This document shows positions 1-64,000 of a stretch of DNA of 64,000 bases, piece after piece. The stretch is taken from positions 1 through 64,000 of the forward strand of contig NZ_CAVK010000057.1 of the NCBI RefSeq assembly GCF_000382885.1, in the 5' to 3' direction. A program made the position numbers and the translations under genes. The stretch comes from Sphingobium indicum BiD32 (GTDB taxonomy: Bacteria; Pseudomonadota; Alphaproteobacteria; Sphingomonadales; Sphingomonadaceae). The notes beneath the pieces were generated by a model. It saw nothing but the letters and a program-made list of their open reading frames with translations. It ran no database searches and was not told where the DNA came from. Each line of letters begins with the position of its first letter. Position 1 is the stretch's first letter.

Positions 1-309
1 GAGCCGTTGCAGGCGGGGATGATCCTGTCCAACGAGCCGGGCTATTACAAGACCGGCGAATATGGCATCCGCATCGAAAATCTGGTGCTGGTGGAGGAAC
101 GCGCCGTACCGGGCGCGGAAAAGCCGATGCAGGGCTTTGAAACGCTGACCTTCGCCCCGATCGACCGTCATCTGATCGCGCTCGACCTGCTCAGCGCCGA
201 CGAACGGGCGTGGGTGGACGCCTATCATGCCCAGGTCTTGTCGGTGGTCGGGCCGCAGTTGGATGGCGACGCACGGGCGTGGCTGGAAAGCGCCTGCGCG
301 CCGCTTTAG
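1..309 (+). CDS. Aminopeptidase P family (Xaa-Pro aminopeptidase), C-terminal fragment
   Basis: The reading frame is open from base 1, so the gene starts outside the window and only about 102 C-terminal residues are visible. The stretch SNEPGYYKTGEYGIRIENL is the hallmark end of the pita-bread metallopeptidase fold: the Glu of NEPGYY and the Glu of RIENL are two of the metal ligands in M24 peptidases, which remove an N-terminal residue preceding proline using two Mn or Zn ions in the cytoplasm. The tail of about 60 residues after RIENL, with a WVDAYH segment, is typical of long bacterial Xaa-Pro aminopeptidases (about 600 aa) rather than methionine aminopeptidase. The stop codon overlaps the end of a short convergent ORF. 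Confidence 0.9.
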   Translation, partial: EPLQAGMILSNEPGYYKTGEYGIRIENLVLVEERAVPGAEKPMQGFETLTFAPIDRHLIALDLLSADERAWVDAYHAQVLSVVGPQLDGDARAWLESACAPL

Positions 310-434
310 TCTTTCGGGCTATCGGGCGCAGGCGCGGGCGGCGCGGTTTCGCGCGCCTGCGCTTTGCGGCGGCGCAGATTATTGCGCAACGCCTGCGCCA
401 GCCGCTCTTTGCGATCATCCTGTTCGCTAGTCAT
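306..434 (-). CDS. Small basic hypothetical protein, 42 aa
   Basis: An ATG at 434 opens a 42-codon frame ending at 306, converging on and overlapping the aminopeptidase stop by 4 bases. The product is a charged single helix (segment ERLAQALRNNLRRRKAQAR) followed by an Ala/Pro tail ending in SPKD. There is no signal peptide or membrane segment. No domain is recognised. Its strand-specific amino-acid style (amphipathic Arg/Leu helix, Pro/Ala tail) resembles short conserved ORFs found in sphingomonads, but this is recollection of style, not a search result. It could be spurious because GC-rich DNA is poor in stops. Confidence 0.55.
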   Translation of the reverse strand: MTSEQDDRKERLAQALRNNLRRRKAQARETAPPAPAPDSPKD

Positions 435-476
435 GGCGATGCCTTAAGCAAAATGTGACATCGGCCGCAACCCGCC

Positions 477-505
477 TTGACAAGGGCGGCGCGCGCAGCC
501 ATAGG
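477..505 (+). promoter_or_regulatory. Probable sigma-70 type promoter for tRNA-Thr
   Basis: A perfect -35 hexamer TTGACA at 477-482 is followed after 17 bases by CATAGG at 500-505, a weak but position-correct -10. It lies about 43 bases upstream of the mature tRNA 5' end and no protein gene intervenes. The -10 match is only three of six bases, so this is a moderate call. Confidence 0.45.
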
Positions 506-547
506 CCCGGCTCCGCAGGCCGAACTGGCCCGCGGACTTGAAATAGT

Positions 548-622
<75 letters not shown>

Positions 623-678
623 TTTCTCCCCCCGACATAGCCGTGAATCAACCCGCTCCTGCGGGCCTTTGCAATCCG

Positions 679-1713
679 TCAATCCGGCGGCGGCGCACTC
701 GATTCGCCAATCAGCAGCGGCAGGTCGACCTGCAACAGCCTCTCGGTCGGCCTGTTGGCAATGATATCGAACAGGCAGCGCGTGGCCATCTGTGCCATCT
801 CCCCCATCGGCCGCTGCACCGTCGTCAGCGCCGGGACGATCATCCGGGCCAACAGGTTGCCGTCAAAGCCGATGACGGTCAGATCGCGCGGCACCATAAG
901 GCCGCGCGCCACGGCGACCTTGATCACCCCGGCTGCCATGATGTCATTGGCTGCAAAGATCGCGGTCGGCATCGGATCAAGCGATAGCAATCGCTCTGCG
1001 GCCGCCACGCCCGATTCAAAGCCATAATCGCCAGCCTCTTCGCCTACCAGCGTCCCGCCAGCAGCGTTCATCGCCGACAGGAAGCCCGCGCGCCGTTCCT
1101 GCGCCGACAGCATGGTCGGCGGCCCCGACAGAAGCGCAACGCGCCTGTGGCCCAGCGCGACGATATGCTCCGCCACCCGCGCGGCTGCACCGCGTTCGTC
1201 GGACACCAGCATGGCGTCGAATCCCGCAAGGCTGGCGGACGAAAGCGCTACCGCCGGAATGCTGACGTCCTGAAGGGCATCGGCCAGTCCCGGAACGCCC
1301 GATACCGGGGCCAGGATGACGACGCCATCGACACGGGACCGCCGCACGAAATCCAGCACATCCTCGATCGACCCGTCATCGCCGGTCGGCGTCGCATGAA
1401 CGATGACCTCATAGCCCTGCGCGGTGGCCTCATGCGCCATGCCGCGCTGGACGTCGCCAAGCACCAGCACATTCCTGTCATTATGGATCATGCCAATCAG
1501 GTAGGACCGCCCGGTCGCCAGCCCGCGCGCCCGCGCGCTGGGCCGGAAACCCAGCGCATCGATAGCGTCCAGGATTGTCGCGCGGGTTTGGGCGTTGACC
1601 TTGGGCGATCCGTTGATGACGCGGGACACGGTGCGAATGGAAACATGCGCCCGCGCGGCCACGTCCCCGATCGTGACATCGGCCCCGATCGCCCAATTCC
1701 CCTGTTTTGTCAT
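679..1713 (-). CDS. LacI-family transcriptional regulator
   Basis: The 344-residue product has the classical LacI layout: an N-terminal helix-turn-helix (about residues 13-36, TIGDVAARAHVSIRTVSRVI) followed by the hinge helix (RPSARARGLATGRS), then a periplasmic-binding-protein-like sensor domain with segments such as DGVVILAP and IFAANDIMAAGVI. Such proteins are cytoplasmic repressors or activators that respond to a sugar or nucleoside. The gene lies 51 bases downstream of, and in the same direction as, a TonB-dependent receptor, which suggests local control of an outer-membrane uptake function. There are no catabolic genes beside it, so the effector cannot be named. ATG start at 1713. Confidence 0.93.
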   Translation of the reverse strand: MTKQGNWAIGADVTIGDVAARAHVSIRTVSRVINGSPKVNAQTRATILDAIDALGFRPSARARGLATGRSYLIGMIHNDRNVLVLGDVQRGMAHEATAQGYEVIVHATPTGDDGSIEDVLDFVRRSRVDGVVILAPVSGVPGLADALQDVSIPAVALSSASLAGFDAMLVSDERGAAARVAEHIVALGHRRVALLSGPPTMLSAQERRAGFLSAMNAAGGTLVGEEAGDYGFESGVAAAERLLSLDPMPTAIFAANDIMAAGVIKVAVARGLMVPRDLTVIGFDGNLLARMIVPALTTVQRPMGEMAQMATRCLFDIIANRPTERLLQVDLPLLIGESSAPPPD

Positions 1714-1764
1714 GCACCAGCCATAGCCTGTCTGCCGATGCAGGCAAGATCAGGCTGGCTGGCG

Positions 1765-3783
1765 TCAGCGTGTTACATTGATCCCGATCCACAGCGTGCG
1801 CGGCGTGCCCAGGTCCATCGACCCGCCCGCATTGCGGGTCACAACGGTTGCGTCGAACAGATTTTCGCCCCGCGCCACCAATGTCACGCCATGGCCCACA
1901 GGCAGGCGCGCAATGGCATCAACCGTCAGTGCGTCGGGCAGGACATCGCTTTGCAGGTCATCCTCATATTGCTTGGCGACATAGCGCAGCGTGGTGGACA
2001 GGGTCGGTCCCTGCGCCGGGCTGTAGGCAATGGTCGCGCTGGCGGCATGGCGCGGGCTTTGCGCCGGGGTCAGACCGTCAAAGGCTGCGCCGGGCGCGTG
2101 AACGCTGCTGTGGCTGTAGGCGTAGGAGGCCGAGAGGCGGACGTCGCCCAGCGCTGCCGCCGCTGTCAATTCGATTCCCTTGGCGACGATGCGGTCGACA
2201 TTTTGACGCTTGCGCGTGTTCGCGACCAAAGGATCGGTTACATTGGCGATGGCATCGTCCAGCTGGTTGTAGAAGGCGGTGGCGGACAGGGTGACACCGG
2301 GTGCCGGGGTCAGATCGATGCCACCCTCTGCGCCTTTGAGCTTTTCCGGGGTCAGTGCAGCATTCGCCTGGGTCGTGATCGGAAAGACCACGAAGGGCCG
2401 ATAGAGTTCATTGAGCGTCGGCAGTCGAAAGCCGGTATAGGCCGCGCCGCGCACGGCAATGGCGCCGCTCGCCCGGTATAGCGCGCCGACCCGGCCCGAC
2501 ACTTCCCAATCCGAACGGTCGGCAAAGGCGCTGCCGGTCGCCGCGCCGGTGGTGGCGCTCACCTGCCGGTAAAAGCCGTTGCGGATCGACCAGCGATCGG
2601 CCCGCACGCCGCCGGTCAACACCAGCTTACCGATCGTCCAGTCATCCTCGACAAAGACGCCGCTGGTCAGCTCATTCCCCCCGGCATGGCGGCGGAAGGT
2701 CGCCGGGTTGCTGACGATATTGGCGTTATAAGCATCCTCGAACATGTCGCCGGTGGCAAAGCGGGTATCGACGCCGATACGCAGCAGATGATTGCCGCCC
2801 ACCGGCGGGCGCAGCTCGATCTTGCCGCCCAGACCGGTGGAAGGCGTGTTGCGCTGGTCGAGCGACCTGCGGAAGGTCGAGGAGGACATGACGATGTTGG
2901 AAAAGTTGCGCGCCTGGACATAGGCCAGCGCATCGACCTGCCACGGACCACGATTAATATATCGGATGCTGGCGTCCTGGCCCTGGCTCATACTGTCCGC
3001 ACCCTCAAAGCGCAGGGTGCGGTTATCCTGGAACAAGGTCGCGCGAAATTGCAGTTCGGCGGTGGCGGAGATGGGCGCAACCGCGCGGAGGTTTGTCGAC
3101 CAGCCGTCATAAGCGGCAGGCACCGTGGCTGCGACGCGCTGGCTCTTGGGCGTGGTCTGGAACCCGTCGCCCCGATCCCACCGGCCCGACAGCGACACAT
3201 AGCCGCTGCCAAGGTCGGGGGTCAGGCTGGCGGACAATTCGGTGGAATCGCGGCTGCCGTAAAAGGCGCTCGCACCAAAGGTCGGCAACTGGTCGCGCGT
3301 GGCGCTGGCCAGTTCGATCGTGCCCGCGACCGCCCCCGCGCCGAATGCACGGACGCCGCCGCCGCGCGTCACCCGGACGACAGACAGCCGGTCAGGCACC
3401 AGCGCACTGAACGGGATATAGCCGAAAAAGGGATCGGCCATCGGCACGCCGTCGAGCAGCACCAGCGTCCGGCTCGACGCATTGCCGCCCAGCGCGCGCA
3501 GGGTCGCGCCTTGCGCCGACGGGTTGGCGGATCGGCTGTCGGACCGGCGGAACTGCTGAAATCCCGCCACGTCGCCCAGCACGCTTTCGATCCGGCCCGA
3601 CGCGCTGTCCTGCACGCGGGCGCGATCGATCACCACCGATCCATAGGCCGGGGTGCCGGGCGGCAGGGGCAGACCTGCACCGGTGACGATGATGGCCGGC
3701 GCATCGCCCGCTTCATCCGGCGCCTGTGCCAGCGCGGCCGCGGGAATGGACAAGAACAACAGGGGCAGGACGATAGATTTCAT
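1765..3783 (-). CDS. TonB-dependent outer-membrane receptor
   Basis: The product of about 672 residues starts with a Sec signal peptide (MKSIVLPLLFLSIPAAALAQA), then a plug domain (about residues 35-170) with LRALGGNASSRTLVLLDGVP and VRVTRGGG, then a beta-barrel rich in alternating aromatic strands that ends in a terminal strand finishing TLWIGINVTR. TonB receptors take up chelated iron, cobalamin or oligosaccharides across the outer membrane using TonB-ExbBD energy. I chose the ATG at 3783 because it begins the signal peptide and is preceded by GAGGAT; an upstream in-frame ATG would add 12 charged residues before it. The adjacent LacI regulator favours a carbohydrate-type ligand, but this is inference. 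Confidence 0.93.
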   Translation of the reverse strand: MKSIVLPLLFLSIPAAALAQAPDEAGDAPAIIVTGAGLPLPPGTPAYGSVVIDRARVQDSASGRIESVLGDVAGFQQFRRSDSRSANPSAQGATLRALGGNASSRTLVLLDGVPMADPFFGYIPFSALVPDRLSVVRVTRGGGVRAFGAGAVAGTIELASATRDQLPTFGASAFYGSRDSTELSASLTPDLGSGYVSLSGRWDRGDGFQTTPKSQRVAATVPAAYDGWSTNLRAVAPISATAELQFRATLFQDNRTLRFEGADSMSQGQDASIRYINRGPWQVDALAYVQARNFSNIVMSSSTFRRSLDQRNTPSTGLGGKIELRPPVGGNHLLRIGVDTRFATGDMFEDAYNANIVSNPATFRRHAGGNELTSGVFVEDDWTIGKLVLTGGVRADRWSIRNGFYRQVSATTGAATGSAFADRSDWEVSGRVGALYRASGAIAVRGAAYTGFRLPTLNELYRPFVVFPITTQANAALTPEKLKGAEGGIDLTPAPGVTLSATAFYNQLDDAIANVTDPLVANTRKRQNVDRIVAKGIELTAAAALGDVRLSASYAYSHSSVHAPGAAFDGLTPAQSPRHAASATIAYSPAQGPTLSTTLRYVAKQYEDDLQSDVLPDALTVDAIARLPVGHGVTLVARGENLFDATVVTRNAGGSMDLGTPRTLWIGINVTR

Positions 3784-3837
3784 GGCGATCCTCTCGACGC
3801 CCCTCTCCTCATTTTCCATCGTCTTTGCAAACGGAAA

Positions 3838-3867
3838 GGGGCCATATCCCGTGTAGGATATGGCCCC
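3838..3867 (-). terminator. Hairpin terminator downstream of the porin gene
   Basis: A perfect 11-base stem (3838-3848 with 3857-3867, GGGGCCATATC/GATATGGCCCC) closes an 8-base loop. On the minus strand it is followed by TTTCCGTTT, a weak U-rich tail. It sits between the porin stop and the TonB receptor start, both minus strand, so it probably separates the two transcripts. Confidence 0.7.
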
Positions 3868-3903
3868 CGCCCCGTGACATTGGTCCTTGGGTCGATCAGG
3901 CGG

Positions 3904-5289
3904 TCAGAAGAACAGGATCGCCCCAGCCGCCAGCGCATCCGAACTGGCCTTGTTGCCATTATGCGCTTTCGACGTCGTATGGACATATTCGCCCAGCAAC
4001 GTCACCCAGCTGTTGAGGCCATAGCGCAGCTGTCCGACCCAGCTGCCATTCTTGTCGACCAGCAGAGGGTTGGCCAGCGCGTCGGCGGCATTGGCATAGT
4101 CCAGATGGCTTTCGCCATAGCTGCCCCCGACCGAGATTTTGCCGAAGGTCGCCAGCCCCTGCAGATAGAAGCCATGGCTGTCGCGCCGATTGCCCAGGCC
4201 ATCGGTGTCGAACAGGTTGAGCGCGGTGGTGCCCAGCCCCGACGCATCATAATAGGTGCCAACCACCGTGATCGGCCCGAACGTCACCTTCGCGCCCGCG
4301 TCCCAGCCCCAGCCCGTATAGTCGGGACCGGCAATCACATTATGTTTCTGGCTGATCCCCGACAGCCACAGCCGCGTCGCGACGCCACCCAGCTTGCCGT
4401 CGTAGACGAATTTGGCCTGGAAGCCGGGCTGCTTGTTGGATTCGGCTGGCCCCGTCAGGGAGGAAAGCGGCTCGAAAATGCCGACGCTGGCGGTGAAACC
4501 GTTGAAACTGGGCGTGGTATAGGTGATTTGAGGCTGGAAATCGGTGTAGATATAGCCAGTGCCGATCCGCCCCAGCGTCGTGTTGGATGGAGCGACATTG
4601 CCCGCAGGCGTGCCCGATGACAGCAAGGTGATGTCATTGAGGATCGCTTCGGAGCCGAACAGGCCGATATCGCGGCCAATCTTCACTTCGCCAAAGCCCG
4701 CCCGACCAAAGGTCAGATAGGTCTGGCGAAAGTCGATCCCGGCGGTCTGGAGCGCGCGCGGATTGCCAGGACTGTTTGCCCCGCCCGCCGCTGCATAATT
4801 GACCGAGTTGATGCCCGGATACATGCCGAAATGCGCGCCGACATCCCAGCCGCCCTGGTTGGTCATCGCCTCCACCTTCAGGAAACCGGGCAGCAGCCCG
4901 TTACGGATCGCCGAACTGTTGCCGCCGACCGTCGCCACGCCGCCCACGACCATGTTGGTGGCGCTGGGTGCCTCCCCATTGTCATGGACGTAGAAGCCAT
5001 TGACCGAGCCGGAGAATTTGAGCGTGACGTCGCCCATTTGCAGCCCCACGCCGCTGTCGGCCATGCGGACGAGCGGCTTGCCGCCCGACGCATCGGGGGT
5101 GACCGGTGGTGCCTGCGCGGCCTCGGCGCTCTGGCCCTTGACCAGGTCCTGATATTCCTCGTCGGTCAGAATACCCTTTTCGTGCAGGCGCTTGAGCAGA
5201 TCGGCGGTGGTGCCGGCCATGGCGGGTGCAGCGGTGGCGGCGAGCAGCAGCGCGCCCGCCGCGCTCATCAGGCGCAACGTCCTTTTCAT
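3904..5289 (-). CDS. OprO/OprP-like outer-membrane porin
   Basis: The 461-residue protein has a Sec signal peptide (residues 1-25, cleaved near PAMAG), a short helical segment that may form a trimer coiled coil (DLLKRLHEKGILTDEEYQDL), an Ala/Pro linker, then a long beta-barrel beginning near VTLKFSGSVNGFYV and ending in a terminal strand finishing in FF, as expected for BAM recognition. Gly- and aromatic-rich strands such as GEVKIGRDIGLFG are characteristic of phosphate- or anion-selective OprO/P relatives. Start ATG at 5289 follows GGAGGATGAT, a strong ribosome binding site. A LuxR-type regulator lies directly upstream on the same strand. Substrate specificity cannot be read from the sequence. 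Confidence 0.88.
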   Translation of the reverse strand: MKRTLRLMSAAGALLLAATAAPAMAGTTADLLKRLHEKGILTDEEYQDLVKGQSAEAAQAPPVTPDASGGKPLVRMADSGVGLQMGDVTLKFSGSVNGFYVHDNGEAPSATNMVVGGVATVGGNSSAIRNGLLPGFLKVEAMTNQGGWDVGAHFGMYPGINSVNYAAAGGANSPGNPRALQTAGIDFRQTYLTFGRAGFGEVKIGRDIGLFGSEAILNDITLLSSGTPAGNVAPSNTTLGRIGTGYIYTDFQPQITYTTPSFNGFTASVGIFEPLSSLTGPAESNKQPGFQAKFVYDGKLGGVATRLWLSGISQKHNVIAGPDYTGWGWDAGAKVTFGPITVVGTYYDASGLGTTALNLFDTDGLGNRRDSHGFYLQGLATFGKISVGGSYGESHLDYANAADALANPLLVDKNGSWVGQLRYGLNSWVTLLGEYVHTTSKAHNGNKASSDALAAGAILFF

Positions 5290-5425
5290 ATCATCCTCCC
5301 GTTCGCAACGCCGGTTTCCCCCCGGCTGAAACAGGAGAGTGGCGCGTGCGGACGGACGGGAAAATTGGACTTAGGTTCTCATCCCTTCGGACAGGACAAG
5401 CGCGCGGAACGAGGTCACAATCAGA

Positions 5426-6526
5426 TCAATGGCTGATCAGGCCGACGATCCGCACCAGTTGCGATTCCCGGCGACACCCGGTCTTGTCGTAGATGCTGCG
5501 CAGTTGCACCTTCAACGTCTCTGCCGACACGGATCGTGCCGCCGCAATGTCGGCGCGGGACTGGCCGGCCGCGAGCCGGATGGCGATGTCCGCTTCGGCC
5601 GGTGTCAGTCTGAATGTCCGCATAAGCAACTGGACATGACGGTCGGTGGGCGCTCCGACCCGCGCGATGACGATGGCGCGCGGGGCAAAGGGCAGCGCCC
5701 AGGGGCGGTTAGGCAAGGGGTAACATTCCAGCATGATCCCCACGCCGCCGCTATCATCGCCCAGCGCGACCGGATCAGCGGCGCGGCCGGGCGGGTCGAT
5801 CGCGGTGCGAATCGCGCGCGTGATGGCGCGGCTTTCATCAGCCCGCTCACTTGTCAGCCAGCCTTCGTTCACCCGGATGCGGCTGGTCGCCAGCAGCGCT
5901 TCAGCGCGCGCGGTCATCCCCCCGACCCTACCGGTCGCGTCGAGCAACCAGCAGGCCCGGTCCATCGCCTCGAACGCGCCGGACAATAACGAAAAACCCT
6001 GTTGCTCGATCGCGCGCTGGAGCCGCACGGCGGTGCGGGCGTGACCCGCAATCTCGCCGAACAGGTCGCGCTGTTCCTGCGTCGTGCGCCCGTCCTTGCT
6101 GTCGCGCAGGAGCGCCAGCCCGATCATCCCCTCGCGCCCCGCTAGCAGGCGGGTCTGGCAGCCATCAAAAATGTCGAAATCCGCACACAGGTCGAGATAG
6201 TCGTCCGACCGCAGCGACTGGCGGGCAACGTCATAATGGGCTTCGTGGACGATGGCGGGACTGTCGGCCAGCCCATCGGCGGCTACGCGGAAATTCAGGT
6301 CGGGCTGGGACTGGTCGATCGCGGCGGTCTTGGCGATGATGCTGTCATCAATATCGCTGATCCAGTTGAAGCCGCTGGCACCTGGGCCAAAGCCGATCAA
6401 CTGGCCATGACGCGACCCGGTCGCATTGGCCATCGCCCTGATCGCCCCGTCCCAATTTTGCGGGTCAAGCGCGGCGGACAGAAAAAGGTCTGCCCATTTA
6501 TCCTCATCCGTGGCGTATGACGCCAT
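5426..6526 (-). CDS. LuxR-type helix-turn-helix transcriptional regulator
   Basis: The 366-residue protein ends in a GerE/LuxR DNA-binding domain (about the last 65 residues, with LTPAEADIAIRLAAGQSRAD, then SAETLKVQLRSIYDKTG). The N-terminal 290 residues form an uncharacterised sensory region with a PAS-like stretch (FSLLSGAFEAMDRACWLLDATGRV). There is no receiver domain and no acyl-homoserine-lactone signature. Sphingomonad proteins of this kind commonly start DEDKWADLF close to the N terminus, so I use the ATG at 6526 (MASYATDEDKW); an upstream TTG at 6583 would add 19 residues without a better ribosome binding site. It precedes the porin gene by 137 bases on the same strand. Confidence 0.88.
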   Translation of the reverse strand: MASYATDEDKWADLFLSAALDPQNWDGAIRAMANATGSRHGQLIGFGPGASGFNWISDIDDSIIAKTAAIDQSQPDLNFRVAADGLADSPAIVHEAHYDVARQSLRSDDYLDLCADFDIFDGCQTRLLAGREGMIGLALLRDSKDGRTTQEQRDLFGEIAGHARTAVRLQRAIEQQGFSLLSGAFEAMDRACWLLDATGRVGGMTARAEALLATSRIRVNEGWLTSERADESRAITRAIRTAIDPPGRAADPVALGDDSGGVGIMLECYPLPNRPWALPFAPRAIVIARVGAPTDRHVQLLMRTFRLTPAEADIAIRLAAGQSRADIAAARSVSAETLKVQLRSIYDKTGCRRESQLVRIVGLISH

Positions 6527-6641
6527 CCCCAAAACCCCCACAGTTCCGTGGGCATCCGTTGCGCAATATGCCGGTGAAGTCAAATAGACGGAGAGAATAG
6601 CAACTATAATTCTTGTCGAATTGGATCTGGATTAATCCAAA

Positions 6642-7286
6642 TCAGGCTGCCTGCGCCAGCGCCTCTTCCCGCACGGCGCAGAATATCCGGCAGGGCGGAA
6701 TATTGCGCCATTCCAGTTCGTCGCTGACCCGCCCGAATATCGGGTCGATCAGGCGGCGGACATAGCGCGAATATTGATAGACCAGGAACGCCCCGCCCGG
6801 CCGCAACGCGGCGCGTGTTTCGGCGCAGATCGCTGCGCCCACGCCATCGGACAGCGTCGAAAAGGGGATACCGGACAATATATAGTCGGCCTGGGAATGA
6901 CCCGCTTCCCGAATGAAGCGGCGCACATCGGCGGCCGATCCATGCACCACCTTGAGCCGGGGATCGTCGAACTGCGCCTCCAGATAGGCAACGAAATCCA
7001 GGTTCAGATCAATCGCCAGCAGGGTCGCGTCAGGATGCAGCCGGTCAAGTATCGCCTGGGTAAAAGTCCCCACCCCCGGTCCATATTCGACGAACAGATG
7101 CGTATTGTGCCAATCGACCCGATCCAGCATCCGGTTCACGAGCGCGGCTGACGAGGGCATGACCGACCCGATCATGCCGGGATGCTTGACGAACTGGCGA
7201 AAAAACATGCCCCATTGCTGGAAGAACCGGCCCGCGCCTGGATTGGCGCCCGGAATGTTTTTCTTTTTCAAGGGTATGGAGGCCAT
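6642..7286 (-). CDS. SAM-dependent methyltransferase, phospholipid N-methyltransferase-like
   Basis: The 214-residue product carries a class I Rossmann methyltransferase motif I, VEYGPGVGTFTQAIL (about residues 65-79), an acidic motif II (LLAIDLNLDFV) and a motif IV-like ADYILSGIPFSTL, close to rRNA dimethylases and to the Rhodobacter/Agrobacterium type phospholipid N-methyltransferases. An N-terminal segment RFFQQWGMFFRQFVKHPG precedes the fold and may bind membranes, as in PmtA-like enzymes. The likely role is lipid or small-molecule methylation, not proven. I chose ATG 7286 (MASIPLKKK) over an upstream alternative that adds 27 poorly conserved-looking residues. It is a single gene between the regulator and the AAA ATPase. 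Confidence 0.75.
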   Translation of the reverse strand: MASIPLKKKNIPGANPGAGRFFQQWGMFFRQFVKHPGMIGSVMPSSAALVNRMLDRVDWHNTHLFVEYGPGVGTFTQAILDRLHPDATLLAIDLNLDFVAYLEAQFDDPRLKVVHGSAADVRRFIREAGHSQADYILSGIPFSTLSDGVGAAICAETRAALRPGGAFLVYQYSRYVRRLIDPIFGRVSDELEWRNIPPCRIFCAVREEALAQAA

Positions 7287-7374
7287 CACTATCCGTCTGT
7301 CTATAGTCGAAATCGGGCGTCGCAAATATCGGCCCGACTGGCAAGCCGCTTTGCGTGCGCAAGACAAGGAACGC

Positions 7375-7405
7375 GCAGGCGGCAGATGGTTTCCCTGCCG
7401 CCTGC
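7375..7405 (-). terminator. Hairpin just after the AAA ATPase gene
   Basis: An 11-base perfect inverted repeat (7375-7385 and 7395-7405, GCAGGCGGCAG/CTGCCGCCTGC) lies immediately downstream of the AAA ATPase stop at 7413. There is no T-run on the minus strand, so it may act as a weak terminator or RNA 3' end protector. Confidence 0.5.
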
Positions 7406-7412
7406 ATACGCC

Positions 7413-9710
7413 CTAGCCCTGATCCCGCTCCCGCCCGCGCAACATGCCCGGCGCGACGAAGCCGATCGGATCGACCTGCATCGCCTTCTGCTTCAGCGTC
7501 GCCTGGATCTTTTCATATTCATGCTCCATTTCCGGCGTCACCGACGCGCGGGTTTCCTCCAGCGCCGCCTCAAAATGGGCCATCGTCACCTTGTCGACCG
7601 ACAGCGACTGGCGCAGCGCGAACAGGCCCGCCCGCCGCGCCAGATCCTCCAGATCCGCGCCGGTGAAGCGCTCCGTTCGCTGCGCCAGCGATGCCAGATC
7701 GACATCATCGGCCAGCGGCATCTTGCCGGTATGGATCGACAGGATGCGCTGACGCCCCGCCTGATCGGGCACCGGCACATAGATAAGCTCATCGAACCGT
7801 CCCGGCCGCAGCAGCGCAGGATCGATCAAAGTCGGCCGGTTGGTCGCGCCAATGACGACCACCGACTGCAACTCCTCCAGCCCGTCCATCTCGGCCAATA
7901 TGGTGTTCACCACCCGCTCGGTCACTTGCGGTTCGCCCATACCGTTGCCGCGCGCGGGAACCAGACTGTCCAGTTCGTCGATGAAGATGACCGTCGGCGC
8001 CACCTGCCGCGCGCGGGCGAACAGTCGGGCAATCTGCTGCTCGCTCTCGCCATACCATTTGGACAGCAGATCGCTCGATTTGGTGGCGATGAAATTGGCC
8101 TGCGCCTCTCGCGCGACCGCCTTGGCCAGCAATGTCTTGCCGGTGCCGGGCGGGCCATAGAGCAGGAAACCCTTGGCAGGCCGGATACCGATGCGGCGAA
8201 AGGCGTCGGGGTCCTTGAGCGGCAGCTCGACCCCTTCTTTCAGCCGCATCTGCGCCTCGTCCAGCCCGCCGATATCCGACCAACTGACATTGGGCGCCTG
8301 CACCATCACCTCGCGCATCGCCGACGGCTGGACCCGCTTGATCGCGGCCATGAAATCATCGCGCGTAACCGACAATTCCTCCAGCACGTCGGGCGGGATC
8401 GTGCCATCCTCCAGATTGAGCCGCGGCATGAAACGACGCACCGTCTCGATCGCCGCCTCGCGGGTGAGCGCGGCGAGGTCCGCGCCGACAAAGCCATAGG
8501 TCATGCGCGCCAGTTCAGACAGATCAACCGTATCGCCTAGCGGCATCCCCCGCGTATGGATGCCCAATATCTCGCGCCGCCCGCGCTCGTCGGGCACGCC
8601 CACCACGATCTCCCGGTCGAAGCGGCCGGGACGCCGCAGCGCCTCGTCAATCGCTTCGGGCCGGTTGGTGGCCGCAATAACGACCAGATTGGTGCGTGGC
8701 TCCAACCCGTCCATCAGCGTCAGCAGTTGCGCGACCAGCCGTTTTTCCGTCTCGCCGGTCACCTGCCCCCGCTTGGGCGCGATCGAATCAATCTCGTCGA
8801 TAAACAGGATCGATGGCGCAGCCTTGGCCGCCGCCTCGAATATCTCGCGCAACTGCTTTTCGGACTCGCCATAGGCAGACCCGACAATCTCCGGCCCGTT
8901 GATCAGGAAGAATTCGGCTTCCGATTCATTGGCGACCGCACGCGCCAGCCGGGTCTTGCCCGTCCCCGGCGGGCCATGGAGCAAGACGCCGCGCGGCGGA
9001 TCGACGCCTAGCCGCTGGAACAGTTCGGGATAGCGCAGCGGCAGCTCGACCATCTCGCGCAATTGGTCGATCGTGTCGGCCATGCCGCCGACATCGTCAT
9101 AGGTCACGTCGGCGCGACGGGCCTCCTTTGGCTCCTCATATTCAGGGCGCAGTTCGACCTCGGTCTCGGCGTCGATATGGACGATGCCCTTGGGCACGGT
9201 CGACACCACCACCAGCCGGATTTCCTGCAAGGCATAGGCTGGCGCGGCCAGCATCTGGCGCAACTGTGGCGGCATGTCGCCGGGTGGCACCTGCTGCTGC
9301 CCCGATGTCGCGACCACATCGCCGGCCGTCAACGGGCGTTGAAAGAAGACCCGCTTCAACGCTTCGGGATGGCCCTGAAGCCGCAGATTATTTTGTGCAG
9401 GTGCGAACACCACCCGCTGGGCAGCGCGCGAATCCAGTCTGTCGATATGCACGAAGTCGCCGGAGCCGACCCCGGCATTGGCGCGCTGCAACCCGTCCAG
9501 GCGCAGCACGTCCAGCCCTTCATCCTCCTTGTAGGGGCGCACCACCCGCGCGGCGGTCGATCGCTTGCCGACGATCTCGATGACATCGCCTTCGGTCAGG
9601 CTCAATTCCGCCATAACCGCCAATGGCAGCCGCGCCAGCCCGCGCCCCGCATCTTCGGGCCGCGCATTGGCGACCTGAATCCGGCGTCCCGTGCTGTCCT
9701 CTTGCGCCAT
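7413..9710 (-). CDS. CDC48/p97-type AAA+ ATPase
   Basis: The 765-residue protein has the complete CDC48 architecture: an N-terminal double-psi barrel substrate/cofactor domain (residues 1-190), then two AAA modules. The first has Walker A GPPGTGKT at 246-253, Walker B ILFIDEIDSI and a second-region-of-homology stretch ending RRPGRFDREI; the second has GPPGTGKTLLAKA, VIFIDELDSL and LRPGRFDELI. Both sensor and arginine-finger regions look intact, so both rings should hydrolyse ATP. CDC48 proteins unfold or extract proteins; in bacteria their partners are mostly unknown. The length matches archaeal VAT and bacterial homologues. It is transcribed alone and there is no proteasome gene nearby. Confidence 0.93.
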   Translation of the reverse strand: MAQEDSTGRRIQVANARPEDAGRGLARLPLAVMAELSLTEGDVIEIVGKRSTAARVVRPYKEDEGLDVLRLDGLQRANAGVGSGDFVHIDRLDSRAAQRVVFAPAQNNLRLQGHPEALKRVFFQRPLTAGDVVATSGQQQVPPGDMPPQLRQMLAAPAYALQEIRLVVVSTVPKGIVHIDAETEVELRPEYEEPKEARRADVTYDDVGGMADTIDQLREMVELPLRYPELFQRLGVDPPRGVLLHGPPGTGKTRLARAVANESEAEFFLINGPEIVGSAYGESEKQLREIFEAAAKAAPSILFIDEIDSIAPKRGQVTGETEKRLVAQLLTLMDGLEPRTNLVVIAATNRPEAIDEALRRPGRFDREIVVGVPDERGRREILGIHTRGMPLGDTVDLSELARMTYGFVGADLAALTREAAIETVRRFMPRLNLEDGTIPPDVLEELSVTRDDFMAAIKRVQPSAMREVMVQAPNVSWSDIGGLDEAQMRLKEGVELPLKDPDAFRRIGIRPAKGFLLYGPPGTGKTLLAKAVAREAQANFIATKSSDLLSKWYGESEQQIARLFARARQVAPTVIFIDELDSLVPARGNGMGEPQVTERVVNTILAEMDGLEELQSVVVIGATNRPTLIDPALLRPGRFDELIYVPVPDQAGRQRILSIHTGKMPLADDVDLASLAQRTERFTGADLEDLARRAGLFALRQSLSVDKVTMAHFEAALEETRASVTPEMEHEYEKIQATLKQKAMQVDPIGFVAPGMLRGRERDQG

Positions 9711-9795
9711 TATGCTGTCCTATCCTTGTCGCTTCCGTAACGAGATAGGAAACGCCGGAGCCAGAAAAAGGGGGCAAGTCCGAAACGATCTGCAC

Positions 9796-9880
9796 AAAAA
9801 AAGGGCCGACCCGAAGGCCAGCCCGAAAAGTTTTAGGAGAGGATGCCTGAAAGGCACCCCCTATGTGCAACGCGGCAGAA
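9796..9880 (-). ncRNA. Candidate small RNA with intrinsic terminator
   Basis: The 335-base gap between the AAA ATPase and the LysR gene holds a textbook minus-strand terminator: stem 9803-9811 with 9816-9824, TTCG loop as read on the minus strand, followed by seven T (plus-strand A at 9796-9802). No annotated gene is transcribed into it. Just upstream on the minus strand is a second hairpin (9841-9859, 8 pairs with one G-U) and a single-stranded pyrimidine/A-rich linker between them. This layout, hairpin-linker-terminator of roughly 75-85 nt, is typical of a small RNA. AATAAT near 9885 could be a -10, but no good -35 was found, so the 5' end given here is approximate. Confidence 0.5.
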
Positions 9881-10045
9881 ATTATTGCAAGTGCGAAAAG
9901 AAAAGAGGAGTTGCAGAAAATGCATCTTGCCATTTCGCAGATTTTACTGCTCAGTACGGTCAGGATGCTTGGGACCGGCTGGCACTGCGATCGACAAAAA
10001 GACATGACGCGACGCAGCGCACCGGCTTCGGATTAGTGATTATAG

Positions 10046-10924
10046 ATGCGCAGATTGCCGCCACTTACGGCCCTGGAGGCCTTTGTTCAGGTTGCGCGCC
10101 TTGGCTCGGTCAAGGCGGCGGCAGAGGAACTCGCGCTTTCGACCCCTGCGCTCAGTCGCCGTGTTCAGGCGCTCGAACGCTTCATCGGTCGCCCCCTGTT
10201 CGACCGCAAACATCAGGCACTGGAAATCAATGCCGAGGGGCAAAGGCTGCTCGACGATATCGCGCCTGCCCTCGATTCGCTCGCGCAGGCGCTGGAAAAT
10301 ATCCAGAGCGGCGGCAATCAACTGCGCTTGCGGCTGGCGGTGATGCCGCTGTTCGCGACCCAGCGGCTGTTCCCCCATCTGGGCGCGCTGCGGGCGCTGC
10401 ACCCGCAACTGCATATCGACATCGAAACCACACCCCATGCCGTCGCGCGGCTTGGCGAAGGGCTGGATGCCGCGATCGTGCTGGCCAAGGATATCGACGC
10501 GGCGCTCTATGCCCATGAGTTGGACCATGACGAAGTCTATGTCATCGGTGCCCGCTCTCTGCTCGAATCGCCCAATGCGCTGACTTCGCCGGGGGAACTG
10601 GCCCAGCATACCGTGCTGCTCCACCGCGACATGGCGCTGGCGTTCGACGCATGGAAGGAAGCGGTCGGCCTGCCCGACCTGCAACCGCTGGCGATCGACA
10701 ATTATGATTCGGGCCAGTTGATGCTGGAAGCCGCAGCCCAAGGGCTGGGCGTCGCCTTCATGCACGCCAGCCATTTCAAGGAAGCGGCCGATAACCGGCT
10801 GGCCCGCCTCTTCCCGATCCGCGTCGAAAGCCCCTATCGCTATTATTTCGTCTGCCGCCCGCGCGCGCTCCAGACCCGCGCCGTGCGCATCTTCCGCGAC
10901 TGGCTGGTCGCGGCCGATATTTGA
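10046..10924 (+). CDS. LysR-family transcriptional regulator (GcvA-like)
   Basis: The 292-residue protein starts with a winged helix-turn-helix (LPPLTALEAFVQVARLGSVK, then AAAEELALSTPALSRRVQAL, residues 5-45) followed by a type 2 periplasmic-binding-protein effector domain (about 90-290). The wording of the HTH and the ending with RIFRDWLVAA resemble the GcvA subgroup, which often regulates glycine cleavage, beta-lactamase or amino-acid genes. Its target is not evident: the divergent neighbour region holds only the candidate small RNA, and the gene downstream is a diguanylate cyclase. ATG at 10046; no clear Shine-Dalgarno. Confidence 0.92.
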   Translation: MRRLPPLTALEAFVQVARLGSVKAAAEELALSTPALSRRVQALERFIGRPLFDRKHQALEINAEGQRLLDDIAPALDSLAQALENIQSGGNQLRLRLAVMPLFATQRLFPHLGALRALHPQLHIDIETTPHAVARLGEGLDAAIVLAKDIDAALYAHELDHDEVYVIGARSLLESPNALTSPGELAQHTVLLHRDMALAFDAWKEAVGLPDLQPLAIDNYDSGQLMLEAAAQGLGVAFMHASHFKEAADNRLARLFPIRVESPYRYYFVCRPRALQTRAVRIFRDWLVAADI

Positions 10925-10943
10925 GAATGGGCTTCGCCCATTC
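10925..10943 (+). terminator. Hairpin directly after the LysR stop codon
   Basis: GAATGGGC (10925-10932) pairs perfectly with GCCCATTC (10936-10943) across a three-base loop. It abuts the stop codon of the LysR gene. No T-run follows, so termination efficiency is uncertain. Confidence 0.4.
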
Positions 10944-11028
10944 GCGCCGCGCCGACCTTCAAAATGCCAACAGGGATTTTCTCTGTAACCGCCCTTAACC
11001 TTATTTCGCGACTGCCGTTATAGCCATC

Positions 11029-12186
11029 ATGACTGGGGCCATTTCACCTTCCGCTAGCCCGCAGCATGGGCTGACCGACCGCTTGGCACGATGGGCGAAA
11101 GGCCTGTCGGGCAAGCCCGATGACGAGGGTAGCGCGGAAGAACAGCGTCCTCGTTCCGGTTCCGCATCCAACCGCGAGGTAACCCGTCGTCGCCGCCTTT
11201 ACGAAGAGATTGGCGACTTTCTGTTCGCTCATGATCTGGATCTGACGCCCATCAATTTCAGCGTCGCGCTCGATTATCTGACCGGCGCGAACATCGGCGT
11301 GGAAAAGGCGATCAAGGCGGTGCTGATGGAGCGCGGCAAGATCACCAATGGCTGGATCGAATCGGTCGCTGCCGATCAACGCACCGATGAGGTCACCCCC
11401 GATTCGCTTGCCACGATGCTGGACAAGGTCGAGGAAAATCTGACCCAGTTCACCGGCCTGATGCACGAATCGCGCAATTCGGCGAAGGATTATGGTGCCG
11501 CGTTGCAGGAACAGGCCAAGGGGCTGGCCGAGGGCAATGATGCCGAACCAGTGCTGGCACGCCTTGTGGGCCTGACCCGGTCGATGGTCGAAAAGACCCG
11601 GCTGGTCGAAACCCAGTTGCGGGACAATCAGAAGCAGACGCAGGCGCTCAAATCCAGCCTCGAAAACGCCCGTCGCGCTGCCGAACATGATCATCTGACG
11701 GGGCTGCCCAACCGCCGCGCCTTTGAAGGCGTGCTGCGCGAGGAAGTGAAGCTGGCGCAGGACAATGGCGAAATGCTCTCGGTCGCCTTTTGCGACATCG
11801 ATCATTTCAAGCATGTCAACGACACGCATGGCCATGACACCGGCGACCGGGTGCTGAAATTCGTCGCCGGGCTGTTGGCCAAGGCGTCGAACGACCATTG
11901 CCACGTCGCCCGCCATGGCGGCGAGGAATTCGTCATGCTGTTCCGGGGCAAGACCGCTGCCGAAGCATGTGAAGCCGTCGACGCCGTGCGCGAGGATCTG
12001 GCCACCCGCAGCCTCGTTAACCGCACCAATGGCGAGCGGATGGAACGGGTCAGTTTTTCCGCAGGCGTGGCCAATGTGCTGGCCTATGACGACCCGCGCA
12101 CCGCATTGAAAGCCGCCGACCGCGCCCTCTATCTGGCCAAGGAACATGGTCGGAACCGTGTCTATCTGGCTGCGGAAATCGATTGA
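11029..12186 (+). CDS. GGDEF-domain diguanylate cyclase
   Basis: The 385-residue protein has a C-terminal GGDEF domain (about 220-382) with DHLTGLPNRRAF, the Mg-binding CDIDHFKHVNDTHGHDTGD and the active-site motif GGEEF (in RHGGEEFVML), so it should make cyclic di-GMP from two GTP. The RxxD inhibitory site that normally sits five residues before the motif is absent (the region reads SNDHCHVARH). The N-terminal 215 residues are soluble: a short disordered start, then an alpha-helical region (LYEEIGDFLFAHDLDLTPIN) and a long helical stretch up to the GGDEF, with no transmembrane segment or recognised sensor. It is a lone gene, convergent with a GST. Confidence 0.92.
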   Translation: MTGAISPSASPQHGLTDRLARWAKGLSGKPDDEGSAEEQRPRSGSASNREVTRRRRLYEEIGDFLFAHDLDLTPINFSVALDYLTGANIGVEKAIKAVLMERGKITNGWIESVAADQRTDEVTPDSLATMLDKVEENLTQFTGLMHESRNSAKDYGAALQEQAKGLAEGNDAEPVLARLVGLTRSMVEKTRLVETQLRDNQKQTQALKSSLENARRAAEHDHLTGLPNRRAFEGVLREEVKLAQDNGEMLSVAFCDIDHFKHVNDTHGHDTGDRVLKFVAGLLAKASNDHCHVARHGGEEFVMLFRGKTAAEACEAVDAVREDLATRSLVNRTNGERMERVSFSAGVANVLAYDDPRTALKAADRALYLAKEHGRNRVYLAAEID

Positions 12187-12188
12187 GA

Positions 12189-12211
12189 AAGGGAAGCGCG
12201 CAGCTTCCCTT
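12189..12211. terminator. Shared hairpin between convergent GGDEF and GST genes
   Basis: AAGGGAAGC (12189-12197) and GCTTCCCTT (12203-12211) form a nine-base perfect stem with loop GCGCA. It lies right after the diguanylate cyclase stop and overlaps the GST stop codon, so it may end both transcripts. The T-run is weak on both strands. Confidence 0.45.
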
Positions 12212-12881
12212 AAAAATCGGGCTTCTCATAATGGGGCGGCGGGGTGATGACCTCCATTCGTTCCGACAGGAGCGGTCGGAAGGACGGACGGGATTTGAAA
12301 CCCGCATACCAGCGCCGCACCGGCTCATGCCCCTGCCAGTCGATGCCGCCCAGATAATCCGCCACCGACAGATGCGCCGCCGCGGCAATATCCGCCAGAC
12401 TAAGCGTGCCGCCCGCCATCCAGCTGCGATGGTCCAGCAGATAGTCCATATAATCCATATGAACATTCGCCCGCTTCATCGCCTCGCGCAGGATGCGCGC
12501 GTCGGGTGGGGCGCGCTCGATCAGGCGTTTCTTCATCCGCTCGTGCAATAGCGGGCCGACCACGTCGCCATAGAAATTCTGGTCGAAAAAGGCGGTCAAC
12601 CGCCGCACTTCCGCCCGGCCAGCCGCCGTGCCGGAGATCAGCGGGAATTTTTCCACCGTCTCCTCGAAATATTCGCAAATCGCCTGGCTGTCGATCAGGG
12701 TGATGCCCTTCTCCTCGTCCTCCATCACCGGCGTGGTGCCGGCTGGGTTCAGATCGAGAAATTCGTCGCGCATCGCCCAGGGCGATTCGCGCACCAGATC
12801 ATAGCCAACGCCCTTCTCCCCCAGCAGCAGGCGGACCTTGCGAGAGAAAGGGCAGAGCGGAAATTGATAGAGAAGCCACAT
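12210..12881 (-). CDS. Glutathione S-transferase family protein
   Basis: The 223-residue protein shows the thioredoxin-like GST N-terminal domain (residues 1-80) with the active-site start LYQFPLCPFSRKVRLLLGEK, the cis-proline region LNPAGTTPVMED and the glutathione gamma-glutamyl motif LIDSQAICEYFE. An all-helical C-terminal domain follows, with LSLADIAAAAHLSVADYLGG as the N-capping box. The CPFS segment suggests a beta- or omega-like catalytic cysteine rather than tyrosine or serine. The enzyme would conjugate or reduce substrates with glutathione in the cytoplasm. It is divergent from the acetyl-CoA synthetase gene and convergent with the diguanylate cyclase. Confidence 0.92.
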   Translation of the reverse strand: MWLLYQFPLCPFSRKVRLLLGEKGVGYDLVRESPWAMRDEFLDLNPAGTTPVMEDEEKGITLIDSQAICEYFEETVEKFPLISGTAAGRAEVRRLTAFFDQNFYGDVVGPLLHERMKKRLIERAPPDARILREAMKRANVHMDYMDYLLDHRSWMAGGTLSLADIAAAAHLSVADYLGGIDWQGHEPVRRWYAGFKSRPSFRPLLSERMEVITPPPHYEKPDF

Positions 12882-13066
12882 AGGCGATTCCTGTTAGGCG
12901 TGCCTGCGCGCGGGGGAAAGCGGCAAAATGCGAGACGGCAGATCAAGAGGATCGGTCATATCGACCAAAAGGATGATGATAAACGGCATGAACAGCGCTT
13001 CCGGTCGTCGCCTCTGGACGATAGAAGGCCATTCAAACAACGGTTTCGTTACGGAAAGGATGCCCA

Positions 13067-15010
13067 ATGTCTGACGATTTCTTCCCAGTGCCGGACGATT
13101 GGGCCAAAAATGCACTGATGGACCGCGCCGCCCGCGCTGCCGACTATGCCCGTTCGATCGACGATGCCGACGCCTACTGGCTGGAACAGGCGCAGCGGCT
13201 CGACTGGATCACGCCCCCTACCCGCGCGAACGAAAGCAGCTTTGCCGAGGCGGATTTTGGCGTCAAATGGTTTGCCGATGGCATACTTAACGTCAGCGCC
13301 AACTGCATCGACCGCCATCTGCCGACGCGCGGCGATCAGACCGCGATCATCTGGGAACCCGATTCGCCCGACGCGCAGCCCCGCCACTACAGCTACGCCC
13401 AGGTGCATGAGCAAGTGTGCCGCTTCGCCAATGTGCTGAAAGCGGCGGGCGCGCGCAAAGGCGACCGCATCACCCTCTATCTGCCGATGATCCCCGAAGC
13501 CGCCTTCGCCCTGCTTGCCTGCGCACGAATTGGCGCGGTTCACAGCGTCGTGTTCGGCGGCTTCTCGCCCGAAGCGCTGGCCGGGCGCATTATCGATTGC
13601 GATTCCACGCTGGTCGTGACCGCCGACGAAGGTTGCCGCGCCGGCAAGGCGGTGCCGCTCAAGGCCAATGTCGATGCCGCGCTCAAGGATTGCCCTAGTG
13701 TCAAAACCGTGATCGTCGTGCAGGCGACCGGCGGCGCGGTGACGATGGCGCCGGGCCGCGACCTGTGGCTGCATGAGGAAGCGGCCAAGGTGTCCGCCGA
13801 CTGCCCGCCCGAACCGATGAACGCCGAAGATCCGCTGTTCATCCTCTACACGTCGGGATCGACCGGCAAGCCCAAGGGCGTGCTGCACACAACCGGCGGC
13901 TATCTGCTCTGGGCGTCGCTGACCCACGAACTCTGCTTCGACTATCGGCCCGGTGACATTTACTGGTGCGCCGCCGACATCGGCTGGGTCACCGGCCACA
14001 GCTATATCGTCTATGGCCCGCTGGCGAACGGCGCGACGACTTTGATGTATGAAGGCGTGCCCAATTACCCGACGCCCGCCCGCATCTGGGAAGTGGTCGA
14101 CCGGCATCAGGTCCAGACCATCTTCACCGCCCCCACCGCGCTGCGTGCGCTGATGAAGGAGGGTGACGAATTCGTCCATTCGACCAGCCGCAAATCGCTG
14201 CGCCTGCTCGGCACCGTGGGCGAACCGATCAACCCGGAAGCCTGGCGCTGGTATCACAGCGTTGTCGGCGAAGGGCGCTGCCCGATCATCGACACCTGGT
14301 GGCAGACGGAGACAGGCGCGGCGATGATCGCCCCGACACCGGGCGCGACCGACCTCAAGCCCGGCTCCGCCACCCTGCCGATGCCCGGCGTGGTGCCGCA
14401 GATCGTGGATGCGGAAGGGCATGTGCTGGAGGGCGCGACCGAGGGCAACCTGATCATCGCCCAAAGCTGGCCGGGCCAGATGCGCACCGTCTGGGGCGAT
14501 CATGACCGCTTCTTCCAGACCTATTTCACCACCTTCCCCGGCAAATATACCACCGGCGACGGCGCACGCCGCGACGCCGACGGCTATTACTGGATCACGG
14601 GGCGCGTGGACGACGTCATCAACGTGTCGGGCCACCGCATGGGTACGGCGGAGGTCGAAAGCGCGCTGGTGCTGCATGAGAGCGTGGCCGAAGCCGCCGT
14701 CGTCGGCTTCCCCCACGACATCAAGGGGCAGGGCATCTACGCCTATGTGACGCTCAACGCGCATGAAGAACCTAGTGACGAGTTGCGCAAGACTCTGGTC
14801 AAATGGGTCCGCACCGAAATCGGACCGATCGCCACGCCGGATGCGATCCAGTTCGCGCCGGGCCTGCCCAAGACCCGGTCGGGCAAGATCATGCGCCGCA
14901 TCCTCCGTAAAATTGCGGAGGGCGAAGTATCCGCGCAGGCGCTAGGAGATACCAGCACGCTGGCCGATCCGTCGGTGGTCGACAATCTGGTCGCGAACCG
15001 GCAGGGTTGA
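13067..15010 (+). CDS. acsA: Acetyl-CoA synthetase (AMP-forming)
   Basis: The 647-residue enzyme activates acetate to acetyl-adenylate and then acetyl-CoA. It has the ANL superfamily motifs in order: P-loop-like [11 protein letters not shown] (about residue 260), the acetate/ATP region [10 protein letters not shown] (about 410), the hinge [20 protein letters not shown] (about 505) and the C-terminal [13 protein letters not shown], whose SGK lysine is the conserved acetylation-controlled residue. Length matches the family (about 650). ATG at 13067, preceded by GGAAAGGATGCCCA. Cytochrome b561 follows after 22 bases, probably co-transcribed. Confidence 0.97.
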
Positions 15011-15032
15011 CGCACAAGCCCAAGGAGTTTTC

Positions 15033-15545
15033 GTGGACCGCTATACATCCATCGCCCGCGCCCTGCACTGGATCATGGCGGTCCTGATCATCGTCAATCT
15101 GATACTCGGCATCGGCCATGACGCGCTGCCCAAGGACTGGGCGGTGATGCCGGTTCACAAGTCGATCGGGCTGACGGTTCTGGCGCTCACGCTGGCGCGG
15201 CTGGGCTGGCGACTGGGCCACCGCCCGCCGCCGCTCCCGGTCGCCATGCCCGGCTGGGAGAAAGCGGCAGCGCACGCCACCCATTTTATCTTCTATGCCT
15301 TCATGATCCTGGTGCCGCTGACCGGCTGGATCATGACATCGGCCGGCACGCGCCCGCTCAACTGGTTCTTCCTGTTCGACGTCCCCAAATTCGCGGTGAC
15401 CAAGGAGGACGTCCTCGTCGGCATCTCCGGCGAAGGTCACGAACTTATGGGTTTCGCCTGGGCCGCGCTCATCATCGTCCACGTCGCCGCCGCACTGCGC
15501 CATCATCTGGTGCTGAAGGACAATGTGCTGCGGCGGATGCTGTGA
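15033..15545 (+). CDS. Cytochrome b561 family membrane protein
   Basis: The 170-residue protein has four predicted transmembrane helices and the histidines expected to hold two b hemes: in RALHWIM (helix 1), VHKSIGLTV (helix 2), HATHFIFYAF (helix 3) and IVHVAAALRHHLVLKDNVLRRM (helix 4 and end). Bacterial b561 proteins of this type move electrons between ubiquinol and periplasmic acceptors, including superoxide. GTG start at 15033 is supported by AAGGAG eight bases upstream. It follows acsA closely, but no functional tie is known to me. Confidence 0.92.
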   Translation: MDRYTSIARALHWIMAVLIIVNLILGIGHDALPKDWAVMPVHKSIGLTVLALTLARLGWRLGHRPPPLPVAMPGWEKAAAHATHFIFYAFMILVPLTGWIMTSAGTRPLNWFFLFDVPKFAVTKEDVLVGISGEGHELMGFAWAALIIVHVAAALRHHLVLKDNVLRRML

Positions 15546-15612
15546 GTTGAAATTCAGGAGCGTTTAGGTTATATGGACTGAAGCAAAAGACGCATTTTCG
15601 TCCTTCGTTACA

Positions 15613-15642
15613 GAACCCCCGTCATTGCCGTGACGGGGGTTC
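15613..15642. terminator. Strong hairpin between cytochrome b561 and the small peptide gene
   Basis: GAACCCCCGTCA (15613-15624) pairs perfectly with TGACGGGGGTTC (15631-15642) over a six-base loop, a 12-pair stem. It lies downstream of the plus-strand cytochrome b561 gene and also downstream of the minus-strand small peptide gene, so it could end both transcripts. Neither side has a convincing T-run. Confidence 0.55.
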
Positions 15643-15690
15643 ACTCGTTCAGGAAGCGAGTTGCCGCCCGCCTCCTGCCCGTCGCACACC

Positions 15691-15783
15691 TTATTTGGAG
15701 CGCGAAACCTCCACGATCTTGAGGATCAAGGTCGCAAAGGCGATCATCACCCCAAGGGCAATGCACGCATCAGCAAAAGACAA
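15691..15783 (-). CDS. 30-residue single-pass membrane peptide, holin-like-toxin style
   Basis: A TTG start at 15783, preceded by a strong ribosome binding site (GGAAAGGAG, 7 bases before the start), opens a 30-codon frame ending in TAA at 15691. The product has a polar start (SFADAC), one hydrophobic helix (IALGVMIAFATLILKIVEV) and a basic end SRSK. The segment MIAFATLIL followed by a short charged tail is strikingly like small Hol_Tox holin-like toxins of Firmicutes, although that is pattern memory, not a search. An in-frame GTG 33 bases upstream could give a 41-residue form with a basic N-terminus. It lies 83 bases downstream of the ubiH-like gene on the same strand. The Shine-Dalgarno is part of an RNA stem. 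Confidence 0.6.
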   Translation of the reverse strand: MSFADACIALGVMIAFATLILKIVEVSRSK

Positions 15784-15787
15784 TTTT

Positions 15788-15832
15788 CTACTCCTTTCCT
15801 TACGCGGCGAAATCACCGCGCCTACGGAGTAG
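15788..15832 (-). promoter_or_regulatory. Anti-Shine-Dalgarno RNA stem upstream of the small peptide
   Basis: In the minus-strand RNA, CUACUCC (complement of 15826-15832) pairs perfectly with GGAGUAG (complement of 15788-15794), which contains the ribosome binding site of the small peptide. Between them is an inner hairpin of seven pairs (15803-15809 with 15814-15820, loop of four). One of its pairs is U-G in minus-strand RNA and would be an A-C mismatch in plus-strand RNA, so the fold suits the minus-strand transcript. This would block translation initiation until the RNA is processed or melted. Confidence 0.55.
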
Positions 15833-15865
15833 CGTGTCGATCAGGCGTTCGCCACACTCTCTTCC

Positions 15866-17074
15866 CTAAACCATCTCGCCCGTCAGCAACCGTGGCAGCG
15901 CGCCCGACTGCCCGCGCGCCTCGGCCATGAACCGCCCCTTGAGCAGTGAGGTCCGCTGCACCGCCGCCAGCCCCGCGCGCCGCGCCAAGGCTGGCAAACG
16001 CCCCGGCACGTCGAACAGCCGCACCAGCCCGTCCATCGCCACGCTGACCGACAGCGAATCGAGGCTGCGCCAGCGCTGGTAGCGCGCCAGCAACTGCGCA
16101 TCGCCCGGATCAAGGCCCAGCCTCTTGCCCTCCACCAGCACCTCGACCAGCGCGGCGACATCGCGGAAGCCCAGGTTCAAGCCCTGCCCTGCAATCGGAT
16201 GGATGGCGTGGGCGCTGTCGCCCACCAGCGCCAGCCGCGTGTCGGTGATCCGTGCGGCATGGTGGAAGCCCAAAGGATAGGAGGATCGCGGCCCGGCCAG
16301 AGCGATCTCGCCCAGGAAACCGCCAATCCGCTTCTGTGCTTCGGCCAGCCAGGCGCGCTCGGACAATTTGAGCATCGCGGGTGCCTGCTCCGTGGGAACG
16401 GTCCACACGATCGCCGATCGCGTACCCGGCAGCATCGGCAGCAGCGCGAACGGACCACCGACATAGAAAATCTCATAGGCCGTATTGGCGTGCGGCACCT
16501 CATGGTCGATCGCGCTGACCATGGCAGTATGCTTATATTGCCAGCGGGTCGTATTGATACCCGCCGCCTCGCGCGTCGGGCTGTTGCGCCCCTCTGCCGC
16601 CACCAGCAGCGCGCCCCGGATCGTCGCACCGCTCGCCAGCGTCAGCGTCACGCCATCGGCATTGCGATCGACATGGATAGCGCGATCAGGCTGGAAGCGG
16701 GTGAGATGGGTCGCCCCTTCTGCCGCCTGCGCCAGCGCAATCCGTAGGTCGCGATTGGGGATCATCGTCCCCATCACGCCATCATCGGCGTCCGGTACGA
16801 AATCGAGAGCGCCCGGCTCCAGCCCGTCGCTCACCCAGATACGGTCGATCGGGCAGCCCTTCCCTTCCAGAAAGGGCGCGACCCCGATGGCCGAGAGCAT
16901 CGCGAAACTGGTCGAGCTGATCGCCGACACACGGCCGTCAAAGCCGGTGGCAGTGGTATCCACCGGATCGGCGGGGTCGATCACGGCACAGCGCACGCCA
17001 TGGCCGGAAAGGGCGATGCCAAGGGTCAGGCCGACGAGGCCGCCACCCAATATCACGACGTCGAAGCGTTCCAT
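15866..17074 (-). CDS. UbiH/UbiF/COQ6-family ubiquinone-ring hydroxylase (FAD monooxygenase)
   Basis: The 402-residue enzyme starts with the FAD-binding Rossmann motif VVILGGGLVGLTLG (residues 6-19), has the central region around LLVAAEGRNSPTREAAG, and the family signature ALVGDSAHAIHPIAGQGLNL followed by GFRDVAALVE, which holds the FAD ribityl-binding Asp. UbiH/F/COQ6 proteins hydroxylate the aromatic ring of ubiquinone precursors on the inner membrane face. Which ring position cannot be decided here; alphaproteobacteria use varying sets (UbiL, UbiM, UbiH, UbiF). ATG at 17074. Confidence 0.9.
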   Translation of the reverse strand: MERFDVVILGGGLVGLTLGIALSGHGVRCAVIDPADPVDTTATGFDGRVSAISSTSFAMLSAIGVAPFLEGKGCPIDRIWVSDGLEPGALDFVPDADDGVMGTMIPNRDLRIALAQAAEGATHLTRFQPDRAIHVDRNADGVTLTLASGATIRGALLVAAEGRNSPTREAAGINTTRWQYKHTAMVSAIDHEVPHANTAYEIFYVGGPFALLPMLPGTRSAIVWTVPTEQAPAMLKLSERAWLAEAQKRIGGFLGEIALAGPRSSYPLGFHHAARITDTRLALVGDSAHAIHPIAGQGLNLGFRDVAALVEVLVEGKRLGLDPGDAQLLARYQRWRSLDSLSVSVAMDGLVRLFDVPGRLPALARRAGLAAVQRTSLLKGRFMAEARGQSGALPRLLTGEMV

Positions 17075-17164
17075 GCGGGACTATCTAGGCGCTTGGCGTG
17101 CGATTGGGAAGCAGCGGCGCGCGCGCTACGCCCGAAAGGACAGGGTACGACGCCAAACAAAAAT

Positions 17165-17242
17165 CCGTTCGGGCTGAGCTTGTCGAAGCCCTGCTCTTCT
17201 TGCGCAAGAAGGACGACCCTTCGACAGGCTCAGGGCGAACGG
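17165..17242. repeat. REP-like imperfect inverted repeat, copy 1
   Basis: The arms CCGTTCGGGCTGAGCTTGTC (17165-17184, then GAAGCCC) and CCCTTCGACAGGCTCAGGGC (17218-17237, then GAACGG) are imperfect inverted copies with a spacer that itself forms a hairpin (CTTCTTGCGCAAGAAG). It lies between the ubiquinone hydroxylase start and the ilvE stop. Related copies occur at 24649-24744 and 29868-29942. Confidence 0.85.
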
Positions 17243-17262
17243 AGGTGGGTGAAATCCGCCGG

Positions 17263-18354
<1,092 letters not shown>

Positions 18355-18492
18355 AGTCTGTCTCCTTGGGTTGGACGGCGAGCCTATGTCACAAATAGGC
18401 GCGCAAAACAACGTCAACTATGCTGACCCATTGAGCCATTGTGCCCATGCTGGCCTCTTGGCGCTCCCCTGTCCGCCCGCTATCGCCTGCCA

Positions 18493-19512
18493 ATGCACTT
18501 TTTTTCCGACAATGCGACCCCGGTTTGCCCGCAGGTGATGGCGGCGATGGCAGCCGCCGACCGCGCCGACCATGGCTATGATGGCGATCAATGGAGCGCC
18601 CGGCTGGATGGCGCTTTCTCGGCTCTGTTCGACACGCAAGTCCGCGCGCTGTGGATCGCAACCGGCACGGCGGCCAACAGCATCGCGCTCGCAACGCTCT
18701 GCCCACCCTATGGCGGGGTAATCTGTCATGAAGAAGCGCATATCGTCGTCGACGAATGCGGCGCGCCCGGCTTCTTCACCCATGGTGCCAGCCTGATGAC
18801 GCTGCCCGGCGAGGGCGCCAAGCTCTCGCCCGATGCCGTCAGCGACCGGTTGGCGATCATCCGCCCAGACGTCCATCAGGTGCCAGCCCGCGCGATCAGC
18901 ATCACCAACGCCACCGAATATGGCCGCGTCTATGCGCCTGATGAGGTCGCGGCGCTGGGCGACATCGCCCGCATCCGTGGGCTGGGCTTCCACATGGACG
19001 GCGCGCGCTTCGCCAATGCAGTGGCGCATCTGGGCTGCACACCCGCCGATCTGACCTGGCGCGCCGGGGTCGATGCGCTCAGCTTTGGCTGCGTCAAAAA
19101 TGGCGGGATGATCGGCGAAGCCTTGCTGTTCTTCGGGCCGGAAGCGGACGCCCGCGCCGCCGAGGCCGCCCGCTGGCGCAAACGGTCGGGGCATCTCTTC
19201 TCCAAGGGCCGCTATCTCGCAGCACAAATATTGGCGATGGTCGAGGATGATCTGTGGCTAACCAACGCCCGCGCCGCCAATCAGGCCGCGCAGGCGCTCG
19301 CGCAGGCCGTGGCGGATCGTCTGCTCCACCCCGTTCAAGCCAATGAGTTGTTCATCCGCCTCACCGCGCAAGAGGCGGCGACACTGCGGGCGCAGGATTT
19401 CGATTTCTACGACTGGGGCGAAGGGGCTGTGCGGCTGGTCACCAACTGGTCGCAGGACGCTGCTGGCGTCGCACCGCTCGCCGCCGCGCTGCGGGCGCTC
19501 GACCATGGCTGA
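18493..19512 (+). CDS. Low-specificity L-threonine aldolase
   Basis: The 339-residue PLP enzyme of the beta-eliminating lyase family cleaves L-threonine or allo-threonine to glycine and acetaldehyde. Typical features are MHFFSDNATPVCPQVM at the start, the substrate/PLP motif TGTAANSIAL, GFHMDGARFANAVAHLG containing the PLP Asp, and SFGCVKNGGMIGEA with the Schiff-base lysine. Length fits the family. I use ATG 18493, which begins directly at the conserved N-terminus, rather than an upstream alternative. Its stop overlaps the start of the following DMT transporter, indicating a two-gene operon. Confidence 0.92.
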   Translation: MHFFSDNATPVCPQVMAAMAAADRADHGYDGDQWSARLDGAFSALFDTQVRALWIATGTAANSIALATLCPPYGGVICHEEAHIVVDECGAPGFFTHGASLMTLPGEGAKLSPDAVSDRLAIIRPDVHQVPARAISITNATEYGRVYAPDEVAALGDIARIRGLGFHMDGARFANAVAHLGCTPADLTWRAGVDALSFGCVKNGGMIGEALLFFGPEADARAAEAARWRKRSGHLFSKGRYLAAQILAMVEDDLWLTNARAANQAAQALAQAVADRLLHPVQANELFIRLTAQEAATLRAQDFDFYDWGEGAVRLVTNWSQDAAGVAPLAAALRALDHG

Positions 19513-20404
19513 ACCCGCCGCAAAGGGCGGCATCCTTTTCCCCTTCATCCTCGTCACCCTGATCTGGAGTTCGACCTGGATCGTCATTCGCGATCAGATT
19601 GGCAGCGTCCCGGCCAGCTGGTCGGTCTGCTACCGTTTCGCGCTGGCGGGGGTTGCCATGGCCGCCTTTTGCCGGATGCGCGGCGTGTCGCTGCGGATCG
19701 GCGGCGCGGGGCTGATTTTTGCGGCGCTGCTGGGGACGGCGCAATTCGTCCTCAACTTCAACTTCGTCTATCGCGCAGAACTCACCCTGACATCGGGCGT
19801 CGTCGCGGTGATCTACGCCATGCTGCTGATTCCCAACTCCATCCTGTCCTTCCTGATCTTCCGCCAGCCGGTCGGCCGCGCCTTCATCGCCGGATCGGCG
19901 GTGGCGATGACCGGCATCGCGCTGATGCTGACCCACGAATATCGCGCCGCCAGCATCGCGCCGGGCGACGTGCTGGTGGGTGTCGGCTTCGCTGTCGCCG
20001 GATTATTAAGCGCGTCAGCCGCCAATATCATGCAGGGGATGGAGATTGCCCGCCGCCTGCCGATGATCGCGGTGCTCGCCTGGGCGATGCTGATCGGCGC
20101 GGGGATCAACGCGGCCTATGCGTTGGTCACGGTTGGCCCGCCGGTCACCGAATGGCGCGCGGGCTATTGGCTGGGCGTCGCGTGGCTGGGCCTGGCCGGG
20201 TCGGTCGTCACCTTCCCGCTCTATTTTCGCCTGATCCAACGCATGGGCGCGGGTCGCGCCGCCTATACCAGCGTCCTGATCCCGATCATCGCGATGCTGA
20301 TTTCCACGCTGGTAGAGGGTTATCGCTGGACAGAACTTGCTGCCGGTGGTGCCTTGCTGGCCATCGCGGGTATGGCCATCGCGCTGCGGGCGAAGGCGGG
20401 GTAG
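19505..20404 (+). CDS. DMT-superfamily (EamA) transporter
   Basis: The 299-residue protein has about ten hydrophobic helices arranged as two EamA repeats, beginning LFPFILVTLIWSSTWIVIRD, a phrase typical of RhaT/EamA exporters. ATG 19505 lies inside the end of the threonine aldolase gene (8-base overlap), so translation is likely coupled. Such proteins export amino acids and metabolites through the inner membrane; the coupling suggests an amino-acid related role, but the substrate is unknown. It is convergent with pheT, 18 bases away. Confidence 0.9.
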   Translation: MAEPAAKGGILFPFILVTLIWSSTWIVIRDQIGSVPASWSVCYRFALAGVAMAAFCRMRGVSLRIGGAGLIFAALLGTAQFVLNFNFVYRAELTLTSGVVAVIYAMLLIPNSILSFLIFRQPVGRAFIAGSAVAMTGIALMLTHEYRAASIAPGDVLVGVGFAVAGLLSASAANIMQGMEIARRLPMIAVLAWAMLIGAGINAAYALVTVGPPVTEWRAGYWLGVAWLGLAGSVVTFPLYFRLIQRMGAGRAAYTSVLIPIIAMLISTLVEGYRWTELAAGGALLAIAGMAIALRAKAG

Positions 20405-20422
20405 CCCCGCCTTCGCGTCCGT

Positions 20423-22840
20423 TCAGCCGCGCAACACGCCACCCAGCTTCTGCGCCGCCTTCACGATCGCCGCGCTGGTCGCGTCCAGCTCTTCCTGGGT
20501 GAAGCTCTTCTCACCCGGCTGGAGCGTGACCTCGATGGCCAGCGACTTGCTGCCCTCCTCCACGCCCGGCCCGGTAAAGACATCGAACAGGCGCACATCG
20601 ACGATCGCCTTCTTGTCCGCCCCCCTGATCGCCCGGACCAGCGCATCGGCTTCCACCGAGTCAGCCACGACAAAGGCAAAATCGCGCTTTACAGCCTGCA
20701 AGGCGGGCGGCGCATAGGGGGCGCGCATGAAGCCGGACTTGCGCTTGCCCGGTATCGCGTCGAGGAAAATCTCGCCCGCCACCACCGTGCCGCTCAGCCC
20801 GAACTGCTTGGCCAGGCCCGGATGCAGTACGCCATATTCAGCCAGCACGGCCTTCGGCCCCAACCGCAACGTGCCCGACTGGCCGGGATGATAGGCCGCC
20901 GACGCTTCCCCGAAGCTCTGGAGATTGGCAACCGGCGCGCCCGCCGCCGCCAGCAGCGCCATGATGTCAGCCTTGGCATCATAGGCCGTGAAGGACTGCG
21001 CCTTGCCGCCCTGCCAGCTGCGCGCCGCCTTTTCGCCTGCCAGCACGAAGCCAACGGTCGCCCGCTCACCCTGCCTGAAATAGCGCCGCCCCAGCTCGAA
21101 CAGCCGCACCGACGCAGCCCCCCGATCCATGTTGCGGCGGCTGGCCGACAGCAGGCCGGGAAGCAACGACGGCCGCATGACTTTCAGATCCTCCGAGATC
21201 GGATTGGCCAGCGTCCAGTCGCCCCCGCCAACGGAAGCGGCTTCCTTCTCCGACAGGAAAGACCAGTTGATCGCCTCGGCAAGGCCGCGCGCCGCCGCCG
21301 TCCGGCGCACCCGGCGCTCGACCAGCTGCTCTGCCGTCGCGGTCGGACGGGCAACGCCGGGCATACGCGGCAGCGGGGTGGAAGGCACATGCTCCAGCCC
21401 GACGATTCGTACCACTTCCTCGACAATGTCGGGCCATCCATCGACGTCACGCCGCCAGCTTGGCACGGTGATCGACCAGGTGCCGGGCACGATCACCGGT
21501 ACGCCATCTTCATAATCGGTGCGGTTTTCCTGTCCGCCGACGACAAAGCCAAGGCTTTGCAATATGCGCTTCTGCTCGTCCGCCGCCACATAGACGCCCG
21601 CCAGCGTCAGGCACTGGTCGGGGGTATAGTCCACAACCTTGGGCGTCACCGGCGGCGCGCCCGCGCGGGTCGCCTCGCTTGGGCTACCGCCGCACAGATG
21701 CGTCACCAGGCTGGTGGCGATCGACAGGCCATCGTCCAGAAAAGCCGGATCGACCCCGCGCTCAAACCGGCCGCGCGCGTCGGACGTCAAGGTCAGCTTC
21801 TGCCCCGTCATCGCGATCCGTTCGGGCGTGAAATAGGCGCATTCGATCAGCACATCGGTCGTGCCGTCCTGCGCCCCCGAATGTTCGCCGCCCATGATGC
21901 CGCCAATGTCATGCACAGCTTCATCGTCGGCGATGACAGTCATCGTATCATCGACGGCGTAGGTCTTGCCGTTGAGCGCGACGACCTGTTCGCCCGCCCT
22001 GCCCTTGCGCGCCACCAGTCCACCCTTCAAACTCGCCATGTCATAGACATGCAGCGGACGGCCGAGGTCGATCATGATATAGTTGGTGATGTCGACCAGT
22101 GTGCTGATCGGCTTCTGCCCGATCGCTTTCAGACGCTTGGCCATCCAGTCGGGCGACTGGCCGTTGGTGACCCCGCGCACGGTACGCGCGAAGAAGGCCG
22201 GACAGCCCTCCACATCGTCGGTCCGCACGTCCGGTCCCGGACCCACGCCCGCAATTTCCGGCACGATGATGGCGTTCAGCGTCCCCAGACCCGCCGCCGC
22301 CAGATCGCGCGCAATGCCGCGCACGCCCATGCAATCCTGCCGGTTGGGCGTGATCGACACGTCGATGACCGGATCGTTCAGCCCTGCCCAGTCGGCATAG
22401 ACCCGCCCCACCGGCGCGGCTGCATCCAGTTCGATGATCCCGTCATGATCGTCGCCCAGCTCCAGCTCGCGGGTCGAACACATCATGCCGTTGGATTCGA
22501 CGCCGCGAATGGCGGTCTTTTTCAGCACCATGCCGTTGGCGGGCACCACCGCGCCTTCGGTCCCGAACACGCCGACCAGCCCCGCGCGCGCGTTGGGCGC
22601 GCCACACACGACCTGAAGCGGCGTGCCGTCGCCATGATCGACGGTCAGTATCTGCAACTTGTCGGCCTGCGGATGCGGATCGGCGGTCAGCACCTTCGCG
22701 ATCTTGAACCCGCCAAGCTTTTCCGCCGGATTTTCGACGCCTTCGACCTCCAGCCCGATGGCGTTCAGCGTCTTGAGGATAGTCGACAAATCTGCATCGG
22801 TCTTGAGATGCGTCTTGAGCCAGCTCAGCGTGAACTTCAT
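20423..22840 (-). CDS. pheT: Phenylalanine-tRNA ligase beta subunit
   Basis: The 805-residue subunit pairs with PheS to charge tRNA-Phe. It begins [12 protein letters not shown] and holds, in order, an N-terminal tRNA-binding OB fold ([17 protein letters not shown]), the B3/B4 editing region ([34 protein letters not shown]), the B5 domain and a C-terminal ferredoxin-fold anticodon domain ([38 protein letters not shown]-like end). I chose the ATG at 22840 because it overlaps the pheS stop by the ATGA four-base pattern and matches the family start; the frame upstream is pheS shadow. Confidence 0.97.
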
Positions 22841-23928
22841 GCGCCCACTCCCCCGCTCAGCGTCGGCACGTCGAGCGCCGAAAAACCATAATGTTTGAGC
22901 CAGCGCAGATCGCCGTCGAAAAAGGCCCGCAAGTCGTTCATCCCATATTTGAGCATGGCGAGCCGGTCGACCCCGGTGCCAAAGGCAAAACCCTGCCACT
23001 CATCCGGGTCCAGCCCGCACGCCTCGATCACGCGGCGATTGACCATGCCGCTGCCCAGCACCTCCAGCCAGCCGCCGTCCGCCACATCGCCGTCCCCGCC
23101 GATCACCCGCTGGCCGTTCACCAGCGTATAGCCGACATCGACCTCGACAGAGGGTTCGGTGAAGGGGAAATAGCTCGGCCGCAGCCGCAGGACGATATCT
23201 TCACGCTCGAAAAAAGCCTTCAGGAAGGTTTCCAGCGTCCATTTCAGGTGGCCCAGCGTGATCCCCTTGTCGATCACCAGCCCTTCGATCTGGTGGAACA
23301 TCGGCGTATGGGTGGCGTCGCTGTCACTGCGATAGACGCGGCCCGGCGCAATGATGCGGATCGGCGGCGGCGTCGTCATCATTGTGCGGATCTGCACCGG
23401 CGAGGTATGGGTGCGCAGCAGCATCCGCTTCTGCCCCTCTTCATCGGGGAAGTAGAATGTGTCGTGCATCGCGCGCGCCGGGTGCGTCTCTGGAATGTTG
23501 AGCGCGGTGAAATTATGCCAGTCGTCCTCAATCTCCGGCCCTGTGGCGACCGAGAAGCCCAGGTCCGCGAATATCTCCGCCAGTTCGTCCATCACCTGTG
23601 AAACCGGATGAACGGACCCTTGCGGCCCCAGATCGGCGGGCAGCGTCATGTCGATTGTTTCCGACGCCAGCCGGGCATCCAGCGCCGCCTGCTCCAGCGC
23701 CGCCTTCTTCGCGGTGATGGCGGCAGTGACGGATTCGCGCAGGTCCTGGATCGGCGGCCCTTTGTCTAGCCGCTCGTCCGGCGACATGCCGCCCAGCGTC
23801 TTGAGCAGGCCGGTTACCACCCCATTCTTGCCCAGCGCGCCTACACGCAGCGCTTCCACCGCGTCCAGCGTGTCGGCGGAGGCGATGTCGGCGATCAGCC
23901 CGGCTTTCAGATTGGCAATTTCACTCAT
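22837..23928 (-). CDS. pheS: Phenylalanine-tRNA ligase alpha subunit
   Basis: The 363-residue class II synthetase catalytic subunit has an N-terminal coiled-coil arm (about residues 1-90) and motifs 1-3: [19 protein letters not shown], the motif 2 region [19 protein letters not shown] followed by [11 protein letters not shown], and the motif 3 region [20 protein letters not shown]. The TFYF region for Phe recognition (HDTFYFPDE) is present. It overlaps pheT by four bases, a typical pheST operon. A LysE-type exporter lies 67 bases upstream on the same strand. Confidence 0.97.
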
Positions 23929-23995
23929 TCACTGTCATTCCTGAGAAGCGGAAATATAGCCGCGCCTTAGCGAGGCACGCCGCGCAATGGAAGGC

Positions 23996-24610
23996 TCAAG
24001 CCCGCGCGCCCAGCAATGCGCCGCCAAAGCCGATGAACATCATGCCGGTCGCCCGGTTGAACAGGCGCTGGCGGTTCACCGGCTCCAGCCAGCGGGCCAG
24101 TTTGATCCCGCCCAGCGCATAGACGCTGTACCAGACGCTTTCGATCACCACGAAACTGACCACCAAAATCGCCAGCTGCGCCCCGAACGGGCGGCCCGTA
24201 TCGATGAACTGCGGAAACAGCGCGGCGGCAAAAATGATCAGCTTCGGATTGGACAGGCCAGTAAGCAGCCCGGTCGCATAAAGCGCATGGTGCGAGCGCG
24301 CGGGAACGGCGACGGCGGCACTGCCAACCGGCGCGCGCCACGCCTTGATCCCCAGCCAGACCAGATAGGCGACGCCGGCATAGCGCAGCACGTCGAACAG
24401 GCGCGGCGATGCCTTGAGCAACGCCCCCAGCCCCAGCGCCGACGCGATCAGGCACAGCAGCACCGCGCTCATCAACCCCGCCATAGTCGCCAGCGCGCGG
24501 CGCGGGCCATGGGCAATGCTCTGCGTCATTACATGCAGCATGTTCGGCCCCGGCGTGGCGGAGATCAGGAACACGGCGGTCACATAAAGCCACCAGAGAT
24601 GCAGCGACAT
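23996..24610 (-). CDS. LysE/RhtB-family amino-acid exporter
   Basis: The 204-residue protein has five to six transmembrane helices and the family N-terminus TAVFLISATPGPNMLHVMTQ (residues 11-30), plus YLVWLGIKAWRAP and GLLTGLSNPKLIIFAAALFP, both hallmark RhtB segments. Members export threonine, homoserine, lysine or other amino acids. It sits between rplT and pheS on the same strand, separated from rplT by a terminator and a REP element, so it has its own promoter. Substrate not determinable. Confidence 0.93.
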   Translation of the reverse strand: MSLHLWWLYVTAVFLISATPGPNMLHVMTQSIAHGPRRALATMAGLMSAVLLCLIASALGLGALLKASPRLFDVLRYAGVAYLVWLGIKAWRAPVGSAAVAVPARSHHALYATGLLTGLSNPKLIIFAAALFPQFIDTGRPFGAQLAILVVSFVVIESVWYSVYALGGIKLARWLEPVNRQRLFNRATGMMFIGFGGALLGARA

Positions 24611-24648
24611 GGGATTGGGTCCTTTGGATCAGCGGCCGACCCCAAAAT

Positions 24649-24744
24649 CCGTTCGGGCTGAGCCTGTCGAAGCCCGCGCCTGAGCGTAGCGAAGGCACCT
24701 CACTCCGTTCGGTGATGCCCTTCGACTTCGCTCAGGGCGAACGG
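24649..24744. repeat. REP-like imperfect inverted repeat, copy 2
   Basis: Starts CCGTTCGGGCTGAGCCTGTC (then GAAGCCC) and ends CCTTCGACTTCGCTCAGGGC (then GAACGG), with a second internal CCGTTCGG motif. It is related to the copies at 17165 and 29868. It lies in the gap between the LysE-type gene and the rplT terminator. Confidence 0.85.
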
Positions 24745-24770
24745 GGAGATAGGAGTCGCAACAAACAAAA

Positions 24771-24801
24771 AGGGCGCCGGAAGCATCTGCCCCGGCGCCC
24801 T
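24771..24801 (-). terminator. Intrinsic terminator of rpmI-rplT
   Basis: AGGGCGCCGG (24771-24780) pairs perfectly with CCGGCGCCCT (24792-24801). On the minus strand the hairpin is followed by TTTTTGTTTGT, a strong U-tail. It lies 27 bases downstream of the rplT stop. Confidence 0.88.
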
Positions 24802-24827
24802 TTTGACGATCTTGCGATCGGCAGGCC

Positions 24828-25190
24828 TTATGCTGCGGGCAGCGCAGCCTTGGCCTGGGCGATGATGGCGCTGAACGCCTCGCCTTCGTGCATCGCAATG
24901 TCAGCCAGAACCTTGCGGTCCAGCTGCACGCCGGCGAGCTTGAGGCCGTGCATGAATTGCGAATAGGTCAGGCCTTCAGCGCGGACACCCGCGTTGATGC
25001 GCTGGATCCACAGGCCACGGAAGCTGCGCTTCTTGACCTTGCGATCGCGATACGCATACTGGCCAGCCTTTTCGACAGCCTGACGAGCGACGCGGATGGT
25101 ATTCTTGCGACGGCCATAATAGCCCTTCGCCTGTACCAGAAGCCGCTTATGCTTGGCGCGGGTGGTTACACCCCGTTTGACGCGTGCCAT
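24828..25190 (-). CDS. rplT: 50S ribosomal protein L20
   Basis: The 120-residue basic protein matches L20 throughout: N-terminal extension [20 protein letters not shown] (rRNA binding), [30 protein letters not shown] and the globular end with [14 protein letters not shown]20 binds 23S rRNA domain I early in assembly and in many bacteria also represses its own operon. It follows rpmI by 13 bases. infC is not adjacent here. Confidence 0.98.
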
Positions 25191-25203
25191 TGTCCCTTAC
25201 TCC

Positions 25204-25407
25204 TTACTTGAGGCCGTAGGGTGCCCAGAGGCGGACGTGAGCCACGTCGGCATCGGACAGCACGGAAGTACCACGGTTCTGGCGAATATATTTGGCGTTG
25301 TGGCTGATCAGACGGTGACGCTTGCCAGCGACGCCGTGCTTGACCTTGCCGGAAGCGGTGAACTTGAAGCGCTTCTTCACACCGCTCTTGGTCTTGAGCT
25401 TGGGCAT
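25204..25407 (-). CDS. rpmI: 50S ribosomal protein L35
   Basis: The 67-residue protein carries the L35 signature [17 protein letters not shown] and [19 protein letters not shown]. It is a small basic large-subunit protein. It forms an operon with rplT. ATG at 25407 is preceded by AAAGGAGACGAAA, a strong ribosome binding site. The 132-base gap to hisN upstream must hold its promoter. Confidence 0.98.
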
Positions 25408-25539
25408 TTTCGTCTCCTTTGCGTAGCGCGACGATTGCAGACAGCCCCGGCAGCCCTAGTTAGCCGGGCGGTCCCACTGAATATCGCGAAGGGCGCGCAT
25501 AGGCGGCTGCTGCCGGAAAGGCAAGCGATTCGCGGAATT

Positions 25540-26352
25540 TCAATGATGGTGGCTATGATCCGTCACGGCCGCCATCGCCTCCAGCACATCTTCCAGCCGC
25601 GCCGGATCGCCAAGCGCCAGTACATGGCCGTCGCTGTCGGCCGTCAGCGGCTCGCCATGCCAGTCGCACATCAGCCCGCCCGCGCCCTCGACAACCGGCA
25701 CCAACGCCGCGAAATCATAGGCTTGTAGCCCCGATTCGATCACGATATCGAGAAAGCCCGACGCCAGCAGACCGTAATTATAGCAATCCCCGCCATAGAC
25801 CGGTCCCTGACGCGGCGATCCGCCCGATACCGCCGCGACCAGCGCCATATAATGCGGCACGTCGCCGTCATCGAACAGATGCGGGCTGGTCGTCGCTATC
25901 CCTGCGCCCTCGATCGCGCGACAGGCACGGGTGCGGACCGGCTGGCCGTTGAAGGTCGTGGGCTGGCCCGCCATCCCGGCCCAGCGTTCCTTCGCGATCG
26001 GCTGGTCGATGATGCCGATCGTCGGCCAGCCACCCTGCGTCAGCGCGATCAGCGTGCCGAAGATCGGCCGCCCGGCGATGAAGCTGCGCGTGCCGTCGAT
26101 CGGATCGAGAATCCACACCCGTTCGGCATCCTCGCGCACCGACCCATATTCCTCGCCGATGATGCCGTCGCCCGGACGCTCTTTCTCCAATATCGCCCGG
26201 ATCGCCGCCTCAGCCGCGCGATCGGCTTCCGTCACGGGCGACTTGTCCGCCTTATATTCCATGTCATAGCGGGCGCGAAAAAAGGGGCGGACCGCCGCGC
26301 CAGCGGCGTCGGCAAGGCGGTTGGCAAGGGTCAGGTCATCGCGGGTGGTCAT
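25540..26352 (-). CDS. hisN: Histidinol-phosphatase, inositol-monophosphatase family
   Basis: The 270-residue protein has the IMPase metal motifs IIGEEYGS, WILDPIDGTRSFI (Mg-binding DPIDGT) and the C-terminal QAYDFAALVPVVEGAGG. The stretch GPVYGGDCYNYGLLASGFLD is typical of HisN rather than SuhB or CysQ. HisN removes phosphate from histidinol phosphate in histidine synthesis. The C terminus is histidine-rich (DHSHHH), which could bind metal. It is located upstream of rpmI on the same strand, away from other his genes. Confidence 0.88.
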   Translation of the reverse strand: MTTRDDLTLANRLADAAGAAVRPFFRARYDMEYKADKSPVTEADRAAEAAIRAILEKERPGDGIIGEEYGSVREDAERVWILDPIDGTRSFIAGRPIFGTLIALTQGGWPTIGIIDQPIAKERWAGMAGQPTTFNGQPVRTRACRAIEGAGIATTSPHLFDDGDVPHYMALVAAVSGGSPRQGPVYGGDCYNYGLLASGFLDIVIESGLQAYDFAALVPVVEGAGGLMCDWHGEPLTADSDGHVLALGDPARLEDVLEAMAAVTDHSHHH

Positions 26353-26417
26353 CCCCTTCGCCTAGCGACTGCGCGGCCTTTGCGCTAGACTGCGCCTCTA
26401 TGGAGAAGGAGGGAAAA

Positions 26418-26840
26418 ATGCCCGGCTCGCCTGTAATCCCATGCCTGCGCTATACCAACGCCCCCGCTGCGATCGACTTTCTGTGCGACGCCTTCGGTTT
26501 CGTGCGCCACGCCGTCTATGCCGATGATGCCGACCCCGACATCATCCACCACGCCCAACTGGTGCTGGGTGCCGGCATGATCATGCTGGGCAGCGTGCAG
26601 GACATGGCCGCCGAATCGCTCTACACCTGGTCCACCGCGCGCGACCTGGGCGGAGTCACAGGATGCGTCTATATCGTCGTCCCCGATGTCGACGCCCATT
26701 GCCTCCACGCCCGCAATGAAGGCGCGGTCGTGGTCGATGAACCCCATGACAATCACGGCTATCCGGGGCGCGGCTACAGCACGCTCGACCCCGAAGGCAA
26801 TGTCTGGAGCTTTGGCAGCTATGATCCCTGGGCCGCTTAA
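26418..26840 (+). CDS. VOC-superfamily (glyoxalase/PhnB-like) protein
   Basis: The 140-residue protein has the paired beta-alpha-beta-beta-beta vicinal oxygen chelate fold: LRYTNAPAAIDFLCDAFGF at the start and a DPEGNVWSFGSYDPW end, phrases of PhnB/glyoxalase-like members. Metal ligands cannot be fixed by eye; His in IIHHAQLVLG and Glu in the LDPEGN motif are candidates. I chose ATG 26418 because AAGGAGGG stands just before it. Function is unknown beyond fold; relatives include dioxygenases and antibiotic-resistance proteins. Confidence 0.85.
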   Translation: MPGSPVIPCLRYTNAPAAIDFLCDAFGFVRHAVYADDADPDIIHHAQLVLGAGMIMLGSVQDMAAESLYTWSTARDLGGVTGCVYIVVPDVDAHCLHARNEGAVVVDEPHDNHGYPGRGYSTLDPEGNVWSFGSYDPWAA

Positions 26841-26888
26841 GCCTTCGGCAACCTCGCCGCGCTAAGACTGGCGGCGAAGGAGACGCCC

Positions 26889-27125
26889 ATGGCGCTGATC
26901 GGCTGGTTCCTGAGTTTTGTCGGCCTGTTTGTGGGCCTTGCCCTGCGGCAGGACATGCCGGTCGATGGTGCCGCCACTTTATCCAACCTGCTGATCGCGC
27001 TGGCGGTGTTGGCCTGCCCGATGGCTTGGCAGGGCAAACCACTGGGCATATCGCGCGGCCAGCGCGTCGTCGCCGCGCTGATCATGATCCTGTCCGTGCC
27101 GCTGGTGTTGCTACCGGCGGCCTGA
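26889..27125 (+). CDS. Small hypothetical membrane protein, 78 aa
   Basis: The product is almost all hydrophobic with three predicted helices (IGWFLSFVGLFVGLAL; LSNLLIALAVLACPMAW; VVAALIMILSVPLVLLPA). ATG 26889 is preceded by AAGGAGACGCCC, a good ribosome binding site. It follows the VOC protein by 48 bases and ends just before the convergent prs gene. No family recognised. Confidence 0.75.
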   Translation: MALIGWFLSFVGLFVGLALRQDMPVDGAATLSNLLIALAVLACPMAWQGKPLGISRGQRVVAALIMILSVPLVLLPAA

Positions 27126-27129
27126 ACAC

Positions 27130-28071
27130 TCAATCAAACAGGCTCGATACCGAGCTTTCATCCGCAATCCGCTTGATCGCCTCGCCCAGCAGCGGGGCGA
27201 TCGGCAAATGGCGGATATGCGCGGCATTGTTGACCGCATCGGTGCCCTGGATCGAATCGGTGATGACCAGTTCCAGCAGGTCCGACGCCTCGACCCGCGC
27301 CACCGCGCCGCCCGACAGCACGCCATGGCTGACATAGGCGACGACTTCCTCGGCCCCGGCGGCCTTCAGCGCGCTGGCCGCGTTGCACAGCGTGCCCGCC
27401 GAATCGACGATATCGTCGATCAGCACGCAGAAGCGGCCCGACACGTCGCCGATGATGTTCATCACTTCGGATTCGCCCGCGCGCTCACGGCGCTTGTCGA
27501 CGATGGCGAGCGGCGCGTTGTCGAGCCGCTTGGCCAGCGCACGGGCGCGCACCACGCCGCCGACGTCGGGCGACACGACCATGATGTTACGGTCGCCAAA
27601 GCGCGCCTGGATGTCCGCCGACATCACCGGCGCACCGAACAGATTGTCGGTCGGAATGTCAAAGAAACCCTGGATCTGCCCCGCGTGCAGATCGACCGAC
27701 AGGACGCGGTCGGCGCCCGCCTTGGTGATCAGATTGGCAACCAGCTTGGCACTGATCGGGGTGCGCGGGCCGGGTTTGCGGTCCTGCCGGGCATAGCCGA
27801 AATAGGGGACGACGGCGGTGATTCGCTTGGCCGACGCGCGCTTGAGCGCATCGATCATGATCAGCAATTCCATCAGATTATCGTTGGTGGGATAGCTGGT
27901 CGACTGGATCACGAACACATCCTCGCCCCGGACATTTTCGTGGATTTCCACGAACACTTCCTCATCGGCAAAGCGGCGGACGCTGGCGTCGGTCAGGGGG
28001 ATTTCGATATAGTCGGCGATGGCGGCCGCGAGCGGCTTGTTGGAATTGCCGGTCATGAGCTTCATGGCCAA
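27130..28071 (-). CDS. prs: Ribose-phosphate pyrophosphokinase
   Basis: The 313-residue enzyme makes PRPP from ribose 5-phosphate and ATP for purine, pyrimidine, His, Trp and NAD synthesis. Motifs: [20 protein letters not shown] (regulatory/ATP flexible region), [10 protein letters not shown], the metal-binding [30 protein letters not shown] and the PRPP loop [13 protein letters not shown]. Length is normal. Divergent from nadE, separated by 129 bases. Confidence 0.97.
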
Positions 28072-28200
28072 GTCCCCCTGCTATTTGGCGGCGTGACGAA
28101 TTGATGACGCTGCGTGAAAACGCCGCCCCTTTAGCCGCGTCCGTTCCTGCTGGAAAGGCGCTTTTGCGCCCGCCGTCAAAATGCTCTAACGGCCGCGTCC

Positions 28201-29862
28201 ATGACCGACAAACTTGTGATCGCCCTCGCCCAGATGACCCAATCGGTGGGCGACCTTGCCGCCAATGCCGACGCGATGCTGGCGTGGCGGGACCGGGCCA
28301 GCGGCGCGGACCTGATCGTCTATCCCGAATTGCAGCTGATCGGCTATCCGCCCGAAGATCTGGTGCTGAAACCCGCGCTGGTCGAGCGCGCGAATCAGGA
28401 GCTGGACCGGCTGGCGCAGGCGACCGCTGACGGCGGCCCGGCGATGCTGGTCGGCACCGTGGTCGCCGCGCATGGCGTCCTGTTCAACGTCGTGGCGCTG
28501 CTGGAGGGCGGTGCGGTGACGCAGATCCGCCAGAAGCGCGAATTGCCCAATTATGGCACGTTCGATGAAAAGCGCCTCTTCGCCCCCGGCCCGCTGCCAG
28601 CGCCAATCGACTTTCGCGGCGTAAAGATCGGCGTGCCGATCTGCGAGGATATCTGGTTCCCCTTCGTCACCGCGCATCTGAAAAGCGAGGGGGCCGAAAT
28701 CCTGATCAGTCCCAATGGCAGCCCCTATGAGGTCGACAAGGATGACCGGCGCCAGACCATGGTGGCCGGGACGCGAGTGCGCGAAACCGGCCTGCCGCTC
28801 ATCTATCTCAACCGCGTCGGCGGACAGGATGAGCTGGTGTTCGACGGCGCATCCTTCGTGATGAACGCCGATTTCGCCATCGCGGCGCAATTGCCCGATT
28901 GGGAGGAAGCGCTGGTGCTGACCCAATGGGAGAAATGGGATGGCCAGTGGGTCTGCCTGCCCGGCGACTGCCACGTCCCCGACGAGCGGCCCGCCGACAT
29001 CTATAATGCGATGCTCCTGGGACTGCGCGACTATGTGAACCGCAACCGCTTTCCCGGTGTGGTGCTGGGGCTGTCGGGCGGGATCGATTCGGCGCTGTCG
29101 GCCGCCGTTGCGGTCGATGCGCTGGGCGCGGACCGGGTCTGGTGCGTGATGATGCCCTCGCGCTTCACCAGTCAGGACAGCCTGGACGATGCCGTCGAAT
29201 GTGCGCGGCTGCTGGGCGTTCGTTACGACACGATTCCCATCGAACCGGCGGTCGGCGCGTTCGACACGATGCTCAGCGATGTGTTTGCCGAGCGCCAGCG
29301 CGACCTGACCGAGGAAAATATCCAGTCGCGTATCCGCGGGCTGACCCTGATGGCGCTCTCCAACAAATTCGGCCACATGCTGCTCACCACCGGTAACAAG
29401 AGCGAGATGTCGGTCGGCTATGCCACCATCTATGGCGACATGGCGGGCGGCTATTCGGTGCTGAAGGACGCCTACAAGACCACGGTGTTCGACCTCTGCC
29501 GCTGGCGGAACGAGAATGTCCCGTCGCTGGGCTTGGGCTTTGGTCCCATCGGCGCGGTCATGCCCGAACGGGTCATCACCAAGCCGCCCAGCGCTGAACT
29601 GCGCGAGGACCAGCGCGACGACGACAGCCTGCCGCCCTATGAGGTGCTGGACCCGATCCTCTATGGCCTGGTCGAGGAAGAGCTATCGGTCGAGCAACTG
29701 GTCGCGCGCGGGTTCGAGCGCGACACGGTCGCGCGGATCGAACGGCTGCTCTATGTCGCGGAATATAAGCGCCGCCAGTCGCCGCCCGGCGTGAAACTGG
29801 GCAGCCGCAATTTCGGCCGCGACCGCCGCTATCCGATCACCAATGCGTTCAGAACATTATAA
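28201..29862 (+). CDS. nadE: Glutamine-dependent NAD+ synthetase
   Basis: The 553-residue protein fuses an N-terminal nitrilase-type glutaminase (about 1-260) to a C-terminal ATP-dependent amidotransferase. The glutaminase triad is visible as Glu in IVYPELQL, Lys in RQKRELPNYGTFDEKR and Cys in GVPICEDIWF. The synthetase domain holds the P-loop LGLSGGIDSALSAAVAV (about 290), TTGNKSEMSVGYATIYGDMA and GGYSVLKDAYKT. It converts nicotinate adenine dinucleotide to NAD using glutamine. A REP element follows the stop and separates it from gltX. Confidence 0.96.
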   Translation: MTDKLVIALAQMTQSVGDLAANADAMLAWRDRASGADLIVYPELQLIGYPPEDLVLKPALVERANQELDRLAQATADGGPAMLVGTVVAAHGVLFNVVALLEGGAVTQIRQKRELPNYGTFDEKRLFAPGPLPAPIDFRGVKIGVPICEDIWFPFVTAHLKSEGAEILISPNGSPYEVDKDDRRQTMVAGTRVRETGLPLIYLNRVGGQDELVFDGASFVMNADFAIAAQLPDWEEALVLTQWEKWDGQWVCLPGDCHVPDERPADIYNAMLLGLRDYVNRNRFPGVVLGLSGGIDSALSAAVAVDALGADRVWCVMMPSRFTSQDSLDDAVECARLLGVRYDTIPIEPAVGAFDTMLSDVFAERQRDLTEENIQSRIRGLTLMALSNKFGHMLLTTGNKSEMSVGYATIYGDMAGGYSVLKDAYKTTVFDLCRWRNENVPSLGLGFGPIGAVMPERVITKPPSAELREDQRDDDSLPPYEVLDPILYGLVEEELSVEQLVARGFERDTVARIERLLYVAEYKRRQSPPGVKLGSRNFGRDRRYPITNAFRTL

Positions 29863-29867
29863 TGTTT

Positions 29868-29942
29868 CCGTTCGCCCTGAGCGGAGGCGAATACACCTCG
29901 CTTCGCTCGGTGGAACCCTTCGACTTCGCTCAGGGCGAACGG
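29868..29942. repeat. REP-like imperfect inverted repeat, copy 3
   Basis: Starts CCGTTCGCCCTGAGCG, ends GACTTCGCTCAGGGCGAACG (then G), with an internal CTTCGCTCGG loop region. It sits 5 bases after the nadE stop and 15 before gltX. Related to copies at 17165 and 24649. Confidence 0.85.
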
Positions 29943-29957
29943 ATTTAGGATTAACCC

Positions 29958-31292
29958 ATGACCGTCATCACCCGTTTCGCCCCCTCGCCGACCGGCCACC
30001 TCCATGTCGGCAATATCCGCGCAGCACTGCATAACTGGCTGTGGGCGCAAAAGAGCGGTGGGCAGTTCCTGCTGCGGCTCGACGATACCGACCTGGAACG
30101 CTCGCGCTCCGAATATGCCGATGCGATCCGCGCCGACCTGCAATGGCTGGGCCTCCATTGGGACGCGGAAGCCAAGCAGTCCGAACGCTTCGCCCTCTAC
30201 GAAGCGCGGTTTGAAGCGCTCAGGGCGTCGGGTCATGTCTATCCGGCCTATGAGACACAACAGGAACTGGAGCTACGCCGCAAGGTCTTGCTGGGGCGCG
30301 GCCTGCCGCCGGTTTATGATCGTGCCGCGCTGGCGCTGACCCCGGACCAGATCGCTGCTTACGAAGCCGAAGGCCGTCGCCCCCACTGGCGCTTCAAGCT
30401 GGATCACGACCAGCCCATCGCCTGGACCGACCTCATCCGCGGCGACCAGCGCTTCGACCCGAAATTGCTGTCCGATCCGGTCATCCGCCGCGCCGATGGC
30501 AGCTGGCTCTACATGCTCCCGTCGGTCATTGATGATGTCGACATGGGCGTCACCCACGTCCTGCGCGGGGAGGATCATGTGTCCAACACCGCGACCCAGA
30601 TCCAGATGTTTACCGCACTCGGCGCCCCGCTCCCGGCCTTTGCCCATGAAGCGCTGCTGACCGGAAGCGAGGGCAAGCTGTCCAAGCGGCTGGGGTCGCT
30701 GGGCGTCGCCCATTTCCGCGAGATCGGGCTGGAACCCATGGCGATCGCGTCGCTTTTGGCGCGCCTGGGGAGCAGCCAGCCGATCGAGCCGTTCGCCACC
30801 ATGCAGCCGCTGATCGACAGTTTCGACTTCGTCCATTTCGGCCGCGCGCCCGCCCGCTTCGACGAAGGCGAACTCGCAACGCTCAACCAGAAGATCGTGC
30901 ATCTTCTGCCCTATGACGCTGTCGCCACCCGACTGCCCGATGGCATGGACGCCCCGGCATGGGACGCCATCCGCCCCAATCTGGAGACGGTCGCCGGTGC
31001 CGCCGACTGGTGGCGGATCGTCACCGGCCCCGTGGATGCGCCCGCTGGGCAAGCAGAGGATCGCGACTTCCTGATCGCAGCCCACCGCCTGCTCACCGAT
31101 TTGCCCTTTGACGCAGGCATATGGCGCGCGCTCACCGAAGCGCTCAAGGGTGAGACGGGACGCAAAGGGAAGATGCTGTTCCTGCCGCTACGGCGCGCGC
31201 TGACGGGGCTGGACCATGGCCCGGACATGGGCCTGCTGCTGCCCCTGATCGGCCGCGACGCGGCGCTAACGCGACTTAAATCTGCCGCATAG
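29958..31292 (+). CDS. Glutamyl-tRNA synthetase (GluRS2-like)
   Basis: The 444-residue class Ic enzyme has RFAPSPTGHLHVGNIRAALH (HIGH-like HVGN, residues 14-17), the substrate-loop RLDDTDLERS, the tRNA-contact LRGEDHVSNTATQ and the KMSKS-like GKLSKRLGS (about 240). It attaches glutamate to tRNA-Glu. Alphaproteobacteria commonly have two copies, one acting on tRNA-Glu and one making Glu-tRNA-Gln for the GatCAB route; this copy is at the short end (about 440 against about 470), which suggests the second type. A distinct paralogue outside the window is therefore expected. Confidence 0.9.
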   Translation: MTVITRFAPSPTGHLHVGNIRAALHNWLWAQKSGGQFLLRLDDTDLERSRSEYADAIRADLQWLGLHWDAEAKQSERFALYEARFEALRASGHVYPAYETQQELELRRKVLLGRGLPPVYDRAALALTPDQIAAYEAEGRRPHWRFKLDHDQPIAWTDLIRGDQRFDPKLLSDPVIRRADGSWLYMLPSVIDDVDMGVTHVLRGEDHVSNTATQIQMFTALGAPLPAFAHEALLTGSEGKLSKRLGSLGVAHFREIGLEPMAIASLLARLGSSQPIEPFATMQPLIDSFDFVHFGRAPARFDEGELATLNQKIVHLLPYDAVATRLPDGMDAPAWDAIRPNLETVAGAADWWRIVTGPVDAPAGQAEDRDFLIAAHRLLTDLPFDAGIWRALTEALKGETGRKGKMLFLPLRRALTGLDHGPDMGLLLPLIGRDAALTRLKSAA

Positions 31293-32025
31293 TCTCCAGC
31301 GCTTTCCCAACCCCGGCAATGCCTTCGGGCGCGGCGGCAAAGCCCATATGGGTGCAGTCAACCTCGATCGCAGCATCCCGTTCACCGCTGCGGCCCTTGG
31401 CACAGTCGGGCAGGATCACGCCGTCGCGGCGCGACCACAGCGCCACGGTCGGCACCGGCGGCTTGGTTTCCCGCGCGCAGGGAAAGGGCGGGCGGTCGAC
31501 CGGGCTGCCCGATACGAGTTGATAGAGCCGCCAGGCATGGTTGGCGCGCGGGTCGCCGGAAAAGGGCGTGCCCAGCGTCACCACGCCGCCGACCTTGGCC
31601 GCCGCCAGCTTGGCATATTCGCGCGCATACAGGCCGCCCAGACTCCAGCCGACCAGCGTTACCGGCCCGCCCGTCGATCGCCGAATCTCGTCCACCCGGC
31701 GGTCGATCGCCTCCAGACTGTCCGCCTTCGGCCCGTAATTGCGCCCCATGCCCCAATGATGCGCATCGAACCCGGCCTCGTTCAGGATCGCGCGCATCGG
31801 CTCCATCCGCGCGTCCGACGCCAGCAGGCCGGGGATCAACAGCACAGAGCGACCGTCACCACGCATCTGCCGGGCCAGCGCACCGGCCTGCGCCCGCGTC
31901 CGTGCCAGATCGAAGGGAAGTGCCATGTTGCCGACCAGATGCTGGACTGACGGCCGCGCGACGGCGCGCGGGCCGGACGCGAGGCGATCCTTCCAGAATG
32001 CGGTAACGGCGGCATAAGGTGGCAC
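31276..32025 (-). CDS. Alpha/beta-hydrolase fold protein
   Basis: The product has the alpha/beta-hydrolase core with LLIPGLLASDARMEPM (oxyanion side), the nucleophile elbow LVGWSLGGLYAREYA and VVTLGTPFSGDPRANHAW, which is typical of lipase/PGAP1-like esterases. The catalytic Asp (SRRDGVILPD) and His (CTHMGFAA) follow in the right order. The start is uncertain: GTG 32025 has AAAGGG upstream; TTG 32055 and ATG 31926 are alternatives. The C-terminal end overlaps the convergent gltX end by 17 bases. Substrate unknown. Confidence 0.8.
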   Translation of the reverse strand: MPPYAAVTAFWKDRLASGPRAVARPSVQHLVGNMALPFDLARTRAQAGALARQMRGDGRSVLLIPGLLASDARMEPMRAILNEAGFDAHHWGMGRNYGPKADSLEAIDRRVDEIRRSTGGPVTLVGWSLGGLYAREYAKLAAAKVGGVVTLGTPFSGDPRANHAWRLYQLVSGSPVDRPPFPCARETKPPVPTVALWSRRDGVILPDCAKGRSGERDAAIEVDCTHMGFAAAPEGIAGVGKALETMRQI

Positions 32026-32134
32026 GACGACAAAATCCCTTTGGCCGGAAGGCAAAGATGACAGTGTCGTGACAAACGCAGCCCGCGTCCATCGGTTTCA
32101 TCGCAGCAGAGAAACTGTTTATCGCAATATCGGA

Positions 32135-33031
32135 TCAGGGTGCCAGTGGCGACGTCTGCGCGACCGGTGCGCCCTCTGCGCTGCGCAACACACGCGGCTC
32201 CAATATGGCGGCTGTCTCGATCAGGTCGAGCGCGCGGCGCGCCTCCAGATAGCGGCGGGCCAGTTGCACCCAGCGATCAGCGACCGCATGGCCGGGCAGT
32301 CGCTCGACCTCCGCCAGCGCGGCATTCACCCGCCCGCCATCGAGATAATGGATCGCCCGGTCAAACCCGGCCTGCGGGCGGGGCGAAGGGGTCGATGCAC
32401 GGCGGATCGTCACCAGTTCGCGCGCCTCATGCTCCAGCGCACTCCACCAGCTCGCATCGGCAGGCGGCGTCGTTGCCCGGTCGCCAATATCGATCAGCCC
32501 GCCGCGCAGGTCAGCCAGCGTGACCGGCTCGCGCGCGGCATTGATGATGGTCGCGACCGCGCGCGGCTGGGCCTGGCCAAAGCGCAACCGCAACTGCCCC
32601 TCGACATATCCGAGCGGCGCTCCGCTATCGAGCGCGCGGCGGGCGGCAAAGGCGACCAGCAGCCCTTCGGCCCGCGCGGCATTGCCCGACGCAGCCTGCG
32701 CCTCCACGGTTATCCGGGTCAGCCGCTCTTCCAACTGCACCACCCGCGAGTCGAGCATCTGCGCGGCGTCAGTGGTGAGCGGACGCTGCGCCAGAGTGGG
32801 TGTGGCATTGCCGCCCAGCAGCGGGGCCACACTGGCCGCCTGCGGCTGCGGATCGCCCCAGCGGCGCTGGATCTGCGGCCAGGCCCAGACGGTGACGGCG
32901 ACCCCAACGGCAAAGGCCAGGAGGATCAGGATCAGCAGCGGCACCATGCTACGTCGCCGCGCAGAAGGCGGGACCGGGGTCATGCTGCCAAAGCCGTCCT
33001 CGTCGCTCATGCTGCCCCTTTCGCCGTTCAT
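32135..33031 (-). CDS. Mitofilin-like (Mic60/COG4223) membrane protein
   Basis: The 298-residue protein has a short cytoplasmic start, one transmembrane helix near the N terminus (MVPLLILILLAFAVGVAVTVWAW), a coiled-coil region (MLDSRVVQLEERLTRITVEA) and a C-terminal helical region with RYLEARRALD. This layout and its position right after hemC-hemD match the alphaproteobacterial mitofilin/Mic60 relatives (also described near heme genes in Rhodobacter). Such proteins are thought to shape intracytoplasmic membrane or inner-membrane folds. ATG 33031 overlaps the hemD stop (ATGA), supporting coupling; ATG 33010 is an alternative. Confidence 0.78.
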   Translation of the reverse strand: MNGERGSMSDEDGFGSMTPVPPSARRRSMVPLLILILLAFAVGVAVTVWAWPQIQRRWGDPQPQAASVAPLLGGNATPTLAQRPLTTDAAQMLDSRVVQLEERLTRITVEAQAASGNAARAEGLLVAFAARRALDSGAPLGYVEGQLRLRFGQAQPRAVATIINAAREPVTLADLRGGLIDIGDRATTPPADASWWSALEHEARELVTIRRASTPSPRPQAGFDRAIHYLDGGRVNAALAEVERLPGHAVADRWVQLARRYLEARRALDLIETAAILEPRVLRSAEGAPVAQTSPLAP

Positions 33032-33711
33032 CGCCCCGATCCTTCGCACAAACGAAGGACAAGGGCCAGCATGTCGTCATCGCGCGGCTGGTCCGGCGCG
33101 GTGGCGCTAGCCCAGCCCGCGCCGCACGCCGCCAATGCCGCCGCGCTAATGGCGACAACATGCAATCCGGCCCGCACAGCCGTCGGCACATGCGCCGCCA
33201 GCCGCTCCCCCGCACGGGGCGAATGGACCAGCAGCACCGATCCCGGCACCGCAGCGCGCAACAATGCCGGGTCAGGCGGCAGGCTGGCCATGCTATACAC
33301 CGCGATCCGCGTGATATTGAGCGATCCGGCGGCTATCGGTGCCACCGTCGTCCCCGCCAGATGCAGCACAGCGCGATGACCGTCGGCCGCGATCCGCGCC
33401 GCAATGGCGCTGGCGTCCCCATCGCCCGCCACGACGCGGTCAAAGCCCTGCGCCCGCAAGGCCGCCGCCGTCGCTTCCCCCACCGCATAAGCGGGCAGAG
33501 CACGATAGGCGGCCAGCGCCGGACCCGTCAGCCGCGCCGCATGGGCGCTGGTCATCAACAGCGCGTCGAAATCTGCTGCCACCGGCGGTGTCCAGTCCAG
33601 CGCCTGCGGCGCAAACAGTGGATGCGTCACCGCCTCCAGCCCCAGCCGCGCCACCGCCTGCGCCGTCCTGCCCGCTCCCGGTTCGGGCCGCAGGATCAGA
33701 ACCCGCCTCAC
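33028..33711 (-). CDS. hemD: Uroporphyrinogen-III synthase
   Basis: The 227-residue protein begins VRRVLILRPEPGAGRTAQAV and has the bilobal HemD pattern: TPPVAADFDALLMTSAHAAR, YAVGEATAAALRAQGFDRVV and VLLVHSPRAGERLA. HemD closes and inverts ring D of hydroxymethylbilane. Sequence conservation in this family is low, but placement directly after hemC is decisive. The GTG start at 33711 overlaps the hemC stop (GTGA) and the hemD stop overlaps the mitofilin-like gene start, so the three genes form a translationally coupled set. Confidence 0.92.
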   Translation of the reverse strand: MRRVLILRPEPGAGRTAQAVARLGLEAVTHPLFAPQALDWTPPVAADFDALLMTSAHAARLTGPALAAYRALPAYAVGEATAAALRAQGFDRVVAGDGDASAIAARIAADGHRAVLHLAGTTVAPIAAGSLNITRIAVYSMASLPPDPALLRAAVPGSVLLVHSPRAGERLAAHVPTAVRAGLHVVAISAAALAACGAGWASATAPDQPRDDDMLALVLRLCEGSGR

Positions 33712-34634
33712 GCCTCGAACAGGGACCGCAGCGCCGGACTTGCCCGATCCAGCAGCGCACGACCCATAGCCTGTGCGGCGTCCTGGTCCTGCCGGTCGAT
33801 CCGCGCTTCCTCGCTGACCGTTTCCTGCCCGTCGGGGCTGATAATCTCGGCGCGCAGATGCAGTCGCGCACCATCGACAAGCGCCAGCGCCGCGATCGGC
33901 GAATGGCAGGTGCCGCCCAGACCCATCAGCACCGCGCGCTCGGCCATGACGCAATCGAACGTGTCGGTGTCGTTGATCGCCGCCAATGCCGCCAGCACAG
34001 CGTCGTTACCAACCAGCGCTTCAATTCCCACTGCACCCTGCGAGGGCGCTGGCAGCATCGTGTCGATCGGAATGGTCACGCCGACATCGCCCTGCCCCAG
34101 CCGGTCCAGACCAGCCGCCGCCAGCAGGGTTGCGTGGACATCCCCCGCCGCCAGCTTGGCAAGGCGTGTCGCAACATTGCCCCGGAACAGCGTAATCGTC
34201 GCGTCGGGCCGCAACCGCGTCACCTGCGCAGCACGGCGCGGCGAGCTGGTGCCCACCACGGGATTGGCGGGCAGCGCATCGAAACTGTCCACCCCTACCA
34301 GCTTGTCACGCACATCGGCGCGCGGCAGCATAGCGGCGATACGGATCGCGGCGGGGCGCAGCGTCTCCACATCCTTCATGCTGTGGACCGCAAAATCTAT
34401 CTCGCCCTCGGCCAGCGCCCGGTCCAGTTCCTTGGTCCACAGCGCCTTGCCGCCAATATCAGCCAGCGCCCGGTCCTGTATCCGGTCGCCGCTGGTCTGG
34501 ACGGTGACGATCGTCACGGCGCTATCAGGCCAGCCATGGACATCGCACAAAGCGCGGGCGGTCATGCGGGCCTGGGCCAGCGCAAGGGGCGAGCCCCTGG
34601 TGCCGAGGCGCAACGGTCGTTCGGACAAAATCAT
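33708..34634 (-). CDS. hemC: Porphobilinogen deaminase (hydroxymethylbilane synthase)
   Basis: The 308-residue enzyme polymerises four porphobilinogen units. It shows RLGTRGSPLALAQA at the start, FTKELDRAL-like LWTKELDRALAEGEIDFAVH, the catalytic Asp region PRADVRDKLVG, VGTSSPRRAAQ, LPAPSQGAVGIE and the cofactor-attaching cysteine in GLGGTCHSPIAALA. Length is typical. It is divergent from tsaD, 32 bases apart from its predicted leader, and heads the hemC-hemD-mitofilin cluster. Confidence 0.97.
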   Translation of the reverse strand: MILSERPLRLGTRGSPLALAQARMTARALCDVHGWPDSAVTIVTVQTSGDRIQDRALADIGGKALWTKELDRALAEGEIDFAVHSMKDVETLRPAAIRIAAMLPRADVRDKLVGVDSFDALPANPVVGTSSPRRAAQVTRLRPDATITLFRGNVATRLAKLAAGDVHATLLAAAGLDRLGQGDVGVTIPIDTMLPAPSQGAVGIEALVGNDAVLAALAAINDTDTFDCVMAERAVLMGLGGTCHSPIAALALVDGARLHLRAEIISPDGQETVSEEARIDRQDQDAAQAMGRALLDRASPALRSLFEA

Positions 34635-34678
34635 ATGCGGCTTGCTCTAATGACCACGGGCATTAGATGGAAGCGACA

Positions 34679-35713
34679 ATGACAATCATCCTCGGCCTGG
34701 AATCGAGCTGCGATGAAACCGCAGCGGCGCTGGTGACGGCCGACGGTCGGATCCTGGCGCACCGCCTCGCCACGCAGGAGGACGCGCACCGCCCCTATGG
34801 CGGCGTCGTCCCCGAAATCGCCGCCCGCGCCCATGTCGAGGCGCTCAGCCCCCTGATCGAAGCGGCGCTGGCGGACGCGGAAATGACGCTGGATCAGGTC
34901 GATGTGATAGCCGCGACCGCCGGGCCGGGACTGATCGGCGGGGTCATGGTCGGGCTGGTGACCGGCAAGGCGCTGGCCCATGCGGCGGGCAAACCGTTGA
35001 TTGCGGTCAACCATCTGGAGGGGCACGCCCTCTCGCCGCGCCTGTCCGACCGGACATTGCAATTTCCCTATATGCTGCTGCTGGTGTCGGGCGGCCATTG
35101 CCAGATATTGCTGGTGCGCGGCCCTGGCGACTATGCGCGCCTCGCCACCACGATAGACGATGCAGCGGGCGAAGCCTTCGACAAGACCGCCAAATTGCTG
35201 GGGCTGGGCTATCCCGGCGGCCCGCAGGTGGAGAAGGCGGCGGCGCAGGGCAATCCCAGGGCTGTCCCTCTGCCCCGCCCGCTGATCGGCACGGCGGAAC
35301 CGCATTTTTCCTTCGCGGGCCTCAAAAGCGCGGTGATGCGCGCGGTCCAGTCCGGCCAATATTCAACGCAGGACATTGCCGCCAGCTTCCAGCAGGCGGT
35401 GATCGACTGCCTGATCGACCGCACCCGCCGCGCACTGGCGCAGGCCGACGGCATCACCGCGCTGGTTGTGGCCGGTGGCGTCGCGGCCAATGGCGCGATT
35501 CGCAGCGCGCTCGAAAAGCTGGCGGCGGATCACGACTTGCCCTTCGTCGCGCCGCCGCTGTGGCTGTGCACCGATAATGCCGCGATGATCGCCTGGGCAG
35601 GGGCGGAGCGCTTTGCCGTGGGACTGATCGACGACCTGACCTTCCCCGCCCGGCCGCGCTGGCCGCTGGATCCGGCGGCGGAAAAGGCACGCGGAGCGGG
35701 AGTGAAGGCATGA
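34679..35713 (+). CDS. tsaD: tRNA threonylcarbamoyladenosine biosynthesis protein TsaD
   Basis: The 344-residue ASKHA-fold protein transfers the threonylcarbamoyl group to A37 of ANN-decoding tRNAs with TsaB and TsaE. Motifs: [15 protein letters not shown] (start), the metal motif [10 protein letters not shown] (HxxxH), [39 protein letters not shown] and [15 protein letters not shown] 34679 begins the family N-terminus; an in-frame ATG at 34667 adds four residues. The stop overlaps gpsA by four bases, a tsaD-gpsA operon. Confidence 0.97.
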
Positions 35714-36681
35714 AAGCGGGAGTCATCGGGGCTGGCGCATGGGGCACCGCGCTGGCGCAGCTGCTGGCCGCTGACGGGCAGGTCGTGGCACTGTGGGCGC
35801 TGGAGGCCGATGTGGTCGATGCGATCAATGCCACGCAGCAAAATCCGCTTTATCTGCCCGGCATCAAGCTGGCCCCGTCGATCCGCGCGACCAGCGCTAT
35901 GGCCGATCTTGGCGATTGCGACATGCTGCTGGTGGTCAGCCCGGCGCAGCATCTGCGCAGCGTCGTCCGCCAGGCTCCCGCCGGTGTGCCGCTGATCCTG
36001 TGTTCCAAAGGGATAGAGGCGGGCACCGGCCTGCTGATGGGGGAAGTGGCGCGGGCAGCGCAGCCGACATCGCCCATCGCCGTCCTGTCCGGCCCGACCT
36101 TCGCCCATGAAGTGGCCAAGGGATTGCCGACCGCGATCACATTGGCGTGCGAGGATGCGGTGCTGGGCGCGCAACTGGCGGCGCGGATCGCCCGCCCGGC
36201 ATTCCGCCCCTATCTGTCCGACGATGTAACCGGCGCAGAAATCGGTGGCGCGGTCAAGAATGTGCTGGCGATCGCGTGCGGCGTCGCGGACGGCGCGGGG
36301 CTAGGCCTCAATGCCCGCGCGGCGCTGATCAGCCGGGGCTTTGCCGAAATGACGCGCTTTGGCCTGGCGCGCGGTGCGCGGGCGGAAACGCTCGGCGGGC
36401 TATCGGGGCTGGGCGATCTGGTGCTGACCTGTTCATCCACCAATTCGCGCAATTTTTCGCTGGGCAAAGGTTTGGGCGAAGGGCGCAGCGCCGCTGAACT
36501 CCTGTCCAACCGCCGCACCGTCGCTGAAGGCGCATTTACCGCCCCGGTGCTGCGCGATGCCGCGCGCGCGGCGGGGGTGGAAATGCCGGTGGTCGAAGCC
36601 GTCTGCGCTTTGCTGGCCGATGCCGCGCCGCTCGGGACCGTGATCGACGCGCTGCTCGCGCGTCCGTTGCGGCCCGAATAA
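35710..36681 (+). CDS. gpsA: Glycerol-3-phosphate dehydrogenase [NAD(P)+]
   Basis: The 323-residue enzyme reduces dihydroxyacetone phosphate for phospholipid synthesis. It has the Rossmann NAD motif [15 protein letters not shown] (residues 5-19), the segment [20 protein letters not shown], the catalytic lysine in [33 protein letters not shown] and [21 protein letters not shown] at 35710 overlaps tsaD. A flippase gene follows on the same strand 22 bases later. Confidence 0.97.
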
Positions 36682-36703
36682 GCCGTCGCGCGTCCGCACC
36701 ATC

Positions 36704-38245
36704 ATGGCTACATTCCAGTCATCAGACGGGACGACAGAGGGGAGTCGATTGGCCGCGCAGGTTCCTGCGTCGAAGGACGAGGATGACATCGCCGCCCTGG
36801 CCAAGGGCGGGCGGACCAATGTGTTCGGCTTCCTCCTTCGCCTGGCTGCACGGCTACCCTTCCTGTTCATCGCGGGCCGGGTCTATGGTGCGGAAACATT
36901 GGGTCGCTTCGCCTATGCCGTGCTGGTGGTGGAATTTGTCGCGCAACTCGCCACGCTGGGGCTGAAACGCGGGCTGGCCGGTGCGCTCAGCCAGACCGAA
37001 CGGCCCCACGCGCATGTCGTCACCGACGCGATGCTGGTGACGATGATCGCCGCGCTGCTGGGTGCGGGGTTGCTGGTCGCCTTTCCGCAGGCGATGTTCC
37101 CCAATAGCGGCATCAACGGTCTCGACCGGCTGCTGGCGCTGATCGTCATTGCGGTCGCCGGGTCGGACGTGGCGCTGGCCGCCTGCGCCTACAAGTTCGA
37201 CGTCGGCGCAACGGTGCGGGCGCGGTCGATCATCGAACCCTGGGCGATCAGCATCTGCGCGTTCGCCTTTGCCTTTTATTCGACCCGCGACGGACTGATC
37301 CTGTCCTATGCGGTGTCGATGATCGCTGCCTTCATCGCCTCTATCATCCCGATGGCGCGCCATTATGGCCTGCCGGTGGGATGGCGGCCTGATGCCGGGC
37401 GGCTGTGGCGTCTGGCGCGGCGCAACCTGCCGCTGGCGGCCGCCGACGGGGTGGAATGGGGATCGCGGCGGCTGGACATGGCGATATTGGGCCTGTTCGT
37501 CAGCCCGGCGGTGATCGGCATCTATTATATCGCCCAGCAGGTTGCCTCGCTGCCGCAAAAACTCAAGACCAGCTTCGACCCGATATTGGGTCCGGTCATC
37601 ACCCGCAATCTGGCCGAGGGCAATATGGCCGCGATCGCCCGGCAGGTCAGCCAGGTCGGCTTCTGGATCATCGCCGCGCAGGCAGGCATTGCGCTGGCGC
37701 TGGGAATACCGGGCGAAGCGGTGATGGGGCTGGTCGGCCCGCATTTCGTCGGCGGCACCGGCGCGCTTGCCTTCCTGTTGATGGCCGAAGTGATCGCCGC
37801 CACCGCTGTCGTCAGCGAATCCGCGCTGGTCTATATCGCCCGCCACCGCAACCTGATGATCTCGCTCGTCATGATCGGTTGCCAGGCCGCTTTCAGCTTC
37901 GCGCTGATCCTGCTCGCCCGTCAACTCGACCTGCCGGTGATGGCCGTCGCCGCCGCCCCGGCGCTCGCCCTGTGCATGGCGCTGGCGGTCGGCGCCTTCG
38001 TCAAGGCGAGGCTGCTCGCCCGGCTGCTCAACGCGCCGGTCAACGCCTGGCGCTGGCCGTTGCTGAGCGCAGCGGGCGTCGCCTGCATCGTCGGTGCCGC
38101 CTTCGTCGCCCTGCCGCCGCGGCTCGAATGGGTCGAACTGGTCGTCGGCGTCTGGGCGATATTGGGCGCTTATGGCGTGGTCATCTGGCGTTGGGGCTTT
38201 GGCCCGGATGACCGCACCCTGTTCCGCAAGCAGAAGGCGGACTGA
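36704..38245 (+). CDS. Polysaccharide flippase, Wzx/MATE-like (MOP superfamily)
   Basis: The 513-residue polytopic protein has about 12-14 transmembrane helices. The start region has KGGRTNVFGFLLRLAARLPF, then a GRVYGAETLGRFAYAVLVVE helix pair common to O-antigen/teichoic flippases, then YYIAQQVASLPQKLKTSFDP and a final helix with VVIWRWGF. The likely role is transfer of lipid-linked glycan across the inner membrane. It is next to gpsA but is probably monocistronic. Its stop directly abuts the convergent adenosine kinase stop. Confidence 0.88.
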   Translation: MATFQSSDGTTEGSRLAAQVPASKDEDDIAALAKGGRTNVFGFLLRLAARLPFLFIAGRVYGAETLGRFAYAVLVVEFVAQLATLGLKRGLAGALSQTERPHAHVVTDAMLVTMIAALLGAGLLVAFPQAMFPNSGINGLDRLLALIVIAVAGSDVALAACAYKFDVGATVRARSIIEPWAISICAFAFAFYSTRDGLILSYAVSMIAAFIASIIPMARHYGLPVGWRPDAGRLWRLARRNLPLAAADGVEWGSRRLDMAILGLFVSPAVIGIYYIAQQVASLPQKLKTSFDPILGPVITRNLAEGNMAAIARQVSQVGFWIIAAQAGIALALGIPGEAVMGLVGPHFVGGTGALAFLLMAEVIAATAVVSESALVYIARHRNLMISLVMIGCQAAFSFALILLARQLDLPVMAVAAAPALALCMALAVGAFVKARLLARLLNAPVNAWRWPLLSAAGVACIVGAAFVALPPRLEWVELVVGVWAILGAYGVVIWRWGFGPDDRTLFRKQKAD

Positions 38246-39259
38246 TCAGGCGAATAGCCGATCGCGGATCACACCCAGATCATCCTCCGGCCGTGCGCCC
38301 CAGTGCGAGATCACCTCTGCCGCTGCTGCTGCGCCCAATGCCAGGCAGTCGGCCACGCTGCGCCCGTCAATATGGGCGGCGAGGAAACCGGCGGCGAACA
38401 AGTCGCCAGCACCCGTCGTGTCGATAATCTGCGCGACTGGCGCTGCGGGCGCTTCGTAACGCACGCCATCGACGATCGCGACCGCGCCCTTTTCGCTGCG
38501 GGTCGATACCAGCACCGGCACCTTGGCCGCGAAACGGGCCAGCGCCGCATCGAAATCATCGACCTGCGCCAGCGACTGGATTTCGCCCTCATTGGAAAAG
38601 AGGATGTCGATCTGGCCATTGTCGATCAGGTCGAGGAAGTCTGCGCGGTGGCGGTCGATCACGAAATTGTCGGACAGGGTGAAGGCAACCTTGCGCCCGG
38701 CCCCCCGCGCCGCGTCGATCGCCGCCCGCATTGCCGCGCGCGGCTGCTCCGGGTCCCACAAATAGCCTTCCAGATAGAGGATGCCGGCCGAACGGATCAT
38801 GTCGAGGTCGAGTGCGGCTGCGGGCAGGAATTGCGATGCACCCAGAAAGGTGTTCATCGTCCGCTGTGCGTCGGGTGTGACCAGGATCAGGCAGCGAGCG
38901 GTCGGCACGTCGCCCGTCATGGCGGGGGTGTCGAAGCGGATGCCGAGCGCGCGCACGTCATGGCTGAACACCGCGCCGAGCTGGTCGTCATTGACCTGCC
39001 CTATGAAACCGCATGTCTTGCCCAGCGCGGCGAGGCCCGCCAGCGTGTTGGCGGCCGATCCGCCGCTGATTTCCTTGGCCTGCGGCATGTCGGCATAGAG
39101 GGTTTCGGCCATGGCGGCGTCGATCAGCTGCATCCCGCCCTTGGTCAGCGCATGTTCGGCGAGGAAGGCGTCATCGCTGCGCGCGAGGACATCGACAATG
39201 GCGTTGCCGATGGCGACGACGTCGAGCGTCGGGGCCGAAACTGGAGCGGAAGCGGTCAC
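38246..39259 (-). CDS. Adenosine kinase, PfkB family
   Basis: The 337-residue protein has the ribokinase/PfkB signatures: GNAIVDVLARSDDAFL, the substrate-binding GGSAANTLAGLAALG, the anion-hole/catalytic DTTGAGDLFAAGFLA and GRSVADCLALGA. The EIS-GGSAANT and IFSNEGE-like segment (ILFSNEGEIQ) point to adenosine kinase rather than a sugar kinase. It phosphorylates adenosine to AMP. The GTG start at 39259 is preceded by AAGGAT. Divergent from the EI24 gene with 110 bases between. Confidence 0.88.
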   Translation of the reverse strand: MTASAPVSAPTLDVVAIGNAIVDVLARSDDAFLAEHALTKGGMQLIDAAMAETLYADMPQAKEISGGSAANTLAGLAALGKTCGFIGQVNDDQLGAVFSHDVRALGIRFDTPAMTGDVPTARCLILVTPDAQRTMNTFLGASQFLPAAALDLDMIRSAGILYLEGYLWDPEQPRAAMRAAIDAARGAGRKVAFTLSDNFVIDRHRADFLDLIDNGQIDILFSNEGEIQSLAQVDDFDAALARFAAKVPVLVSTRSEKGAVAIVDGVRYEAPAAPVAQIIDTTGAGDLFAAGFLAAHIDGRSVADCLALGAAAAAEVISHWGARPEDDLGVIRDRLFA

Positions 39260-39369
39260 GCAAAATCCTTATGGTGCGGGAAAGACAGGCCGCCGTCTCT
39301 ATCGGCGCGCGCGCAGCCATGCAACAGCGGGCGATTGACGGGTGCAGCCACAGGCCGGATAATGGTTCG

Positions 39370-40038
39370 ATGGTCCTGACCGCCGCACTGCGCGCCTTCC
39401 CTCTGATTTTCCACGCTGCCGCCCGGCGGTTGCTGGTCAAGACATTGCTGCTGACACTTTTGGTCTTTGCCCTGCTGGCGGTGGGCCTGTGGGCCGGATT
39501 CCATGCATTGCGCCTCCATTATGGCTGGGGCGGTGGCGGCCTGGCGGAGGCGGCGGCGACCGCGCTGATCGTCATCGCGGCAGGCTGGCTGTTGTTCCGC
39601 GCGACCGCTATGGCGGTGATGGGCCTGTTCGCCGACGACATTATCGCGGCGGTCGAGGCGGATCGCTACCCGGATGCAGCGGCGGATGCGCGCCCCGTCG
39701 GGCTGGCGCGCAGTATCCGTTACGCGCTGGCGTCGGTGGCCCGCACGCTGGGCTGGAACCTGCTGGCGCTGCCCGCTTACATCGCGCTGCTGGTGACGGG
39801 GGTGGGGACGATCGGGCTTTTTCTGGCGCTCAACGCCTATCTTCTGGGCCGCGATCTGGCCGACATGGTCGAGCCGCGCCATCCGGGTCATCCGCCGATC
39901 CCGCGTGGCAGCCGGTGGCTTCTGGGTCTCGCTTCGGCGCTTCTCTTCCTCATCCCGCTGGTCAACCTGCTTGCGCCGATCTGGAGCGCGGCTATGGCGG
40001 TCCACATGCTGCACGGCGTCAGAAGGAAGCCTGTATGA
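39370..40038 (+). CDS. EI24-domain (CysZ-like) membrane protein
   Basis: The 222-residue protein has six hydrophobic helices and the EI24 signature: AAATALIVIAAGWLLFRAT, LGWNLLALPAYIALLVTG, LALNAYLLGRDLADMVEPRH and LIPLVNLLAPIWSAAMAVHM. EI24/CysZ relatives have been linked to sulfate uptake. The precise role here is unknown. ATG 39370 starts MVLTAALRAF. Its stop overlaps the start of the following lipoprotein gene (ATGA), so the two are translationally coupled. Confidence 0.85.
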   Translation: MVLTAALRAFPLIFHAAARRLLVKTLLLTLLVFALLAVGLWAGFHALRLHYGWGGGGLAEAAATALIVIAAGWLLFRATAMAVMGLFADDIIAAVEADRYPDAAADARPVGLARSIRYALASVARTLGWNLLALPAYIALLVTGVGTIGLFLALNAYLLGRDLADMVEPRHPGHPPIPRGSRWLLGLASALLFLIPLVNLLAPIWSAAMAVHMLHGVRRKPV

Positions 40039-40409
40039 ACGCCCCCCGCCTTGCCCTGATCGCGCTGCTGGCGCTGCCGCTCGCCGCCTGTGGCGCGGGC
40101 GGCGTGGTACCGCAGACCGGCTACGCGCCGCCGCCCGCCGGTCCTCCGGCCAGCGCCTTTGGCAAGCCCGGCCCGCTGATGGGCGCGGACGCACGCGCGC
40201 TGACCCAGATGTTCGGCACGCCCCGGCTCGACATTCGCGAAACCACGGTGCGCAAGCTGCAATTTGCCAATGGCCGCTGCGTCCTCGACACCTATCTCTA
40301 CGCCCCGGCGCGCGGCAAGGAGCCGGTGGTGACCCATGTGGATGCGCGTTCGCCCGCTGGCAGCGACGTCGATCCGGCAGCCTGCGCGACCGCGTTGCGG
40401 GCGCGTTAG
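40035..40409 (+). CDS. Hypothetical lipoprotein, 124 aa
   Basis: The N-terminus is a lipoprotein signal peptide with lipobox LAAC ([16 protein letters not shown], Cys near residue 19), followed by a Pro/Ala-rich linker ([19 protein letters not shown]) and a small domain with [20 protein letters not shown] then a two-cysteine pair ([21 protein letters not shown]). The pattern resembles small alphaproteobacterial outer-membrane lipoproteins of the OmlA-like style. It is coupled to the EI24 gene. The end overlaps the convergent queG stop by four bases. Confidence 0.85.
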
Positions 40410-41452
40410 ACCGACAGCCGCCCGATCGCCCATATTGCCGCCTCAGCCACCACCGGATCGTCATCGCCCGCCAGCGCCTGCAACCGGCCCAGCAAGCGCG
40501 CGTCGCCGCTATTGCCCGCCGCGATCGCCGCATTCCGCACCATGCGGTTGCGGCCGATGCGTTTGATCGGGGAGCCGGAGAAGATTTCGCGAAAGGCGGC
40601 GTCGTCCAGCGCCAGCAGGTCGGCGATGGCGGGTGCGGCGAGTTCGGCGCGGCCGACGAAGGCTTTGTTGGCCGCCGCCGACTCGGCAAATTTATTCCAG
40701 GGGCAGACCGCCAGGCAATCGTCGCAGCCATAGATGCGGTTGCCGATGCCTTCGCGCAACTCGTGCGGGATCGGCCCCTTATGCTCGATCGTCAGATAGG
40801 AAATGCAGCGGCGCGCATCGACGACATAGGGGGACGGGAAAGCATCCGTCGGGCAGGCAGTCTGGCAGGCGGTACAACTGCCGCAATGGTCGATCTCCGG
40901 CGCGTCGGGTTGCAGCGCGATTTCAGTGTAGATCGCGCCCAGAAACAGCCAGCTGCCATGCTGGCGGCTGACCAGATTGCTATGCTTGCCCTGCCAGCCC
41001 AGCCCGGCCCCCTGCGCCAGCGGCTTTTCCATGACCGGGGCGGTATCGACGAAAACCTTGAGCGCGCCCGGCTGCTGCTCGACCAGCCAGCGGGCCAGCG
41101 CCTTCAACCCCTTCTTGACGACATCATGATAGTCTTTGCCCTGCGCATAGACCGAGATGCGCGCGCGGTCGCCCACGTCCGCCAGCGCCAACGGATCGCG
41201 CCCCGGCGCATAGCTCATCCCCAGCATCACGACGCTGCGCACATCAGGCCACAGGTCGCGCGGCGATCCGCGTTGCCCGGCGCGTTCGGCCATCCACAGC
41301 ATGTCGCCATGATGGCCCGCGTCCAGCCATTCGCCCAGCCGCTGCCCGGCCTGCGGCGCGACATCGGCGGGCGCGATGGCGCAGACGGCGAAGCCGAGCG
41401 CAGCGGCCTGCGCCTTCAGGCGGGTTTCCAAGCTTTCCATTTGCGTTGGCAT
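40406..41452 (-). CDS. queG: Epoxyqueuosine reductase
   Basis: The 348-residue protein carries two [4Fe-4S] cluster motifs, [12 protein letters not shown] (about 186-197) and [13 protein letters not shown], plus a cobalamin-binding N-terminal domain ([20 protein letters not shown]) and a C-terminal HEAT-like repeat ([18 protein letters not shown]). QueG reduces epoxyqueuosine to queuosine at position 34 of tRNAs, using B12. No other queuosine gene is nearby. The ATG at 41452 fits family length. Confidence 0.95.
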
Positions 41453-41474
41453 GGGGTGACACTATCAGGAGCGG

Positions 41475-42440
41475 ATGAACGGCGACACTCCGGCCCCGCC
41501 CCTCCGCTATGCGCTCGAAGGCCATGGCCTTGTCAAGACATTCGGCAGCTTCCGCGCGGTCGATGGCGTCGATATCGCCGTGCCTGCGGGGGCCATCTAT
41601 GGCGTGCTTGGCCCCAATGGCGCAGGCAAGACCACGCTGCTGCGCACATTGTTGGGCATTATCGACCCGGATGAAGGGACGCGATCGCTGCTGGGGGATG
41701 CCGCGCCGCTGCGCATGGCGCGGCAGGTGGGCTATCTGCCGGAAGAACGCGGACTCTATCCGTCGATGAAGGCGTTTGAGGCGATCGCCTTCATGGGCGC
41801 ACTGCGCGGATTGCCGCTGAAACAAGGGCGCGAACGGGCGCGGGCGATGCTGGAGGGGCATGGCATGGGCGGCGCGATCGACAAGCCGATCCGCCAGTTG
41901 TCCAAGGGCATGGCCCAGACGGTGCAATTGTTCGGCACGATCATCCACGAACCCCGGCTGATCGTGCTGGACGAACCATTTTCCGGACTGGACGCGATCA
42001 ATCAGGAGAAGCTGGAGGCGCTGATCCGGGAGCAGGCGCGGCGGGGCGTCACCATCCTTTTTTCCACCCATGTCATCGCCCATGCCGAACGCTTGTGTGA
42101 ACGCATCGCCATCGTCGCGGGCGGACGCATCAGGTTCGAGGGGACGGTGGCCGATGCGCGCGACCAGTTGCGCCCGCAGGTACGGCTGCGCACCAGGGCG
42201 AGCGACGGGGCGTGGCGGCGCGCGCTACCCGGCGATACGGTGGTGGAGGACGGTGCGTGGCATTTCGCCCTGCCCGACGACGGTATAGAGCCGCTGCTGC
42301 GCGCGCTGCTGGACGGCCATGCGGGGATTGAGAGCCTGTCGATCGAGCGGCCCGGCCTGCACGACGCCTTTGTCGCCATTGCAGGCGAAGCGACCGCACG
42401 GCAGATGGACGACGCGCAGGCACGGGAGCAGGAGGCATGA
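41475..42440 (+). CDS. ABC transporter ATP-binding protein (NatA/DrrA-like)
   Basis: The 321-residue ATPase has Walker A VLGPNGAGKTTLLRTLLG (about residues 48-65), a Q-loop at VGYLPEERGLYPS, signature QLSKGMAQTVQLFG and Walker B LIVLDEPFSGLDAINQEK. A C-terminal extension after the H-loop (FSTHVIAHAERL) is typical of NatA/DrrA exporters. With the following permease it forms an ABC-2 exporter whose substrate is unknown. The permease start overlaps its stop by four bases. Confidence 0.92.
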   Translation: MNGDTPAPPLRYALEGHGLVKTFGSFRAVDGVDIAVPAGAIYGVLGPNGAGKTTLLRTLLGIIDPDEGTRSLLGDAAPLRMARQVGYLPEERGLYPSMKAFEAIAFMGALRGLPLKQGRERARAMLEGHGMGGAIDKPIRQLSKGMAQTVQLFGTIIHEPRLIVLDEPFSGLDAINQEKLEALIREQARRGVTILFSTHVIAHAERLCERIAIVAGGRIRFEGTVADARDQLRPQVRLRTRASDGAWRRALPGDTVVEDGAWHFALPDDGIEPLLRALLDGHAGIESLSIERPGLHDAFVAIAGEATARQMDDAQAREQEA

Positions 42441-43627
42441 GGGAAATGCTGCGCGCCGCTCTGGTCATCGCCCGGCGGGATTTCACCGCGGTGGTGCTGT
42501 CGCGCACCTTCATCCTGTTCCTGCTCGGACCATTGCTGCCGATCCTGATCGGCATGGCCTTTGGCGGGCTGGGCGAGAAAATCTCCAGCACCGACCTGCG
42601 CCCGGTGGTCGGCATTGCCATGCCCGCGAGCGAGGCGGCGCGGCTAGAGCGTGCGCACCAGCGCCTGACCGAACGGATGGGAGAACAGGCGCTGGTCCGG
42701 TTGCGGCGCGTGCCGCTGGCCCCTGCACCGCGCGAACAGCTGGCGCGGGCCGATTCGGCGGTGGTGGCGATCCTTTCGGGTTCGGTGGCGCACCCGATCC
42801 TGACCGGCAAGCCCGATGATCTCGACAAGATGCAGGGCGATCTCAGCCTGATCGCCAGCGCGGCGCAGGCGGAAAATACGCTGCGGCTGGTGCAGGTGGA
42901 GCGGCAGGAGGTCGCCACCAGCCTGGGCGCGCAGGCGCAGGCGCGACTGTTGATCGGGCGGGTGGCGCAGGTGGTCATGTTCTTCCTGACGATCCTGCTG
43001 GCGGGCATGATCCTGTCCAATCTGGTAGAAGAAAAAACTAACAAGATCATCGAGATATTGGCCGCTGCCGTGCCGATAGACGCGATTTTTCTGGGCAAGT
43101 TGATGGCGATGCTGGCGATGAGCTTTGTCGGCATCGCCTTCTGGGGCGGGACGGCGTTCGCCATCTTCCTGGCGCTGCATGGAAGCGCGGCGGGCCTGCC
43201 TGCGCCAGCGGTCGGCTGGCCGATCTTCCTGATCCTTGCCGTCTTTTATTTCGCGATGGCCTACACGCTGCTGGGATCGCTTTTCCTGGGAATCGGCGCG
43301 CAAGCTGCGACGGTGCGGGAGGTGCAGACGCTGAACATGCCGGTGACGATGGGGCAGATGCTGATCTTCTTTTTTGCGAGCTACGCCGTCGACCATATGG
43401 GATCGCCCGCGGAGGTTGCCGCGACGATATTCCCGTTCAGTTCGCCCTTCGCCATGATCGCGCGGGCGGCGCAGGATGACGCGCTATGGCCGCATCTGCT
43501 GGCGCTGCTGTGGCAGGCGGCGTTCGTGGCGCTGATCATCCGCGTTGGTGTGCTGCTGTTCCGCCGCCATGTCATGCAGTCGGGCGGGCGCTGGTGGAAA
43601 AATCTGTTCAGGAACACGACAGGTTGA
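42437..43627 (+). CDS. ABC-2 type permease (NatB-like)
   Basis: The 396-residue protein has an N-terminal helix (ALVIARRDFTAVVLSRTFILFL), a large extracytoplasmic domain (about 45-175) and five more helices including the conserved VEEKTNKIIEILAAAVP that follows helix 2, then a helix ending with SSPFAMIARAAQDDALW. The architecture is that of NatB/YhaP exporters, which are thought to expel ions, peptides or lipids. It forms an ATGA-coupled pair with the ATPase gene. Confidence 0.9.
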   Translation: MREMLRAALVIARRDFTAVVLSRTFILFLLGPLLPILIGMAFGGLGEKISSTDLRPVVGIAMPASEAARLERAHQRLTERMGEQALVRLRRVPLAPAPREQLARADSAVVAILSGSVAHPILTGKPDDLDKMQGDLSLIASAAQAENTLRLVQVERQEVATSLGAQAQARLLIGRVAQVVMFFLTILLAGMILSNLVEEKTNKIIEILAAAVPIDAIFLGKLMAMLAMSFVGIAFWGGTAFAIFLALHGSAAGLPAPAVGWPIFLILAVFYFAMAYTLLGSLFLGIGAQAATVREVQTLNMPVTMGQMLIFFFASYAVDHMGSPAEVAATIFPFSSPFAMIARAAQDDALWPHLLALLWQAAFVALIIRVGVLLFRRHVMQSGGRWWKNLFRNTTG

Positions 43628-43645
43628 CGGGTGTTGAAGGACATC

Positions 43646-44122
43646 ATGAACCGGCGACTTTTCCTGAGCGGCGTGACGACCGGCGCGGTGGCGCTGGGCT
43701 GGTGGCGGCTGGGCCTTGACCGGGCGGAAGCCGCCTATCCCTTTACCCTGAGCGACGCGGAATGGCGCAAGCGGTTGTCACCGCTCGCCTATAATGTGCT
43801 GCGTAAACAGGCGACCGAGCATCCCTTCACCAGTCCGCTCAACAAGGAGCGTCGGGCGGGCGTCTTTGCCTGCGCCGGGTGCGGGCAAAAATTGTTCAGT
43901 TCCAAAACCAAGTTTGATAGTGGCACGGGCTGGCCCAGCTTCTATGCGCCGCTGCCCAGGGCGGTCGGTACCAGCCGCGACTTCGATCTGGGTTATCCCC
44001 GCACCGAAGTCCATTGCGCACGCTGTGGCGGGCATCTGGGTCATGTGTTCGATGACGGACCCAGGCCCACGGGGCTGCGCTATTGCATGAACGGGGTGGC
44101 GCTCAGCTTCGTGGCGGCCTGA
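43646..44122 (+). CDS. msrB: Peptide methionine (R)-sulfoxide reductase, Tat-exported
   Basis: The 158-residue protein has a twin-arginine signal (MNRRLFLSGVTTGAVALGWW, residues 1-20) then the MsrB domain with Zn cysteines in FACAGCGQKLF and HCARCGGHLGHVF, the GTGWPSFYAPLP segment and the catalytic cysteine in RYCMNGVALSF. It reduces methionine-R-sulfoxide, apparently in the periplasm or at the membrane. ATG 43646 follows AAGGA. The end overlaps the convergent glycan gene stop by 20 bases. It is 18 bases after the ABC permease. Confidence 0.93.
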   Translation: MNRRLFLSGVTTGAVALGWWRLGLDRAEAAYPFTLSDAEWRKRLSPLAYNVLRKQATEHPFTSPLNKERRAGVFACAGCGQKLFSSKTKFDSGTGWPSFYAPLPRAVGTSRDFDLGYPRTEVHCARCGGHLGHVFDDGPRPTGLRYCMNGVALSFVAA

Positions 44123-45866
44123 TCCGATAGATTTTCAGCGGGCCTCTGCTGGGCAATTGTTCCAGCCAATCCGGCGTCGCGCCGCGCGCCAGTTGGGCGG
44201 CGAGGCCGTTGCGATTGGCTTCGCCATAGAGGCGATATTCGTTGAGGCCGTCGCAGGTCACGACGTAACGGGCGCCGGTCGCTTCGATCACGGAACGGGC
44301 CTGATCGGGCGCATACACAAAGCCTCCGATCACGGCCGTGATGCCTGCGGCGTTGCGATGATGGGCGGTGCCAATGACGCTGTGGCGGGTCTGGACGAGA
44401 ATGTCGGGGCCAAGGTCGAGCGGTGCGAACAGGGTGGCGGGCGGCAGCCCACGGAGCGTAGCCAGCAGGTTGGCCGCGCGACAATTCGCGCTGGCTTTCT
44501 TCGCAGGTTCGGGCGTGGCAGCGTTCGCAACCCAGAGCGCACACAGGCCCGCCGGGGTCAGCAACACCAGCGCGACCGATCCGAATATCCGCACGATGGC
44601 GCTGGCGGACGCCTGCACCCGGCGGAACAAGGCGATCAACAGCCAGGCAGTGCCGGGCAGCGCCAGCACATGCGCCACCGACACGGCGCGCATCACCATG
44701 ATTGCAACCAGCATGGCTCCGGTCAGTAGCAACGCCAGCGTCAGCCAGCGCATCCGCGCCGGACCGCCTGCACTGCGCGCGGCCAGCAGGGTCGCGATCA
44801 GGCCCAGCAGCGTGGGCAGCAGGATCACGCCCGCCATCGACAGACTCTGTTCCCAGATCGGGCGCCCTTCCATCACCTGCAAATACCAGAGCTTGTAGGC
44901 GAGCGGTCCCAGCGCGGCGAAGGGATCGCCTGACAGGCATGGCCCGCCGGTCAGCGTGAAGGTCACCAGCGCCGCGCCGCCGCCTGTGGCGGCGATCAGG
45001 AAACGACGCGGCGGGCTGAACGGGCCGATCAGGCGCGCAGCCAGAAGCGTTGCAGCGGCCAATGCTACCAGTGGCCAGACATAAACGAAGGACAGCGCAT
45101 CGCAGTGGCGCGCCAGCACCGCAGCGGGACCACGCAACAGCATGAGCGGCAGGAGAGCGGACGCGCCAAGGGCGACAGTGAAACCGACATAGCGCGGCGT
45201 TTCGGCCCGGTCGATCCAGTGGCGCAGGGCAAAGACGGCGGCAAACAGGGCAGCATAGGGCAGGCCTTCGCTCGAAATCTGGAGCCAGAGCGCCAGCACC
45301 AGCCCCGCAACGATGCCACCGCGCAACGGGCGGGGGTCCATCGCGCCGCACAGCGCCAGCGTGGCCGCCATGATCTGCCAGCCATGATGGTCGATCCGCA
45401 GCGGCGTGAACTGGACGAGAATGGACGGTGCAGTCAGCAGCAATGCGACAGCCAGCAGCGCAATCCCTGCCCCGGCAATCCGTTTCGCTGCAATGAACAA
45501 GGCTGTCGTCAGCCCGGCCAGCAGCAGTAGCGGCACAATGGCGCAAGCGACCAGCTCTGCCGTCGCCATGCCCAGCAGCGGGCGCAGCAGCAGGATCAGT
45601 CCTGCGATCGGCATATCGACGATCCGCGACCAGTGCATCGGGCCGCCTGTGGGCGGGTTCACCCGATGCTGGCTCACATCCCAGAAGGCCTGCCCGCCGA
45701 TCCAGTCGCGCACCTGCGCCAGCCGCATCGCATCATCGGGGTCGCGAAAGCCGAGCGTCGAAAAATCGCCCCGGAACAGCCATAGCATCGCCGCGCTGCA
45801 TAGCAGCCAGGCGAGAAGCGCCAGCAGCGCCGCCCGCTTGCCGTCAGACGCGGGCAAAGACGCCAT
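44103..45866 (-). CDS. Polytopic membrane protein, GT-C-like
   Basis: The 587-residue protein has about 11-13 hydrophobic helices. Near the start, in the first extracytoplasmic loop, is DPDDAMRLAQVRDWIGGQAF followed by NPPTGGPMHWSRIVDMPIAG, an acidic D-x-D-like pattern as in GT-C glycosyltransferases of the PMT/STT3 kind. The C-terminal 100 residues look like a soluble periplasmic domain. The ATG at 45866 lies inside the last codons of gtrA, so the two are coupled. The donor is probably a polyprenyl-linked sugar, by inference from GtrA and the FAD oxidoreductase next to it. Confidence 0.75.
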   Translation of the reverse strand: MASLPASDGKRAALLALLAWLLCSAAMLWLFRGDFSTLGFRDPDDAMRLAQVRDWIGGQAFWDVSQHRVNPPTGGPMHWSRIVDMPIAGLILLLRPLLGMATAELVACAIVPLLLLAGLTTALFIAAKRIAGAGIALLAVALLLTAPSILVQFTPLRIDHHGWQIMAATLALCGAMDPRPLRGGIVAGLVLALWLQISSEGLPYAALFAAVFALRHWIDRAETPRYVGFTVALGASALLPLMLLRGPAAVLARHCDALSFVYVWPLVALAAATLLAARLIGPFSPPRRFLIAATGGGAALVTFTLTGGPCLSGDPFAALGPLAYKLWYLQVMEGRPIWEQSLSMAGVILLPTLLGLIATLLAARSAGGPARMRWLTLALLLTGAMLVAIMVMRAVSVAHVLALPGTAWLLIALFRRVQASASAIVRIFGSVALVLLTPAGLCALWVANAATPEPAKKASANCRAANLLATLRGLPPATLFAPLDLGPDILVQTRHSVIGTAHHRNAAGITAVIGGFVYAPDQARSVIEATGARYVVTCDGLNEYRLYGEANRNGLAAQLARGATPDWLEQLPSRGPLKIYRIRPPRS

Positions 45867-46239
45867 ATTTGCGGATCGCATAGACGGTGAGGAAGCTGAC
45901 CGGGACGGACAGCAATTTGGCGATCGTCGGCGCAACGCCGACCATGCTCAGCCCGCCGACCATGGCCAGCGTGATACCCATGCCCAGCAGTGCGCTCGCC
46001 ACAAATCCGGCGCGCTGCGCATGGGTCGGGCCGGTCCCGGTATCGAATACGAAGCGGATGCTGATGGTCCAGTGGACGGCGAGGCCGATGGCATAGCCGC
46101 CGAACGCCGCCAGCATCGGGGCCGCGCCGAAATGGTCCAGCATCAGGAACAGGGCCATGTCGCTGGACAGCGCGCAGATGCTGGCCAGCAGATAGCGGGC
46201 GAACATCAGTCGCGCGACCAGCGCCATCAGGACGCGCAC
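45844..46239 (-). CDS. GtrA-family membrane protein
   Basis: The 131-residue protein has four transmembrane helices with the GtrA-like AFGGYAIGLAVHWTISIRFVF near helix 2-3 and the end SFLTVYAIRKYGVFARV. GtrA proteins are small flippase-like partners for polyprenyl-phosphate-linked sugars used in O-antigen, teichoic or arabinan decoration. It is flanked on both sides by, and coupled to, the GT-C-like gene (23-base overlap) and 4 bases from the FAD oxidoreductase. Confidence 0.87.
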   Translation of the reverse strand: MRVLMALVARLMFARYLLASICALSSDMALFLMLDHFGAAPMLAAFGGYAIGLAVHWTISIRFVFDTGTGPTHAQRAGFVASALLGMGITLAMVGGLSMVGVAPTIAKLLSVPVSFLTVYAIRKYGVFARV

Positions 46240-46243
46240 CGGA

Positions 46244-47767
46244 TCAGGCAGCCTTCAGGCGGGACGGGACGGCGCGGGTGCTGGCAAGGGCGGCCTGCGC
46301 ATCGGCGTCCTGGCCCTCTTCGCCCGCCTCATGATATTCGGCATCCTCATTGACCGACCAGACGTCATGGACGCGCGCGCCCGCAACGATATTGCGGACG
46401 GTCAGCATCGCCGTCATCATCGCATGGTCCTGATTATTATAGCGGTGCATCCCGTTGCGCCCGACCATGTGCAGCGTGGGATAGCGGGCCTCCAGTTCGG
46501 TGCGCATCGCCAGCACATTGGCGGCATAGGCGTCGTCATAGACCGGATAGGCCTTTTCCTGTCGCACCACCGCGCCGCCCACGACATCGGCGGGGTTGCA
46601 CAGGCCCAGCAACGCCATTTCCTGCGTCGCCAGCGCGACCAGATCGGCGTCGGACGAGGCCCAGAGGCCATCGCCTTCAAAACAGAAATATTCCAGGCCC
46701 ACGCAGGCCAGCGTCGGGTCCGGCACCATTTCGGGCGACCAGCTGCGGAAATTCTGGATGCGGCCGACCTGCACCTTGCTGTCGTGGATATAGATCCAGT
46801 TGTCGGGGAAAATATCTTCCCCCTTCACCATCAGGGCGACGGTCAGGAAGTCGCGATATTTCAGGTCCATGGCTTCGGGCAGGGTCGCGGGCAGCGGATG
46901 GATGCGGCCCGCCAGCTCGCGCATCGGCGCGGACGATATGACATGGCCTGCATTGATGATGACCTCACCCTCCGGCCCCTGCGCCACCAGCCGCCAGCGA
47001 TCGGTCCCCTGATCCTGCTCCAGCCGTTTGAAACTGTGCGCCATCAGCACCTGATTGCCGCCATCGACCACATGGTCGCGCGCCTTTTCCCACATCATGC
47101 CGGGTCCAAGCCGGGGATAGCGGAAGCTTTCCAGCAGCGTCTTGGTCGCCATGCCGTCATTGGGTTTTTTGTTCAGGCCAAGCGAGCGCTTCAGCCCGTC
47201 GGTGACAGCGCCCCAGAGCGACAGCCCCTTGATCCGCTGCGCTGCCCAGTCCGCCGACATTTCATCGCACGGCATCCCCCACACTTTTTCGGTGTAGGTT
47301 TTGAAGAAGATGGAGAAAAGCTTGTGGCCGAAGGCGTTGACGGTCCAGTCCTGAAAAGAGCGGACATGGCGGTTGGGCAGCAGCTTCGCCTTGGCAAAGC
47401 TGGCCATGCAGAGCGTCGAGCGCCAGATGCCGAGGTTCCACAGCGCCTCGAACGCGCGGAGGGGGTAGCTGTAGAATTTGCCCTCATAATAGATGCGGCT
47501 CATCCGGGGACGCTGGATGAAGTCGTCGGGCAATATCTCGTTCCACAGGTCGACCACCTGTTGCGATTTGGAGAAGAAGCGATGCCCGCCAATGTCGAAG
47601 CGGAAGCCGTCCAGTTCGACCGTCCGGCTGATGCCGCCGACATAGACCGGGTCTTTCTCGATCACCGTGACGCTATAGCCCTGCCTGGTCAGCAGATAGG
47701 CTGCAGTCAGGCCCGCCGGGCCAGCGCCGATGATGGCGACGTCCACGCTTTGGTCGGTACGCGGCAT
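46244..47767 (-). CDS. FAD-dependent oxidoreductase, UDP-galactopyranose-mutase-like
   Basis: The 507-residue protein begins with the FAD Rossmann motif VAIIGAGPAGLTAAYLL (residues 10-26), followed by a GHRFFSKSQQVVDLW segment after the FAD clamp and the mutase-like GMPCDEMSADWAAQRIKGLS. The end has YNNQDHAMMTAMLTVRN, a FAD-binding segment of this class. These proteins convert pyranose to furanose or saturate sugar/isoprenoid substrates. ATG at 47767; an alternative TTG at 47776 adds three residues. It heads the three-gene cluster with GtrA and the GT-C-like protein. Precise substrate is unknown. Confidence 0.82.
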   Translation of the reverse strand: MPRTDQSVDVAIIGAGPAGLTAAYLLTRQGYSVTVIEKDPVYVGGISRTVELDGFRFDIGGHRFFSKSQQVVDLWNEILPDDFIQRPRMSRIYYEGKFYSYPLRAFEALWNLGIWRSTLCMASFAKAKLLPNRHVRSFQDWTVNAFGHKLFSIFFKTYTEKVWGMPCDEMSADWAAQRIKGLSLWGAVTDGLKRSLGLNKKPNDGMATKTLLESFRYPRLGPGMMWEKARDHVVDGGNQVLMAHSFKRLEQDQGTDRWRLVAQGPEGEVIINAGHVISSAPMRELAGRIHPLPATLPEAMDLKYRDFLTVALMVKGEDIFPDNWIYIHDSKVQVGRIQNFRSWSPEMVPDPTLACVGLEYFCFEGDGLWASSDADLVALATQEMALLGLCNPADVVGGAVVRQEKAYPVYDDAYAANVLAMRTELEARYPTLHMVGRNGMHRYNNQDHAMMTAMLTVRNIVAGARVHDVWSVNEDAEYHEAGEEGQDADAQAALASTRAVPSRLKAA

Positions 47768-47877
47768 GACAGGCAATTCCCCCGGATGGTCTTTCGTGGG
47801 TTCGGGAGTGAAGGAAATATTCTAAGGACTGGTTAACGCGCGGTAAGGATCGCACACGAAACAAGCCGCATGACAAA

Positions 47878-47904
47878 GGGCCGTCCCGCGATGCGGAACG
47901 GCCC
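47878..47904 (-). terminator. Terminator hairpin downstream of urcA
   Basis: On the minus strand, GGGCCGTTCCGC (complement of 47893-47904) pairs with GCGGGACGGCCC (complement of 47878-47889) with one T-G, then TTTGTC. A second smaller hairpin is at 47911-47930. It lies downstream of the urcA stop (47943), before the FAD oxidoreductase start. Confidence 0.65.
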
Positions 47905-47942
47905 CCTGCAGTCCCCTTCGTGAGGGGAACTCGCGAAGATCG

Positions 47943-48275
47943 TCAGCCCTGGCGCTGGGCCATGGCGTTGAGATCGCTGCGTGCACCGGTCAATGCTTCA
48001 CCAAAGCAATTGCGATAATCGTCGCTGATCGGGATGATCGAGCCGTTGACGAAACCGCAGACCTGCTTGGCGGCGCGGGTGACGCGATAGTCGGCGCGAC
48101 GCAGACCGGCCGCGCTGGCGAGGTTGAGGTCCGCCACCGATACGGCGATCGAGCGGGTTTCCGTGCCCGAACGACCATCAACGATCACGTCCATATTGTC
48201 ATTGCCCGCACTCGCCACACCCGGCAGCGCAAGGGCCATCGTGGCGGCCAGCGCCACCAGCGTCTTTGCAGTCAT
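47943..48275 (-). CDS. UrcA-family exported protein
   Basis: The 110-residue product has a Sec signal peptide (MTAKTLVALAATMALALPGV, then ASA) and the UrcA pattern in the mature part: SVADLNLASAAGLRRADYRV followed by AAKQVCGF and the second cysteine in DYRNCFGEAL, giving a likely disulfide. UrcA proteins are widespread, periplasmic and of unknown function in sphingomonads and relatives. ATG 48275 is preceded by AGGAGAAACAGG. Confidence 0.85.
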   Translation of the reverse strand: MTAKTLVALAATMALALPGVASAGNDNMDVIVDGRSGTETRSIAVSVADLNLASAAGLRRADYRVTRAAKQVCGFVNGSIIPISDDYRNCFGEALTGARSDLNAMAQRQG

Positions 48276-48484
48276 CCTGTTTCTCCTGTCGAACATTTTT
48301 CTGTTCTTTTGCCCAACACCTGACTTGGGCACCGGGTCCACATCTAAATAGGCTTGACCGGATAAAATGAAAAGAGGCCAGTTGGCAAAAAGTGGCGGAA
48401 AACCGTTATTTTGCGGGTGCGAAGGGATTTGCTTCGCACTTGTGTCAGGATCGCTTCCTATTCAGCCCACTGCACAACGCTCGC

Positions 48485-48606
48485 CATCCTCCCCTTGCAG
48501 GGGAGGTGGATGGCCGCAGGCCAGACGGAGGGGTGTTACGCTATCGATAGCTAGACACCCCTCCGTCATCGCTTCGCGCTGACACCTCCCCTGCAAGGGG
48601 AGGATG
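48485..48606. repeat. Nested perfect inverted repeat, REP/MITE-like element
   Basis: Outer arms of 24 bases are perfect inverted copies (48485-48508 and 48583-48606, key core CTCCCCTTGCAGGGGAG), and inner arms of 13 bases are perfect too (48524-48536 GACGGAGGGGTGT, 48555-48567 ACACCCCTCCGTC), around a small palindrome CTATCGATAG. The whole 122-base unit can fold as a single extended hairpin. It fills most of the 382-base gap between urcA and purH; the rest (48276-48484, 48607-48657) shows nothing else I can name. Confidence 0.85.
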
Positions 48607-48657
48607 CCTTAATCGATTGCCTCCGTGAGTTCGCTCTCTTGCCTTCCAACAAGACCC

Positions 48658-50247
48658 TTAATGCCGGAAGTGGCGCATCCCGGTGAACACCATGGCAAGG
48701 CCCGCTTCGTCGGCTGCTGCGATGACTTCGTCGTCGCGGATCGATCCGCCCGGCTGGATCACCGCCGTAGCGCCAGCCTCTACTGCTGCCAGCAGGCCGT
48801 CGGCAAAGGGGAAGAAGGCGTCGGAAGCGACGGCCGAACCGATGGTGCGCGGCTCGCTCCAGCCAGCCTTTTCGGCGGCATCCTTAGCCTTCCACGCGGC
48901 GATGCGTGCGGATTCCAGGCGGTTCATCTGGCCTGCGCCGACCCCTGCGGTGCTGCCGCCCTTGGCATAGACGATGGCGTTGGACTTCACATGCTTGGCG
49001 ACGGTCCAGGCGAACAGGCAGTCGGCCAGTTCCTGTTCCGTCGGTTCGCGCTTCGTCATGACTTTCAGCGCATCGCGGCTGATCCGGCCATTGTCGCGGC
49101 TCTGCACCAGCACGCCACCCGCGATCGTCTTGAGCTGGAGACCGGGGCGCGCGGGATCGGGCAGATCGCCGGTCAGCAGCAGGCGGAGATTCTTTTTCTT
49201 GGCAAAGATGGCACGCGCCGCATCATCGGCGTCGGGCGCGGCGACGACTTCGGTGAAGATGCCGCTGATCGCTTCGGCGGTCGGGCCATCGAGCGGGCGG
49301 TTGACCGCGATGATGCCGCCAAAGGCCGACACGCTGTCGCAGGCAAACGCGGCTTCATACGCCTCGATCAGGGTCGCGCCGGTCGCCACGCCGCAGGGGT
49401 TGGCGTGCTTGACGATCACCACGGTCGGCGGGCCGTCGCGAAATTCGCTGACCAGCTCCAGCGCGGCGTCGGCGTCGTTATAATTATTGTAGCTCAGTTC
49501 CTTGCCCTGGATCTGACGCGCCTGCGCGATGCCGTTCGCCGTCGGGCCAGTGGGCAGATAGAGGGCGGCGGACTGGTGCGGGTTTTCGCCGTAGCGCAGC
49601 GTGGTGCCAAGCGTGCTGGCGACGGCCAGCGTTTCGGGGAACATCACGCCCTGATCGGCGAAGGCAAACCAGCTGGCGATCATCGAATCATAGGCAGCGG
49701 TCGCGGCATAGGCCTTGGCAGCCAGCATCCGGCGGAAGTCGTAGCTGGTCGCCCCACCCTTCTCGTCCATTTCCGCGATCAGCCGGGCATAGTCGGCCGG
49801 ATCGGTGACGATCGCCACGCTCTCATGATTCTTGGCCGCGGAGCGCACCATCGACGGGCCGCCAATGTCGATATTCTCGATAATCTCCTCGCGCTCCGCG
49901 CCCTTGGCCACGGTCGCGGCGAAGGGGTAGAGATTGACCACGACCAGGTCGATCGCGCCGATCTCATGCTCGTCCATCGACGCGACATGATCCGGGTTGT
50001 TCCGCACCGCGAGCAAACCGCCATGCACCTTGGGATGCAGCGTCTTGACCCGGCCATCCATCATTTCGGGGAAGCCGGTGAGGTCGGAAATGTCCATGAC
50101 AGTGAGGCCCGCGTCGCGCAGCGCCTTGGCCGTGCCGCCGGTCGATACCAGTTCCACCCCATGCTTCCCCAGCGCCTGCCCCAGTTCGATAAGGCCAGCC
50201 TTGTCCGACACGGACAATAGGGCGCGCTTGATGGGATAATCGGTCAT
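48658..50247 (-). CDS. purH: Bifunctional AICAR transformylase/IMP cyclohydrolase
   Basis: The 529-residue enzyme does the last two steps of IMP synthesis. The N-terminal cyclohydrolase domain (about 1-200) starts [19 protein letters not shown] and has [14 protein letters not shown] and [14 protein letters not shown]. The C-terminal transformylase domain has [15 protein letters not shown], the catalytic KH in [27 protein letters not shown] and the end [11 protein letters not shown]. Length typical. The heparinase-like gene lies upstream on the same strand. Confidence 0.97.
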
Positions 50248-50359
50248 AAGAGAGGCTTTCTGGTTGCAGGACGGCTTTGCGCCGGTCCCTTAAGGGCTGA
50301 CGGCGGAAAAATACAGCCCCGGAAGGGGATGACTGCGAAAGCCGGTTAAGGCCGCACCC

Positions 50360-52111
50360 TCACCCCACCCGCTTGAACAGCCAGCCGATGCTCGATCCGC
50401 CGGGCAGCGCTTCGCTGGTCACGACCATCTGCTTGGTCGGATGCGGCCTTCCGTCGCCGTCGACCCACAGGCTGTCCTCGACCGTGAGGACACCAGTGCC
50501 GGTGCGGAATTGCCAAAGGGCACCCATGTCGATGCGCAGCAGCGCGCCCTGATTGTCGGCGGTCAGGGTGGGTTCGACGCCCGGCGCGAGGTGGAAGCGC
50601 AGCAGGGCGGGGAGTTTGGCGGGCTTGCGGCGGCGTTCGGCCGGCGTCAGCATATCCTCGCCGCGAATTTCCTTGCCGTCGCCGCTGACCAGCAACAGGC
50701 GGCGGTGGACATAGCCGATGCGGCGGACATAGCCGTCATGGGACAGATCGACCCGGCTGCCATTGTCCAGTTCCTGCCGGTTCAGCTCCACTTCGGTCAC
50801 ACCCCGGCCCAGCGTGCCGTCGGGCATCAGCGCGGTGCTGTTGCAATCGTCCAGCACCAGCGTGCTGTGCGCAGCCGTTGTACGCAGACCCTGCGCCAGA
50901 TCGCGGGGTATCCAAGCCCCTTCCAGCCCTGCGCCGCCGCAATTGACGATCAGGCGGCGCGCGCCGTCGCTAATCTCGATCGCGCCGGTGGAGGCGCAGC
51001 CTGCATCGGCGAGCCGCGCGACCGGCGGCGGGGCGGCGTCGATCTGCACCACGGTGCCGCCCGCCGCGATCCGCTGATAGCCCCAGTCGCGCGCCTGCCG
51101 CAGCGGCCGGGCACGCATCCGACTGGCCGCGACGACGGCGTTGACGATCACGGGATCGATCGCGCCCGCACCCTGCCAGCTGCCAAGACCGCCATCCCCA
51201 TGGGTCAGGCCCAGCAGCGCGGGGACGATGCGGGTCAGGCCGTCATTGAGGAAGGCCGGGGCGGCTTCGCGGCGCACATCATAGACCGCGCGCAGCATCG
51301 CCAGCGCCATCACCGCTTCCACCTGCGCCAGCGGCGAGCGGGAGACGATGCCGCCATCGGGGTAGAAGCCGCTGTCGATCGCGCGCTTGAGACCCGCTTC
51401 GCCGAACAATTTGCGCGCCCCTCCGCCGGGCATCAGCATCGAGGCCGCGACGATCGCGCTCCAACCGATCAGGCGGGGCAGGCCCATCGGCGCCTTGTCA
51501 GCGATACGATCGAGATGACGGGCGGTGCGAGCAATGCAGTTGAGAACCAGCGAACGATAGACCAGATCGCTGGACGAGAGGATCAGCGGCGCATGGGCGG
51601 TCCAGAAGAACAGCCGCCAGCCCGCATTGTCGGCGCGCCAGGCCGGTTCGCTGGGCGTTTCAGCATGGGCGGCGAGCCATTTGCGCATGACGCTTTCGGC
51701 AATCGGCGCGGCCTGTTCGCGGCTGGCGGCACTGGCCAGATCGCGCAGCCAGCGGAAGCTGTGCAGATAGTCGGCAAAGGCGGGGTCGAGGTCGATCCGG
51801 GCGAAATCGAGTGTGTCGATGATCTGTTTCTTGCCGCGAAACAGGAAATAGCCCGCACGGATCGCCTGCCCCGCGCGCGTGTCACCGGGCAATTCATCGT
51901 CGGGGACGGCCAGCAGCTTGAGCGGATATTTGCCGCGCAGCTTGCGGCCGTGGATCGGCGTTTTCCAGCTGAGCAGATAGAAATGATTGGCGATTTTCTG
52001 CGCCAGCGACAGCCCCTTGTCATCCGCGACGCGGATGAGACGCTTGCCCTGTTCGATGCCGTCGTCGCTACTCTCTGGAGTGGCGGGTTCGGGCGTCTTG
52101 CGGGCGGACAT
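50360..52111 (-). CDS. Heparinase II/III-like protein
   Basis: The 583-residue protein has an N-terminal all-helical (alpha/alpha toroid) part and a C-terminal beta-sandwich, typical of the heparinase II/III family; visible phrases are YFLFRGKKQIIDTLDFA (N-term) and GAWIPRDLAQGLRTTAAHST with SHDGYVRRIGYVHRRLLLVS (C-term). No signal peptide is present, so it is probably cytoplasmic or bound otherwise. Despite the name, bacterial members near purH/rpe have unknown substrates. Start: ATG 52111 has GAGGT upstream; GTG 52129 overlaps the rpe stop (GTGA) and is an alternative. Confidence 0.8.
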   Translation of the reverse strand: MSARKTPEPATPESSDDGIEQGKRLIRVADDKGLSLAQKIANHFYLLSWKTPIHGRKLRGKYPLKLLAVPDDELPGDTRAGQAIRAGYFLFRGKKQIIDTLDFARIDLDPAFADYLHSFRWLRDLASAASREQAAPIAESVMRKWLAAHAETPSEPAWRADNAGWRLFFWTAHAPLILSSSDLVYRSLVLNCIARTARHLDRIADKAPMGLPRLIGWSAIVAASMLMPGGGARKLFGEAGLKRAIDSGFYPDGGIVSRSPLAQVEAVMALAMLRAVYDVRREAAPAFLNDGLTRIVPALLGLTHGDGGLGSWQGAGAIDPVIVNAVVAASRMRARPLRQARDWGYQRIAAGGTVVQIDAAPPPVARLADAGCASTGAIEISDGARRLIVNCGGAGLEGAWIPRDLAQGLRTTAAHSTLVLDDCNSTALMPDGTLGRGVTEVELNRQELDNGSRVDLSHDGYVRRIGYVHRRLLLVSGDGKEIRGEDMLTPAERRRKPAKLPALLRFHLAPGVEPTLTADNQGALLRIDMGALWQFRTGTGVLTVEDSLWVDGDGRPHPTKQMVVTSEALPGGSSIGWLFKRVG

Positions 52112-52125
52112 GCGCCGGACCTCGT

Positions 52126-52788
52126 TCACCCGCCCCGCAGCTTCCGGATATTGTCGGCATAGGCCGTCGGCCCGCCGCGGAAGGTGGCGGTGCCAGCGAC
52201 CAGCACGTCGGCCCCGGCGGCGATCGCCTTGGGCGCGGTGGTGAAATCAATGCCGCCATCGACCTGCAAGCGGATGTCGCGGCCGCTCTTGTCGATCATC
52301 TTGCGAATGGCCTCAATCTTGCGCAGCTGGTTTTCGATGAAGCTCTGGCCGCCAAAGCCGGGGTTGACGCTCATGACGAGGATGAGGTCGACATCGTCGA
52401 TCAGATAATCGAGCATCTTGGCCGGGGTGCCTGGGTTCAGCACCACGCCCGCCTGCACGCCCAGCGACTTGATATATTGGATCGAGCGGTGAATGTGCGG
52501 CCCGGCTTCGGGATGGACGGTCAATATGTCCGCGCCCGCCTGTGCAAAGGCGTCGAGATACTGGTCCACCGGCGAGATCATCAGATGGACGTCGAACGTC
52601 TTTTTCGTGTGCGGGCGCAACGCCTTGACCACCGCCGGTCCGATGGTGATGTTCGGCACGAAATGGCCGTCCATCACGTCGATATGGATCCAGTCGCAGC
52701 CCGCTTCGTCAATGGCGCGCACCTCCTCACCCAGACGGGCGAAGTCGGCGGAGAGGATGGAGGGCGAGATCAAGATCGAGGGTGTCAT
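52126..52788 (-). CDS. rpe: Ribulose-phosphate 3-epimerase
   Basis: The 220-residue TIM-barrel enzyme links the pentose phosphate branches. Motifs: [17 protein letters not shown] (start), the metal/catalytic [19 protein letters not shown] (His, Asp), [38 protein letters not shown] and the second Asp region [13 protein letters not shown]. The gene feeds the heparinase-like gene, with overlapping or near-overlapping ends. Confidence 0.97.
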
Positions 52789-52866
52789 TAACCGTTCGCC
52801 TTAGCCATGCCTCCGTCCAAGGGCAACGGGTGATTTGGTGGTCGGGTCTGGAACCGACCCAAACCC

Positions 52867-53358
52867 TTATAACATCACGAAAATCGTTGGATCGAGCCGT
52901 TTGGAAGGCGCTGCGCCGTGGGGGAGCATTTGTTTGACGCCGTGCAGGCCGATCACCTCTTGGGCCTCGTTCAGTACGGGCGCGGCAATCAACCGCATGG
53001 CACATTGCCCCATGCCGTCGGCCTGATGAATATCGACGTCCACGGTGAAGCCGCGCTTGTGGCGAATGGCATAGGCGCGCAGCCGCTGCATGGCTTCGCG
53101 CGAGTCCGGGGCATAGAGCGATACCGACAGGGCGCGGGGCACCAATATATGCCGCTCCAGCCCGAAAATATCATAGACGCCGGCGGTCCAGGTCAGGCTG
53201 TCATCGCTCAGGTCGCAATGCCACAGGCCCAGCCCCCGCTCCGCCAACGCCGCATCGTTGCGCGCCAGCGACGGGTCCAGCATCACAGGGGCGAGATGCT
53301 CACGCAGGTCGTAGAGCGGCCAGCTATGGTGCAGGGGCAAAGGTTCGATCGGACGCAC
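52867..53358 (-). CDS. Stand-alone PAS-fold protein, 163 aa
   Basis: The middle of the 163-residue protein resembles a PAS domain: AERGLGLWHCDLSDDSLTWT, AGVYDIFGLERHILVP, then a beta-rich RLIAAPVLNEAQEVIGLHGV. There is no kinase, cyclase or DNA-binding output, so it may sense a ligand or serve as a partner. The first 40 residues (HHSWPLYDLREHLAPVM) are helical. It lies between rpe and rsmB on the minus strand and stands alone. Family not identified beyond the fold. Confidence 0.72.
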   Translation of the reverse strand: MRPIEPLPLHHSWPLYDLREHLAPVMLDPSLARNDAALAERGLGLWHCDLSDDSLTWTAGVYDIFGLERHILVPRALSVSLYAPDSREAMQRLRAYAIRHKRGFTVDVDIHQADGMGQCAMRLIAAPVLNEAQEVIGLHGVKQMLPHGAAPSKRLDPTIFVML

Positions 53359-53442
53359 GGCGCACCTTAAAGACGAGGGATGATCATCTTAAGTGCTTCA
53401 TGGTTAAGGCTTAGTTTGAAAATGTGCAATCGCACATTCGGT

Positions 53443-53507
53443 CGCACCAGCCCTCACCCGCACCCGGCCACGCCAGCGGCTGCATCTTATGGGGGTGAGG
53501 GCTGGCG
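53443..53507. repeat. Inverted repeat element
   Basis: CCAGCCCTCACCC (53447-53459) and GGGTGAGGGCTGG (53493-53505) are perfect 13-base inverted copies, flanked by further partial pairing (CGCA/CGCG). The spacer of about 33 bases is GC-rich. It lies between the PAS-like gene and rsmB. Confidence 0.75.
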
Positions 53508-53510
53508 CGG

Positions 53511-53538
53511 TTGAAATGCGCTCTTTCGCGCATTTCAA
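53511..53538 (-). terminator. Hairpin after rsmB
   Basis: TTGAAATGCG (53511-53520) pairs perfectly with CGCATTTCAA (53529-53538), a ten-base stem with loop CTCTTTCG. It lies 5 bases downstream of the rsmB stop on the minus strand. No long T-run follows. Confidence 0.5.
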
Positions 53539-53542
53539 AGGA

Positions 53543-54832
53543 TCAGTTTGATGCCTTGGCAAGGCGTGCGATAAAAAATCCGTCCGCGCCACCCTGAGTC
53601 GCCAATGTGTCGGGCAGCGTGCGCAGCCAGCCTTGCGGCGTGGGGGTCATGCCGTCGGGCAGTTCATCGGCCTGCGCCGCCACGAGCGCGAAGTCCGGGC
53701 GCTGGCCAAGGAAGCGGGCGATCTGCTCCTCCCCCTCCGCCTGTTCCAGCGAGCAGGTGGCGTAGAGCAGCTTGCCGCCGGGTTTCAGCCAGTCGGCAGC
53801 GCGGGCGAGCAGTTCGGCTTGAAGCTCGGCCAGTTCGGCAATCTGGCGCGGGCCGATACGGTGCAGCACGTCGGGATGGCGGCGATAGATGCCGGTCGCG
53901 GTGCAGGGTGCGTCCAGCAGGATAGCATCGACCGGTTCGTCCGGCTGCCACTGGCGCAGGTCCGCCTGCACGACGTCGGCAGGCAGTCCGGTGCGGGCGA
54001 GATTTTCGGTCAGCCGCTCCAGCCGCTTTTTCGACTGGTCGATCGCGGTGACGCGCCATCCGGCGGCGGCCAGCTGCATCGTCTTGCCGCCGGGCGCGGC
54101 GCACAGGTCCAGCACATGGCGGCCATCCCCTGTCCCCAGCAGGCGCGCCGGGCAGGAGGCGGCGACATCCTGCACCCACCATGCCCCATCGCAAAAGCCG
54201 GGCAGGTCGGGAATATTGGCGCCATCGGGCAAGCGGACATGGCCGGGCGCCAGGCTGGTGCCGCCCAACTGCGCCGCCCAGTCGGCGGTGGCTGCGGGAT
54301 CGCGCAGGCTCACGTCCACAGGCGGGCGGATGGCATAGGCGCGCGCGGCCGCCTCCACCATCGTCGCACCCCATTGCGCGGCCCAGCGATCGGCGACGGC
54401 GGGCGGCAGGGTCGGCGGATCGGGCAGCACCGGCGCGCTGCGCGTCACCGTGCCGAACACGCCATGGACCAGCTTGCGCGGCCCTCCATCGACCAGCGGC
54501 AGCGCGGTCGCGATCGCGGCGTGGGGCGCGGTGCCCAGTACCAGCACCTGCACCAGCGCGATGCGCAGCACCATGCGCGCCTTGGCATCATCGGGCAGCG
54601 GCAAGCGGGTCGCCCCGTCGATCAGCGCATCGAGATCGGGCAGATGGCGCAGCACTTCGGCGGCAATGGCATGGACCAGCGCCCGGTCGGCCCGGTCGGC
54701 CAGCCCCTGACAGGCGCCATGCAGCGCGATTTCAAGCGGATCGCCGCGCCGCAGCACAGCGTCGAGCAATTTGAGAGCGGAACGACGCGCAGGCAGGCCG
54801 GGGACGTCAGCGGGGCGGGGAGATTGAGCCAT
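53543..54832 (-). CDS. rsmB: 16S rRNA (cytosine-967-C5)-methyltransferase
   Basis: The 429-residue enzyme has an N-terminal NusB-like helical domain (about 1-140; RRSALKLLDAVLRRG, VHAIAAEVLRHL) and the m5C methyltransferase domain with SAM motif VLDLCAAPGGKTMQLAAA (about 235-252), motif IV DAPCTATGIYRRHPDV and motif VI LLYATCSLEQAEGEEQI, where the two cysteines act in catalysis. Both are intact. Length normal. ATG 54832. Confidence 0.95.
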   Translation of the reverse strand: MAQSPRPADVPGLPARRSALKLLDAVLRRGDPLEIALHGACQGLADRADRALVHAIAAEVLRHLPDLDALIDGATRLPLPDDAKARMVLRIALVQVLVLGTAPHAAIATALPLVDGGPRKLVHGVFGTVTRSAPVLPDPPTLPPAVADRWAAQWGATMVEAAARAYAIRPPVDVSLRDPAATADWAAQLGGTSLAPGHVRLPDGANIPDLPGFCDGAWWVQDVAASCPARLLGTGDGRHVLDLCAAPGGKTMQLAAAGWRVTAIDQSKKRLERLTENLARTGLPADVVQADLRQWQPDEPVDAILLDAPCTATGIYRRHPDVLHRIGPRQIAELAELQAELLARAADWLKPGGKLLYATCSLEQAEGEEQIARFLGQRPDFALVAAQADELPDGMTPTPQGWLRTLPDTLATQGGADGFFIARLAKASN

Positions 54833-54972
54833 GGGGCAGCGCCTAGGCCATTTTGCAGGGATAAGAAAGCTTGCCTCCCCTACATACCCTTGCGCTTGGG
54901 CCTGTTGCCGCCCAAATGACGGGTTGTGGACAAGGGCGCTGCCATGGCGCTCCGCAATCGAAAGGCGGCTTG

Positions 54973-55146
54973 ATGGGACATTATAACGGCAAGCGCCCCG
55001 CGCATGTGCAGCCGCCTGCCCATCTTTCCAAAAGCCCGCCTGTGCCGCAGCCAGACCCGATCGACAACCCGCCCCAGCAGCAGGAAGAGCTTAGCCCGGT
55101 CCGCTACGGCGATTGGGAGCGCAAGGGTTTAGCGATTGATTTCTGA
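54973..55146 (+). CDS. DUF1674/SDHAF4-like protein, 57 aa
   Basis: The protein ends in SPVRYGDWERKGLAIDF, the C-terminal signature of the DUF1674 family that includes the succinate dehydrogenase assembly factor 4 (SDHAF4/Sdh8). The N-terminal part is a disordered Pro/Gln-rich segment (QPPAHLSKSPPVPQPDPID). ATG 54973 is chosen as the start of the conserved length. In eukaryotes SDHAF4 protects the flavinylated SdhA subunit. There are no sdh genes in the window. Confidence 0.85.
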   Translation: MGHYNGKRPAHVQPPAHLSKSPPVPQPDPIDNPPQQQEELSPVRYGDWERKGLAIDF

Positions 55147-55282
55147 GGCGTAGCGCTTTCGACTCGCCGCCTATATTGCACAATTTCCGATGTCCCGTGC
55201 CACCGCCGCGAGCGATGGTGCCCGCCGCTCTGGCCTATCCGTCCCCGCCTGCGCAGGACAGGGGCAATAAGGAGAATGGGGC

Positions 55283-55750
55283 GTGGGCGTACATCTGGTT
55301 GCGGATATGAGTGGAAAAGCGGTTTCGGATTATGCGCCCGAGGATGCGGCGTTGCTGTGCGCGATCGGGCGGCTGGTCTGCGCCTGGACGATGCTGGAAC
55401 AAAGCCTGGAAACCAAGATCGGGCTGATGCGCGAGAAGATGGGCGACATCCGCACAGTGGGCGCACGCACCCGCCCGTCCATGGCCAAGTTGATGACCGA
55501 ATTGCGCACGATGGTGGCGATGCGCGACCGGCGCAACGCCAGCGCATTGACGGAAATCGCCGCGATAGAACGCGACATGCAGCGCATCGACCGCTTCCGC
55601 GCACTCATCATCCAGGGCTTTCACCAGCCCCAGCCGGGCGGATTTATTTGTCGCGATCAACGCAATATCCATCAATTTGTCACATTCGAGCAACTTGATC
55701 ACGAAATATGCGATCTGGAAACGGTCGCGAACCGCTTGCTTGCAGTATAG
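55283..55750 (+). CDS. Hypothetical helical protein, 155 aa
   Basis: GTG start at 55283, supported by AAGGAG eight bases upstream, opens a frame of 155 residues. It looks all-helical: DAALLCAIGRLVCAWTMLEQ with LETKIGLMREKMG, then LMTELRTMVAMRDRRNASAL, TEIAAIERDMQRIDRFRALI and FEQLDHEICDLETVANRLL. No signal peptide or membrane helix. Not recognised. The gap 55147-55282 upstream holds a fragment (CGTCCCCGCCTGCGCAGGAC) resembling the REP element at 62306. Confidence 0.7.
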   Translation: MGVHLVADMSGKAVSDYAPEDAALLCAIGRLVCAWTMLEQSLETKIGLMREKMGDIRTVGARTRPSMAKLMTELRTMVAMRDRRNASALTEIAAIERDMQRIDRFRALIIQGFHQPQPGGFICRDQRNIHQFVTFEQLDHEICDLETVANRLLAV

Positions 55751-55851
55751 GGTGCATCGCACACTGCAAATTCTCTCGGCGCGCTTGACCTTTTTCGCAT
55801 GTGCGGCAAATCATATATGGCCGCGGGGGCCGGGGTTAAGGGGAGTCCAAC

Positions 55852-56730
55852 TTGAATAAGCCGATTCGCAAAGCTGTTTTTCCTGTCGCGGGGCTGGGCA
55901 CGCGCTTTTTGCCCGCGACCAAGTCGGTGCCCAAGGAATTGCTGCCGGTGGTCGACCGCCCGTTGATCCAATATGCGGTGGACGAGGCACGCGAGGCAGG
56001 CATCGAGCAGATGATCTTCGTCACCGGGCGCGGCAAAGGCGCGATCGAGGATTATTTCGACATCGCCTTTGAATGCGAGACGTTGCAGCGCGAACGCGGC
56101 AAGGATCTGTCGGCGCTGGAAGGCACCCGCCTTGCACCGGGCAATGCAGTGTTCCTGCGTCAGCAGGAATCGCTGGGTCTGGGCCACGCCATATGGTGCG
56201 CGCGCGACATTATCGGTGACGAACCGTTCGCGATCCTGCTGCCCGACGAATTTATGAAGGGCGTGCCGGGCAATGGCTGCATGAAGCAGATGGTCGATGC
56301 CTATGAGAAGGTTGGCGGCAATCTGGTCTGCGCGCTCGAAATCCCGATGGAACAGACGCCCAGCTATGGCGTGATTGATCCGGGCGTCCGCGATGGCGTG
56401 CTGACGGAGGTGAAGGGGCTGGTCGAAAAGCCCGCCGCCGGGACCGCGCCGTCCAATCTGATCCTGCCGGGCCGCTATATCCTGCAACCCGATGTCATGA
56501 AAATATTGGAAACGCAGGAAAAGGGCGCCGGCGGGGAAATCCAGCTGACCGACGCGATGGCCGCGCTGATCGGCAAGCAGCCTTTCCACGGCGTCACCTT
56601 CGATGGTCGCCGGTTCGATTGCGGGTCAAAGGCCGGCTATATCGAGGCCAATCTGGCGCTGGCGCTGGAGCGGGACGATCTGCGCGACCATATCCGGGCG
56701 TTTGCGACCGAAGAACTGGCGCGCGGCTGA
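55852..56730 (+). CDS. galU: UTP-glucose-1-phosphate uridylyltransferase
   Basis: The 292-residue nucleotidyltransferase makes UDP-glucose. Motifs: KAVFPVAGLGTRFLPATKSV (nucleotide-binding, residues 7-26), the catalytic lysine region PKELLPVVDRPLIQY, LGLGHAIWCARDIIGDEPFA, LPDEFMKG and the C-terminal GRRFDCGSKAGYIEANLALA. The start is TTG at 55852 with GGGGAG upstream; no ATG fits the family start. UDP-glucose supplies glycan and exopolysaccharide synthesis. Confidence 0.95.
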   Translation: MNKPIRKAVFPVAGLGTRFLPATKSVPKELLPVVDRPLIQYAVDEAREAGIEQMIFVTGRGKGAIEDYFDIAFECETLQRERGKDLSALEGTRLAPGNAVFLRQQESLGLGHAIWCARDIIGDEPFAILLPDEFMKGVPGNGCMKQMVDAYEKVGGNLVCALEIPMEQTPSYGVIDPGVRDGVLTEVKGLVEKPAAGTAPSNLILPGRYILQPDVMKILETQEKGAGGEIQLTDAMAALIGKQPFHGVTFDGRRFDCGSKAGYIEANLALALERDDLRDHIRAFATEELARG

Positions 56731-56731
56731 T

Positions 56732-56763
56732 AAAAAAAGGGGCGGTTTCCACCGCCCCTTTTT
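56732..56763. terminator. Bidirectional terminator between galU and ssb
   Basis: GGGGCGGT (56739-56746) pairs with ACCGCCCC (56751-56758) with loop TTCC; the stem is flanked by A-run 56732-56738 and T-run 56759-56763. Thus it acts as an intrinsic terminator for both convergent genes. Confidence 0.9.
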
Positions 56764-56782
56764 GTAAAACGCATCGTGCCGA

Positions 56783-57349
56783 TCAGAACGGCACTTCGTC
56801 GTCCAGATCATTGTCGAAATTGGGGCTGCCCGCGCTGCCACGGCCGCCCGATGCGCCGCCGCCCGACGAACGCCCGCCGCCAAAGCCGCCGCCACTGCTG
56901 CCGCCGCCAAAATCATCATAGCCGCCTGACGATGCGCCCCAGTCGCTCACGCCCTGCTGCGACCGCCCGCCGCCACTGCCCTGACCGCCGCCACCGGGCG
57001 CGCCGTCGAGCATGGTCAGGACTGCGCCCGGACCCTGGACCATCACTTCGGTCGAATAACGGTCATTGCCGCTCTGATCCTGCCATTTGCGGGTGCGCAA
57101 CTGGCCTTCGATATAGATTTTGGAGCCTTTGCGCAGGAAACGCTCGGCCACGCCGACCAGCCCTTCGCCGCCGATGACAACAGTGTGCCATTCGGTACGC
57201 TCCTTCTTCTCGCCGGTATTGCGATCCTTCCAGCTTTCGGACGTGGCGATGCGCAAATTGCATATCTTGCCGCCGTTCTGGAAGCTCTTGACCTCCGGGT
57301 CGGCGCCCAGATTGCCGACCAGAATGACCTTGTTGACCGAGCCTGCCAT
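56783..57349 (-). CDS. ssb: Single-stranded DNA-binding protein
   Basis: The 188-residue protein has the OB fold (residues 1-110: [20 protein letters not shown], then [20 protein letters not shown] and [18 protein letters not shown]), a long Gly/Ser-rich disordered linker (about 115-175) and the acidic tip [10 protein letters not shown] that binds partner proteins in replication and repair. ATG 57349 follows GGAGGAATC. Alphaproteobacterial SSBs have such Gly-rich linkers. It converges with galU. Confidence 0.96.
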
Positions 57350-57378
57350 GATTCCTCCGAAACGCGTTAAGCGGCCCC

Positions 57379-59238
57379 TTATAGTCCTGCTGCGGTCGCG
57401 GTCCAGTAGGTCAGACCCGCTGCAACATATGCGAGCAGAAACAGGTATCCCAGCATGAACAAGGGCCATTTCCAGCCATTGGTTTCGCGCCGGGTCACCG
57501 CGATGGTCGAGATGCACTGGGGGGCGAAGATGAACCATGCCAGAAACGCCAGCGCGGTGGGCAACGGCCACTGGTCCTTCAACCGGTCGCCAAGGCTGCG
57601 TTCCAGCAGCGCCTCGTCATCGCCCGCGTCGATCGAATAGACGGTGGCGAGCGCCGACACCGCGACTTCGCGCGCCGCCATCGCCGGGATCAGGGCGAGC
57701 GAGATGTCGCGGTTGAAGCCGATCGGCTCCAGCACGACATTGAGGCCACCGGCGATTCGCCCGGCGATCGAATAATCAACCTGGCTGACCGCGCTGCCTT
57801 CGGGCGGCTTGGGATAGGAGAGCAGCACCCACAGGATGACGGTCGAGGTGAAGATGATGGTGCCGGCGCGCTTGAGGAAAATGATCGCGCGCTGCCACAG
57901 GCCGAGCAATATATCCTGCGGCCGGGGCCATTGATATTTGGGCATTTCCATCAGGAAGCCGCCGCTGGCTCCCTTGGTCACGGTCAGGCGCAGGATCAGC
58001 GCCACCAGCATCGCGCCGATGATGCCCGCGACATAAAGGCAGAAGAGGACGAAGCCCTGCAGGCCAATGCCGGGGCCAATATCGCGCGCGGGGATGAAGG
58101 CGCCGATGATGACGGCATAGACCGGCAGCCGCGCCGAACAGGTCATCAGCGGCGCGATGAGGATCGTCGTCAGCCGGTCCTTGGGATCGGCGATCGTCCG
58201 CGTCGCCATGATACCGGGAATGGCGCAGGCGAAGGAGGAGAGCAAGGGAATGAAGGCGCGGCCCGACAGGCCGACCTTGGCCATGATACCATCCATCAGG
58301 AAGGCAGCACGGACCATATAGCCGGTCGCCTCCAGCATCAGGATGAAGAAGAAGAGGATGAGGATCTGCGGCAGGAACACCACCACCGATCCGACGCCAT
58401 TGATGACGCCATCGACCAGGAAGGAACGCAGCATCCCGTCGGGCAGCGCGTCGCGCACGGCAGAGGCTGCGGCTTCGGCCAGCCCTTCGATCATGGCGAT
58501 CGGCGCTTCGGACCAGGCATAGACCGCCTGGAACATGACGAACAGCAGGCCGAGCAGCAGAGCCAAGCCGAACACGGGATGGAGCGCCACCCGATCAACC
58601 GCTGCGGTCAGGCGGCGCGAGGGGGTTTCGCGCACGATGGCGGCGCGGGCGATGCGGCGGGCTTCGCCGCGCACTGCGTCGAAATCGCGCTCCGGCGGCA
58701 GGGGTCTGGCCTCCGGTGCAGCGCTGCCCAGCAGACCGCCCAATTCCTCGCGCAGATGGTCGAGGCCGCGCTTGCGCACCGCGACGGTCGCGATCACCGG
58801 CACGCCCAGTTCGCGCGACAGTACGGCCGCGTCCAGTTCCAGCCCGTCGCGGGTCGCCAGATCGACCATGTTGAGCGCGACGATCGTTGGCAGGCCGAGC
58901 GCGATCAGTTCCAGCGCGAATCGCAGATGATTGTCGAGATTGGAGGCATCGACCACGATCACCAGCGCGTCGGGCCGCCTTTCGCCCGCCTGCCGGCCCA
59001 TCACGACGTCGCGCGTGACCTGCTCGTCGGGACTGGCAGCGTTCAGGCTGTAGGTGCCGGGCAGGTCGACCAGCTCGACCGGGCGACCGTCGGCCAGCGC
59101 CAGCCGCCCCGCCTTGCGCTCCACCGTGACGCCGGGATAATTGCCCAGCTTCTGGCGCGCGCCGGTCAGCGCATTGAACAGCGCGCTCTTGCCCGCATTG
59201 GGATTGCCGACCAGTGCGACCAGCGGCAACGCGCTCAT
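57379..59238 (-). CDS. feoB: Ferrous iron transport protein B
   Basis: The 619-residue protein has an N-terminal G-protein domain (G1 [15 protein letters not shown] at residues 9-23, G3 DLPGT, G4 NMVD, G5-like region after 140), a helical linker and a large membrane domain with about nine helices, including [20 protein letters not shown] and [15 protein letters not shown] (conserved Cys/Gly pore residues) and the end [16 protein letters not shown]. It transports Fe(II) using GTP. The length is a little short of E. coli FeoB (773). ATG 59238 overlaps the feoA stop (ATGA). No FeoC. Confidence 0.95.
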
Positions 59239-59489
59239 GCGGTCACATCCGGTCCGGTGCGGACGGTGACGGCGGCGGCGTGATTGCGGCGCATGGCGAT
59301 GGTCATGCGACCCACCTTGCAGGCGATCGGTCCCTTGCCCCACAGGCCGCCATGGTGCAGCGCCTCGACGCTCGCCCCCTCGCACAGGCCAAATTCGCGC
59401 AGCCGCTGCCCCTCCGACGGAGACAGGACGGACCAGTCGATCAGGTCAACAAAGGCGGGCTGGCGCAGCGGCAGATCAGTCAGGCGCAC
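59235..59489 (-). CDS. feoA: Ferrous iron transport protein A
   Basis: The 84-residue SH3-like protein assists FeoB. It shows EGQRLREFGLCEGASVEALH and the beta barrel end IACKVGRMTIAMRRNHAAAV, typical for FeoA. GTG start at 59489. The stop overlaps the feoB start by four bases. A candidate Fur box lies just upstream. Confidence 0.92.
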   Translation of the reverse strand: MRLTDLPLRQPAFVDLIDWSVLSPSEGQRLREFGLCEGASVEALHHGGLWGKGPIACKVGRMTIAMRRNHAAAVTVRTGPDVTA

Positions 59490-59516
59490 GGGGACAGATA
59501 CTCACAGGATAATTGC

Positions 59517-59533
59517 TGCGAGTGACTATCAAT
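59517..59533 (-). promoter_or_regulatory. Candidate Fur box upstream of feoA
   Basis: The 17 bases at 59517-59533 (TGCGAGTGACTATCAAT on the plus strand) match 12 of 17 positions of a TGATAATGATTATCATT-like Fur operator by eye, 28 bases before the feoA start. It fits iron-dependent repression of feoAB, which is known in many bacteria, but the match is imperfect and the local Fur consensus in this group may differ. Confidence 0.4.
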
Positions 59534-59578
59534 ACCGATTAGGAAAGGCCAGAAGGAAATGACCCCCGGCGCGGCAGA

Positions 59579-60241
59579 TCATAGCGCCGGGTAACGCAGC
59601 CGCCCGATGAAACGTGCCAGACTGAGCCGTTCACCGCCGCCCACGCCCTTGACCTGCGCCTTGAGCTTCTCGAACCGCATCACGCCCTCGATCCGCCGGG
59701 ACAGGAAGGCGCGGCTGTCGGCATGGCCCTCACTCTCGTCATCCACGAATACCAGAAGGGTGGCGGCATAGACCCCGGCCAGCGTCATCCGCTTGGTATA
59801 ATGGGCCAGGTCCGTGGCATTGTCGCCCGCCGCGCGCCACATGACGTCTGCCGCGCGCCAGCCCAGCCGGGTCGCGCGCGCCGCATTGGTCGGCATGGCG
59901 AGGATGGCGATGGCCCGGCGCAGCGCTTCGCGGTCGGGCGCAAGCAGGTCGAGCCGTGCCTCCACCAGCGCGCTGATCCTGCGCCGGATCGATAGCGTCG
60001 CCAGCGTTTCGGGCGGCAGCGCGTCAAGCATCCGGGCGTCGATGCTGGCGAACCAGGCGTCGATCATGTCGACCGGTCCATCGGCAAAGGCAAGGGCAGC
60101 AATGTCTGCATCGACGCCCTTTTCCGCCGCCGCCATCGCGACCGCGTCCTTGCGCCAGCCGTCAAAGGCCGCATGGCGCGCCAGCACGGGTGCCAGCAGG
60201 GCGCGGATCTCGTCGAGGGTCATGTCCTGAATGTCGCTCAT
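59579..60241 (-). CDS. COQ9-family protein
   Basis: The 220-residue protein has the COQ9 domain: an N-terminal TetR-like helical part (DEIRALLAPVLARHAAFDGW, MAAAEKGVDADIAALAFADG) and the C-terminal helical lipid-binding part (RAADVMWRAAGDNATDLAHY followed by TKRMTLAGVYAATLLVFVDD). COQ9 presents isoprenoid ubiquinone precursors to hydroxylases. With the UbiH-type gene in this window it supports ubiquinone synthesis. The DMT transporter lies 9 bases upstream on the same strand, so they may share a transcript. Confidence 0.92.
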   Translation of the reverse strand: MSDIQDMTLDEIRALLAPVLARHAAFDGWRKDAVAMAAAEKGVDADIAALAFADGPVDMIDAWFASIDARMLDALPPETLATLSIRRRISALVEARLDLLAPDREALRRAIAILAMPTNAARATRLGWRAADVMWRAAGDNATDLAHYTKRMTLAGVYAATLLVFVDDESEGHADSRAFLSRRIEGVMRFEKLKAQVKGVGGGERLSLARFIGRLRYPAL

Positions 60242-60250
60242 GACGCCAAT

Positions 60251-61132
60251 CTAGGCACGCGAGGGCAGCCGCACAAGCACCAGCGCGGCGGCCACGGCCA
60301 TCGTGCCCACCATATCGGTGATGCTCAGCCATTCGCCAAACAGCATCCAGCCCAGCACCGCCGACACCGCCGGTTGCAACAGCAGGCTCAGCCCCAGCAC
60401 CAGCGGGGTGAACCAGCCAATCGCATAGGTGAGCAGCCCCTGCCCGATCAACTGGCTGGTCAGCGCCAGCACGACCAGCGGAGTCCAGTCGCCGGGCATG
60501 ATCCGCTCGCCCAGCCACAGCGCGCACAACAAGAGCGGCGGCGCGCTGACGGCGCTGGAGATCGCCAGCACCGACCAGCTGTCCAGCCGCCCGCGCACAT
60601 CCTGCACGATCAGCAGATAGCCGGTATAGAGCGCGCCCGCGAGCAGGGAGAGCAGGTCGCCATGGAGATAGCGCGGCGAGAGTTCATAGCTACCCCCCAT
60701 CATCACCGCCGCACCCGTTGCCGCCAGTGTGAGGGCGACTGCCTGCATCCGCTTTAGCCGTTGGCGCAGCACGACCAGACCCCAGATCGGCAGCATCAGC
60801 CCGCTCATATTGCCGAATATGGTGGCGTTGGTGACGTTGGTGTAGAGGATGCCGATATGCCAGGCGGCCAGATCAGCCGCAAAGAACAGCCCCGACCAGA
60901 CCAGCGCCCCCCATTCGCGCAAGTTCGGCGCGGTGCGGCGCAGCCCCGGCAGGGCGAGGAAGATGAGGAATGGCAGGGCCAGCGTCAACCGCCAGAAGGC
61001 CGCCGCGACCGGCCCGACATCGGCCAGACGCACCAGCACCGGCCCCAGCGGCAGGATGAGATTGGCCAATATCAGCGCGGGAAATGCGAGCTTGGGCATG
61101 TGCGCGCGGGCAGTAGGGGTTGAACTGGCCAT
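60251..61132 (-). CDS. DMT-superfamily (EamA) transporter
   Basis: The 293-residue protein has ten transmembrane helices in two EamA repeats, starting FPALILANLILPLGPVLVRL and ending with an 11-residue LVRLPSRA tail. Phrases such as VTNATIFGNMSGLMLPIWG and GWFTPLVLGLSLLLQPAVSA are EamA-like. It probably exports a metabolite; substrate unknown. It is upstream of the COQ9 gene. Confidence 0.9.
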   Translation of the reverse strand: MASSTPTARAHMPKLAFPALILANLILPLGPVLVRLADVGPVAAAFWRLTLALPFLIFLALPGLRRTAPNLREWGALVWSGLFFAADLAAWHIGILYTNVTNATIFGNMSGLMLPIWGLVVLRQRLKRMQAVALTLAATGAAVMMGGSYELSPRYLHGDLLSLLAGALYTGYLLIVQDVRGRLDSWSVLAISSAVSAPPLLLCALWLGERIMPGDWTPLVVLALTSQLIGQGLLTYAIGWFTPLVLGLSLLLQPAVSAVLGWMLFGEWLSITDMVGTMAVAAALVLVRLPSRA

Positions 61133-61201
61133 GGCGGCTCCCTAGCTGGCTTTCAGCGTCAAGTCCCGTTGCAATTTGCAACTTTGGTAAAGGGAGATTC
61201 C

Positions 61202-62296
61202 ATGTCCAGCCTGTTCAAGCCTGTCCAGATCGGCACCATCGCCGCACCCAACCGCGCCATCATGGCGCCGCTGACCCGTGGCCGCGCCACCCGCGATCAT
61301 GTGCCGACGCCGATCATGATCGATTATTACCGCCAGCGCGCGAGTGCGGGCCTGATCATCAGCGAAGCGACCGGCATTTCGCGGCAGGGGCTGGGCTGGC
61401 CCTATGCCCCGGGCATCTGGTCGGACGAGCAGGTCGCAGCCTGGCAACCGGTGACGCAGGCCGTGCATGACGCGGGCGGGCGGATCATCGTCCAGCTCTG
61501 GCATATGGGGCGGCAGGTCCATTCGAGCGTAACCGGGGAGCAGCCGGTATCATCCAGCGCCACCGCTACGGTGGGCGACGCGCATACCTATGAGGGCAAG
61601 AAGCCGTTCGAGACCGCCCGACCGCTCGCGATCGAGGAAATCCCCGGCCTGATCGACACCTATGTCACCGCCGCGCGCAACGCGATTCGTGCCGGGTTTG
61701 ACGGGGTGCAGATCCATGCCGCCAACGGCTATCTGATCGACCAGTTCCTGCGCGACAACGCCAATTTCCGCACCGACCAATATGGCGGCAGCATCGAAAA
61801 CCGCGTCCGGTTGCTGGCGGAAGTGACGCAGGCAGTGGCCGATGCGATTGGCCCGGACAAGGTGTCGGTACGCCTGTCGCCCAATGGCAATTCGCAGGGC
61901 GTGGACGATAGCAACCCCGGGCCGCTCTTCGCCCATGCGGCGCACGTCCTGAACGCGATCGGCATCGCCTCGCTGGAATTGCGCGAACCGGGACCGGACG
62001 GATCGTTCGGCGCGACCGACGTGCCGCGCCAGTCGCCGCTGATCCGCCAGCATTTCAAGGGGCCGCTGATCCTGAACAGCGATTATGACAAGGACCGGGC
62101 GCAGGCCGACCTGGACAGCGGTCTGGCCGACGCGATCAGCTTTGGCCGCCCCTTCATGGCCAATCCCGATCTGGTGGAGCGGCTGGGCAGTGACGCGCCA
62201 CTGAACCCGATCAAGGGCATGGAGACATGGTATGGTCCGGGCGAAGATGGCTATACCAACTATCCGGCGCTGGCGCAGGAACGCGCCACGGCGTAA
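61202..62296 (+). CDS. Old Yellow Enzyme family ene-reductase (NemA-like)
   Basis: The 364-residue FMN TIM-barrel enzyme has KPVQIGTIAAPNRAIMAPLT at the start, IIVQLWHMGRQVHSSVTG, then the catalytic motif VQIHAANGYLIDQFLRDNAN (His/Asn pair, with a nearby Tyr) and DAISFGRPFMANPDLVERLG, which binds FMN. OYEs reduce activated alkenes or nitro compounds with NADPH. ATG 61202 follows AAAGGGAGATTCC. The last residues of the gene precede a REP element. Substrate unknown. Confidence 0.93.
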   Translation: MSSLFKPVQIGTIAAPNRAIMAPLTRGRATRDHVPTPIMIDYYRQRASAGLIISEATGISRQGLGWPYAPGIWSDEQVAAWQPVTQAVHDAGGRIIVQLWHMGRQVHSSVTGEQPVSSSATATVGDAHTYEGKKPFETARPLAIEEIPGLIDTYVTAARNAIRAGFDGVQIHAANGYLIDQFLRDNANFRTDQYGGSIENRVRLLAEVTQAVADAIGPDKVSVRLSPNGNSQGVDDSNPGPLFAHAAHVLNAIGIASLELREPGPDGSFGATDVPRQSPLIRQHFKGPLILNSDYDKDRAQADLDSGLADAISFGRPFMANPDLVERLGSDAPLNPIKGMETWYGPGEDGYTNYPALAQERATA

Positions 62297-62305
62297 CCAG
62301 ATCAA

Positions 62306-62398
62306 CCCGTCGTCCCCGCGCAGGCGGGGACCCAATGTGCCGCCGCCAGTTCAGTCGCGTAACGAAACATGGGTTCCCGCCTTCGCGGGAATGACGGG
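62306..62398. repeat. Sphingomonad-type REP inverted repeat
   Basis: Two imperfect inverted arms CCCGTCGTCCCCGCGCAGGC (62306-62325) and GCCTTCGCGGGAATGACGGG (62379-62398) each contain inner hairpins (GTCCCCGC/GCGGGGAC and TTCCCGC/GCGGGAA). It lies in the 169-base gap between the ene-reductase stop and ribH. Confidence 0.85.
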
Positions 62399-62465
62399 TG
62401 TTTTCAGAGCTTCCGGGCGTTCTACTTACGATCCTTCCCTTGGCAGGGGGAGGATTTTTGCTTTC

Positions 62466-62888
62466 CTACGCCCCGAACCGTTCGCGCAGGGCCAGCATCG
62501 CGATGGCCGCCTTGGCCGCTTCGCCGCCCTTGTCCTTTTCGGTCGGCTTGGCGCGGGTCAGTGCCTGCGCTTCATTTTCGACCGTCAATATGCCGTTGCC
62601 GATCGCAATCGCGTCCATGCTGAGCGCCATCAGACCGCGCGCGCTTTCATTCGACACGACTTCAAAATGATAGGTTTCGCCGCGGATCACCACGCCGATC
62701 GCGACGAACCCGTCATAGCGGCCGCTTTCGGCCGCCAATGCGATCGCGCCGGGGATTTCCAGCGCTCCGGGCACCGTCACCACCTCATATTTATGCCCCG
62801 CATCGTCGAGCGCGGCCTTGGCCCCCTCGATCAGCAGGTCGTTGAGATGGTCGTAGAAGCGCGCTTCGACGATCAGGAATTTGGCCAT
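62466..62888 (-). CDS. ribH: 6,7-dimethyl-8-ribityllumazine synthase
   Basis: The 140-residue protein has the lumazine synthase features: [20 protein letters not shown], the substrate-binding [40 protein letters not shown] (catalytic His region) and [20 protein letters not shown]. It condenses the ribityl-aminouracil with dihydroxybutanone phosphate in riboflavin synthesis. ATG 62888 is close to the ribBA stop (62899), so it is in the same operon. Confidence 0.95.
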
Positions 62889-62898
62889 GATATATCCT

Positions 62899-64000
62899 TT
62901 ACAGCTCGATCGGACGCTGCCCAACCACGGCCAGGTCATAGCCGTCAAGCGCGATAAGGCTGTGATGGCTGTTGGTCAGCAGGACCATGTCATGCACGCC
63001 CAGTTCAGACAAAATCTGCGCGCCCGCGCCATAGTTGCGCAATTCGTCCATGTCGCCCTGCACGATCCCGGCATGATGTTGCAGCATCCGCGTCAGCATG
63101 TCCGGCTCGTCGCCGCGCAGGACGACGATGATGCCCGCGCCTTCCTGACCGATGATTTCCATGCAGCGCGCCAGCAGCCCGGAACGCGGCCCCTGCCGCC
63201 CGAACGTGTCCGTCAGCGGCGCCATCTGGTGCATCCGCACCAGCGTGGGCTTGTCGGGATCGACATTGCCCTTTTGCATAACCAGCTGTTCTGTCTGGGT
63301 GGCCTTGTTGTAAAAGCTCATCGCCTTCCAGTCGCCGCCCCACTGGCTCTGGAACGTGGTTTCGGCTCGGCGTTCGACGATATGGTCGTGGCGGCGGCGA
63401 TAGGCGATCAGGTCGCGGATCGTGCCGATCTTCATCTTGTGCTTGGCCGCAAAGGGAATGAGGTCGTCGAGGCGCGCCATCGTGCCGTCGTCCTTCATCA
63501 CTTCGCAAATGACGCCCGACGGGTTGAGGCCCGCCAGCCGCGCCACGTCCACCGCCGCTTCGGTATGGCCGGTACGCACCAGCACGCCGCCATCCTTGGC
63601 CACCAGCGGGAACACATGGCCCGGCGTTACGATGTCCGCCTGCCCCTTCGACCCGTCGATCGCGACGGAGATGGTGCGGGCGCGGTCGGCCGCGCTGATC
63701 CCGGTGGTCACCCCTTCGCGCGCCTCGATCGAAACGGTGAAGGCGGTTTCGTGGCGGGTGCCGTTGTTGCGGCTCATGAGGCCGAGGCCCAGTTCGTCGA
63801 CCCGCGCCTTGGTCAGCGCCAGGCAGATCAGGCCACGGCCATGGGTGGCCATGAAATTGATCGCATCGGGGGTCGCCATCTGCGCCGGGATGACCAGATC
63901 GCCCTCATTTTCGCGATCCTCGTCATCGACCAAGATGAACATGCGGCCGTTGCGGGCTTCGTTGATGATTTCTTCGGGGGATGCGAGCGCCGTGCCGCCC
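62899..64000 (-). CDS. ribB: 3,4-dihydroxy-2-butanone 4-phosphate synthase with GTP-cyclohydrolase-II-like domain, partial
   Basis: The frame stays open to base 64000, so the start is outside the window; about 366 residues are visible. The first 200 form the RibB domain: [17 protein letters not shown] (acidic metal loop), [25 protein letters not shown] and [17 protein letters not shown] (active-site His/Thr region). The rest resembles GTP cyclohydrolase II, but the three zinc cysteines are missing: the region reads [20 protein letters not shown]. So the GCHII domain is probably inactive (RibBX type). Confidence 0.92.

Follow-up and report, generated by a model that had tools for sequence, protein, structure and literature searches.

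Small RNAs of the alpha-r8 family are held in Rfam as RF00519, under the name suhB and the description 'Makes More Granules Regulator RNA', and are also known as MmgR. In Sphingopyxis granuli TFA, SuhB is reported to be a 61-nt RNA that represses thnR translation in an Hfq-dependent manner, and PHB granules are reported to act positively on suhB transcription (PMC6563040). In Sinorhizobium meliloti, mmgR is reported to be repressed by PhaR (AniA), which bound a palindrome in the mmgR promoter in an EMSA and whose motif contains YGCRNYGCR (PMC12542648); activation of mmgR by NtrC has also been described. For SisA-D of Caulobacter crescentus, direct pairing before the start codon of one target is described, along with carbon-linked targets (PMC12559287). 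The same report describes the 10-mer UUUCCUCCCU as a core common to the alpha-r8 family, several alpha-r8 copies in many genera and, for most species, a copy adjoining an N-formylglutamate amidohydrolase gene. The literature cited also includes PMC7143759, PMC6201568 and PMC10370305.

The locus described here lies upstream of a LysR-type regulator gene (10046-10924, plus strand) in the window, i.e., the whole 64,000-nt stretch of DNA analysed. We put at about 85% the probability that an alpha-r8 (SuhB/MmgR) sRNA is encoded here that acts in trans and probably depends on Hfq; with it, seven copies were found in this Sphingobium-like genome. A covariance-model scan of the whole window matched RF00519 to minus-strand positions 9788-9862 with 53.4 bits (gathering score 41, E = 3.5e-8), and the next-best Rfam families at this place all fell under their own gathering scores. 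From the RF00519 match and the promoter register common to the other copies, a mature sRNA of about 62 nt is predicted on the minus strand at 9796-9857, and the register of the sibling copies would place its 5' end at about 9855-9857. In order, the predicted transcript has a short hairpin (GUGCC-UUUCA-GGCAU), an open anti-Shine-Dalgarno linker (CCUCUCCUAAAACUUUUC) and a terminator (GGGCUGGCC-UUCG-GGUCGGCCC, then seven U). On the minus strand of the window, the pairs of the 5' hairpin in the predicted fold, GCC-UUUCA-GGC, occupy 9845-9855; the 20-nt core GCCTTTCAGGCATCCTCTCC occupies 9836-9855, the linker with its predicted unpaired anti-Shine-Dalgarno sequence CCUCUCCU 9825-9844, and the intrinsic terminator 9796-9824. 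This is the architecture of RF00519 as seen in predicted folds: a 5' hairpin, a single-stranded anti-Shine-Dalgarno core and a Rho-independent terminator.

The initial annotation had proposed, on the minus strand, a small RNA made of hairpin, linker and terminator, and that proposal is now backed by the family match, by synteny, by dispersed paralogues with a promoter element of their own and by covariation in the terminator. The strong terminator it described is present: pattern, fold and covariation agree on a 9-bp stem at 9824-9803 (seven of the nine pairs G-C), a UUCG loop and seven T at 9802-9796. The pattern scan was weak when taken alone, as it returned three such sites where shuffles gave 1.7 +/- 1.2; the fold of the 75-nt RNA reached -35 kcal/mol (z = -3.8), which 0 of 200 shuffles equalled, and the covariance-model match is decisive. 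The second hairpin that had been placed just upstream is likewise there, at 9855-9845, and the linker, said to be unpaired and able to pair with ribosome-binding sites, is predicted to be open in the fold of the 62-nt transcript, a reading that the family match supports. An RNA starting a few nt earlier would, by the predicted fold, form a longer first hairpin in which the CCUCU part is hidden. The proposed extent, 9796-9890, held in part, the RNA covering about 9857-9796 and positions 9862-9890 being promoter.

Compensatory changes in the stems of relatives, whose absence had been named as a refuting result, were found for one of the two hairpins, the terminator. An alignment was made from 70 of 119 distinct extracted copies. 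In these 70 copies 95.9% of cells in the terminator helix were paired and two-sided change affected 7 of the 9 pairs, while the first hairpin showed no compensatory change, with 0 of 3 pairs two-sided. The covariation score of the whole structure was 0.385, against 0.218 +/- 0.010 in shuffles; it was reached by none of 500 shuffles and exceeded all slid versions of the structure, and the count of pairs with two-sided change was equalled by 29 of the 500. The first hairpin is nearly invariant within the branch, and the canonical copies do not line up with it in the alignment. When RNAalifold was given the same mixed alignment of 70 copies, it kept the terminator and did not choose the first hairpin, offering instead a 3-pair helix between AGG of the hairpin's 3' arm and CCU of the linker.

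SuhB of S. granuli TFA, to which the predicted RNA is likened by description, comes from the same order, bears the same Rfam name and is of similar size (61 nt, against about 62 predicted here). The family core, described as UUUCCUCCCU (PMC12559287), corresponds to CCUCUCCUAAAAC in the window copy. The literal 10-mer is thus absent from the window copy, which reads CAUCCUCUCCUAAAAC, and the RF00519 model accepts this copy despite its absence. No match to the N-formylglutamate amidohydrolase family was found beside the window copy, whose neighbours are the LysR gene and a CDC48-type ATPase gene, nor within about 1.5 kb on each side of the other six copies, where four ORFs had no Pfam match. Sequence comparison establishes that the RNA belongs to the family, that its terminator has undergone compensatory changes, that its place is conserved in the genus, that six siblings have an identical core and that promoter elements are shared; the sRNA itself is ordinary in kind, a new member of a described family.

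The window's own genome has at least seven RF00519 matches over the gathering score, the count being a lower bound with 150 of 265 first-look candidates scored; by comparison, mmgR is reported as single-copy in S. meliloti (PMC12559287), and the same sevenfold complement distinguishes this genome from the SuhB description in Sphingopyxis. Six own copies, the window copy included, have an identical core GCCTTTCAGGCATCCTCTCC, and the seventh (L007) reads GTCTCCTCCCTGAAC, close to the canonical form. Genomes of the genus carry 3 to 11 matches each (25 genomes, the present one included), and the order's other families 0 to 2 (16 genomes). Family-wide, under stricter filters, 225 of 249 genomes had a match at E 0.001 and 201 had one over the gathering score. 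Of 176 loci, 44 escaped the regular expression used, some having no RNA and others insertions in the linker (e.g., L041). Part of this expansion in copy number may already have been published, and why one genus has so many copies, mostly with one core under one promoter design, is open to test. The Caulobacter SisA-D RNAs are likewise several alpha-r8 siblings with a common anti-Shine-Dalgarno core (PMC12559287).

The AAA ATPase gene (7413-9710) adjoins the sRNA in many relatives and has CDC48_N and CDC48_2 domains. ATPases of the CDC48 type are usually regarded as archaeal or eukaryotic. This gene had been called divergent from the terminator, which is wrong: it lies on the minus strand, downstream of the sRNA and co-oriented with it, so that the terminator stands 5' of the gene and the ATPase start (9710) is about 85 nt downstream of the T-run. 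The arrangement brings in a different reading, in which both hairpins belong to the 5' leader of the ATPase mRNA and act in cis as an attenuator governing read-through. The LysR gene, divergent from the sRNA, served as synteny anchor, the sample being the best 80 of 124 LysR relatives, 51 of the 80 titled Sphingobium; the nearest in this sample is from S. xenophagum (98% identity). The core lies at most 700 nt upstream of LysR in 54 of the 80 loci. An ATPase signature is there as well in 45 of the 54, and such joint occurrence, like the short same-strand distance, would suit a leader. A leader is nevertheless very unlikely: the other six own copies adjoin differing genes, one of them (L002) having a convergent gene as its next downstream neighbour, derived copies keep their promoter element at a fixed distance, and the predicted fold gives the terminator form only. 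The place of the sRNA is conserved in and near the genus, since 54 of the 80 loci have the core and the 26 without it, Novosphingobium included, are all distant (LysR identity 68% or less).

The promoter of the sRNA, on the minus strand, contains two palindromes. Site 2, TTTCGCACTTGCAA (9885-9898), contains a -35-like TTGCAA, and site 1, an imperfect palindrome TGCATTTTCTGCAA, lies at 9911-9924; a -10-like CACATA at 9862-9867 is the commonest hexamer at its offset (37 of 113 copies). Promoter statistics were taken from these 113 distinct copies with the exact core. In 109 of them the distance from the end of site 2 (TTTCGCAYTTGCRA) to the core is exactly 29 nt, and in 105 site 1 (TTGCA-N5-TGCAA) stands 10 or 11 nt upstream of site 2. 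The hexamers resembling TTGCRA (-35) and CACATA or CATATA (-12) are 17 nt apart. The composite element gave 281 matches, both strands together, in 61 genomes of the genus, against 4 for the reversed control, and the core follows 243 of the 281; in the own genome it follows 6 of 6, and six of the seven own copies have both the core and the upstream element. Site 2 with the core was found in 146 of 249 family genomes and in 61 of 96 genera. The Caulobacter siblings sisA-D are reported to have no upstream motif in common (PMC12559287), in contrast to the two-palindrome element of the six siblings here. Among open-access papers, no report of a shared sphingomonad alpha-r8 promoter element was found.

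Site 2 matches also occur apart from the sRNA. Allowing one mismatch, site 2 matches the own genome at 11 places, 5 of which are not sRNA copies; those inspected had no common context. A composite GCAA-N-TTCGCANTTGC match recurs, with no sRNA core, in five genomes of the genus (L189-L193); the only two of these stretches with ORFs listed (L190 and L191) have the match in the stretch upstream of mdh.

One factor would read the two-palindrome element, which overlaps the -35. Two candidates for this reader were set aside. ScfR (PF09856, RamB/PccR-type), an idea that came from the two-box architecture described for RamB sites, was rejected as reader of sites 1 and 2 since site 2 with the core is present in genomes where PF09856 has no match: G048, G053, G072, G142 and G204, all listed as 99-100% complete. 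PhaR is not favoured as the site 2 reader, the PhaR-type sites of the phasin promoter having a 3-nt inner spacer (TGCACTGCA) and site 2 a 4-nt one. PhaR would fit, instead of site 2, a separate palindrome at -19.

That palindrome, CGCGTTGCA, fits YGCRNYGCR and overlaps the -10 (9866-9874, minus strand). It stands exactly at -19 in 52 of the 113 copies, the window copy included, where 12.7 would be expected under column independence; 61 copies have none there. Counted anywhere in the last 30 nt, such palindromes occur in 54 of the 113, against 0.58 +/- 0.80 (maximum 4) in shuffles. These counts are not independent, because 34 of the 113 copies are orthologues of the window locus; 25 of those 34 have the palindrome at -20 to -18. 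Taking all window-locus orthologues, 44 of 54 have it at -19, and in the own genome 2 of 6 derived copies do (the window copy and L006). For other genera, among the matches listed, own-genus rows and five rows that duplicated, fully or almost, a retained row from the same genus were removed; 24 of the 127 remaining copies have the palindrome at -19 and 27 have it anywhere between site 2 and the core, against 0.5 in shuffles.

A PhaR gene (PF07879) is present in 241 of 249 family genomes, and the own phasin promoter (L227, about 884-945 of the reverse complement) has two PhaR-type palindromes. Between these two stands TTGCAATCCGATTGCGA, similar to half-sites of the element in the sRNA promoters. 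Control of a subset of the copies by PhaR is likely, judging from the palindromes. The palindrome at -19 looks as if PhaR represses the window copy, as it is reported to repress mmgR in S. meliloti, where a palindrome of this type is likewise described for an RF00519 RNA; in this mechanism PhaR, as a PHB-responsive repressor, would act on those copies that have the palindrome on the -10, the window copy included. It can be tested whether PHB storage is linked to the sphingomonad siblings through PhaR.

As a trans-acting sRNA, the transcript would pair through its open CCUCUCC linker and the preceding GGCA with ribosome-binding sites and block translation. Linker pairing was computed for 316 predicted starts in 395 kb (8%) of the own genome. 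The mean was -11.8 kcal/mol, against -10.0 +/- 0.8 for shuffled linkers, and 82 starts paired at -14 kcal/mol or better, where shuffles averaged 42 and one reached 85. The excess of the linker's pairing with starts is thus only moderate, as any anti-Shine-Dalgarno sequence would give.

Pairing is at its most specific at acsA. At most one mismatch to the full 12-nt complement was found at 14 places in the 395 kb, against 3.0 +/- 3.7 for shuffled 12-mers. Five of the 14 are sibling sRNA genes; among the other nine, only acsA and one ORF of 61 codons have the match directly before a start codon. The acsA gene encodes acetate-CoA ligase (acetyl-CoA synthetase, TIGR02188), 3 kb from the sRNA, and its putative target site GGAAAGGATGCC (13053-13064, plus strand) ends two nt before the start codon (13067) and 11 of its 12 nt pair with GGCAUCCUCUCC. 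An acs start was located in 30 of the 80 syntenic loci. In these 30 the columns of the site are 77-97% conserved, against 40-93% for the same columns before LysR, and GGATGCC is exact in 20. Columns further upstream of acs are also 73-87% conserved, and the site in part is the ribosome-binding site, so its conservation is supportive and not specific. Within the 395 kb, acsA is the best candidate target found. The phaR mRNA was rejected as a target since its pairing is not conserved across the genomes examined: the own genome gives -19.2 kcal/mol, and among 19 others three (G236, G086 and G134) give -19 to -21; pairing is weaker in the remaining 16, Sphingobium G116, G184 and G006 among them.

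Complementarity bears as well on the idea that the RNA is a sponge or decoy, titrating other RNAs rather than repressing mRNAs, as CrfA does in Caulobacter. Such a circuit is known for the family there, but the family members in it are the RNAs that are sponged (PMC12559287), and the core of the window RNA is pyrimidine-rich like that of the family, whereas a sponge would have the G/A-rich complement. A search of the own genome for 18-nt complements with at most three mismatches returned the six sibling genes (antisense) and two further places, with 8 for the reversed control; in contrast to the CrfA circuit, no long complement of the core turned up in the own genome outside the siblings. We regard a sponge as highly improbable. 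An mRNA-repressing sRNA under the promoter described above would act as a riboregulator, adjusting carbon use to carbon and energy status, as is reported for SuhB of Sphingopyxis, MmgR of S. meliloti and SisA of Caulobacter.

The exact 20-nt core also occurs in 36 IMG/VR contigs (L278-L313), which form 25 groups by their flanking DNA; the reversed core occurs in none. A terminator-like hairpin follows the core in 27 of the 36, against 100 of 1440 random places. At the exact register of the chromosomal promoter, a sigma-70-like score of at least 7 of 12 was found in 15 of the 36 (12 of the 25 groups), against 0.56% at random, and registers shifted by 1 to 6 nt gave no peak in the 36 contigs. 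Of the 36 predicted folds of these putative viral RNAs, 25 leave TCCTCTCC fully open. Because 9 of the 36 contigs have no terminator by the rule used, 21 have no good promoter in the chromosomal register and in 23 the core overlaps a mechanical ORF of at least 70 codons, not every viral copy need be a gene. The Rfam gathering score catches one (L306) of 14 derived-type viral loci tested. Dispersal of this kind, over the chromosome, plasmids and viral contigs, might suggest a multi-copy DNA element, i.e., a mobile or intergenic repeat that resembles an sRNA by chance. That is scarcely credible, as the terminators and spacers have diverged between copies but not the core, promoter spacing or pairing, and the alpha-r8 family is reported to be experimentally established in other bacteria.

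Twenty proteins near the viral cores were scanned; 11 match PHROGs and 9 have no match. In one contig (L288) terminase and portal genes flank the core, with a tRNA gene between, and elsewhere a portal (L302), a terminase (L308), a head protein (L298) or a primase (L278, L300 and L311) is near it. The canonical alpha-r8 core is found in a further 20 viral contigs (L317-L336), the reversed pattern in none. A terminator-like hairpin follows in 18 of these 20, against 65 of 800 random places, and 13 of 14 tested match RF00519. Ten proteins beside the canonical copies comprise four integrases (L324, L325, L326 and L330), a terminase (L323), an exonuclease and four without a match; because integrases adjoin them, some canonical copies may be host flanks or attachment sites. 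Among the named phages of INPHARED there was no exact 20-nt match and 13 weak ones (E of 2 or more), and no report of phage-borne alpha-r8 copies was found in open-access papers. The viral copies, if expressed, would amount to viral versions, with an identical seed, of a host regulatory RNA in Alphaproteobacteria.

Plasmids likewise have copies: the window stretch has matches in 67 plasmid records, of which 33 are typed conjugative and none matches over 80% of the stretch. In three plasmid copies examined the core is intact, and site 2 is clear in two. On balance, and by a small preference, we favour the view that sphingomonad phages and plasmids carry the exact targeting core, two of three plasmid copies with a host-type promoter element and many viral copies with a sigma-70-like promoter and terminators of their own, which would let an infection impose a host carbon-and-envelope riboregulator at will; the chromosomal siblings would be co-regulated by one factor, with PHB status acting through PhaR on a subset. 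The features that deserve further work are the acsA site, the PhaR-type palindrome, the design of the promoter and, most of all, the viral copies. One own-genome copy (L005) lies 3' of an ssb gene, and the copy on plasmid pNL1 (L314 4046) is likewise beside ssb, with a MucR-type regulator gene following.
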